Of a DNA stretch of 37,214 bases, positions 1 through 37,214 are shown one piece after another (the stretch's first letter is position 1; each line of letters opens with the position of its first letter). Origin of the DNA: an uncultured Bacteroidia bacterium (GTDB lineage: Bacteria; Bacteroidota; Bacteroidia; JANWVE01); contig CALIZB010000003.1 of NCBI GenBank assembly GCA_938028625.1, forward strand, positions 76,103 to 113,316, read 5' to 3'. Position numbers and translations under genes: made by a program. The notes beneath the pieces were generated by a model. It had not been told where the DNA came from. It was given only the letters and a program-made list of their open reading frames with translations, and searched no databases.

Positions 1-652
1 GATTTAAGGTAAAACTGTCAAAATCTACCCCTGCGGGAATAACTTCTATGGGTACAGTAACTTTGAGGTCTTCACGCATGCGTCTAGCGTCCTCTTCGGT
101 AATCGCTAAAATGCCGTCAAACTTATTGAAATATTTGGCTTCAAAACGCTTCAGTTTCTTTGCTAAATAACGAATATACTCCGCCTGCGGACTGCGGGAA
201 GCATTTTTATACAAACGCTCCCATATCAGATATTCTACATTGTGCGACCTTAAAAAAACAGGAATATCAGTATATCTTCGGATAATATCTATGTACCATG
301 CCACAAAAGTACCTTCTAAATGAACTATATCAAATGTTTGGTTTTGCAGTAGTTCTTTTAACTTTTCGCTGAATTCTTTGCTTATAAATCGCTCCACGTT
401 GTATGGAACAGATTTGAATAAATTAAACATTGCCTTAAACATGCGTATATCCGTGTTAATATCCACAGCATGTACAGCCGTGCAAATATCTTTTATGCTT
501 TCAGGTTTCTGATAGTGTTTATTAGTATTAAGGGCGAGAACCGTAACGTTATTTCCTGCTTTTTGTAGGTATTTGGTAGTGTTATACATAGCAATAGCCC
601 CCCCGTCATGAGGAGGATAGGGTATGCGCGGGCTAAGTTGTAAGATATTCAT
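1..652 (-). CDS. Glycosyltransferase family 4 (GT-B), N-terminal part, runs off left edge
   Basis: I translated this frame by hand: it opens with ATG at 652 and stays open for 217 codons to the window edge. It begins MNILQLSPRIPYPPHDGGA, the usual N-terminus of GT4 enzymes, with the DGGA loop that binds the sugar nucleotide. Further in are VHLEGTF, RSHNVEYLIWERL and AITEEDARRM, and the visible end reads IPAGVDFDSF, matching the IPNGVD hinge between the two GT-B domains. The nucleotide-binding C-terminal domain lies outside the window. The probable role is transfer of a sugar from a nucleotide donor in the cytoplasm during surface-glycan synthesis; the substrate is unknown. A TAnnTTTG box ends 4 nt before the ATG. 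The gene diverges from the rhodanese lipoprotein. Confidence 0.88.
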   Translation of the reverse strand, partial: MNILQLSPRIPYPPHDGGAIAMYNTTKYLQKAGNNVTVLALNTNKHYQKPESIKDICTAVHAVDINTDIRMFKAMFNLFKSVPYNVERFISKEFSEKLKELLQNQTFDIVHLEGTFVAWYIDIIRRYTDIPVFLRSHNVEYLIWERLYKNASRSPQAEYIRYLAKKLKRFEAKYFNKFDGILAITEEDARRMREDLKVTVPIEVIPAGVDFDSFTLN

Positions 653-656
653 TGCG

Positions 657-664
657 CAAAATTA
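657..664 (-). promoter_or_regulatory. -7 box TAATTTTG of the glycosyltransferase
   Basis: It matches TAnnTTTG on the minus strand, 4 nt before the ATG at 652. It is back to back with the plus-strand box at 666-673, with one base between them. Confidence 0.65.
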
Positions 665-665
665 T

Positions 666-673
666 TACTTTTG
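666..673 (+). promoter_or_regulatory. -7 box TACTTTTG of the rhodanese lipoprotein
   Basis: It matches TAnnTTTG, 7 nt before the ATG at 681. Any -33 element would have to lie inside the coding region of the divergent glycosyltransferase. Confidence 0.65.
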
Positions 674-680
674 CAGGTAT

Positions 681-1124
681 ATGCTACGAGCTTGTATTAT
701 TCTTACAGGAATATTCTTTTTTATTGCCTGCCATTCGCAAAGAAAAACAGGAAATAAAGAAACAGACGGTATTGACAATTTTACTTTTAGCAAAGACAAA
801 CTAATTCAGGGTCTACCCGCAGAGCGTTTTAACCGCGTATTAGACTCACTTAACCCTGTTATCATTGATGTCAGAGAACCTGAAAAATATGCCATAAAAC
901 ACATAAAAAATGCTATTAACCTTAATTATGAAAGTTTGAATTTTACATTAGAAATAAGCCGTTTAGACAAAAACAAGATATATGCTATTTATTGTGATAA
1001 CGGCATCAGAAGCAAACTAGCCCTGCAAAAATTTATAGATGCGGATATAAAAACTGTTTTTCTGCTCAAAGGCGGATTAGAATCCTTTCATAAATACAGC
1101 GATAAAACAGAGCAAAAACAGTAA
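681..1124 (+). CDS. Rhodanese-like lipoprotein
   Basis: 147 residues. I chose the ATG at 681, not the longer frame from 624, because it follows the promoter box and opens directly with a lipoprotein signal: a hydrophobic stretch ending FFFIAC, so Cys17 should be lipidated. The rest is a single rhodanese domain with DVREPEKY at 63-70 and the active-site loop CDNGIRS (Cys105), close to the CxxGxR consensus. Rhodanese domains carry persulfide sulfur or sense redox state; here it would act anchored at the membrane, facing the periplasm. The donor and acceptor are unknown. It stands alone, divergent from the glycosyltransferase. Confidence 0.87.
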   Translation: MLRACIILTGIFFFIACHSQRKTGNKETDGIDNFTFSKDKLIQGLPAERFNRVLDSLNPVIIDVREPEKYAIKHIKNAINLNYESLNFTLEISRLDKNKIYAIYCDNGIRSKLALQKFIDADIKTVFLLKGGLESFHKYSDKTEQKQ

Positions 1125-1370
1125 GCAACGCTCTTGTAAAAGTCCAAAACAATAGGGTTCTTTCCAATTAAAGAAAATTTTTTCTCATAACTTTCTCAAA
1201 ATCAATATAAAGCGAGTTTAAAGTCAGGTTTTTTTTGATAACTAATTTTTTACACATAATACATTCATAACGAATTATGTACAACCAAAAAATGCGTTTA
1301 TAGGAAACAAGTCCATTATTTATTCCCTCAATTTTTTTAACCATTGAAACTAAAACAAAGTAAAAATAGT

Positions 1371-1378
1371 TACCTTTG
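1371..1378 (+). promoter_or_regulatory. -7 box TACCTTTG of the OsmC-family gene
   Basis: It lies 6 nt before the ATG at 1385. The TTG inside it is in frame with the gene and creates a false longer ORF from 1376. A TTG at 1344-1346 is a possible -33 element. Confidence 0.7.
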
Positions 1379-1384
1379 CACAAT

Positions 1385-1804
1385 ATGAAAAGACATGCCT
1401 CTGCCGTTTGGAATGGCACATTAAAAGAAGGTAAGGGAAGTATCACTACCCCCAGCACAGTGTTAAATAAAACACAATATTCATTTACTTCTCGTTTTGA
1501 AGAAGGTATCGGAACAAATCCTGAAGAACTAGTCGCCGCGGCGCACGCGGGCTGTTTCAGCATGGCACTCTCTGCCCGAATTGCTAATGCAGGTATTACT
1601 CCTGATAGCGTAGATACCAAAGCTACCGTAGATATGAAAAATGACGGTGGTTGGTCAATTACAGGTATTCATCTAGAAACTGTGGTAAAAGCCAATGGTT
1701 TAACCAACGAAAAACTGCAAGAACTTGCCGAAGATGCCCGTGCCAAATGTATTATTTCCAGACTTTTTTCTGTTCCTGTTACAATGGAAGCAAAGTTAGG
1801 TTAG
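1385..1804 (+). CDS. OsmC-family peroxiredoxin
   Basis: 139 residues, normal for OsmC. The family reduces organic hydroperoxides in the cytoplasm with a pair of cysteines. Both are present: Cys57 in AAHAGCFSMALS and Cys122 in RAKCIISRLF. The opening KRHASAVWNGTLKEGKG and the glutamate-containing FEEGIGTNPEELVAAA segment are classical OsmC features. The ATG at 1385 is preferred to the in-frame TTG at 1376 because that TTG is the end of the promoter box. A hairpin terminator follows, so the gene is probably monocistronic. It could be OsmC rather than Ohr because of the WNG N-terminal motif; the separation is not certain. Confidence 0.93.
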   Translation: MKRHASAVWNGTLKEGKGSITTPSTVLNKTQYSFTSRFEEGIGTNPEELVAAAHAGCFSMALSARIANAGITPDSVDTKATVDMKNDGGWSITGIHLETVVKANGLTNEKLQELAEDARAKCIISRLFSVPVTMEAKLG

Positions 1805-1827
1805 TAGTTATACTTTGTTCTATAAAC

Positions 1828-1859
1828 TGACCTTGTGCCTAAAGCATAAGGTCATTTTT
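1828..1859 (+). terminator. Rho-independent terminator after the OsmC gene
   Basis: Stem TGACCTTGTGC (1828-1838) pairs with GCATAAGGTCA (1844-1854), with one G-U pair and a 5-nt loop, followed by TTTTT. Confidence 0.8.
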
Positions 1860-1918
1860 ATTTGTAAAAAACTGAAAACAATGTATATTCGTAAAATAAC
1901 ATACGTTATGCCCACTTT

Positions 1919-2581
1919 ATGAGATTAGATTTTGACCCTGCTCGCAAGTATCAAGAGATATTAAATCATTATCAGTTATTAGATAAAATCAATCAACATG
2001 TATCTTTAATTGTGTATATTTTAGATGTTCATACATTAGATGTGCATTTTACCACACAAGAAATACAGAATATTTTAGGATACGAGCATCAAGAAATACA
2101 AGAAATGGACATAAAAGCCATTAGAAATCTTTTTTTCCCACAAGATTTACATAAGTTTATACAACATCTTAATACTGCAAAAGAACTCCCTGACAATGAA
2201 GTAGCAAAAATAGATTATCGCATGTATAGAAAAGATGGCAAACTGATATGGTTGCAAAACAAAACCCTTGTTTTTGAACGAGATGCACTTGGCAAATCTG
2301 TTAAACTCTTGGGTATTGCGGAAGACATCACAGAACGTATTGAGTTTATTGAAACCTTGCAGGAACGAAACAAACAGCTGGAAGAAATTGCATGGTTAAA
2401 TGCCCATGAAATCCGAAGACCTGTGGCGTCTATCTTGGGTTTAATGAGTTTATTGGATAAAGAAAACCTTGCTAATCCGCAAAATCAGGAGATTATAGCA
2501 CTTTTGGAAAAAATGGTAAAAGAATTGGATATAGTAATAGGAAATATTTCCGTTACGGCAAGTCTGCACAGAAAAAAATGA
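1919..2581 (+). CDS. PAS domain plus histidine-kinase DHp helix, no ATPase domain
   Basis: 220 residues. Residues ~25-145 form a PAS domain: FTTQEIQNILGYE, then YRKDGKLIWLQN, ending in the PAC signature LLGIAEDITER. A short helical linker leads to an H-box, HEIRRPVASILGL, with the would-be phosphoacceptor His163. Only 57 residues follow the histidine, enough for the second helix of the dimerisation domain but not for a HATPase_c domain; no N, G1 or G2 boxes are seen and the frame ends cleanly at a terminator. It may be a partner or phosphate relay for another kinase, or a PAS dimerisation module with a vestigial H-box. No signal peptide or membrane segment is seen. No perfect promoter box is found; TATATTCG at about 1884 is one base off. 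Confidence 0.85.
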   Translation: MRLDFDPARKYQEILNHYQLLDKINQHVSLIVYILDVHTLDVHFTTQEIQNILGYEHQEIQEMDIKAIRNLFFPQDLHKFIQHLNTAKELPDNEVAKIDYRMYRKDGKLIWLQNKTLVFERDALGKSVKLLGIAEDITERIEFIETLQERNKQLEEIAWLNAHEIRRPVASILGLMSLLDKENLANPQNQEIIALLEKMVKELDIVIGNISVTASLHRKK

Positions 2582-2619
2582 AAAAAACACCGCACAAAAA
2601 TTAAATTAAGCGGTGTTTT
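2582..2619. terminator. Bidirectional terminator hairpin
   Basis: AAAAACACCGC (2582-2592) pairs perfectly with GCGGTGTTTTT (2609-2619). The A-run on the left and T-run on the right let it work on both strands, between the PAS-DHp gene and the convergent pseudogene. Confidence 0.85.
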
Positions 2620-2638
2620 TGTATTTGTTCAAATTCTA

Positions 2639-3178
2639 CTATAGTAGAGAGATAGTGTAATCTTTACCATTGATGGTAATTACGGCTTTGTCGCATTGAC
2701 CATCTTTACCATAATCTACTATTCTGTCTGGTTTCCCATTGATTTTAACTACAGTTTTACCACTGGTGAAGAATTTAGTACATTTTGCGGGTTCAAAGCG
2801 GAGTGGGTCGTTACTGTCTGTAATTTCTGTGTAAGATACTCCATTCTGGTCTTTACCTGTAAGGTTATTTTCTATTTTCCAGTAATCATTGGTAAAGTCG
2901 TTTAGGGTAGAACTACCATCTGCTACTTTATACCATGTACGCTTGCGTGTGCCACTCCAAGTGATAGCTTTACCATCAGGATACGTAATTTTAGCATCAG
3001 TAATAGTTTCTGTATACACCCAATTATTGTTTGTTGCTGTATTTTTTTCATAAGCAATGTTAATAGTACCTGTACGCGTAGCAAATTTACTGTCAGGTTG
3101 TCCTACTTGGTTACCGTTAGATACACGATAAGTTTCAAAACTGGCAAGACATAATGTATAAATTTCATAAGGAAAGAT
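2639..3178 (-). pseudogene. 5'-truncated lipoprotein-like gene fragment
   Basis: An open frame runs from just after a TAA at 3179-3181 to the stop at 2639, 179 codons, and reads like a real protein throughout: repeated Thr/Tyr-rich strands such as ATRTGTINIAYEK, VYTETITDAKITYP and KRTWYKVADGS, ending VITINGKDYTISLL. The only possible start in frame is a GTG at 3019, which would cut through a continuous beta-strand pattern. No ATG, TTG, signal peptide, lipobox or promoter box lies upstream. Similar repeat-strand proteins in Bacteroidota are usually secreted lipoproteins, so the N-terminal half with its export signal appears lost. An ATG at 3168 opens another frame but closes after 20 codons. 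It lies 57 nt downstream of the SDR gene, which may mark the deletion joint. It could be an expressed short protein, but I think decay is more likely. Confidence 0.65.
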
Positions 3179-3236
3179 TTAAGATTAAATAAATAAAGTA
3201 CTTGTACGAAAACGATTGTAAAAAGTTTAATTTTTT

Positions 3237-4025
3237 TTACAAACAACCTGTTCTTCCTCCGTCCACAGGTATATTAATACCTGTGATATAGCTTGCCCAT
3301 TCACTGGCTAAAAAAGCCACAGCAAAGGCAATTTCTTCGGGTTTTCCAAAACGTTGCATAGGAATTTCATGTAACATTTCTTGAATAATAACCTCTTCAA
3401 TTTGATTTGTTTTTATGCTTTTATTATGAATAATACTTTGCAAACGTTCTGTACTAGTTGCACCAGGTAATACATTATTTACAGTAATTCCATATTTAGC
3501 TACTTCATTAGAGAGTGTTTTTGCCCAATTAGCAACGGCGGCGCGAATAGTATTAGAAACACCTAATCCTTTAAGAGGTTGTTTTACAGAGGTAGAGATA
3601 ATATTGATAATTCTGCCAAACTGTATTTCTTTCATTTTGGGAAGAACAGTCTGTGCAATAAGATGATTACAAATTAAATGTTGTTCAAATGCGTTTCTGA
3701 ATTCTTGTATTTGTGCATTTTGAATTTCTCCTGCAGGAGGTCCGCCTGTGTTATTGACCACAATGTGTATAACATTGAACTGTATGTAATTTTCTACGGC
3801 TTTTTGCACCTGTTCAGGATTAGAAAAATCTGCTACAAGATAGCTGTGTTTTTGCTCAGAAGAACAAAATAAAGTGTTTATTTTTTCTTTTAGTTTGCTT
3901 TCATTTCTTGCCATTAGTACCACATTAGCGCCTAATTCAGCAAACAAAACAGCTGTGGCGCCCCCGATACCTTGGGTAGCGCCACAGATTAAAGCATTTT
4001 TTCCTGTAAGATGTAAACTTTGCAT
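3237..4025 (-). CDS. SDR-family oxidoreductase with altered catalytic motif
   Basis: 262 residues, the usual size of a classical SDR. The Rossmann motif is GATQGIG (15-21), the NNTGG motif stands at 91-95 in place of NNAG, and the C-terminus has PEEIAFAVAFLASEWASYITG with VDGG, all as in 3-oxoacyl-ACP-reductase-like SDRs. The active-site serine region is NIISTS (~141-146). At the position of the catalytic YxxxK the protein has S157-N-T-I-R161. A known group of BKR-like SDRs lacks the perfect tetrad in the same place, so this looks like a family trait and not damage. The substrate is unknown. A box TAGCTTTG ends 4 nt before the ATG. Confidence 0.9.
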   Translation of the reverse strand: MQSLHLTGKNALICGATQGIGGATAVLFAELGANVVLMARNESKLKEKINTLFCSSEQKHSYLVADFSNPEQVQKAVENYIQFNVIHIVVNNTGGPPAGEIQNAQIQEFRNAFEQHLICNHLIAQTVLPKMKEIQFGRIINIISTSVKQPLKGLGVSNTIRAAVANWAKTLSNEVAKYGITVNNVLPGATSTERLQSIIHNKSIKTNQIEEVIIQEMLHEIPMQRFGKPEEIAFAVAFLASEWASYITGINIPVDGGRTGCL

Positions 4026-4029
4026 ACTG

Positions 4030-4037
4030 CAAAGCTA
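4030..4037 (-). promoter_or_regulatory. -7 box TAGCTTTG of the SDR gene
   Basis: It matches TAnnTTTG on the minus strand, 4 nt before the ATG at 4025, and predicts a leaderless transcript. Confidence 0.65.
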
Positions 4038-4049
4038 CTAAAAATAGAC

Positions 4050-4601
4050 TTATGCCCCTACTAATGCTCTAAATTCTCCGTTAGTAACCGTTCTTACATT
4101 ACCTGAACTTAAAGAAGGAACTCCTACTCTGCCCGTGAAAGTACCTTTTATGTAACGTTTGTTTTTGTCTAATTGAGAAACTTCAATTTCTGTAATTGTA
4201 ATTTTATCACCGGGTTCAGGAGGCACCACAGCAGACGACCACAGGTTGGAAGTACCTGCCTTATAGGCAAAAGTAATAGCAGTTGTGCTTAATGCTTGAA
4301 TAGGATATTCGCCTGTGGTTACTGCGGCTAATGAGTCTTTACCTGTGTTAATGGTAATACCCATGTAAGGATACGAAGTATTGGGCGCAACAATAGTAAT
4401 GGTTTTGCTGGAAAATGTACCCACAGGTGCTGCATTGGTGTACTGATAGGTATTACCACTTCCTGTAGTGTCTACTACCGCTTTAATCCATACACCTGTA
4501 AATTGTGAAGCAGGTACATCATTATCGGATTTTTTAGCACAAGATGTCCATAAGGCAAAAACTGCCAGAACAAGAGATAGAAAAAGAACCTGTTTTTTCA
4601 T
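4050..4601 (-). CDS. Small secreted lipoprotein, unknown function
   Basis: 183 residues from the ATG at 4601; the in-frame start 30 nt earlier would bury the signal. The N-terminus MKKQVLFLSL followed by a hydrophobic stretch ending LWTSC gives a lipobox with Cys21. The mature part is Thr/Ser/Val-rich with short beta-strand-like segments (FTGVWIKAVVD, AITFAYKAGT, YIKGTFTGRVGV) and looks like a small lipocalin-type or immunoglobulin-like beta fold. I do not recognise the family. It lies 24 nt upstream of the SDR start on the same strand, although the SDR has its own promoter box. Confidence 0.8.
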   Translation of the reverse strand: MKKQVLFLSLVLAVFALWTSCAKKSDNDVPASQFTGVWIKAVVDTTGSGNTYQYTNAAPVGTFSSKTITIVAPNTSYPYMGITINTGKDSLAAVTTGEYPIQALSTTAITFAYKAGTSNLWSSAVVPPEPGDKITITEIEVSQLDKNKRYIKGTFTGRVGVPSLSSGNVRTVTNGEFRALVGA

Positions 4602-4658
4602 AATTGTTAAAAATTTCACGTAAAGCAACAAAATTTATACCATATACCCAAATCATTT

Positions 4659-6113
4659 TTATTGTACAAGTATAATCCCTTTTTGTTCAATGCGATACTG
4701 CCAATCTGTGTGTAGAATAATCGCTTTTTTTAGGTTATGTTTCTTTAGATGTTTTTTTACTTCATTTTCAGGTAAGTTCATGTATACATTTCTCTCCGCA
4801 TAATACATTACTTGTGGTGATATACTACTGCTACTACGTAGTACTAATAGTTCATTATCAGGACTTAACTTTACTAATTCTGATGCAAAATGTTGTATCT
4901 CATTACCTTTTTTATACTTAATTCCTTTGTAGGTTACATACAAAGCCGATAAGAATAATATTCCATAACTCATATTGAGCATATACTCTGAAAATTTTGC
5001 TTTTGATACCATAAAAGTCCATAATATCAATATAGGAATACTTGTTTTTAATACCGAAAAATCATTTTCAGCAGTAAAATTCAAAAAAATAATATGGTGT
5101 AATAAAATAGCTATCAATATAATTGTAAAGACATGGGGCAGTTTTACAAAAGATAAAAAAACCTGTTTTTTAAAGTTTGTTATGAGTATGATAAGCATGC
5201 TTAATACCACAGGATAATAATGCACTGTATAGTACCATAGTATAGTAATATATGTATCTAAATTCCATCTTGAAAAATACTTTACATGGTTAGAAACCGC
5301 TCTTTGATTAGCTTTATCAATAAGTGCTGTTTTCAGTGCTTCCCAACCTGCTATATGCGAATATATCCAAAAGGTTAAAACCATTGCTAATGAGGTAAAA
5401 AGTATCCATGTAAAATAATGTAAAGATAGATTAAGAGTTTTTTGTGTCCATACATGGTGTATAATCAAAATAAAAGTCAGAAAAATACCTATCCATTCTG
5501 TAAAAGTGAGCAAGAACAAACTAAATCCTGTTAAAATTGTATTTTTGAAAGTTTTTCTATGCACATAATTTTGATACAAAATAAGTGTTGTTACAATACC
5601 TATCTGCGCAACAATATCACAAAAGTATGCCTGCGTATGATACCTTAAAGTAACAGGAAGCAAAAAATATCCTGACGCACCGAATACAGCAAATTTGTCG
5701 GTAAAACCGCATTTTTTTAATAGAAAATACAGTAAAATACCTGTAATAAGTTGTATCAATAGTGTAATAACTTGTAAAAAAACTTCATTTGGAGATATAT
5801 GAAGCAAAGCTACAATTCCATGTAAAATATAAAATGCCAAAGGTGGATAAGAAATGTAATATCCGTTACCGCGTGCATCTGTTACTCCTGAAATAAAAGG
5901 AATATGTTTATCTGCTTTTCGGTAGAAAGTATAAGGTAAAGCATAATGATGATTTTGTATACCTTCTTTTTGCCATATTTTAAGGATAATCAAAGTATGC
6001 CCTGCAAGCCATTCTTGGTGTCCAAAGCCTTCTAACTTCTGCCCTAAAAAAGGTATGCGAATACAAATAGAAAAACAAAATATACACAGAACTGTCAGAA
6101 GGCTTTTTTGCAT
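4659..6113 (-). CDS. Multi-pass membrane protein, GT-C/ArnT-like glycosyltransferase candidate
   Basis: 484 residues from the ATG at 6113; the TTG at 6119 belongs to the promoter box. There are about ten hydrophobic membrane segments. The architecture resembles GT-C enzymes of the PMT/GT39 type: a first membrane helix, then a large first loop with acidic residues (EGFGHQEW, VTDARGNGYYISYPP where PP precedes a helix), and a short soluble C-terminal domain (LLVLRSSSS, AIILHTDWQYRIEQKGI). Such enzymes use polyprenyl-phosphate sugars on the outer face of the inner membrane; the acceptor is unknown. Identification rests on overall layout and the YPP-after-loop feature, so the enzyme class is an inference. 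Confidence 0.7.
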   Translation of the reverse strand: MQKSLLTVLCIFCFSICIRIPFLGQKLEGFGHQEWLAGHTLIILKIWQKEGIQNHHYALPYTFYRKADKHIPFISGVTDARGNGYYISYPPLAFYILHGIVALLHISPNEVFLQVITLLIQLITGILLYFLLKKCGFTDKFAVFGASGYFLLPVTLRYHTQAYFCDIVAQIGIVTTLILYQNYVHRKTFKNTILTGFSLFLLTFTEWIGIFLTFILIIHHVWTQKTLNLSLHYFTWILFTSLAMVLTFWIYSHIAGWEALKTALIDKANQRAVSNHVKYFSRWNLDTYITILWYYTVHYYPVVLSMLIILITNFKKQVFLSFVKLPHVFTIILIAILLHHIIFLNFTAENDFSVLKTSIPILILWTFMVSKAKFSEYMLNMSYGILFLSALYVTYKGIKYKKGNEIQHFASELVKLSPDNELLVLRSSSSISPQVMYYAERNVYMNLPENEVKKHLKKHNLKKAIILHTDWQYRIEQKGIILVQ

Positions 6114-6116
6114 GTT

Positions 6117-6124
6117 CAAAGATA
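6117..6124 (-). promoter_or_regulatory. -7 box TATCTTTG of the membrane protein gene
   Basis: It lies 3 nt before the ATG at 6113. Its TTG is in frame and creates an apparent start at 6119. Confidence 0.68.
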
Positions 6125-6128
6125 GTGT

Positions 6129-6163
6129 AAAAAAATCCCCTGCAAAAACATCATTTGCAAGGG
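6129..6163 (-). terminator. Rho-independent terminator of the TonB-like gene
   Basis: On the minus strand CCCTTGCAAA (6163-6154) pairs with TTTGCAGGGG (6146-6137), one G-U pair, and is followed by ATTTTTTT. Confidence 0.8.
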
Positions 6164-6188
6164 CGCGATGTAAGATTTGAAATACTAT

Positions 6189-6659
6189 CTACTTTTTATC
6201 CTGATTGGCAGGAGTTGAATTAGGCAATATAAACCGAATAGGAATAAATAAACGTGCAGGGATTTTTTTGCCGTTAGCTTCTGCGGGTGTCCATTTGGGC
6301 ATAGAACTGATAACTCGTAAAGACTCTTCATCACAACCGCCACCTATACCTTTGACTATGGTAGGTTGGGTTACATTTCCTTCTATATCTATTACAAGAC
6401 TCACATATACCGTACCCTTAATTCCTTGTTCTTTGGCTTTTGCAGGATACTTTATGTTCTTTGCAATAAATTTCATTAGTGAGTCTTCTCCATAAGGGAA
6501 TTTAGGCATGAGGGTATCACCACGAAAAAGATAACTCATTTCTGTGTATACATTACTCGGATTTTTTACTTCATTTTGCTTAAATGTGCCTGCAAAACTT
6601 TTTACAGATAAAACTACAAGCAACACAAATGTTAAGATAATTTTACTGTATATAATCAT
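6189..6659 (-). CDS. Periplasmic TonB C-terminal-domain protein
   Basis: 156 residues. An N-terminal signal peptide (hydrophobic 5-19, ending KSFAG) is followed by a short linker and a TonB_C domain at about 65-145: FIAKNIKYPAKAKEQGIKG, VYVSLVIDIEGNV, the Gly-rich KGIGGGCDEESLRVI and WTPAEANGKKIPARL. These are the hallmarks of TonB carboxy-terminal domains. True TonB keeps an uncleaved anchor and a proline-rich spacer across the periplasm; this protein has neither, so it is more likely a soluble periplasmic adaptor than a classical energy transducer. The start is the ATG at 6659 with a 24-nt leader after the promoter box. Confidence 0.87.
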   Translation of the reverse strand: MIIYSKIILTFVLLVVLSVKSFAGTFKQNEVKNPSNVYTEMSYLFRGDTLMPKFPYGEDSLMKFIAKNIKYPAKAKEQGIKGTVYVSLVIDIEGNVTQPTIVKGIGGGCDEESLRVISSMPKWTPAEANGKKIPARLFIPIRFILPNSTPANQDKK

Positions 6660-6683
6660 ATATGTAAGAAATTATTATGCCCA

Positions 6684-6691
6684 CAAAGTTA
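6684..6691 (-). promoter_or_regulatory. -7 box TAACTTTG of the TonB-like gene
   Basis: It matches TAnnTTTG, 24 nt before the ATG at 6659, so a short leader is expected here. Confidence 0.6.
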
Positions 6692-6832
6692 AATACTTTT
6701 TTGCTTCAAAGCAAGGTATATTTTTTTGCCTTTTTGTACAAGTCAATCTAACTTTTTAAAGTCCAGAAAGGATTTTACACTGTTTTTTCACAAATAAAAC
6801 TTATTACTGAAATTTTCAAATGGTTTTTTGTG

Positions 6833-6840
6833 TATCTTTG
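6833..6840 (+). promoter_or_regulatory. -7 box TATCTTTG of the EcsC operon
   Basis: It matches TAnnTTTG, 16 nt before the ATG at 6857. Confidence 0.6.
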
Positions 6841-6856
6841 TATTTAGATTTTTATC

Positions 6857-7729
6857 ATGGCAAAACTTAATCAATCTGAACAAAAAATACTAGAAGAAAT
6901 CAATGCATGGAAAGGAGAAAGCCCCAGTTTTTTATCCAAGATTAGTTCTACTTTGGCAAAACCTATCAACTTGGCAGGTCAATTGATACCTAATGATGTG
7001 CAAAATAAAATGGCAGAAATGGTGCAAAATGTAATGGATAAATTACAAACTGCATCTAATTGGACAGTAAGTGAAAAAATTATCATACAGGACATACAGC
7101 AATATGCACCTCATATTCAAGAAATCAAAGACATAAAAACGGTCAGTATTCAAGATTTAGACAGTGTTTCACAAGAATATCTCAAAAGTAATAAATTAGC
7201 TAGTGCCATGCAAGGTTTAGGTACAGGCTTGTTAGGTTGGGTAGGTTTAATTGCAGATTTACCTGCTTTTTTTGTGGTTGCCATGCGATTAATTCATCAG
7301 ACAAGTTTATGCTATGGCTATTCCCGAGAGGGTGAAAATGCAGAATTTGAAACCAATTATATGTTGCATGTATTCAAAGTAGCTACAGCATCTTCTATTG
7401 TAGAAAAACAGCAAGCGCTTTCTGCCCTCAAAGATTTGGAAACAGACTTTTATCAAGAACAAGAACCTTCTGATGACCCTCTCGTAAAACATGTAACCAA
7501 AAAAATTGCCATAGGACTTTCCAGCAAACTTGTGCAAGAAATTATTACGCAGATTTTACAAAGAAAAGCTATTGCCATGATTCCGGGTGTGGGTGCCTTA
7601 CTCAATTCAGGATTTAATTATCTCTATATGCAGGATATAGGTAAAACAGCTTATATGCTGTACAGACAACGCTTTTTACGCGACAAATCCGGGCGGGGCA
7701 AAGTGGTTACCATTAAAATTGATGATTAA
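6857..7729 (+). CDS. EcsC-family protein
   Basis: 290 residues, all covered by an EcsC-like domain. Diagnostic parts are an N-terminal amphipathic region, the glycine-rich hydrophobic block GLGTGLLGWVGLIADLP (about 122-138) followed by RLIHQTSLCYGYS, and a second hydrophobic block AIAMIPGVGALLNSGFNYLY near the C-terminus. The molecular role of EcsC is unsettled; in Bacillus it is encoded with an ABC transporter, which is absent here. The two hydrophobic blocks suggest membrane association. It is 21 nt upstream of the ATP-grasp gene and probably in one operon with it. Confidence 0.88.
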   Translation: MAKLNQSEQKILEEINAWKGESPSFLSKISSTLAKPINLAGQLIPNDVQNKMAEMVQNVMDKLQTASNWTVSEKIIIQDIQQYAPHIQEIKDIKTVSIQDLDSVSQEYLKSNKLASAMQGLGTGLLGWVGLIADLPAFFVVAMRLIHQTSLCYGYSREGENAEFETNYMLHVFKVATASSIVEKQQALSALKDLETDFYQEQEPSDDPLVKHVTKKIAIGLSSKLVQEIITQILQRKAIAMIPGVGALLNSGFNYLYMQDIGKTAYMLYRQRFLRDKSGRGKVVTIKIDD

Positions 7730-7750
7730 AAAAATCACTACATTTACAGA

Positions 7751-8893
7751 ATGAAACGCTACAAAACCCTTCCGCGTCATCAGTGGAGAAAAAAAGTAGA
7801 GGAATTAGGTTTTATCTTTCATACTCCTGACATGCCCTACTGGGACGAGAGCATCTATTATACATTTAATTATGCCCAAATTGATGTATTAGAAAAAGCA
7901 ACGGCAACTTTATACGACCTGTGCTTAAAAGCCGCAGAATACGTCATTGAAAATAAACTCTATGCTAAACTACTTATTCCTGATAGTTTTGTTTCACTCA
8001 TAGAACGTTCATGGCAAAATGAAGACCCATCTATTTATGGGCGTTTTGACCTGTGGTATGATGGTGTAAATCCCCCGAAACTGTATGAGTTTAATGCTGA
8101 TACGCCTACTTCTTTGTTTGAAGCGAGTATTGTACAATGGTTTTGGTTAAAGGAATACAAAGCCGAAGCTGACCAGTTCAATTCCATGCACGAAAAAATT
8201 ATTGACTATTGGAAATATGTAAAACCCTATCTCAAACAAGGTAAATTGTATTTTGCTTGTGCAAGAGGGAGTTCAGAAGATTTTGTAACCACAGAATATC
8301 TACGGGACTGTGCTATCCAAGCGGAGCTAGATACCGAATTTTTATACATGGACGAGATTGGTTGGCATAATCCAAGACAGTGTTTTACAGATTTGAATGA
8401 ACAACCTATATGCAATATATTCAAACTCTACCCTTACGAATGGATGTGGGAAGAAGATTTTTACCCTTACCTTATACAGGACACAATGCAGGCATACTGG
8501 ATAGAACCGCCATGGCGCATTATATGGTCTTGTAAAGGTATTTTGCCCATTCTGTGGGAATTATTTCCTGAACACGAAAATTTGTTACCTGCTTACTTTG
8601 AAGCTAATAAGTTTGGAAGCAAAGAATATGTACGCAAACCTATATACGCTCGTGAAGGTGCTAATGTAGGAGTTATAAAAAACGGTAGAATTATCATGGA
8701 AAATGCAGGCGAGTATGGTCATAATGGGTATGTATACCAAGCGTATCAACCTTTACCTAATTTTTCAGGAAATTACCCCGTAATAGGTTCTTGGGTCATT
8801 GGACAAGAACCCGCAGGTATGGGCATACGCGAATCAGATACTGTAATCACCACAAATACCAGTAGATTTATTCCACATTACATTGAAGTTTAA
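7751..8893 (+). CDS. Glutathionylspermidine synthase-like ATP-grasp protein (YgiC/YjfC type)
   Basis: 380 residues, matching the stand-alone YgiC/YjfC family of about 385. Family signatures include YGRFDLWYDG, YEFNADTPTSLFEAS (about 112-127), a middle CARGSSEDFVTTEYLRDCA, KLYPYEWMWEED, and the C-terminal KPIYAREGANVG and IGSWVIGQEPAGMGIRE. The fold is a pre-ATP-grasp plus ATP-grasp ligase that would join a carboxylate to an amine using ATP. The amidase domain of E. coli Gss is missing, as in YgiC. Family members without the amidase are not proven to make glutathionylspermidine, and the true substrate is open. It is probably cotranscribed with the EcsC gene. Confidence 0.9.
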   Translation: MKRYKTLPRHQWRKKVEELGFIFHTPDMPYWDESIYYTFNYAQIDVLEKATATLYDLCLKAAEYVIENKLYAKLLIPDSFVSLIERSWQNEDPSIYGRFDLWYDGVNPPKLYEFNADTPTSLFEASIVQWFWLKEYKAEADQFNSMHEKIIDYWKYVKPYLKQGKLYFACARGSSEDFVTTEYLRDCAIQAELDTEFLYMDEIGWHNPRQCFTDLNEQPICNIFKLYPYEWMWEEDFYPYLIQDTMQAYWIEPPWRIIWSCKGILPILWELFPEHENLLPAYFEANKFGSKEYVRKPIYAREGANVGVIKNGRIIMENAGEYGHNGYVYQAYQPLPNFSGNYPVIGSWVIGQEPAGMGIRESDTVITTNTSRFIPHYIEV

Positions 8894-8903
8894 AAATATT
8901 TTT

Positions 8904-8911
8904 TACCTTTG
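8904..8911 (+). promoter_or_regulatory. -7 box TACCTTTG of the YegP-like gene
   Basis: It lies 19 nt before the ATG at 8931, just after the stop of the ATP-grasp gene, so the YegP-like gene can be transcribed alone. Confidence 0.6.
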
Positions 8912-8930
8912 TTTTATCAATTCTAATCCT

Positions 8931-9269
8931 ATGGGAACATTTGTAATTTCTAAAAGAAAAAACGGAGAATTTCAGTTCAATCTGAAAGCAGGAAATGGTC
9001 AGATAATACTGACCAGCGAAGGATATACTACCAAAGCTAACTGCATCAATGGTATTGAATCCGTGAAAAAAAACAGTGTAGATGACGCTCGCTATGAGAG
9101 AAAAACGTCTTCTAATGGCAAATTCTACTTTAATCTCAAAGCAACTAATGGTCAGATAATTGGCACAAGCGAGATGTACGAAAGTGAAAGCGGCAGAGAG
9201 AACGGTATAGAGTCCGTGAAAAAAAATGCCCCTGATGCGGATATACAAGACGAAACCATATCAGAGTAA
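8931..9269 (+). CDS. YegP-family protein with two DUF1508 repeats
   Basis: 112 residues from the ATG at 8931; the in-frame extension to 8883 overlaps the previous gene and contains the promoter. Two tandem DUF1508 units are visible: NGEFQFNLKAGNGQII...NGIESVKKNS and NGKFYFNLKATNGQII...NGIESVKKNA. This is the normal YegP architecture, in which the duplicated unit forms a compact beta-alpha fold. The cellular role is unknown. The tail is short and acidic (DADIQDETISE). It may also be read from the upstream operon, as it starts 37 nt after the ATP-grasp stop. Confidence 0.92.
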   Translation: MGTFVISKRKNGEFQFNLKAGNGQIILTSEGYTTKANCINGIESVKKNSVDDARYERKTSSNGKFYFNLKATNGQIIGTSEMYESESGRENGIESVKKNAPDADIQDETISE

Positions 9270-9294
9270 ACACATTCTGTAAGATAAAAAAATT

Positions 9295-9336
9295 ACACAC
9301 CTTCAACATCCTGCTCAGCTGAGGTGTGTTTTTTTA
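9295..9336. terminator. Terminator after the YegP-like gene, probably bidirectional
   Basis: ACACACCT (9295-9302) pairs with AGGTGTGT (9322-9329), followed by a T-run; an A-run precedes the stem, so it could also serve the minus strand. The loop itself holds the palindrome CTCAGCTGAG. Confidence 0.75.
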
Positions 9337-9459
9337 TTTCCATCAAGTCTGGCTAGGTATTCATTAAAATTGGTGGCTACATACAAAACTCCTTTATCGA
9401 TAATTAAAAGACGAATATAATAATTTGCCCCATGAACACAAAGGAACACAGGGCAAAAC
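9313..9459 (-). other. Possible gene remnant in an intergenic stretch
   Basis: Between the YegP terminator and the T9SS gene a short minus-strand frame of about 46 codons reads NYYIRLLIIDKGVLYVATNF followed by NEYLARLDGN. The pattern of strand then VATNFNEYL resembles the tail of SMI1/KNR4 (SUKH) proteins, which often end in ADSFEEFL. No promoter is seen and the frame runs into the terminator stem. It may be a relic or chance. Confidence 0.2.
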
Positions 9460-9485
9460 ATGACTTATGGAAAGTTTCTATTTTA

Positions 9486-11456
9486 TTAGTGCAGGATGTG
9501 CACTGTTTTGTAATAATAAATGCTGTTTTGGTCTTTTATTATCAGTTGATATAAGCCATTAGGCAGGTGAGCGGTGCTAAAAGCATAATTCTGTGCGTGT
9601 AATGTGCCTGTGTGCAATACTGTACGTACTCCTAGCATGGATACTAACTCTATCTGTGCGTCAGGTACGGACATAGTTACCTGTACATTCATCATTTCTG
9701 ATACAGGATTAGGATATGACTGAATAGCATTTTCGGCAAATAAAGAGTTGGCAATTTTTGTAAGAGGACTGATAACAATAGTATCACTCGGAATAGGTGT
9801 AGTAAGCATACCACTTGTAGCGTTGAGTCTGGTAGTACCTGGTGCGTTGAAAGTAAGATTGCTGAACGTTGCCACACCACTTACAGCATTAGCCGTGTTG
9901 TTTACCATAGGTAGTGAAGCTGTATTAGTGAGTGTTACAAGTAAAGTATGGTCTAAATCACGGTTATTGTTGGCATCTGTACTTTCTACCACAGGAGATT
10001 GTGCAAGAGGTGTTCCTTCTACACCAGTATTGGAAGGCTGAGTAGTAAAACGAAGTTTGGTTGCCGTTACACTGATAGCATTATTACTTGCCCCAGACTG
10101 TACAGCAGTATTGAATGGCATCATATAACTACCTGTAAGGTTAAAACTGGAATTATCTACTTTAAAGGCAATGTTTAACCCATCAACCGTAGTCGGGAGC
10201 ATTCCCCCAAGACTTGTTTTAAGCCACACTTTCACTTTAATGAGGTTAATAGAATTGTCAGGTATGCTCACAGGTAGAGTTGGCGCAAAAACCAAAGAGT
10301 CTGGTTTCACGATAAGAGGTAGTGCAGTAGACGAACCCGCAGGGACAAAAACAGCATCTTCAATAAGATGTGTCCAGTTGGTAATATCATTTCCTGTACC
10401 TGCTGTAATCACAAAACCTGTTAGTGTACTTGGAAGAGTATTGAAGTCTGGGCAGTTTCCATCTTCACGTAAAATAAAATGAAAGTTAAAAGGAGCGGAG
10501 GCACTATCATTAGCTATTGAACTGATAGTTGAAGGAGGAGTAAAAAGTGGGTCTATTGAAATAGTATGTCCTGTATTGAGTAGAGAATTGAGATAGGTTA
10601 CAGTTGTACCTGAGGTCATATTTACAGTATTTGCTCCTGAATTCCATATCCCGTCGCTATCTACAATAGCAGAAATGATATTACCTGTATTAAAATCTCT
10701 GAACTCTACTCGGCGGATACCATTGGGAAGGTTGTTAGGAACGATAAGTCCATATTTGGCAGGTTTGCCATCTACTTCGGTTCTGTACCAATTAGCAATA
10801 CTGGTAATAGCAGTAAGGTTTAATCCGTCATCTTCTACAATAGCGCTTGTGATAGGCTGACCAGTTCCAGCTAGATTGTCATACAAGTAGACCACAGTCT
10901 TGGCAGGAGCAACCGTGGTATCTTTAATTGCAGAACCATTGGTAAGCCCTGTACCGTAATCAATAACATTAGTAGTATCATTAGCGGCTACACGCGTGGC
11001 AATAGTTGTTCCTCCAGCGCCGTCATTGAGCATGAGTTTAGGAATAAGTTTTTTGCCTGGGGTAAACCTTATATTTCCTGTGGATTCAAGCATAAACCAG
11101 CCTGAATACTCACCTGTGGTAGATGCTGTAAATTGCTCGTAAGACCCAGGTGTTGCCATGCTTGGACTGGTTGTACGGGTAATAGTAGCTGTACCCATAT
11201 TGATTAAATAAGGGTTACCAGCTCCAGAATTTGTAATAGGACTACCTACGGTATCCATTTGGTTAAAATAACGATATGTAGCACCAGGAGTTAATCCTGA
11301 AACTGTTCCCCAAAACACAAAGGGAGTACGGTTGTTGTTTGTACCATTTACCCCTTGTATGTACTTGGGAAGCGTAGTAGTAAAAGTAATCTGTGCAATT
11401 GTGTTATGTACAAAGATAGCACAGCATAATGCAAGAAAGCTAAGCAGATATTTCAT
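9486..11456 (-). CDS. T9SS-secreted surface protein, 656 residues
   Basis: Signal peptide: hydrophobic 4-15, ending HNTIAQ (cut near 21). The long middle is Thr/Ser/Asn/Gly-rich beta-sandwich-like sequence, with a motif VEDDGLN/IVDSDGIW occurring twice (~205-275) and an internal block around TTQPSNTGVEGTPLAQSPVV that resembles adhesin-type repeats. The last ~75 residues are a type A sorting domain: FAENAIQSYPNPVSEMMNV, then VSMLGVRTVL, LPNGLYQLIIK and a final KTVHILH. The T9SS machinery exports such proteins across the outer membrane and removes the tail. No enzyme domain was recognised. The probable role is a surface or matrix protein. Confidence 0.88.
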   Translation of the reverse strand: MKYLLSFLALCCAIFVHNTIAQITFTTTLPKYIQGVNGTNNNRTPFVFWGTVSGLTPGATYRYFNQMDTVGSPITNSGAGNPYLINMGTATITRTTSPSMATPGSYEQFTASTTGEYSGWFMLESTGNIRFTPGKKLIPKLMLNDGAGGTTIATRVAANDTTNVIDYGTGLTNGSAIKDTTVAPAKTVVYLYDNLAGTGQPITSAIVEDDGLNLTAITSIANWYRTEVDGKPAKYGLIVPNNLPNGIRRVEFRDFNTGNIISAIVDSDGIWNSGANTVNMTSGTTVTYLNSLLNTGHTISIDPLFTPPSTISSIANDSASAPFNFHFILREDGNCPDFNTLPSTLTGFVITAGTGNDITNWTHLIEDAVFVPAGSSTALPLIVKPDSLVFAPTLPVSIPDNSINLIKVKVWLKTSLGGMLPTTVDGLNIAFKVDNSSFNLTGSYMMPFNTAVQSGASNNAISVTATKLRFTTQPSNTGVEGTPLAQSPVVESTDANNNRDLDHTLLVTLTNTASLPMVNNTANAVSGVATFSNLTFNAPGTTRLNATSGMLTTPIPSDTIVISPLTKIANSLFAENAIQSYPNPVSEMMNVQVTMSVPDAQIELVSMLGVRTVLHTGTLHAQNYAFSTAHLPNGLYQLIIKDQNSIYYYKTVHILH

Positions 11457-11483
11457 ATATTTTTGTATTTAATTTTGATGGAA

Positions 11484-11500
11484 CAAAAATACGATTTTTG
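11484..11500. promoter_or_regulatory. -7 box TATTTTTG (minus, 11484-11491) inside a small palindrome
   Basis: The minus-strand box lies 27 nt before the start of the T9SS gene at 11456. CAAAAAT (11484-11490) and ATTTTTG (11494-11500) form a perfect inverted repeat with a 3-base centre, which could be an operator or simply coincide with A/T composition. Confidence 0.5.
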
Positions 11501-11603
11501 AGTTAATCAAATGTAAAAAATAGGTTAAATGATACGTAAAAACACAAACCATAACTTTCACAAATTGGGTAATAAAGGCTACATAACTGCCTAAAATTTA
11601 TTG

Positions 11604-11634
11604 TATATTTGTAACTCTAAACGTTGTAATTTTG
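11604..11634 (+). promoter_or_regulatory. Two tandem -7 boxes before the 183-residue membrane protein
   Basis: TATATTTG at 11604-11611 and TAATTTTG at 11627-11634 both match TAnnTTTG. The second is 19 nt before the ATG at 11654. Confidence 0.5.
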
Positions 11635-11653
11635 TTAATTAAATGACTCGATT

Positions 11654-12205
11654 ATGAAAAACAATACAGAAACGCTTTTCGCGGAATTATATACGATTGA
11701 AATACCTTTAAGCAAAGTACTTTATTTTGAAGAAAAAATCAGAGCAAGACTGATTGCTACGCTGGTGATTGCGTTCAGTCTTATCTCTTCCAGTGCCTGG
11801 ACACTTTGGCATGGTTGGTTAGTAGATTATTTCAGGTATGATGTGCTGTTAATACCTATTATTTCTTTTCTAATGAAGTTAGTCGGAGCTTTTATTTTGT
11901 ACTACCTCACTAAACGAAACTGTTTAGTGTTGGATTTGCACAGTGGCAAGGTTACAACTTACTATAAGTTTTTCTTTACTATTTTTGTAAAAAACCGTTT
12001 TCAGATACGGCGTTTCACGGTAAATCCTCAAAATTTGATGCTTTCTTACCGTAGAGAAAAAAAACTGTTTGTTTTATACCTCAAAACCATAGAAGGACAA
12101 GATTTAGTATTAGCCAAAGACAAGAAGGAGTTCAATATACAAAAGATTATGAAAACAGTCAGGGAAGTAGCCATGTCTAATCAACCCGCTTACGAGCATG
12201 TATAG
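11654..12205 (+). CDS. Membrane protein with two central helices, unknown function
   Basis: 183 residues. A charged N-terminus is followed by two hydrophobic segments at about 33-50 (LIATLVIAFSLISSSAWTLW) and 63-85, then a mixed C-terminal domain with beta-strand-like parts (NCLVLDLHSGKVTTYYKFF, FVLYLKTIEGQDLVLAKDK). This layout resembles small bacterial PH-like membrane proteins, but no signature supports a family name. It converges on the ugd gene with 5 nt between the two stops and no terminator visible. Confidence 0.75.
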   Translation: MKNNTETLFAELYTIEIPLSKVLYFEEKIRARLIATLVIAFSLISSSAWTLWHGWLVDYFRYDVLLIPIISFLMKLVGAFILYYLTKRNCLVLDLHSGKVTTYYKFFFTIFVKNRFQIRRFTVNPQNLMLSYRREKKLFVLYLKTIEGQDLVLAKDKKEFNIQKIMKTVREVAMSNQPAYEHV

Positions 12206-12210
12206 CAAAT

Positions 12211-13530
12211 TTAAGAACCTTCGGATATAGTTTTTCTGCCAATACTGTAATAAGTAAAACCCATTTCCTGCATTTTGGAGAGTGTATAGATGTTTCTACC
12301 ATCAAAAATGAGCTTATTTTTTAGTTTTTTTGCAATTTCATCAAAGTCGGGAGTACGGAAATCGTTCCATTCTGTAAGAATAAGTAAAGCATCAGAGTTT
12401 TCAAGAGCTTTGTATAGGTCTGTGAAATAGGTCAGTTTATCGCCATACAATTTTTTAACATTATTTAAGGCTTCGGGGTCATGTACATGAAGTTTTGCCC
12501 CTTTTTCTAAAAGTTTATCTATGATAGTAAGCGCGGGTGCTTCACGAATGTCATCAGTATTAGGTTTGAAGGCAAGTCCCCACAAAGTAAATTGTTTGTC
12601 TTTGAGCTGGTACTGAAAATGTTTATCAACTATATCAAAAAAGCTGATTTTTTGTTTTTCGTTAACCTGCATCACTGCGTTAAGAATTTTGAAGTCATAA
12701 TTATTTTCTTGGGCTGTTTTATACAATGCCTGAACATCTTTTGGAAAACATGAACCACCATACCCTATACCTGGAAAAATAAACCGCTTTCCGATACGGG
12801 AATCTGTACCTATACCTTTTCTGACATTGTCTACATCTGCACCGAGAATAGTACACAAATTAGCAATTTCATTCATAAATGAAATTTTCATGGCTAAAAA
12901 CGCATTAGCCGCATATTTTGTCAGTTCTGCTGAACGAATATCCATTTCTATCAAAGGATTTCCAGAGCGTAAAAAAGGTTCATATAATTCCTGCATAATT
13001 TTGAAGGCTTTTTCACTTTCTGCCCCAATTACAACTCGTTCAGGTTTCATAAAATCATCAACCGCGACCCCTTCTTTAAGAAATTCAGGATTAGAAACTA
13101 CATCAAATGGTACAGATGTATGTTGTGATATAGTAGCTTTTACTTTTTCACCTGTACCTACGGGAACGGTACTCTTGTCTACAATTACTTTATATTCTGT
13201 AATACTTCTGCCAATGAGGTCAGCCGTTTGTAGAACGTATTTAAGGTCTGCAGAACCGTCTTCATTCGGCGGAGTAGGTAACGCTAAAAATATCACTTTA
13301 CCATGTTGAATGCCCTCTTGAATATCAGTAGTAAAACGTATACGGTTAGCTTCTACATTCTTTTTAAGCAAAGTTTCTAATCCTGGTTCGTAAATAGTAG
13401 GAATACCTTGTTTGAGTGTATTTACTTTGTTTTCATCAATATCTACACATACTACATGATTGCCCGATTCTGCAAAACATACTCCTGTAACTAAACCCAC
13501 ATATCCTGTACCAATAACTGTAATTTTCAT
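12211..13530 (-). CDS. ugd: UDP-glucose 6-dehydrogenase
   Basis: 439 residues, the standard bacterial length. It oxidises UDP-glucose twice with NAD to UDP-glucuronate in the cytoplasm, a precursor for surface polysaccharides. Motifs: N-terminal Rossmann GTGYVGLVTG (7-16) with VDIDENK binding the adenosine ribose, YEPGL, PTPPNEDGSAD, the invariant ELTKYAANAFLAMKISFMNE, and the catalytic cysteine in GGSCFPKD (Cys261). The C-terminal UDP-binding part has GLAFKPNTDDIREAPA. The glycosyltransferases at the window's left end are possible users of its product, but they are not adjacent. A promoter box ends 8 nt before the ATG. Confidence 0.97.
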   Translation of the reverse strand: MKITVIGTGYVGLVTGVCFAESGNHVVCVDIDENKVNTLKQGIPTIYEPGLETLLKKNVEANRIRFTTDIQEGIQHGKVIFLALPTPPNEDGSADLKYVLQTADLIGRSITEYKVIVDKSTVPVGTGEKVKATISQHTSVPFDVVSNPEFLKEGVAVDDFMKPERVVIGAESEKAFKIMQELYEPFLRSGNPLIEMDIRSAELTKYAANAFLAMKISFMNEIANLCTILGADVDNVRKGIGTDSRIGKRFIFPGIGYGGSCFPKDVQALYKTAQENNYDFKILNAVMQVNEKQKISFFDIVDKHFQYQLKDKQFTLWGLAFKPNTDDIREAPALTIIDKLLEKGAKLHVHDPEALNNVKKLYGDKLTYFTDLYKALENSDALLILTEWNDFRTPDFDEIAKKLKNKLIFDGRNIYTLSKMQEMGFTYYSIGRKTISEGS

Positions 13531-13538
13531 AAGCGGTG

Positions 13539-13546
13539 CAAAAATA
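13539..13546 (-). promoter_or_regulatory. -7 box TATTTTTG of ugd
   Basis: It matches TAnnTTTG on the minus strand, 8 nt before the ATG at 13530. Confidence 0.62.
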
Positions 13547-13638
13547 CAGTTAAGTTCAGTAAAAAAACAACATTCACGTTTATTTTTGCAAAATACAAAT
13601 CGGATAGATGCATAAAATGAATAATTTTTTTAATAAAA

Positions 13639-14202
13639 TCAGCGATTTTTACCTGTTTTTGCAAACTTTACAGGATAAGCAATATCCTGCGTTTTACCTT
13701 GTCTGAGATTGTCTAATTTTTTGCGGAGCAAGGTTTTTTTGAAAGCCGAGATATGGTCTATAAAGAGCTTTCCTTCTATATGGTCGTATTCATGTTGAAT
13801 AATACGGGCAGGAATATCATCAAAAGTTTCGGTATGTTCCTGAAAATGTTCATCAAAATAACGGATAGTAATTGTATCTAGGCGAGTAATCTCTGCCCTT
13901 ACATCAGGAATGCTTAAACAACCTTCATTAAATTGCCATTCTTTACCTGTTTCAGAGAGCATTTCTGCGTTGATAAAGACTTTTTTCAAATCCTGATATT
14001 TTTCATCAAACTGACCTGCATCTATGATAAATAAACGAATAGATAAACCTATCTGCGGTGCGGCTAAACCTACTCCATTAGCATTATACATAGTTTCAAA
14101 CATATTGGCTATAATTTCCTGCAAATTTGGATAGTCAGGTGTAATAGGTTTGGCTTTTTCTTTCAAAATAGGATTTCCGAGAATATAAATGGGCAGTATC
14201 AT
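13639..14202 (-). CDS. def: Peptide deformylase
   Basis: 187 residues. It removes the formyl group from the initiator methionine of new proteins, using a metal held by one Cys and two His. All three motifs are intact: GVGLAAPQ (43-50), EGCLSIP (93-99, metal Cys95) and QHEYDH (136-141, His137 and His141, with Glu138 as catalyst). It starts 4 nt after the DUF4270 stop and has no promoter box of its own in that gap, so it is most likely translated from the same transcript as the lipoprotein gene. The C-terminal basic tail (KTLLRKKLDNLRQGK) is typical for Bacteroidota enzymes. Confidence 0.97.
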   Translation of the reverse strand: MILPIYILGNPILKEKAKPITPDYPNLQEIIANMFETMYNANGVGLAAPQIGLSIRLFIIDAGQFDEKYQDLKKVFINAEMLSETGKEWQFNEGCLSIPDVRAEITRLDTITIRYFDEHFQEHTETFDDIPARIIQHEYDHIEGKLFIDHISAFKKTLLRKKLDNLRQGKTQDIAYPVKFAKTGKNR

Positions 14203-14206
14203 AATT

Positions 14207-15547
14207 TTACTGTACTTTGGTATAAATTATCTTTAATCTTGGTCGTTTTTGGATATTTGGAGATTGTCCTCCATGAATAATAGTACGAGCTAAATCCGTT
14301 TCAGGACTGCCAAAGTAACCTAATGGGCGTATGATTAGACCATTATTTTTAAGTTTTCCAATGATAACTGCTTGGATATAGTCCGTAAGATTTAGAGAAT
14401 AACGTTTAGCAGTACTATCATAAGAAACAGCCGATGCTCCTAAAATAAGAATACTATCTTTACGATTAGCCGTAGAACCCGCATGATACGCTCCAAGATA
14501 ACGGTTAGGTTTGAATAAATTTACGTCATCAGCATAGAGCGTAAGTTCTGCCTTGTTGATTGCCATATTCTTTAAGTTTTCAAGGTTGTTTATTTTGAGA
14601 TACATTTCATTCAACACACCTGTTTGTAGGTATGTATATTGATTAGATGTATTTGGGGGAAGTGTATTGCGTTTGAACGTATTATACCTTGCAATAGCTG
14701 AATTATTAAAAGGAAAATCATAACTTGTGGTGCTATCTACCATGCTGTTATCTGATTTTTTTCTGATTTTATAGTATAAAACAATTCGTGAAAAAGCAGA
14801 GGTCATATTAAATATAGAAACTACTCCAGGCGAACCCGTTGTATTAGCTTCAAAAGCCATACCTTTGAAGTAATTTTGTGTAAAAGTAGTAGCAGATGCA
14901 AAATTTGAAGGGTTTGTAGCGTTATCTGTTAATAATCTTTGTCCGAAGGTATCAGCTAAGCGTAGCCGTAGAATAGAACGTAATACTATTTTTTTTGTAG
15001 GGTCTTTTCGGTTAATGATGCTGTCTACCTTTTGGGGGCGTATGAAAATAGGTTCAGGTAAAGGAGTATCATTTATTAAATTGTTTCCTGTGGTTGTTTT
15101 AGGATTAGAATAACTGTAATATACACCTTCTTTATAGATAGTATCTGAAATTTCTTTAATAGCTAATTGTAACGGTGTACTTGCTGTATCACCGTAATAA
15201 TGAGCGTATTGCAGAAAAAGAACTATGGAGTCTAATACAGTATAGTTTTCATTATTATCTATGGCAAAAATAGGATTACTTCCTGTTGTCCAAAGTTGAG
15301 TATAAAAATTGGCAGTTGTTGTTCCAAAGTAGGTATCTGTATATTGACCTATTACGGCGTAATTCCACTCGTCGGTACGCAGTGTATCTCGGGCAATGCT
15401 ATACGTTTGAAAAGTAAAAGTATCTGTAACATTAGCTTTAATTAAGTCATCTTGGGGTTGTACTACTGCACCTGTATTATTGGGTTTTTGGCATGCCCAA
15501 AAAGTGAGTAATAAAAAAACAAGGACTATATGCGGTAAGTATTTCAT
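14207..15547 (-). CDS. DUF4270-family lipoprotein
   Basis: 446 residues. A lipoprotein signal ends LLTFWAC with Cys19. The body is the beta-rich domain of DUF4270 proteins: early FTFQTYSIARDTLRTDEWN then AVIGQYTDTYFGTTTANFYTQL, a segment on VLDSIVLFLQYAHYYGDT, later INKAELTLYADDVN and a C-terminal IQAVIIGKLKNNGLIIRPLG. The pattern of TxxxxxFTQ and IDSxxLxL strands resembles carbohydrate-binding-module-like parts of Bacteroidota surface lipoproteins. The function is unknown; the position is probably outer membrane. It sits between the transketolase subunit and peptide deformylase on one strand. Confidence 0.88.
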   Translation of the reverse strand: MKYLPHIVLVFLLLTFWACQKPNNTGAVVQPQDDLIKANVTDTFTFQTYSIARDTLRTDEWNYAVIGQYTDTYFGTTTANFYTQLWTTGSNPIFAIDNNENYTVLDSIVLFLQYAHYYGDTASTPLQLAIKEISDTIYKEGVYYSYSNPKTTTGNNLINDTPLPEPIFIRPQKVDSIINRKDPTKKIVLRSILRLRLADTFGQRLLTDNATNPSNFASATTFTQNYFKGMAFEANTTGSPGVVSIFNMTSAFSRIVLYYKIRKKSDNSMVDSTTSYDFPFNNSAIARYNTFKRNTLPPNTSNQYTYLQTGVLNEMYLKINNLENLKNMAINKAELTLYADDVNLFKPNRYLGAYHAGSTANRKDSILILGASAVSYDSTAKRYSLNLTDYIQAVIIGKLKNNGLIIRPLGYFGSPETDLARTIIHGGQSPNIQKRPRLKIIYTKVQ

Positions 15548-15555
15548 TCAGCCTG

Positions 15556-15563
15556 CAAAAGTA
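15556..15563 (-). promoter_or_regulatory. -7 box TACTTTTG of the DUF4270-def unit
   Basis: It matches TAnnTTTG on the minus strand, 8 nt before the ATG at 15547. Confidence 0.62.
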
Positions 15564-15606
15564 ATAAAATAACGCTTATACTGATAACTTTATACAAACA
15601 ACCTCT

Positions 15607-16536
15607 TTATTTTAGTAATTCTAACACAGCATTAACGATATTTTGTTCTGTAAGTCCATATTTTTGGAGGAGCTGGTCAGGTGTGCCGCTTTCACCAAAC
15701 TTATCATTTACAGCAACCATGCGCATACGTACAGGAAATTTTTCAGACAAAAGCTGTGCAATGGCATCACCCAGCCCGCCGTTTTTCTGATGCTCTTCGG
15801 CAGTAACCACACATCTGGTTTTGCTTACGGAGTCTAAAATAGCTTCGGTATCCAAAGGTTTTATGGTATGAATGTTAATTACCTCGGCATCTATACCTTG
15901 TTTAGCTAATATTTCTGCGGCGAGTATAGCTTTGTATAACAGATGTCCTGTGGCAAAAACAGATACATCTTTACCTTGTTTGAAGGTTATGGCTTTACCA
16001 ATTTCAAATTTAGTGTTTATATCTGTAAATACAGGTACTTTGGGTCTTCCGAAGCGAAGATAAACGGCACCTGTATACTCTGCTATGGCTAATGTTGCTA
16101 AATACGTTTGATTATAATCTGCGGGGTTAATAACCGTCATATTAGGAAGCATGCGCATCAAGCCGATGTCTTCTAAAATTTGGTGTGTAGCGCCGTCTTC
16201 TCCTAAGGTTAAACCTGCGTGAGAAGCACAAATTTTTACATTTTTTTGAGAATAGGCTACTGACTGGCGAATTTGGTCAAATACTCTACCTGTGGCAAAG
16301 TTTGCAAAAGTGGCGGCATAAGGAATTTTGCCCTGTGTGGCTAAACCTGCCGCTACACCTATCATATTGGCTTCGGCTATACCTGCTTGAAAAAAACGCT
16401 CGGGATATTTTTCTTTGAATGCTGTCATCATAAGTGAACCTGTCAGGTCTGCACACAAGCCTACTACATTAGGATTTTCTCTACCTAATAGTTCTAATGC
16501 CGCACCAAAACCTGAGCGCGTATCTTTCTGCTCCAT
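15607..16536 (-). CDS. Transketolase, C-terminal subunit
   Basis: 309 residues, corresponding to the pyrimidine-binding and C-terminal domains of a split transketolase. It should pair with a separate N-terminal (PP-binding) subunit to move two-carbon units between sugar phosphates in the pentose phosphate pathway, with thiamine diphosphate. Seen: DLTGSLMMTAFKEKYPERFF, GIAEANMIGVAAGLA with the glutamate that activates the cofactor, FANFATGRVFDQIRQS, SHAGLTLGEDGATHQILEDI, and the C-terminal TAEEHQKNGGLGDAIA. It could also be related to DXS-type partners, but the length and motifs fit split transketolase best. The partner subunit is not in this window. Confidence 0.92.
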   Translation of the reverse strand: MEQKDTRSGFGAALELLGRENPNVVGLCADLTGSLMMTAFKEKYPERFFQAGIAEANMIGVAAGLATQGKIPYAATFANFATGRVFDQIRQSVAYSQKNVKICASHAGLTLGEDGATHQILEDIGLMRMLPNMTVINPADYNQTYLATLAIAEYTGAVYLRFGRPKVPVFTDINTKFEIGKAITFKQGKDVSVFATGHLLYKAILAAEILAKQGIDAEVINIHTIKPLDTEAILDSVSKTRCVVTAEEHQKNGGLGDAIAQLLSEKFPVRMRMVAVNDKFGESGTPDQLLQKYGLTEQNIVNAVLELLK

Positions 16537-16540
16537 GTTG

Positions 16541-16548
16541 CAAAAGTA
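16541..16548 (-). promoter_or_regulatory. -7 box TACTTTTG of the transketolase subunit
   Basis: It matches TAnnTTTG on the minus strand, 4 nt before the ATG at 16536; a leaderless start is predicted. Confidence 0.66.
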
Positions 16549-16572
16549 ATGTTTTTTGTTAAAGTGAACATG

Positions 16573-16866
16573 TTACAAAATAAAACCTATGGTTCGGTGT
16601 GCTGTAAATTTACCTTGATAACGTTCTGTATGTTTTTTTTGCAGTTGAGGGGCATATTTTTGTTGATACTCTGTGTATAGTTCTTTATTTTCTATGTAAT
16701 AGTCTATGCGATATTGGCATTGTTCAGGGTTTTCTATTTTGATAATTTGATATTGTATAAAACCTTTATGCGACATTACTTCGGGAATATGAATGTTTCG
16801 CATCCATGTAAGCCAATCTTGCTCTATATCAGCTTGGATTTGAATATGAACGGAATATATAATCAT
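16573..16866 (-). CDS. DUF4286-family protein
   Basis: 97 residues, full length for DUF4286. It starts MIIYSVHIQIQADIEQDWLT, continues WMRNIHIPEVMSHKGF and ends with a YQGKFTAHRTIGFI segment; the WxxWM-x-HIPEVM pattern is characteristic. The layout of alternating strands and helices suggests a small ferredoxin-like (dimeric alpha/beta-barrel) fold. The role is unknown. It starts 6 nt after the barrel-protein gene on the same strand, with no own promoter box, so the two are likely cotranscribed. Confidence 0.88.
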   Translation of the reverse strand: MIIYSVHIQIQADIEQDWLTWMRNIHIPEVMSHKGFIQYQIIKIENPEQCQYRIDYYIENKELYTEYQQKYAPQLQKKHTERYQGKFTAHRTIGFIL

Positions 16867-16872
16867 AGTTTT

Positions 16873-17472
16873 TTAATGAATAGCGATACAAAAGGCTGTT
16901 CCTATCTTGGGCGCAATGCCTGAATAAGATAACTCAAATATAGGATAATATGAAACATCTTGATTTTGTCTTGTATAACCAAGTCCTATGCGTCCACACA
17001 TACCTGCGTAATTGTCCCAAAATAGTTTACCTTTGACTATTTCCCATTGATAACCCACAATACATCCAAATGAAGTATAACGAGCAGATGCTTTTATATC
17101 AGGCTTGTGAATATACACTGTATCCATATAATAATTTTCATCTGTAATATAGGAAGCAAATCTGTGTGCAGTAGAAACACCTAGATAAATACCTGATAAA
17201 TTGGTTTCTGTTTTGGAAAAATATTTTCTGATTTGCAGATTTGCTACTCCCCCACGTAGATTTCTCGCGTTATATATGCTAAACTGTTCAGCATAGGTAT
17301 AACCTACATTAAGTTCTACACTTATTTTTTGTTTTATGTGCTGTTCAACGCCGAAAGTAGTAGTTGCCATAAAAAAGTCTATTAGGTTACTTTTAATAAG
17401 AGTATTTCCTTGCCCTAATAACAATCCAAGTGATGATATAATCCAAATTATTGATAAAAATATTTTTACCAT
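16873..17472 (-). CDS. Outer-membrane beta-barrel protein, DUF3575-like
   Basis: 199 residues from the ATG at 17472; the TTG at 17478 is part of the promoter box. A signal peptide (hydrophobic 4-19, ending LLLGQG) precedes LIKSNLIDFFMATTTFGVEQ, the conserved beginning of DUF3575-type barrels, followed by alternating amphipathic strands (ISVELNVGYTYA, GIYLGVSTAHRF, TSFGCIVGYQWEI, MCGRIGLGYTRQ) and a short end with an aromatic-poor last strand. About eight strands fit the size. The ligand is unknown. It diverges from the SKYDA-repeat gene. Confidence 0.8.
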   Translation of the reverse strand: MVKIFLSIIWIISSLGLLLGQGNTLIKSNLIDFFMATTTFGVEQHIKQKISVELNVGYTYAEQFSIYNARNLRGGVANLQIRKYFSKTETNLSGIYLGVSTAHRFASYITDENYYMDTVYIHKPDIKASARYTSFGCIVGYQWEIVKGKLFWDNYAGMCGRIGLGYTRQNQDVSYYPIFELSYSGIAPKIGTAFCIAIH

Positions 17473-17475
17473 ACA

Positions 17476-17483
17476 CAAAGTTA
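17476..17483 (-). promoter_or_regulatory. -7 box TAACTTTG of the barrel-DUF4286 unit
   Basis: It lies only 3 nt before the ATG at 17472 on the minus strand, and 4 nt from the divergent plus-strand box at 17488-17495. Confidence 0.68.
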
Positions 17484-17487
17484 AGTA

Positions 17488-17495
17488 TAGTTTTG
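17488..17495 (+). promoter_or_regulatory. -7 box TAGTTTTG before the SKYDA-repeat gene
   Basis: It matches TAnnTTTG and would give a leader of about 59 nt before the ATG at 17555, long for this window. Its tight divergence from the barrel-protein promoter suggests the two compete for polymerase. Confidence 0.5.
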
Positions 17496-17554
17496 CGAAG
17501 AATAGATGTTAAAATTATAACTCCTAAAAACTTTGTGCGTATAAGCTATAAATT

Positions 17555-17890
17555 ATGAAAAAAACAGCATTTTTTTTATTTATTCTGGTATGTATCTCTG
17601 CTATTTCATACAGCCAAACTGTGTTTAAAGTAAACAGTAAATATGATGCAGATGTAAAAGTATTTGTAGCAAACTCCAAATATGATGCAGATTTGATAGT
17701 ATTTGAAGTAAAAAGTAAATATGATGCAGACAAAGACGGGCTTTGGTTTTTTACAAACTCAAAGTATGATGCCAAAAAGAAAATATTCTTTGTAGACTCC
17801 AAGTATGACGCAGATATCATTGTTTATTTTGCTAATTCAAAGTATGATGCAGGTTGGAGAAATACAGCTAAAATTGGCAAATGGAAATAG
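17555..17890 (+). CDS. SKYDA-repeat secreted protein, 7(1) septoil-knot (DUF6150) family
   Basis: 111 residues. A signal peptide (hydrophobic 5-18, ending SYSQ) is followed by six copies of SKYDA at 28, 41, 54, 69, 82 and 95. The spacing is 13 residues, apart from a two-residue insertion in the middle unit (DKDGLWFF). Between copies are short strands such as VKVFVAN, LIVFEVK and IIVYFAN. The tail is WRNTAKIGKWK. From memory, proteins with this [ST]K[EY]YxA repeat are the DUF6150 family, renamed for a predicted seven-crossing knotted fold; I cannot run a search here. The mature protein would be periplasmic or secreted. The function is unknown. The repeat coding makes the opposite strand open too, but that frame lacks a signal or promoter. 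Confidence 0.85.
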   Translation: MKKTAFFLFILVCISAISYSQTVFKVNSKYDADVKVFVANSKYDADLIVFEVKSKYDADKDGLWFFTNSKYDAKKKIFFVDSKYDADIIVYFANSKYDAGWRNTAKIGKWK

Positions 17891-18152
17891 GTATTTATTG
17901 TTCAGCTATCTTTACATACATATTAAAAAAAGCACGCATAAAAGTTAATTTTTATGGTTGTAAATGATTTTGCTTGCAAATATGCCTAAATGTTCGGTAT
18001 AGTTCCGTAGCGCACCCTTTAGCAATAAATTCATGTAGAGCGATTTTTATATACAAACAGCAGAAACAGGGAGCAGGAATACCTGAATAAAAAGAAGGCT
18101 TGTGTTGCTCTTGACTAAAATGTCAACCTTATTGCAGGATACCAAATATATG
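17891..18152. other. Intergenic stretch between convergent genes, with an open frame that lacks a start
   Basis: No gene or clear terminator is seen. On the minus strand a frame from 18122 to 17952 (56 codons) is open between two stops and has no ATG or GTG; it reads HKPSFYSGIPAPCFCC, then ALHEFIAKGCATELYRTFRH. The composition looks partly coding and the segment is less A+T-rich than other gaps, so it may be a gene relic or a copy of a dispersed repeat. Confidence 0.25.
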
Positions 18153-18602
18153 TTACTCCAATCCGCAGTACCTGCGTATATCCTCGCCGTTTTCCAGCAT
18201 TTTGCCAAGTTTTATGATTTCCTCTTTGAGTTCGGGGATTTCAGCCATGTTATTTGCAATAGCACCAAGTATTTTTTCTAATCTTGCCTTGCGCGTAGCT
18301 TCTTTATCTAATTCTACCCATTTATCATATTCCTGATAAAATTCAGGGTATTGTTTTTCTAAATATGGACGCACGAGTTCTACGGTTTCTATTACAATCT
18401 GGGCATCTTCAAAGGCGTCAGGATTAGATAAACTGAACGTATGAGTTTCATAAATACACAATTCTATCTCCTTTGCACAATTTAAATGCGTTTTGTGAAT
18501 TACCTTCAAGGTATTATCAGGGGAGATTTTGCAGGGGATACTACGTGCAAATTCATTTTTTTGACGGTTTATTTTCCATTTTTCTTCGGTTTTGCTTATC
18601 AT
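18153..18602 (-). CDS. Hypothetical helical protein
   Basis: 149 residues from the ATG at 18602; the longer frame to 18644 would begin with a TTG that crosses the divergent promoter. I do not recognise a family. The first 60 residues are mixed with strand-like NTLKVIHKTH and ELCIYETHTFSL; the rest is strongly helical and charged (VELVRPYLEKQYPEFYQEYDK, DKEATRKARLEKILGAIANN, PELKEEIIKLGKMLENGED). No signal or membrane segment is seen, so it is probably cytoplasmic. Its only promoter candidate, TAAAATTG on the minus strand, has one mismatch to the -7 box. It diverges from the subtilase. Confidence 0.65.
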   Translation of the reverse strand: MISKTEEKWKINRQKNEFARSIPCKISPDNTLKVIHKTHLNCAKEIELCIYETHTFSLSNPDAFEDAQIVIETVELVRPYLEKQYPEFYQEYDKWVELDKEATRKARLEKILGAIANNMAEIPELKEEIIKLGKMLENGEDIRRYCGLE

Positions 18603-18628
18603 GGTGAACAATTTTAATAATTTTTTTG

Positions 18629-18636
18629 TAGTTTTG
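18629..18636 (+). promoter_or_regulatory. -7 box TAGTTTTG of the subtilase gene
   Basis: It lies 9 nt before the ATG at 18646 and decides that start against the longer frame from 18592, which would run through the promoter. Confidence 0.65.
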
Positions 18637-18645
18637 AATGTCAAT

Positions 18646-20292
18646 ATGCAAACAACTACTTACCTAAAATCATTTCTTTTGCTTTTGTTTTCTACCCAGT
18701 TTGTAGCTGTATTTAGTCAGAATACAACAAAAAAATGGATTTTCTTAAAAGATAAAGGCACAAACACAGAGTATTATCTTGCCCACCCTGAATTGTATCT
18801 TTCTCAAAGAGCAATTGAAAGACGCGCTAAATATGGTATTCCCATAGATATAACGGATATTCCCGTAGAAAAGTCTTATGTATCAGCTATTCAAAGTAAA
18901 GGCGTTAGCATAAAAGGTGTGTCTAATTGGTTGAATGCTGTATGTGTAGAAGGTACAGAAAATCAAATCAATAGTATTAAGTCCCTATCCTTTGTTAAAG
19001 AGATCAAACCACATACCATATATCGCAGAAAAATAGAAGAAGTAAATGAAAATCTAAATTTTAATCCCACAGCCAAAACAAACAGTTATTATGGTAGCGC
19101 GTTTGTACAAAACGATATGATTGGTATTCCGTGTATTCATACAGCAGGATATACAGGGACAAATATCATTATTACCTTGATGGACAGTGGATTTTTGAAT
19201 GCAGATACTTTATCTTGTTTTAAGCATGTATTTTTAGGTGGCAGACTACTCAATACTTATGATTTTGTAGATAACCAGCCTACGGCATGGGATGAAGATG
19301 GACATGGTACTTTGGTATGGAGTACTATTGCGGCAAAAATTCCTAATGTAATTGTAGGTACAGCCCCTGACGCTAAATTTATTTTATATCGTACAGAACA
19401 GGTATCTGCTGAGATCAACCAAGAAGAAGTAAACTGGATGTTAGCTTCACAAAGAGCGGATTCTTTAGGTACAGACATTATTCATTCTTCTTTGGGATAC
19501 AGCGTATTTGATGCGGGACAAACTTCCTACACATATGCAGACATGGACGGCAAAACGACTATTATCACCCAAGCCGCAGTAATGGCACGGAGAAAAGGTA
19601 TTATGATAACAAATTCCGCAGGAAATGAAGGTTCAGGACCATGGGGATATATTACAGCCCCTTCTGATGCCGATAGTATTTTATGTGTAGGTGCCGTGGA
19701 CGCAAGTAGAAACAGAGCGGCTTTTTCAGGCTACGGTCCTAGCAGTGATGGTAGAATAAAACCTGATATTATGGCTATGGGAGTAGCTACGGCTTGTGTA
19801 AGTGGTAGCTCAGGCAACATAGTTACTGCAAATGGTACTTCTCTTTCAGGTCCTTTGATTGCAGGGCTTTCTGCCTGTTTATTACAAGCTAAAAACACAC
19901 TCACGCCTATCCAATTAGTTAATTTAATACGTAATGCGGGAGATAAAGCCTCCTCCCCTGATAATTTCTATGGCTATGGCATACCTGACGGTTGTAGCGC
20001 TCTAAATGCACTGACCAGTGTAAATGAGTCTATACATCTTAACTCCACTGTATTAAATGTTTATCCTAATCCTACTAAAAACACCATTTATTTGGATTAC
20101 AAAGAATTACAAGGTAAAACTACAGTTCTGCTCTATAACGCCATAGGACAAAAATTACATGAAGAAAGTTTTTATTTAACTGATAATCAAGGAATAATTA
20201 CTATAAATACTGAATATCTTTCATCTGGAACTGTATATGTTCAGGTACAAAATAATGAACATACTTTACATGGTATATTCATCAAAGAATAA
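18646..20292 (+). CDS. Subtilisin-like S8 serine protease with T9SS sorting domain
   Basis: 548 residues from the ATG at 18646. A signal peptide ends FVAVFSQ. Residues ~25-145 form a propeptide-like region typical of Bacteroidota S8 proteases (WIFLKDKGTNTEYYL, LSQRAIERRAKYGI, NAVCVEGTENQINSI). The catalytic triad is complete: Asp180 in LMDSGF, His220 in DGHGTLVW and Ser399 in NGTSLSGP, with the oxyanion Asn in TNSAGNEG. The tail has VYPNPTKNTIYLDY, VLLYNAIGQKL, LSSGTVYVQV and HGIFIKE, a type A sorting domain. It is predicted to be exported through the outer membrane and to act on extracellular protein. Confidence 0.95.
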   Translation: MQTTTYLKSFLLLLFSTQFVAVFSQNTTKKWIFLKDKGTNTEYYLAHPELYLSQRAIERRAKYGIPIDITDIPVEKSYVSAIQSKGVSIKGVSNWLNAVCVEGTENQINSIKSLSFVKEIKPHTIYRRKIEEVNENLNFNPTAKTNSYYGSAFVQNDMIGIPCIHTAGYTGTNIIITLMDSGFLNADTLSCFKHVFLGGRLLNTYDFVDNQPTAWDEDGHGTLVWSTIAAKIPNVIVGTAPDAKFILYRTEQVSAEINQEEVNWMLASQRADSLGTDIIHSSLGYSVFDAGQTSYTYADMDGKTTIITQAAVMARRKGIMITNSAGNEGSGPWGYITAPSDADSILCVGAVDASRNRAAFSGYGPSSDGRIKPDIMAMGVATACVSGSSGNIVTANGTSLSGPLIAGLSACLLQAKNTLTPIQLVNLIRNAGDKASSPDNFYGYGIPDGCSALNALTSVNESIHLNSTVLNVYPNPTKNTIYLDYKELQGKTTVLLYNAIGQKLHEESFYLTDNQGIITINTEYLSSGTVYVQVQNNEHTLHGIFIKE

Positions 20293-20301
20293 TTTTTTAT
20301 G

Positions 20302-20309
20302 TAGTTTTG
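20302..20309 (+). promoter_or_regulatory. -7 box TAGTTTTG of the small membrane protein and kinase unit
   Basis: It matches TAnnTTTG, 10 nt before the ATG at 20320. Confidence 0.58.
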
Positions 20310-20319
20310 TCTTTTGATA

Positions 20320-20637
20320 ATGACCTCTGTAAGTATATTCTTCTTTCTGTTGGGTATTTTAATACTGGTTTTCGCTGTATTTATTTATGCAAAAGGAGCA
20401 GAAATACTCCGTCATAAGTTTCCTCATCTGCCTGCCGAAAACACTCTAAAGATAGCACAATTCATAGGAAAATTCTGGCTGTTTTACAGTCAGATATGGA
20501 TAATATTTGCGGTTCTGTTTAATTTTACACAATCAGACAAAGCTTTATATACGGCTTTGTTTATGTTTGTACTGTTAAACGTCAGCGTCATGATTTTTGC
20601 GTGGTATAAAATACGAAAAATGAGTAAAACAGATTAA
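20320..20637 (+). CDS. Small three-helix membrane protein
   Basis: 105 residues from the ATG at 20320; the upstream TTG at 20314 is not needed. Three hydrophobic segments are seen: near the N-terminus (SIFFFLLGILILVFAVFIYA), in the middle (FWLFYSQIWIIFAVLFNF) and near the end (ALFMFVLLNVSVMIFAWY). A short charged loop (RHKFPHLPAENTLK) lies between the first two. I know no family. It ends 5 nt before the PAS kinase, so it is in the same operon and may be a membrane partner of that sensor, which is only an inference. Confidence 0.72.
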   Translation: MTSVSIFFFLLGILILVFAVFIYAKGAEILRHKFPHLPAENTLKIAQFIGKFWLFYSQIWIIFAVLFNFTQSDKALYTALFMFVLLNVSVMIFAWYKIRKMSKTD

Positions 20638-20642
20638 AAACT

Positions 20643-23600
20643 ATGATAAAAAAACTACTTAACCCTCTTTGTATTGCCCTGTTCTGTTTTGTGCTGTTTT
20701 TTCTATCTACTGTTTTTGTTGTGGAATGGAGCGGAACATATTTATATATACTCACAGCAGGGTTATTTACAGCCGTTATATCAGGAATACCGCTCAAATA
20801 CTATATCAGGCAGTTTCAGCAAAAAATAGAGCAGAAACAACAGGAAATATCCAACCTTTTACAATACAGCCCTCTCATCATTTATATTGCAGATGAAGAC
20901 GGAAATACAGAATTAGTCAGTGAAAATGTATCCAAATGGATAAATGCTGATGTAAACAAACTAAAAAATGAAAAAGGGTATTGGTATACTTTTATACACC
21001 CTGATGACATAGAACTTGTCAGAGAAATTTACATTCAAAAAGAAGTAGGTAAAAATTATAGTATTGAATATCGTATTAAGTTTAAGGACGGTAATTATTA
21101 CTGGGTAAAAGATGAGTATCATTATGTGCGTTATAATGATGGGTCACTTCATATTATTGGATACATAAAAAATATACATCATGAAAAATTATCTCGTCAG
21201 GTACAGGAGAATATAGAAAAAGAAATCAAAGAAAAAGAACTGATGTTCAGGGTTTTAGCAGATAATTTACCTATGGGAATGCTTATGGGACGCAAAAATC
21301 AAGGTATAATCTATGTAAACAATCGCGCTAAACTAAACAGAGGGCTACCATTGACCACCACTCCTACTGAAATTTATGATTATTTTACTAAAAATATATT
21401 TGAATTCAATCACCCTGAGGATAATGAAAGAGTAAAAAAAGAAGCAGACAGTATTAAATCTATGTTGCAAAGAGGTGAGGTGTATGTTACACTTAAAAGA
21501 ATGAGAAAACTACATGAAACAGAATATAGGTGGTATCGTTCTTACATTATTTCAGGTCAAGATAGTGCTGGAAAATATGTTTTTGAAGTAGAGCAAGATA
21601 TACATGATGAATACATAATACAGGAAAAATTAAAAAATTCAGAACAAAACTATCGTCTGATATTTGATGAAAGCCCTATTGCTAAAATCATTTTTGACAG
21701 AGAAAGCTATCAAATACTGGCAGTAAACCGCAGAACTTGTGAAATACTTGGTTATTCCGAAGAGGAGTTATTACAGATGACCGTATTAGATATAAGAGAT
21801 AAAGAAGCACAGCAAATTCTTTTGAATGATTTTGAAAATAAAGAAACATATACCCAAAAAAGAGTACGAAAAATCCGTACCAAGCAAGGTGAATCGCTTA
21901 CAGTAGAAACCTTTGCCCATGAAATAGACTTTAAAGGTGAAACAGTACTTATAAGTGTATTTATTGATATCACAGAACAGCTAAAAACAAAACAAAATTT
22001 TATAGAAACCGAAAAACGTTATCGCAACTTGTTTGAGCATAACTTAATAGGTGTTTTTCGTTCTAAATTAGATGGTACTATTGTAGATGCTAATTATACT
22101 TTTGCTAATTTATTGGGCTATACCGTAGAAGAAGTTCTTAAAATAAATGCCAAAGATTTATACTACTACCAAGAAGATAGAAGTGTTTATATAAACACTC
22201 TTCAAGAAAAAGGCAAAGTAGAAAATTGTGAAGTTATTCTTAAAAATAAACAAGGTCAAATACTGTACATTGTGGAAAATGTAATACTAACCTATGAAAA
22301 TGGAGAATACTACATAGAAGGCACAGTAATGGACGTTACAGAAAGAAAACAAAATGAGCAAAAAATACAAAAACTTTTGGAAGAAACCCTTAAAACACAA
22401 CAGAAACTGACCTATCTTGTAGAATTCTCTCCTTTACCTATTATAGAATGGGACGAACACAAAAAAATTATACTATGGAATCCCGCAGCAGAAAAACTAT
22501 TTGGATATACACAGCAGGAAGTTATTGGTAAAAGCACCAGAATGATTATTGCAGAAAAGGATATAGAAAAAGCTAAGGATAACGCTCTGCTACTCTATCA
22601 GAACCAACAGACTTATACCACATTATTACTCCATAATATCACAAAAGATAACAAAGAGATTGTCTGTCTTTGGTCAAATGCACTTATTAAAGATGAAAAA
22701 GGCAATATCAAGGGAGTAGTTTCTATTGCTCAGGATATTACCCAACAAGTAAAGGCTGAACGCGATTTAAAGGAACGCGAACACTTGCTTTCATTAGTTT
22801 ATAACACGGCTACCTCTGCTATATGCGTACTCAATGAGGATGGAGTATTCCAAAAAGTCAATAAAGCTTTTACACAGATTACAGGATATAGTGAAAAAGA
22901 AGTATTAGGTAAGCCTTTTATCAGTATTCTCAAAGAAAAAGACCAAGAATTAGCCAAAGCACATCAACTTAAAGTTATTTATGGTTTAGTACATAAACTA
23001 CGTAATTGGCAGATACGAAGAAAAGATGGAGAGTTATGTGATGTGTATATTGTTTCACAAGACATAAAAACAGAAGATGGTTCTGTAATGGTAGTAACTA
23101 CGTTTACGGACATTACTCAAATCAAAAAATCTGAGCAGTTGCTCAAACAAAGCGAATTAAAATATAAAAACTTGTTTGAAAACTCTATTATTGGTATTTT
23201 CAGAACTACCTTAGACGGAGAGATGCTGGAAGCTAATCAAAAAGCCAAAGATATTTTTGGTTGGCAAAATATACATGAAATTAACATACTCAATGATATT
23301 TATGTATATGCAGAAGATAGAAACCGCTTGTTAGAAATCTTAAAGACCAAGGGAATGGTAGAAAACTTTGAATTTCTCGCTAAAAAATGTAATGGAGAAC
23401 AAATATGGATTTCTATCTCTGCTCAGTTTTATCCTGAATTTAATTGGATAGAAGGTGCTTGTATAGACATCACAGAAGCAAAAAATAACCTTATTGCCCT
23501 GCAAAAAGCTAATTTTGAGTTAGACAGTTTTACATACAGAGCTTCTCATGACTTAAAAGCCCCGCTTCGTTCTATACTTGGTTTAGTAAATCTTGCTAAA

Positions 23601-24197
23601 GAAGAGGAACTTACCCCTGAAATTGCTCATTATTTTCAATTGATAGAGAAAAGCGTACTCCGTTTGGATAGTTTTGTCGTGGATTTACTGGCACTTTCAC
23701 GCAATAACCGAACTGAGGTAGTTATAGATGCTGTATCCTGGCAGGAACAGATAAACAACTGTTTAGAAGGATTAGCCTACATGGAAGACTATCAGAAAAC
23801 GGATATACAGCTTGAAATTTTTCAGAAAGAACCTTTTTATTCAGACCCCACCCGCGTGAATTTGATTATCAATAATCTTATTGCCAATGCGATTAAATAT
23901 CAGCCGAAAAACACCGAACACAAACCCAAAGTCTTTGTAAAAGTACAGGTATTTAAGCATCATACTTTGCTTACCGTAGAAGACAACGGCGAGGGCATAC
24001 CTCACCATTATCAAAATAAAGTGTTTGATATGTTCTTTCGGGCTTCAACCAGTTCTGAAGGTTCAGGATTAGGGCTTTATATCGTCAAAAGTGCCGTAGA
24101 AAAATTAGAAGGAACTATAAAATTACAGTCTGAACCTAACATAGGTACAAAATTTACGGTTATATTGCCTAACCTCAAAAAAGAAGATGTAGAATAA
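20643..24197 (+). CDS. Sensor histidine kinase with seven PAS domains
   Basis: 1184 residues. Two N-terminal hydrophobic segments (~8-27 and 33-47) anchor it in the inner membrane with a very short periplasmic loop, followed by a coiled linker. Seven PAS domains start at about 71, 201, 335, 457, 591, 714 and 839, each ending in a PAC-like IDIT/ITE motif. The dimerisation domain begins near 958 with SHDLKAPLRSILGLV, phosphoacceptor His969. The ATPase domain has NLIINNLIANAIKY, VEDNGEGIP and SGLGLYIVKSAVEK. It is complete, without a receiver domain. PAS domains 4 and 7 resemble each other (NLFE..IIG.FR..LDG), suggesting duplication. No cognate regulator is adjacent. The stimulus is unknown. Confidence 0.95.
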   Translation: MIKKLLNPLCIALFCFVLFFLSTVFVVEWSGTYLYILTAGLFTAVISGIPLKYYIRQFQQKIEQKQQEISNLLQYSPLIIYIADEDGNTELVSENVSKWINADVNKLKNEKGYWYTFIHPDDIELVREIYIQKEVGKNYSIEYRIKFKDGNYYWVKDEYHYVRYNDGSLHIIGYIKNIHHEKLSRQVQENIEKEIKEKELMFRVLADNLPMGMLMGRKNQGIIYVNNRAKLNRGLPLTTTPTEIYDYFTKNIFEFNHPEDNERVKKEADSIKSMLQRGEVYVTLKRMRKLHETEYRWYRSYIISGQDSAGKYVFEVEQDIHDEYIIQEKLKNSEQNYRLIFDESPIAKIIFDRESYQILAVNRRTCEILGYSEEELLQMTVLDIRDKEAQQILLNDFENKETYTQKRVRKIRTKQGESLTVETFAHEIDFKGETVLISVFIDITEQLKTKQNFIETEKRYRNLFEHNLIGVFRSKLDGTIVDANYTFANLLGYTVEEVLKINAKDLYYYQEDRSVYINTLQEKGKVENCEVILKNKQGQILYIVENVILTYENGEYYIEGTVMDVTERKQNEQKIQKLLEETLKTQQKLTYLVEFSPLPIIEWDEHKKIILWNPAAEKLFGYTQQEVIGKSTRMIIAEKDIEKAKDNALLLYQNQQTYTTLLLHNITKDNKEIVCLWSNALIKDEKGNIKGVVSIAQDITQQVKAERDLKEREHLLSLVYNTATSAICVLNEDGVFQKVNKAFTQITGYSEKEVLGKPFISILKEKDQELAKAHQLKVIYGLVHKLRNWQIRRKDGELCDVYIVSQDIKTEDGSVMVVTTFTDITQIKKSEQLLKQSELKYKNLFENSIIGIFRTTLDGEMLEANQKAKDIFGWQNIHEINILNDIYVYAEDRNRLLEILKTKGMVENFEFLAKKCNGEQIWISISAQFYPEFNWIEGACIDITEAKNNLIALQKANFELDSFTYRASHDLKAPLRSILGLVNLAKEEELTPEIAHYFQLIEKSVLRLDSFVVDLLALSRNNRTEVVIDAVSWQEQINNCLEGLAYMEDYQKTDIQLEIFQKEPFYSDPTRVNLIINNLIANAIKYQPKNTEHKPKVFVKVQVFKHHTLLTVEDNGEGIPHHYQNKVFDMFFRASTSSEGSGLGLYIVKSAVEKLEGTIKLQSEPNIGTKFTVILPNLKKEDVE

Positions 24198-24267
24198 TTT
24201 TAACTTAATGATATTGCAAAAACAGTTTATATTTATGAGTAAAATTGTATGTTTATCGTATTTTATG

Positions 24268-24275
24268 TAATTTTG
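24268..24275 (+). promoter_or_regulatory. -7 box TAATTTTG of the peroxiredoxin gene
   Basis: It lies 9 nt before the ATG at 24285. The apparent in-frame start at 24249 is upstream of this box. Confidence 0.62.
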
Positions 24276-24284
24276 CAAAATACT

Positions 24285-24899
24285 ATGCGGTATTTATATT
24301 ACTGTTATTTTGTTGTATGTTTGTTTTTTATGGCGAACGTGGCTTCTGCACAAAGCGAATATCCCACAGGATTAGAAACGGGGGGCATCGCTCCAGATTT
24401 TGAAGCTACGGATATTCATGGAAAAAAAATACATTTGTACGAACTCTTGAAAGAAAAACCTGTTATCTTGTTTTTTTTCAGAGGAGAGTACTGTACGGGC
24501 TGTCTTAAAAAAAGCAGTGAATTACAGGACTCCATAGAAAGTGCTTTTCTGCATACCCAGTCCTGCTACATGATAGGTATTTCACCTGAAAGCTCCGAAA
24601 ATATAAAAAAATACCATAAAACCCACCATTATCCTATTATTGCAGACATAAGCCATAAAATTATGGACGCATACAAAACTACCTACAAATTAGATGAAGC
24701 TACCAAACATGTCTTGGATTTATACGGCACCAAAGTAGGTAACCCTAACGCAGACGGGACCTACGACATGCCCATGCCCGCTACCTATCTTATAGGACAG
24801 GATAGGCATATTAAAGTAGTTTCTTTCAACAAAAACGAAAACATAACCTCAAAAATACAATACATCAAAACTATACTGAGTGCAGAAAACTCCAAATGA
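24285..24899 (+). CDS. Exported thioredoxin-fold/AhpC-TSA peroxiredoxin-like protein
   Basis: 204 residues from the ATG at 24285. A signal peptide (hydrophobic 7-20, ending VASAQ) sends it to the periplasm. The domain follows with GGIAPDFEATDIHGKKIHLYELL, the usual AhpC/TSA opening, then FFFRGEYCTGCLKKSSEL, where Cys70-T-G-Cys73 sits at the peroxidatic/thioredoxin position. Classical Prx has PxxxTxxC; the CxxC here fits thiol-disulfide exchange or a BCP-like peroxidase. Later YPIIADISHKIMDAY and MPMPATYLIGQD match the family. The C-terminal extension is short. The precise electron donor is unknown. Confidence 0.88.
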   Translation: MRYLYYCYFVVCLFFMANVASAQSEYPTGLETGGIAPDFEATDIHGKKIHLYELLKEKPVILFFFRGEYCTGCLKKSSELQDSIESAFLHTQSCYMIGISPESSENIKKYHKTHHYPIIADISHKIMDAYKTTYKLDEATKHVLDLYGTKVGNPNADGTYDMPMPATYLIGQDRHIKVVSFNKNENITSKIQYIKTILSAENSK

Positions 24900-24941
24900 C
24901 AGGTTTCTTATTTTTTTCTCAAAGCATATTTAAAATAATTC

Positions 24942-24949
24942 TATATTTG
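24942..24949 (+). promoter_or_regulatory. -7 box TATATTTG of the M1 peptidase gene
   Basis: It matches TAnnTTTG, 8 nt before the ATG at 24958. Confidence 0.65.
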
Positions 24950-24957
24950 CCCCCTCT

Positions 24958-27576
24958 ATGTCTTATAAGCACACATACATACGTTATTTTATTTTGTTTT
25001 TTGCGGTTACTGCTTTCAGTGCCTGCGGATTGTTTTCCAAAAAAGAAAAAACAAAGACTAAGGTTGTTAATTTGGATACTATTGATGTAGACGGCAATAA
25101 AACTGAAACAGGTAAGATAGACAAAGACAAAGAACCGCCACCTGCATGGTATCTGGGTGAATTTCCTTATCGCCCTACTAATACCAAGTACTTTGACCTT
25201 ATCCATACTAAATTAGAAATTAAACCTGATTTTACTACGGAAACTATGCCTGGTATAGCAACTATTACGCTTAAACCTCATTTTTATGACCAAAATATTT
25301 TAGTCCTTGATGCTAAATATATGAAAATAAACAGCATTAAAGCTAATGGTAAAAATCTTACTTTTACCTATGACAGTGTCAAAGTAAAAATCAATTTGGA
25401 TAAAACTTATACATCAGACGAACAATTAGTCGTTATTATAGATTATGTTTCTCAACCAAATAGAGTTCCTGCAAAAGGTAGTGCCGCTATTACTTCAGAT
25501 AAAGGTTTGTACTTTATCAATGCACAAGGTAAAGAACCTAATAAACCTACCCAACTCTGGACACAAGGTGAAACCGAAGCCGCATCTTGTTGGTTTCCTA
25601 CCATAGATAGCCCTAATCAACGCTCTGCACATGATATTTACCTCACCGTAGATAAAAAATTTACTACTTTATCAAATGGTTTGCTCATTGAACAAAAAGA
25701 AGAGGCTAATTGGCGTACAGACCATTGGCAACAAAAACTACCTATCGCACCATATTTATTTATGATTGCCGTGGGTGAATTTTATATCACCAAAGATAAA
25801 TGGCGAGATATAGAGGTCAATTATTATTTAGAAAAGGATTATCACCCTTACGCAAAAGCAATATTCGGTGAAACTCCCGAAATGATAGAGTTTTTCTCTA
25901 ACAGGCTGGGAGTACCTTATCCTTGGGATAAATATCATCAAATTGTAGTAAGAGATTATGTTTCAGGAGCAATGGAAAATGTAGGTGCAGTTATTCATGG
26001 AGAATTTGTACAAAAAGATGACCGCGCTTTATTAGATGACCATCCTTTTGATATTATTTCGCATGAATTATTCCACCATTGGTTCGGGGATTTAGTTACT
26101 TGCGAAAGTTGGTCAAATTTACCTTTGAACGAAAGTTTTGCTACTTACGGCGAGTATTTATGGAGAGAATACAAACATGGAAAAATGTCCGCAGATATGC
26201 ATTTGGAAAAACATTTAATGCAGTACTTACAGGAAGCCCAGAACAAAAGAGAACCGCTTATCCGCTATCATTATGGCTACCGCGAGGATATGTTTGATGG
26301 ACATTCTTACCAAAAAGGAGGATTAGTACTGCACATGCTACGTAATACTGTAGGAGATAAAGCCTTTTTCAAAGCACTTAATTTGTATCTTACCAAGAAC
26401 CGCTTAAGCAGTGCAGAAATCCATGACCTGCGTATGGCATTTGAGGAAGTTACAGGAGAAGACCTCAACTGGTTCTTTGACCAATGGTTTATGCAAAGAG
26501 GACACCCTGAAATTTCTATACAATACGGCTATGATGCTACAAAAAAAGTAGCTATGGTGCGGTTAAATCAAGTGCAAGATGAAAACTATTCTCCCAAAGC
26601 CTATCGCTTAAAAACTTTTGTAGATACGTATTTTGAAGAAGGAAAAGTAAAAAATCGTGTTCCTGTGGAAGTATTTACCCGGGATACCATTTTAGAAATT
26701 CCTTGCGAAAAAAAGCCTGAATACATCACTTTTGACCCCGAAAACACCCTGCTTATGAATATCCATGAGGATTACAAAAATGAAGATTATCGCTACATTC
26801 TCCGCCATGACCCTACGTTCAGAAATCGTTTGAACGCCCTCCGTCATTTAGATTTATCTGAATATGAAAATGCTGAACCTGAAATTTTTATGACTTTATC
26901 TGACACCACTTCTGATGAATTGCGCTATCAGGCTATACATGAGTATGCGTATGAAAAAAACAAAAAAACCTTCGTCTATAAAGGTAAAAACAAAGATAAC
27001 GTAATTGCCAAACTGAAAGAATTAGCCCTAAAAGATAAATCTGCCAAAGTAAGAAATGCCGCAGTAGAAGTGCTCTCTATGTATGCAGATAAAACCATGT
27101 TACCGTTTTTTGAAAGTTGTTTAGAAGACCGTTCTTATAGTGTATTTAGTAGTGCTTTGGAAGCCATTGTTAGTATAGACCACGAAAAAGGATATAGTAT
27201 TGCCAACAAATATCGTAATGAAAAAAGTGCGGATATTACTATTGCTGTGGCTAATGCTGTGGCAGAAAACGGAAACCCTTCTGACTTTGATTGGATGGAT
27301 ACACAAACCCGCAGACTTACCACTATGGGTGATGAAAACTGCTATGCCATGAGTGAAGCCTATGCTAATTATTTGGATAAAATCAAAATAGAAAATAAAA
27401 CCAAAGCCATAGAAACCTTGAAATATATCATTGATACTAAAAAGACATGGTGGTCAAAAATTGCCGCAGTCAGCGCTTTGACAAAATTCAAAAAAGAACC
27501 AGGGGTACAGGATTATATCAACGAACTGAAAAAAACAGAAACTAATTTTTATATTCAGATGATTTTAGCCCAATAA
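24958..27576 (+). CDS. M1-family aminopeptidase, lipoprotein, with HEAT-like C-terminus
   Basis: 872 residues. A lipoprotein signal ends TAFSAC (Cys23). The M1 beta-sandwich domain runs from about 70, with WTQGETEAASCWFPTIDSPNQR. The catalytic domain has the substrate motif GAMEN (337-341), the zinc motif HELFH (His369, Glu370, His373) with the third ligand Glu392 in NESFATYGEY exactly 18 residues on, and a transition-state Tyr451 in HSYQKGG. From about 600 the chain becomes a series of helical pairs (EIFMTLSDTTSDELRYQAIHEY, AKLKELALKDKSAKVRNAAVEV, DRSYSVFSSALEAIVSID) like HEAT repeats. It removes N-terminal residues from peptides; the lipid anchor places it in the periplasm or on the outer membrane. 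Confidence 0.95.
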   Translation: MSYKHTYIRYFILFFAVTAFSACGLFSKKEKTKTKVVNLDTIDVDGNKTETGKIDKDKEPPPAWYLGEFPYRPTNTKYFDLIHTKLEIKPDFTTETMPGIATITLKPHFYDQNILVLDAKYMKINSIKANGKNLTFTYDSVKVKINLDKTYTSDEQLVVIIDYVSQPNRVPAKGSAAITSDKGLYFINAQGKEPNKPTQLWTQGETEAASCWFPTIDSPNQRSAHDIYLTVDKKFTTLSNGLLIEQKEEANWRTDHWQQKLPIAPYLFMIAVGEFYITKDKWRDIEVNYYLEKDYHPYAKAIFGETPEMIEFFSNRLGVPYPWDKYHQIVVRDYVSGAMENVGAVIHGEFVQKDDRALLDDHPFDIISHELFHHWFGDLVTCESWSNLPLNESFATYGEYLWREYKHGKMSADMHLEKHLMQYLQEAQNKREPLIRYHYGYREDMFDGHSYQKGGLVLHMLRNTVGDKAFFKALNLYLTKNRLSSAEIHDLRMAFEEVTGEDLNWFFDQWFMQRGHPEISIQYGYDATKKVAMVRLNQVQDENYSPKAYRLKTFVDTYFEEGKVKNRVPVEVFTRDTILEIPCEKKPEYITFDPENTLLMNIHEDYKNEDYRYILRHDPTFRNRLNALRHLDLSEYENAEPEIFMTLSDTTSDELRYQAIHEYAYEKNKKTFVYKGKNKDNVIAKLKELALKDKSAKVRNAAVEVLSMYADKTMLPFFESCLEDRSYSVFSSALEAIVSIDHEKGYSIANKYRNEKSADITIAVANAVAENGNPSDFDWMDTQTRRLTTMGDENCYAMSEAYANYLDKIKIENKTKAIETLKYIIDTKKTWWSKIAAVSALTKFKKEPGVQDYINELKKTETNFYIQMILAQ

Positions 27577-27600
27577 AAAACAGAATTTCTCATAAACCAA

Positions 27601-27626
27601 AAAAGCTGTCATTTCTGACAGCTTTT
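27601..27626. terminator. Bidirectional terminator hairpin
   Basis: AAAAGCTGTCA (27601-27611) pairs perfectly with TGACAGCTTTT (27616-27626) around a 4-nt loop, with an A-run before and Ts after. It serves both the M1 gene (plus) and the convergent SlyD-like gene (minus). Confidence 0.88.
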
Positions 27627-27650
27627 TGAATTTAACATGAAACACACGTT

Positions 27651-28148
27651 TTAATGGTCATATCCATGTGGTCCATGTACATGACCATGTTCTAACTCTT
27701 CTTTTGTAGCAGGTCTTATTTCTACAATCTGACCTTTGAAATGAAGGGTAACTCCTGCCAGCGGGTGATTAAAGTCCATAGTAACTGTGTCATCAGTAAG
27801 GTCTACAATTTCGCCATAGCGCTCATTGCCTTCGCTGTCCATCATAGGAAGCACTGCACCCACGGCCAGTTCTAAGGCTACACCGTCAATCATAAATATA
27901 TTTTTAGGCAGTTCTACCACATCTTCTATATAATAGTCTCCGTATCCGTCCTGAGGGGGAAGCACAAAGTCAAACTGATCTCCTGTGTTTAAGTTTGCTA
28001 TTTTCTCTTCAAATTTTTGCAATAAAGCACCAATACCATAAATAAAGTACAGGGGGTCATCTGAAGTAGCTTCGTCAATAATTTCATTTTCTTCTTCAGG
28101 AGAGGTAAGGGTGTAAGTCAAGCCTACCACGTGATTTTTTGTTATCAT
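27651..28148 (-). CDS. slyD: SlyD-like FKBP peptidyl-prolyl isomerase
   Basis: 165 residues. It is organised as in SlyD: an FKBP half (VVGLTYTLTSPEEENEI, DPLYFIYGIGALLQKFEEKI, NLNTGDQFDFVLPPQDGYG), then the inserted IF domain (about 75-125, VALELAVGAVLPMMDSEGN), then return to FKBP with VTMDFNHPLAGVTLHFKGQIVEI. The last residues are His-rich (HGHVHGPHGYDH), a shortened form of the metal-binding tail of E. coli SlyD. It catalyses proline isomerisation and acts as a chaperone in the cytoplasm. A promoter box stands 27 nt before the ATG at 28148. Confidence 0.95.
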   Translation of the reverse strand: MITKNHVVGLTYTLTSPEEENEIIDEATSDDPLYFIYGIGALLQKFEEKIANLNTGDQFDFVLPPQDGYGDYYIEDVVELPKNIFMIDGVALELAVGAVLPMMDSEGNERYGEIVDLTDDTVTMDFNHPLAGVTLHFKGQIVEIRPATKEELEHGHVHGPHGYDH

Positions 28149-28175
28149 AATTCAATACATTGATACAACAAGTTG

Positions 28176-28183
28176 CAAAAGTA
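28176..28183 (-). promoter_or_regulatory. -7 box TACTTTTG of the SlyD-like gene
   Basis: It matches TAnnTTTG on the minus strand, 27 nt before the ATG at 28148. Confidence 0.6.
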
Positions 28184-28211
28184 GTTTTTTTTATGACATA
28201 ATGTAACAGGC

Positions 28212-28278
28212 TTGACAAATTTTCTTGACAGTATGCCATTGTGTCGTTAATGAAACGTTAATAAATGATTACATTAAT
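28212..28278 (+). promoter_or_regulatory. Short direct repeats upstream of the small helical protein
   Basis: TTGACA occurs twice at 13-nt spacing (28212-28217, 28225-28230). CGTTAAT occurs twice at 11-nt spacing (28245-28251, 28256-28262), and a related CATTAAT follows at 28272-28278. The 11-nt period would place sites on one face of the helix and is a plausible regulator-binding array. Confidence 0.4.
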
Positions 28279-28377
28279 GATTATTTGGCAGAACAAATTT
28301 TTTTTTCTCTCAAAACAATAACACAAAATGTATTTTTAATAAATTGATTTTAAGTGCCTTATAAGTTATTTTTAATA

Positions 28378-28402
28378 GTTTTTCCGTATAATACGGTAAA
28401 AC
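28378..28402. promoter_or_regulatory. Palindrome around CCGTAT-A-ATACGG, candidate operator
   Basis: CCGTAT (28384-28389) and ATACGG (28391-28396) form a perfect inverted repeat about one base. It extends to 12-base arms (28378-28389 / 28391-28402) with one mismatch. The centre contains TATAAT. It ends 65 nt before the ATG at 28468. Confidence 0.5.
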
Positions 28403-28404
28403 TG

Positions 28405-28431
28405 TGGCATACTCTGGCATGCTATATGCCA
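28405..28431 (+). promoter_or_regulatory. Repeated TGGCAT with a hairpin in the 5' region
   Basis: TGGCAT occurs at 28405-28410 and 28415-28420, and ATGCCA follows at 28426-28431, so either copy can pair with the last element. The alternative pairings could act in the mRNA leader or as protein sites. With the other elements this fills most of the 319-nt gap 28149-28467, in which no further gene is seen. Confidence 0.4.
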
Positions 28432-28467
28432 AACAGCAGGCAACAAACAATATAATATATCACATAT

Positions 28468-28818
28468 ATGAAAACAGCAAAATTCGCTACCCCTATCGCC
28501 GTAGCTACTGAGTACCTAAACAATGCCAACAAACAATTCAACGAATTGGCTAAAGGAGAAAAAAATCTTTTCGACTTCAAAGAGTTCATGACCGCTTACA
28601 AAGTTGAAGCACAAGTTCCTACTTTCGCAGAAATCACAGAACCCGCTAACTATCCTACTTATGAGCAGGTTATGAATGAAGTAAATCAGTTCAACCAAGT
28701 TTTGGTAGACACTGTTCAGAACTACAATCAGTACCTATTAAAACAAAACACTCAGTTTGTAGAAAACTTGAAAAACATGAAAAACCCTTTCGCTGAGGCT
28801 TTCAAAACTCAGAACTAA
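28468..28818 (+). CDS. Small abundant helical protein, phasin-like guess
   Basis: 116 residues without signal peptide or cysteine. It is almost entirely helical, with a central Pro-rich break (VPTFAEITEPANYPTYE) and a long amphipathic second half (NEVNQFNQVLVDTVQNYNQYL, QNTQFVENLKNMKNPFAEAF). Phasins have this size and helix pattern, but no signature confirms it. Codon choice differs from neighbours: nine of ten Phe codons are TTC and about two thirds of Asn codons are AAC, where neighbouring genes prefer TTT and AAT, a sign of high expression. It has its own terminator and an unusually long repeat-containing upstream region without a TAnnTTTG box. Confidence 0.8.
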   Translation: MKTAKFATPIAVATEYLNNANKQFNELAKGEKNLFDFKEFMTAYKVEAQVPTFAEITEPANYPTYEQVMNEVNQFNQVLVDTVQNYNQYLLKQNTQFVENLKNMKNPFAEAFKTQN

Positions 28819-28844
28819 CTTTTTCAACATCCTTGATTACGTTC

Positions 28845-28871
28845 GGTGGCACTTTCAGTGTCACCTTTTTT
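28845..28871 (+). terminator. Rho-independent terminator of the small helical protein gene
   Basis: GGTGGCAC (28845-28852) pairs with GTGTCACC (28858-28865), one G-U pair, loop TTTCA, then TTTTTT. Confidence 0.85.
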
Positions 28872-28949
28872 ATTCTAACCTCTTTTTATCTGCTACCTGT
28901 TCAAAAAATTTTCTTGTTTTTTTGCATATTTAGATTAGATTTTATTCTG

Positions 28950-28957
28950 TAATTTTG
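28950..28957 (+). promoter_or_regulatory. -7 box TAATTTTG of mreB
   Basis: It lies 13 nt before the ATG at 28971; a TTTG at 28921-28924 is a possible upstream element. Confidence 0.6.
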
Positions 28958-28970
28958 AAGCCGATTAGTT

Positions 28971-29996
28971 ATGGGATTATTTAATTTCTTCACCAGTGAT
29001 ATAGCCATAGATTTAGGCACAGCAAATACTCTTATTATTCACAAGGACGAGGTCGTAGTAGATGAACCTTCTATTGTAGCTTTTGATAGAATACAAAATA
29101 AAGTTATTGCCGTAGGAAGAGAGGCACAACAGATGTATGAAAAAACACCTGATAATATCCGCACTGTAAGACCGCTTAAAGACGGCGTAATTGCAGATTT
29201 TACCGCGGCAGAACACATGATTCGCGGTATGATAAAAATGATATACAAAAACAAAAAACCTGTATTCAGCCCCAACTACCGTATGGTTATCTGTATTCCT
29301 AGCGGTATTACAGAGGTAGAAAAAAGAGCAGTAAAAGACTCTGCTGAGCATGCAGGCGCAAAAGAAGTATATCTTATTCATGAACCTATGGCAGCCGCTG
29401 TGGGCATTGGTATTGATGTAGAAAAACCGCAGGGCAATATGGTAGTGGATATTGGCGGAGGTACAACAGAGATTGCGGTTATTGCACTCTCAGGTATTGT
29501 CACAGACCAGTCTATCCGTATAGCTGGTGATGACCTTAATGCCGATATTCAAGAATATATGCGCCGTTCTCATAATTTGTTTATCGGAGAGCGTACCGCA
29601 GAACGTATAAAAATTCAGGTAGGTTCTGCCATTGACGAGTTAGATAATCCCCCACCGGATATGGAAGTAGTGGGCAGAGATTTGCAAATGGGTATTCCTA
29701 AACCTGTAAAAATTTCTTACAAGGAAATTGCGCATGCTTTACATGACACAGTTTGTAAAATTGAAGATGCTGTAATGCGTGCTTTGGAAGCTACTCCTCC
29801 CGAACTCTGCGGCGATATTTATGAATATGGTATTTATCTTACAGGTGGGGGCGCACTATTACGTGGTTTAGACAAACGTATTAGTAATAAAACCAAACTT
29901 AAAGTACATGTAGCTGACGACCCGCTTCGTGCCGTAGTAAGAGGTACAGGCATTGCTATCAAAAATCTTAATCACTTTAAGTTCTTGATGACTTAA
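28971..29996 (+). CDS. mreB: Rod shape-determining protein MreB
   Basis: 341 residues, the normal MreB length. It is a bacterial actin that forms membrane-bound filaments and directs lateral cell-wall synthesis. It has the N-terminal amphipathic anchor MGLFNFF, phosphate-1 motif IAIDLGTANTLI, the connect-1 stretch HEPMAAAVGIGI, phosphate-2 VVDIGGGTTEIAVIA and the adenosine motif LTGGGALLRGLDKRI. The remaining blocks (VRPLKDGVIADF, CIPSGITEVEKRAVKD) are typical. Usually mreC and mreD follow; here a gene on the other strand begins 6 nt beyond the stop, so mreB is a single-gene unit. Confidence 0.98.
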   Translation: MGLFNFFTSDIAIDLGTANTLIIHKDEVVVDEPSIVAFDRIQNKVIAVGREAQQMYEKTPDNIRTVRPLKDGVIADFTAAEHMIRGMIKMIYKNKKPVFSPNYRMVICIPSGITEVEKRAVKDSAEHAGAKEVYLIHEPMAAAVGIGIDVEKPQGNMVVDIGGGTTEIAVIALSGIVTDQSIRIAGDDLNADIQEYMRRSHNLFIGERTAERIKIQVGSAIDELDNPPPDMEVVGRDLQMGIPKPVKISYKEIAHALHDTVCKIEDAVMRALEATPPELCGDIYEYGIYLTGGGALLRGLDKRISNKTKLKVHVADDPLRAVVRGTGIAIKNLNHFKFLMT

Positions 29997-30002
29997 TTTT
30001 AG

Positions 30003-30740
30003 TTACAATCTAAACTTTACGCCCGTGTGAATACTCAAAAAATAGATATTGAATAAACGTCTTGCGGCAGAGGTATTCGCTACCTCCTCCGAAGAAACTT
30101 CGGTTTCATTTACAGTTATATCTCGGATAATATATCCATTACTGCACCCTATATCTATCATAAATTTATCGTTTATTCTGAATTGGTAGCCCACCCCTAC
30201 ATTAAAGCCCCATACAGATGAAGCAAATATTCTTTGCCCGTTTTTGTATGTTTTTCCAAGTGGCATAGTATTTTGGGAAAGGTCGGGTAAATTGTAAGCT
30301 ATAATACCCGCATAGGGCGACTCATAAGTGCCTTTATACCATATATGAGAACATTCAAATTGTAAGTATCCTCCGTAAGGTGCGTTACCTTCATTTTTTC
30401 TTTCTAAACAAAATACTCTACCCCCAAAAGCTAACTCTAATCCCTCTAAACGTGCTGTAGCTTCATATGCTTCATAGGCATTGTTTCTATATCTGAACGT
30501 ATTTTCCAAAAAATAACTTGTATTAAGATATTGGGTACGCAAGGTAAGTAGTCCTTGGTCTGTGGCAACATATCCCGTTTCCAGCATATAACGCATATTT
30601 ATTCCTACGCTTTTAGGTACTTTATTCGTATTCACTACGGGTATAAAGTTTAACCCCAGCCCTACCACAAAAGGAGATTGTGCAAAGCCCGATAATGCCA
30701 ATACCAAACAGAAAAACAAAATAATCCATTTCTTTTGCAT
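30003..30740 (-). CDS. Predicted outer-membrane beta-barrel protein
   Basis: 245 residues from the ATG at 30740; the TTG at 30746 is the promoter's own. The signal peptide has a hydrophobic core at 6-18 and ends SGFAQ. The mature part alternates aromatic and polar residues in strands: FVVGLGLNFIPVV, VGINMRYMLETGYVA, TLRTQYLNTSYFLE, LELAFGGRVF, YGGYLQFECSHIWYKG, WGFNVGVGYQFRI, and a closing FLSIHTGVKFRL that ends in Arg-Leu after an aromatic, near the usual barrel end signal. I cannot name a family. It is convergent with mreB and divergent from the DHH phosphoesterase. Confidence 0.8.
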   Translation of the reverse strand: MQKKWIILFFCLVLALSGFAQSPFVVGLGLNFIPVVNTNKVPKSVGINMRYMLETGYVATDQGLLTLRTQYLNTSYFLENTFRYRNNAYEAYEATARLEGLELAFGGRVFCLERKNEGNAPYGGYLQFECSHIWYKGTYESPYAGIIAYNLPDLSQNTMPLGKTYKNGQRIFASSVWGFNVGVGYQFRINDKFMIDIGCSNGYIIRDITVNETEVSSEEVANTSAARRLFNIYFLSIHTGVKFRL

Positions 30741-30743
30741 GTA

Positions 30744-30751
30744 CAAAAATA
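30744..30751 (-). promoter_or_regulatory. -7 box TATTTTTG of the barrel-protein gene
   Basis: It lies 3 nt before the ATG at 30740 on the minus strand. Confidence 0.68.
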
Positions 30752-30762
30752 CATATTTTATC

Positions 30763-30770
30763 TACTTTTG
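30763..30770 (+). promoter_or_regulatory. -7 box TACTTTTG of the DHH phosphoesterase gene
   Basis: It lies 33 nt before the ATG at 30804, 11 nt from the divergent box at 30744-30751. Confidence 0.6.
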
Positions 30771-30803
30771 CATTTAATTTTTCAGAAAAAACGTTATTCA
30801 ATT

Positions 30804-31847
30804 ATGTTATCTTCCATTGGCATCAATAATATTCATAAAATTGCTCGTAAACTAAAAGAAAACCCTTGCAACATTGTTATTACTACGCATCATAAACCTG
30901 ACGGAGATGCTATGGGTAGTTCGCTTGGGTTGTATCATTTTCTAAAAAAATATCATCATCATATTACAGTCATGCCCCCTAATGACGGGGGTAAATACCT
31001 TCATTTTCTGCCCGCACATGACGAAGTAATATTTTTTGAAGATAATCCCGAGCAAGGTAAAAATTTATTGGAACAAGCAGATATTATTTTCTCCTTAGAT
31101 TACAGCCAACTTTCACGTGTAAACGAAATGGGTGATATTATCAGAACCTGTAAAGCTACCAAAATCATGATTGACCACCACATTGACCCACAACCTTTCA
31201 GCGATTATCAACTATGGGATGAACATGCCGCTTCCACCTGCGAATTAGTCTATCATTTTATAGAAACCCTTGAAGATACCGACAAAATAGATGCTACTGT
31301 GGCTACCTGTCTATATACAGGAATTGTAACCGATACGGGTTCTTTTCGCTTTCCCGCTACTACACCGCACCTCCACAGAATTGTAGCTAAACTCATGGAA
31401 ACAGGAATGAAACATCATGTTGTGCAAGAGATGCTTTTTAATAATTCTTCATTTAACCGCTTACAGTTTTTAGGATATTGCCTATCTAATAAACTCAAAA
31501 TAATACCTGAGTATAGAACCGCATATATTGTAGTTACGCGTGAAGAATTAGAACAGTTTAACATACAAACAGGTGAAACCGAAGGTTTAGTAAACTATGC
31601 GTTAAGTGTTGAGGGAGTGATATTTGCCGCTCTCATTATAGATAGAACGGTAAAGGTAAAGTTAAGTTTTCGTTCCATAGGCGATTTTCCTGCTAATGAA
31701 TTTGCAGGTAAATTTTTCAGAGGGGGAGGACATTTTAACGCCGCAGGCGGTGAAAGTGAAGACAGTATTGAAATTACAGAAAAACGTTTTCTTAATGCTT
31801 TGCATGAATATGCACACATTTTATGTCCTCCGGGTAAAAATATTTAG
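30804..31847 (+). CDS. DHH-family phosphoesterase, NrnA-like
   Basis: 347 residues from the ATG at 30804; the upstream extension to 30735 crosses two promoters. Motifs of the DHH/DHHA1 family are complete: HHKPDGDAMGSS (29-40), SLDYSQLSRV near 98, the signature DHH (124-126) in MIDHHIDPQPF, TGIVTDTGSFRF, and the C-terminal DHHA1 substrate motif GGGHFNAAGG. The arrangement matches NrnA-type enzymes, which degrade short oligoribonucleotides and 3'-phosphoadenosine 5'-phosphate; some relatives cleave cyclic di-AMP products. Which substrate dominates cannot be told from sequence. Confidence 0.93.
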   Translation: MLSSIGINNIHKIARKLKENPCNIVITTHHKPDGDAMGSSLGLYHFLKKYHHHITVMPPNDGGKYLHFLPAHDEVIFFEDNPEQGKNLLEQADIIFSLDYSQLSRVNEMGDIIRTCKATKIMIDHHIDPQPFSDYQLWDEHAASTCELVYHFIETLEDTDKIDATVATCLYTGIVTDTGSFRFPATTPHLHRIVAKLMETGMKHHVVQEMLFNNSSFNRLQFLGYCLSNKLKIIPEYRTAYIVVTREELEQFNIQTGETEGLVNYALSVEGVIFAALIIDRTVKVKLSFRSIGDFPANEFAGKFFRGGGHFNAAGGESEDSIEITEKRFLNALHEYAHILCPPGKNI

Positions 31848-31868
31848 CTGCCGAATACTTTTTATTCC

Positions 31869-33137
31869 CTATGAGTTTAACTGCCGAAGGGCTTGCTCTA
31901 ATTGTGCTGTTAACCACTCAATATCTGCCATGCCTACTGCGCCTACGGATATTCTAAACCAACCATTCTCTTCGGGATACCCAAATGCCTGAAATGGAAC
32001 AACCCCTAATCCTGCATTATCTAATAGATATTCTGCAATTTCGTTGTTATTTTTGAGTATGTTATTTTGTGGTGTTTTTTTACCAAATAAATTAAACTGT
32101 ACAGAGAGGTACATAGCGCCTTGTGGTTCTATGGCATACACAGGGTAGCCTTTTTGGGCTAAGTGCTGAATTATTTCATACATTTTATGCAAACGCTGTT
32201 CTATGCCATTTTTAGTATGCTGAATGTACTGCTGAATATCTTCATCAAGATAAAGGTATTTAGATACAGCAATTTGTTCTGCACGTGGCGCCCATGCACC
32301 TGCGTGTGCAATAACATGTGTCATTTTACTGATTAAATGTTTAGGACCTAATCCCCAGCCTACTCTTACCCCTGTTGCCGCAAAACATTTAGAAATGCCA
32401 TCTACAATTACTGTGTAAGGCTTAAGTTCAGGATATAACACTACGGGATTATAATGCTGAAATTTACCAAAAGTAAGCATCCAATATACAGAGTCAAAAA
32501 GCAGGTACAAAGGTCGTTCTTTACCTTTTCTGCGTTCATTTTCTTCTATAATCAGTTCGCATATTCCCCGAATAGCTTTTTCTGTAAACATTGTTCCCGT
32601 AGGATTGCTGGGAGAGCACAGAGCTAGTACATGCGCTTTATGTATATGCGGTTCTAATTCTTCTCGGGTAGGGTGAAAGCCATTTTCTGCCTTTGTCAAA
32701 AGACGAATTTCATTAGCTTGTGTAAGAACAGCATATAAATCATTGTTCCAACTGGGTACAGGATACAGAATAGTGCTGTTTTTATCCAGAGTACAGGTAT
32801 AAAAAGAATGTGCCACAGGGCGCGAACCACTTGTAATTTGAATTTCATCAAGTTCATATTCTAAATTAAACCTTCTCTTATAAAAATCCTGCACAGATTT
32901 GCGTAATTCTACTGTTCCGTAAGAAGGTGGATAATTCGTTTCATTATTTTGATAGCTTTCTATAATGAGTTTTTTTAAGGTATCAGGAATTTGAAACTCT
33001 TTTGGACTAAAATCGCCTACGCTTAAATTACATACACGTAGCCCTTGCGCTATCATTTCACGCAAACGATTAGCAATTTTAAGAATATCTGAACCTTTGA
33101 GTTGCTGGGCAACCGCAGAATAACCGTTATTGTCCAT
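31869..33137 (-). CDS. Class I/II pyridoxal-phosphate aminotransferase
   Basis: 422 residues from the ATG at 33137; the TTG at 33143 is promoter. It has the fold-type I features of aspartate-like aminotransferases: NLSVGDFSPKEFQIP, YPPSYGTVELRKSV, SGSRPVAHSFYT as the cofactor loop, LCSPSNPTGTMFT, LLFDSVYWML in place of the Asp-Tyr pair, and the lysine loop VDGISKCFAATGVRVGW with Lys250 as Schiff base. GWFRISVGAVG carries the C-terminal arginine for the alpha-carboxylate. The amino donor and acceptor are not predictable. It lies 18 nt after the AtuA-like gene and also has its own promoter box. Confidence 0.92.
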   Translation of the reverse strand: MDNNGYSAVAQQLKGSDILKIANRLREMIAQGLRVCNLSVGDFSPKEFQIPDTLKKLIIESYQNNETNYPPSYGTVELRKSVQDFYKRRFNLEYELDEIQITSGSRPVAHSFYTCTLDKNSTILYPVPSWNNDLYAVLTQANEIRLLTKAENGFHPTREELEPHIHKAHVLALCSPSNPTGTMFTEKAIRGICELIIEENERRKGKERPLYLLFDSVYWMLTFGKFQHYNPVVLYPELKPYTVIVDGISKCFAATGVRVGWGLGPKHLISKMTHVIAHAGAWAPRAEQIAVSKYLYLDEDIQQYIQHTKNGIEQRLHKMYEIIQHLAQKGYPVYAIEPQGAMYLSVQFNLFGKKTPQNNILKNNNEIAEYLLDNAGLGVVPFQAFGYPEENGWFRISVGAVGMADIEWLTAQLEQALRQLNS

Positions 33138-33140
33138 CTG

Positions 33141-33148
33141 CAAATGTA
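33141..33148 (-). promoter_or_regulatory. -7 box TACATTTG of the aminotransferase gene
   Basis: It lies 3 nt before the ATG at 33137, in the short gap after the AtuA-like gene. Confidence 0.6.
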
Positions 33149-33155
33149 ATATTGA

Positions 33156-33488
33156 TTAACTTAATAAACTTTCGTCAATTTCTACTTCCATTCGTAAAAG
33201 TGCCGCAGCATGTGTTTTACCTTGTGCATCTAATTTAAGGGAAACAGTACCTCCTCCGCCCAAAGAACCATAGAGCAGAAAGTTCAGGGCATGGATATTC
33301 GGCATTTCGTAGCGTACCACTTTATCACAAAAGCCTTCAAAGTATTTGGCTACGCGTTCTTCGGTTAAAGTTTCTTTAAGAAATTCATAATACTGCGGTT
33401 TACGAGCAATAATTCCTACGTTAGAAGCGTCCCCTTTATCACCACTTCTACCGTGGGCTATTTCAATAAGTTTTATTTTCTTTTTCAT
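33156..33488 (-). CDS. AtuA-like C-terminal ferredoxin-fold domain protein
   Basis: 110 residues from the ATG at 33488. It opens with IKLIEIAHGRSGDKGDASNVGIIARKP, the conserved block that normally ends AtuA/DUF1446 proteins; here it stands alone as a small protein. The rest has HALNFLLYGSLGGGGTVSLKLDAQGKT, also conserved in that domain. AtuA acts in acyclic terpene use in Pseudomonas, but the separate small protein has no assigned role. The partner DUF1446 domain is not nearby. It precedes the aminotransferase on one strand. Confidence 0.85.
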   Translation of the reverse strand: MKKKIKLIEIAHGRSGDKGDASNVGIIARKPQYYEFLKETLTEERVAKYFEGFCDKVVRYEMPNIHALNFLLYGSLGGGGTVSLKLDAQGKTHAAALLRMEVEIDESLLS

Positions 33489-33508
33489 ATCTCTCAATAG
33501 GTTTTGTA

Positions 33509-33516
33509 CAAAAGTA
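33509..33516 (-). promoter_or_regulatory. -7 box TACTTTTG of the AtuA-like gene
   Basis: It lies 20 nt before the ATG at 33488 on the minus strand. Confidence 0.58.
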
Positions 33517-33557
33517 TGAGATTGTACTTAAAACTACAAACCTATTTGTAAAAAAAC

Positions 33558-33565
33558 TATATTTG
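33558..33565 (+). promoter_or_regulatory. -7 box TATATTTG of the 170-residue membrane protein gene
   Basis: It lies 3 nt before a GTG at 33569. The apparent TTG start at 33563 is the end of this box. Confidence 0.6.
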
Positions 33566-33568
33566 AGT

Positions 33569-34081
33569 GTGAAATCTATTTATTTATTCTTTTGTGTTGT
33601 TGTTTTGTATTGTGCTAGTGTTGCTAATCCTATACAGCCCCATCATAACAAAGATACATTGCACAAAAAAAGCAACAATTTTATGGATAAGTTCAAGATT
33701 AAAAAGCAGAAAAAAGTCAAAAAAACGCAAGATGTAGGCTGCTGGATATGCGAACCTTTGGATTATGCTTCTGATGCAGTAAAAAAAAGTTATACACCCA
33801 GAAATAATGACCCATGCAGCGCTTTTGTATGGTTACTACTTTTACCTATTATCATTCTTGTAACTATAATAGTAGCTATTTATGCGGCAATCATCATTGG
33901 GTTAATTTTGCTATTAGGTTCAGCTATTTTATTTGGATTATATTTTTTGTTACTGTTTTCTATGGGCGTAGCGCTGGCAGGAGTGTATATATGGGCAGGA
34001 ATACTAGGTTCTTTGATAGTATTTACAACGTTTTATTTTATATTTTGCCGTTTATGTAAAAATAAATCTTACGGTCTATAA
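33569..34081 (+). CDS. Membrane protein with signal peptide and three to four helices, unknown function
   Basis: 170 residues if started at the GTG at 33569, which I prefer because the TTG at 33563 is the last part of the TAnnTTTG box and no ATG is available before the signal sequence. A signal peptide (VKSIYLFFCVVVLYCASVA) is followed by a basic segment rich in lysine (MDKFKIKKQKKVKKTQ) and two Cys-containing motifs (GCWICEPLDY, NDPCSAFVW). Then a very hydrophobic region of about 75 residues, LLLLPIIILVTIIVAIYAAI onward, holds three or four membrane helices, and the chain ends CRLCKNKSYGL. The function is unknown. Its last 13 nt overlap the end of the convergent lptD. Confidence 0.75.
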   Translation: MKSIYLFFCVVVLYCASVANPIQPHHNKDTLHKKSNNFMDKFKIKKQKKVKKTQDVGCWICEPLDYASDAVKKSYTPRNNDPCSAFVWLLLLPIIILVTIIVAIYAAIIIGLILLLGSAILFGLYFLLLFSMGVALAGVYIWAGILGSLIVFTTFYFIFCRLCKNKSYGL

Positions 34082-36591
34082 TTATCTAACCAGTTTCGTT
34101 TGCGGCTTACCTTTATATCTCTAAGCATAGAAGATTTGATGTTAAACTCTAAGGTATAACTTTGATAAATTCCGAGCGGAATCCAGTTAAAACGAAGTTC
34201 CCAACAATGTAAATCACGAATGAATGAAATATTGGTATAAGAAAGCCGTTTGGCATTAAAATCAAAGCCTGAATTTCCTGCAATTTTCCATTTTGAAGTA
34301 AGATTAATATCTCCTGAAAAATTAAGCTGATGGCTTACTCGGCTGGTATACGGTGCGCCTGGTTGTGTATATTGTAAGGTATAATTTGCGGTAAACGTCC
34401 AAGGTACTTCAAAGTCTACATAACGTGTAGTGTAAAAGTATTGTGCTTCGGTATTAAGTTCAGTTTTCTTTTTTCCTTTGAATATATCTGCATTGAGCGC
34501 AATACCAACGGTTAATCCTGCGTTAATTAAACGAGCAAGTCTTCCTTTTTGCCAACCAAAATTATTTATTTCTAATTTATTAAAACGTATTCTACCTGAA
34601 CTATCCGCTTGATAAGGGTCAAAATTGGCATTCGTAGCAAGGTTAATAATGTTCAATACACGTGTACGCGCAGAAGCGCTAATCGGCGATAAGCGTAAAG
34701 AATCTGCGGCAAAATTATAGCTTGCCCCCAAAGCCAAAGACTCTATTAAAGGAATGTTTTTAGGCTTATAGGTAGTGTCTGCACCTTGTATAGTTTTTTG
34801 TTTTACTTTAATATCCAAAGCGTTATTGAGATTAAAATTGAGGCTTTGCTGTTTTGCACTACCCACTGTACCAAATATTCCATTGTATTTAGGATATTTG
34901 ACTTCTGTGCCTGCGGCATTTTTGTACCGCCCAAAGTAATTCCAAAAGCTATTAGAATAATCAGGAGATAAGGTAAAAGAAAGACTTGGAAATACTACGT
35001 GTCTAATACCCATCAGGCGCCCTTTTTGAAACAGTTTTGTGCCATAGAGCGTAGTATTAAGCGAAATTCCTGTATTAAAACTTCGTAACGCATAAAAACC
35101 TCTTAATGTGTCTACGATTACTTTATTTTGAATGCTATCAAAAGTATGGATAAACTGTTGTGTGTACCATCTTTCTTGATAAGTAAAATTAGGATTTAAG
35201 GTAAAGTATTTCAGTATTTTGAAGTTTGCATCAATAGGAATATTATGATTTACGCCATGTTGGAAGAGTTTAGGTGCGCGAGAAGAGAATACTATACTAT
35301 CAGGTGCAGAGATTTGGTTACGTAGAGTAGTATTATATGCAATACCTATATTGTCATACCAATGACTTTTTACACTATTTTTAGATTTAAACGGATTGAT
35401 ACGACTATGAGCAAAGTTAATATCAGGAATGCCCAAAGTAACATTTTTTGTAGCATTATTTTGAGAATGAGTTAGGTTAGCGGAGAATGAATAGGGTTTA
35501 CCTGTCCATGATTTAGTAAAAGAAACCGATGATTGAAGTGTATTCACTAAATTAACTTCGGGATTATTAGCCGTTTGATTATAATTAGTAGAACCCGCAT
35601 TGACATTAGCGGTAAACCTTGCTGTTGGACTAAATGGCTGACTATGACTCCACTTTACAGTAAAAGATTTAAATTCTTTGGTTTGTACAGGGTCTTCAGG
35701 TTTGCTTTTAGGTACATATTGATAATCCGCGGTAAAACTACCATCTAATTTTTGAATAATTTTGTAATTGGTAGAAGCACGTAAGCCAAAACCTCCTTTG
35801 GAATATATATCTCCGCGTACAGAAGCGTCCATTTTAGGCGAGATAGCAAAATAATATCCGCCATCACGTAAAAAAAAGCCTCTTTGCACACTTTCTCCAT
35901 ACGTAGGAAATAAAATACCAGATTTACCACCTGGTTTATTGGGAAAATAACCGAATGGTAATACAATAGGTAAAGGAATATCTTCAATATGGGCTTGTAC
36001 AGGTCCCGTAACGACTTTATCATTTGGAATAACTTTCATTTTTTTAGATAAAAAGTAATAATGGGGTTCAGGTGCGCTGCATGTAGTAAATTTACCATTT
36101 TGAATATAATACACCCCATCTTTTTCATTACTTCGTTTAAGGGCTTCTGCTTGTATGAACTGGTCTTGGTCTAACTGTGTGCGTACTTTGTATACTTTGC
36201 CCCGCCGAGATTTGAAGTTATAAATAATCTTGTCTGCATAATAGGTCTGTTCTCCGTCTTTCATTTCAGGTTTACCTTGTATTTTACCCGTAGAATCCGC
36301 CATACCTTCTGCAATAACAGTATTTTCTCCATAATTTATGACCACAAAATCCGATTTGAGTTCTACATCATCATATTTGACTATTACCTGTTTGTATAAA
36401 TGAATAGTTTTTTGTTCTACGTTAAAAATAATAGAGTCTTTGGCTTTATAGGTTACTTTGGTCTTGAAGTCGTCATCATTGCTAACTTTTATAGTATCTT
36501 TTTTTGTGGTAAATTCTACGCTGTCTTTTTGTGCGCTTGCCACAAAAGATGTAATAACAATACATAAAAGCAATAATATAACACGCTTCAC
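34069..36591 (-). CDS. lptD: LPS-assembly protein LptD-like, outer membrane
   Basis: 840 residues. The gene starts with GTG at 36591 and a signal peptide (hydrophobic 4-18, ending FVASAQ). Residues ~45-200 are an OstA-like beta-taco: KAKDSIIFNVEQKTIHLYKQV, YDDVELKSDFVVINYGENTVIA, YYADKIIYNFKSRRGKVY. A conserved Cys region near 171 (FTTCSAPEPHYYF) and HIEDIPLPIVLPFGYFPNKPGGKSGILFPTY follow in shortened form, then a large barrel of aromatic strands ending YTLEFNIKSSMLRDIKV. The family inserts lipopolysaccharide into the outer leaflet with LptE. The length suits Bacteroidota LptD. A promoter box ends 4 nt before the GTG. Confidence 0.9.
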   Translation of the reverse strand: MKRVILLLLCIVITSFVASAQKDSVEFTTKKDTIKVSNDDDFKTKVTYKAKDSIIFNVEQKTIHLYKQVIVKYDDVELKSDFVVINYGENTVIAEGMADSTGKIQGKPEMKDGEQTYYADKIIYNFKSRRGKVYKVRTQLDQDQFIQAEALKRSNEKDGVYYIQNGKFTTCSAPEPHYYFLSKKMKVIPNDKVVTGPVQAHIEDIPLPIVLPFGYFPNKPGGKSGILFPTYGESVQRGFFLRDGGYYFAISPKMDASVRGDIYSKGGFGLRASTNYKIIQKLDGSFTADYQYVPKSKPEDPVQTKEFKSFTVKWSHSQPFSPTARFTANVNAGSTNYNQTANNPEVNLVNTLQSSVSFTKSWTGKPYSFSANLTHSQNNATKNVTLGIPDINFAHSRINPFKSKNSVKSHWYDNIGIAYNTTLRNQISAPDSIVFSSRAPKLFQHGVNHNIPIDANFKILKYFTLNPNFTYQERWYTQQFIHTFDSIQNKVIVDTLRGFYALRSFNTGISLNTTLYGTKLFQKGRLMGIRHVVFPSLSFTLSPDYSNSFWNYFGRYKNAAGTEVKYPKYNGIFGTVGSAKQQSLNFNLNNALDIKVKQKTIQGADTTYKPKNIPLIESLALGASYNFAADSLRLSPISASARTRVLNIINLATNANFDPYQADSSGRIRFNKLEINNFGWQKGRLARLINAGLTVGIALNADIFKGKKKTELNTEAQYFYTTRYVDFEVPWTFTANYTLQYTQPGAPYTSRVSHQLNFSGDINLTSKWKIAGNSGFDFNAKRLSYTNISFIRDLHCWELRFNWIPLGIYQSYTLEFNIKSSMLRDIKVSRKRNWLDNYRP

Positions 36592-36595
36592 GGCA

Positions 36596-36603
36596 CAAAT
36601 ATA
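36596..36603 (-). promoter_or_regulatory. -7 box TATATTTG of lptD
   Basis: It lies 4 nt before the GTG at 36591 and fixes that unusual start codon: no ATG lies between the box and the signal peptide. Confidence 0.65.
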
Positions 36604-36725
36604 GAGAAAAGATACTAATAAGCACCATTAGACAAAGAGGGTACTTGTCATTGTTTTAACTTTTATCAATTTGAAATTAAAACAGGTTTTTTATCATACA
36701 CTTAAATCGCTACCAATTTTTATCA

Positions 36726-37214
36726 TCAATATTCTACTTTTTGTACATACAACTCATCTTTTACCGCTACTACGGCTAATACATGTAAATAGGGTCTGTT
36801 TTGTAAGGTTTTATCTTGTTTGTAGTAGGATAATACTTGCTCTTTGGCTTCTTGCATAGCTTTTTCTACTTCATTAGCTTGTTCTTTTTTAAGGTACTTT
36901 AACTCTATCACAAATTCGTGATGTTCGTAAGGATTACTCGGTCTTTTGAATAACATCAAATCAGGGTAGCCACCGCTTTGTACCTCCCTTTCACTGATTA
37001 CATCAAATATGCCTGCTAACATCAAATACGCTATAATGACCATTTTAACCTGTTTTTCATTAAACTGTATAAAATCTCGGTTGGAAAGGCTTTGAAGTAC
37101 TTTTTCTATCATCTCAAAAAAAGGTTCATATTCGCCATATTTTGCCATTTTACGCACAGCATCACTCACGTCATGTCTTTTTTCACTATCAGGAATTTCT
37201 TGCTCTAATGTATC
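36726..37214 (-). CDS. PD-(D/E)XK nuclease-fold protein, C-terminal part, cut by right edge
   Basis: The frame is open from the window edge: 162 residues to the stop, with the upstream codons DTLEQEIPDSEKRHD continuing beyond a GTG at 37169 that a gene caller might take as start. Helical EYEPFFEMIEKVLQSLSNRD leads into a nuclease-like core, VKMVIIAYLMLAGIFDVISE, then GGYPDLMLFKRP (the Asp) and FVIELKYLKK (the E-x-K motif). These form the PD-(D/E)XK core of the C-terminal domain that ends AAA-ATPase-like/DUF1703 proteins. The ATPase half would lie beyond the window. Such proteins are common in Bacteroidota as multi-copy families of unclear role. Confidence 0.82.
   Translation of the reverse strand, partial: DTLEQEIPDSEKRHDVSDAVRKMAKYGEYEPFFEMIEKVLQSLSNRDFIQFNEKQVKMVIIAYLMLAGIFDVISEREVQSGGYPDLMLFKRPSNPYEHHEFVIELKYLKKEQANEVEKAMQEAKEQVLSYYKQDKTLQNRPYLHVLAVVAVKDELYVQKVEY

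Follow-up and report, generated by a model that had tools for sequence, protein, structure and literature searches.

The stretch of DNA analysed here (the window, 37,214 nucleotides from an uncultured Bacteroidia bacterium) contains a small gene whose product carries one pentapeptide six times, and the question it raises is what keeps these six loops alike and what fold they belong to. The gene is an intact ORF on the plus strand (17555-17890, ATG to TAG) encoding 111 amino acids plus the stop. From the sequence, the protein carries a typical predicted signal peptide of 20 residues (MKKTAFFLFILVCISAISYS, 17555-17614), followed by Gln21 as the likely +1 residue, which is invariant in an alignment of ten relatives. 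The mature chain would then have 91 residues. SKYDA was found in exactly six copies, at residues 28, 41, 54, 69, 82 and 95, with a spacing of 13, 13, 15, 13 and 13 residues. An earlier description of this DNA by a model (the sequence-only reading) had claimed an export signal, a mature protein of about 90 residues and six SKYDA units in 13-residue steps with a two-residue central insertion, and in all of these points it agreed with the ORF.

By codon reading, the first unit lies at 17636-17650, with the tetrad SKYD as its first 12 nucleotides, and is followed on the same strand by units 2 (17675-17689) and 3 (17714-17728). The DKDGLW segment in the centre (17729-17746) holds the two extra residues of the 15-residue step; its Gly and Trp (G62 and W64) are kept in all ten relatives. 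Units 4, 5 and 6 follow at 17759-17773, 17798-17812 and 17837-17851. The C-terminal segment GW...K (17852-17887) consists of a conserved GW, invariant as G100 and W101 in the same alignment, and then a predicted helix (AlphaFold, H84-90 in mature-chain numbering). An antisense ORF at 17524-17820 was taken as spurious, as it mirrors the repeats, and a promoter and terminator scan at the gene gave nothing better than shuffled sequences.

The protein matched PF19647 (DUF6150) with E=2.9e-45 and 152.7 bits, against a curated cut-off of 27 bits. Residues 18-106 aligned to profile positions 6-94 of 98, corresponding to a full-length domain, and in an alignment of 117 members the protein was in register with its relatives, in a single register throughout. 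Judged from the sequence, six identical pentapeptides in 91 residues together with such a match are far beyond chance. The family had been named earlier as DUF6150 or 7(1) septoil knot; the first half of this label held, while the knot name was not confirmed and remains a lead, the Pfam entry saying DUF6150 only and a literature search for 'septoil' yielding no protein paper. As had been stated, no function is known, and no paper mentioning DUF6150 was found in the literature search. Six units, the central G-x-W insertion and the C-terminal GW are common to the window protein and its relatives; nothing in it is distinctive, and its tetrad SKYD is the commonest in the set. It is an ordinary member of a known but uncharacterised family, for which a knot is a plausible, unproven idea.

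The DUF6150 family is real and patchily distributed. The gene is single-copy in the genome of the window (2.9 Mb in 170 contigs; six-frame search, 152.1 bits), and a match was seen in 13 of 60 relatives, in 20 of 396 genomes sampled across the phylum and in 37 of 294 from a second class. All named matches belong to Bacteroidota, the phylum to which the search was directed. DUF6150 was not found in two congeners, the order being represented by three genomes in the sample. The genes neighbouring the locus are ordered differently there, which indicates gain or loss of the gene with rearrangement, or else its absence from the drafts (91% and 97% complete). An origin from a mobile element or phage was rejected, with 0 matches in 50,697 phage and 72,556 plasmid records and only 3 contigs in IMG/VR. 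One of the virus-classed contigs (IMGVR_UViG_3300012031_000010, 70.5 kb; L117:5563-5898) has a DUF6150 gene with a signal peptide and YxNQ tetrads near a thymidylate synthase-like gene, as identified by eye, and is possibly a true phage copy. In another (L115:1995-5829), genes read by eye as McrB-like (AAA, with an EVE-like part) and McrC-like directly precede the DUF6150 gene, a placement that may be due to chance.

We then compared the loops across 138 members (101 non-redundant), defining the tetrad as loop positions 0-3, S-K-Y-D in the window protein. All six tetrads were identical in 56 of the 138, in ten kinds (SKYD, YESQ, YKSD, YKYD, WKSE, WKSD, YKSE, HEYQ, SRYD and YDYQ), and the repeats of the window protein, earlier called unusually uniform, therefore follow a family rule. 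The matching is not absolute, since mixed-tetrad proteins exist, at the extreme with six different tetrads (10 of 138). In the 101 non-redundant members, tetrad identity between units of one protein was 0.850, compared to 0.368 (sd 0.007) when units were shuffled among proteins. At strand offsets -5, -3 and +6 the within-protein identity was 0.30, 0.18 and 0.07, versus 0.77, 0.71 and 0.70 for the same unit across proteins. The switch from residues shared by all six units to unit-specific ones is abrupt at both edges of the tetrad, except for the near-invariant Ala that follows it.

The tetrads also obey rules of charge and aromaticity. For positions 1 and 3, 324 units were (+,-), 16 (-,+), 4 (+,+) and 2 (-,-) (n=606), and in 218 units Gln at position 3 went with an acidic or neutral residue at position 1. 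An aromatic residue was present at position 0 or 2 in 587 of the 606 units and absent in 19. As far as the residues tell, these rules look like packing chemistry.

The explanation that we propose, to which we give an even chance, is a clasped, double-wound, probably knotted and exported binding module. Six strand-plus-loop units would pass twice round a ring of about seven positions, for which the C-terminal GW...K segment is the candidate seventh, and each would pack against those at a distance of three and four units. The tetrads of the loops, in S-K-Y-D with one aromatic residue and a K-D charge pair, would act as clasps between the two passes. Clasps of one pass would contact those of the other; for this reason all six tetrads would have to match, and the motif would be exchanged in evolution as a whole. 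The product would be a compact, stable small domain, located in the periplasm or extracellularly and probably folded into a torus knot (5_1 or 7_1), and its biological role would most likely be binding via the sixfold repeated loop face. The stronger version, in which a widespread exported family is torus-knotted by double passage round seven ring positions, with six identical clasps locking the knot and replaceable only as a full set, we consider tentative and clearly less probable.

On a (2,7) torus path each unit is rotated by 2 x 360/7, following the rule in PMC10598012, and with two passes over seven ring positions unit i thus adjoins i+3 and i+4. This expectation was formed before the unit pairs were tested, with covariation from about 65 effective sequences. 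The five unit pairs at separation 3 or 4 gave the five highest mean scaffold couplings, and the contrast for these pairs was the best of 720 relabelings, mirror order counted (bootstrap 95% range 0.03-0.13). Cross-unit couplings between positions 1 and 3 weakly favoured units three or four apart as well (30 of 720 relabelings). Sharing of tetrads in mixed-tetrad proteins was raised at the same separations, weakly, and this rise was significant at 85% clustering (bootstrap 0.04-0.22) and not at 70%. Post hoc, position -6 of unit j was seen to couple with -2 of unit j+3, modulo 7; these five contacts had a mean of 2.2 versus 0.4 for the mirrored ones, and three of the five were strong. Some couplings were contrary: some joined adjacent strands (32-43, 46-57), strands 3-4 and 4-5 were coupled, and some registers looked antiparallel. 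These count against double winding, because a uniform parallel torus does not predict them. Overall, covariation supports units three and four apart as likely neighbours in the fold. Assuming double winding, such a torus curve drawn for 6-6.5 turns gives 5_1 or 7_1 in most closures.

The main rival on loop matching keeps the same fold and proposes that the identical tetrads jointly recognise an external ligand or partner through a repeated surface; a polymer, a second molecule of the same protein or a surface structure would qualify. Different tetrads would then be different specificities, and tandem gene pairs would carry two of them. Aromatic plus charged loops suit binding, the distribution of the family is patchy, and the motif varies between clades while the scaffold is conserved. 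In a tree built from the scaffold only, the SKYD group of the window sits inside a YESQ and HAYQ group (SH-aLRT 95) and is separated from the majority of the other SKYD proteins. The sequences thereby suggest more than one origin of SKYD, in a tree with 66 of its 116 inner branches open. On this poorly resolved tree the tetrad switches took 52 steps, and those of the K-D/x-Q class 8, both rough counts. Tandem pairs fit the ligand explanation. The recurrent neighbour of a DUF6150 gene is a second one, co-directional and close by, and in all seven adjacent pairs with readable motifs (L050, L058, L061, L064, L065, L066 and L110) the two products carry different uniform tetrads, mostly YKSD with SKYD, once SKYD with YESQ and once YKSD with YEYQ. 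However, of these pairs at least four are mutually related, no conserved operon partner other than the second DUF6150 gene was found among 942 flanking ORFs, and a ligand alone leaves the coupling preference for units three or four apart unexplained. We consider uniformity driven by a ligand possible, and less probable than the clasped module.

The fold itself was modelled with AlphaFold. With 117 sequences the local fold was predicted confidently (mean pLDDT 91.2, pTM 0.76), with six strands and a C-terminal helix, most tetrads forming a short helical turn; a run with 10 sequences only was useless (pLDDT 43.6). A Foldseek search against solved structures gave as its four best matches entries of a single protein, Q9PR55 of Ureaplasma urealyticum (PDB 8IWA, 8IWB and 8JRM), with E from 5.5e-3 to 0.11 and probability from 0.92 to 0.38, and nothing else above probability 0.1. 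A search of a viral structure library with the model found nothing. Q9PR55 has 89 residues, and crystallography has borne out the 7_1 knot predicted for it (PMC9278004, PMC13352647); its homologue P73136 is predicted to form a 5_1 knot. The best match covered 72 columns at 22% identity and the two proteins are of similar size. A further possible likeness is the wound-twice neighbour relation that covariation suggests for DUF6150. In contrast, the superposition was poor (TM 0.32-0.37, rmsd 10 A), so the global chain path may differ, and a sequence relation was not detectable: profiles of 10 and 117 members retrieved no Q9PR55 chain from the PDB sequences (for the 117-member profile up to E=10), a set in which 8iwa is assumed to be present from its 2026 date. 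The export signal is another difference, as read on the side of the window protein only. On the model, a deeply knotted fold is plausible for the DUF6150 protein; in AlphaFold models chains may run through one another, and knots can be predicted too often (PMC10672856).

Another reading of the fold, overlapping with both the clasps and the ligand, is a six-strand protein without a knot, in which the symmetric turns are structural and only the local strand-turn geometry matches Q9PR55. It would account for the low TM-score, for the sequence link that was not found and for the antiparallel-looking couplings and the coupling of strands 3 and 4. It sits less well with couplings that peak for units three and four apart instead of one apart, and with Q9PR55 entries being the sole Foldseek matches of probability above 0.1, and we hold it about as probable as the ligand explanation.

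Recent homogenisation of the repeats, put forward in the sequence-only reading and taken here as slippage or gene conversion at the DNA level, is largely refuted, and we hold it to be very improbable: identical codons for the same motif residue do exceed the expectation from local codon use (0.550 versus 0.474 in 108 genes, with no excess at control positions, 0.492 versus 0.502) and units 1 and 3 of the window gene share their SKYDA codons, but in 14 of its 15 unit pairs 1-5 of the 15 nucleotides are different, Ser is encoded by AGT, TCC and TCA, equal uniformity occurs in 56 of 138 relatives across ten kinds of tetrad, and a conversion tract would not leave uniformity confined to exactly four residues beside unit-specific strand residues. 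The small codon-identity excess leaves room for occasional old copying. Taken together, the tetrad identity of 0.85 versus 0.37, the repeat-specific strand residues and the differing synonymous codons argue for selection that would act on all six loops together.

Among protein knots confirmed by experiment, the most complex (7_1) is that of one small Ureaplasma protein. Should DUF6150 prove to be a large and sequence-diverse family related or analogous to Q9PR55, hundreds of natural variants would be available for testing how knots form and evolve. Designed tandem-repeat proteins with knots (PMC10598012) share the principle of obtaining torus knots through a rotation of the repeats by p x 360/q, and differ in being helical; designs aimed at more complex knots reportedly did not reach them, as summarised in PMC10672856. 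Knotted solenoids, as described in PMC13123833, are likewise small beta repeat proteins with a knot, whereas theirs is 3_1, their coils are related to pentapeptide-repeat solenoids and they are reported for one bacterial group (Brevundimonas). The new point here is that the tetrads are concerted throughout the family and appear linked to the wound-twice neighbour pattern. The family is an unusual evolutionary case, in which six loops of one chain change together without obvious DNA conversion. If the stronger version, with its knot locked by clasps, holds, concerted tetrad evolution would be a sequence readout of knot contacts, and each tandem gene pair would combine two clasp types that exclude one another.

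One relative is a protein of 239 amino acids (L012:982-1701, minus strand) with five DUF6150 units and no signal peptide, followed by a Ser-rich linker, a hydrophobic segment and an SH3_3-like C-terminus just below the cut-off. This architecture suggests that DUF6150 may be a binding module able to sit on either side of the membrane.

In the window itself, a subtilisin-like S8 peptidase is encoded at 18592-20292 on the plus strand. Its C-terminal stretch resembles a type IX secretion sorting domain, and orthologues with 71-73% identity are present in both congeners. A transketolase-like gene with two neighbours was seen twice in the assembly of one congener (G002, contigs C54 and C33, loci L162 and L163), each copy with 87% identity to the protein of the window, indicating duplication or mixed strains. 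In a congener, similar intergenic stretches seem to recur (L171:57-305 and 3558-3896), as their spurious translations share text, which suggests a dispersed repeat between genes.
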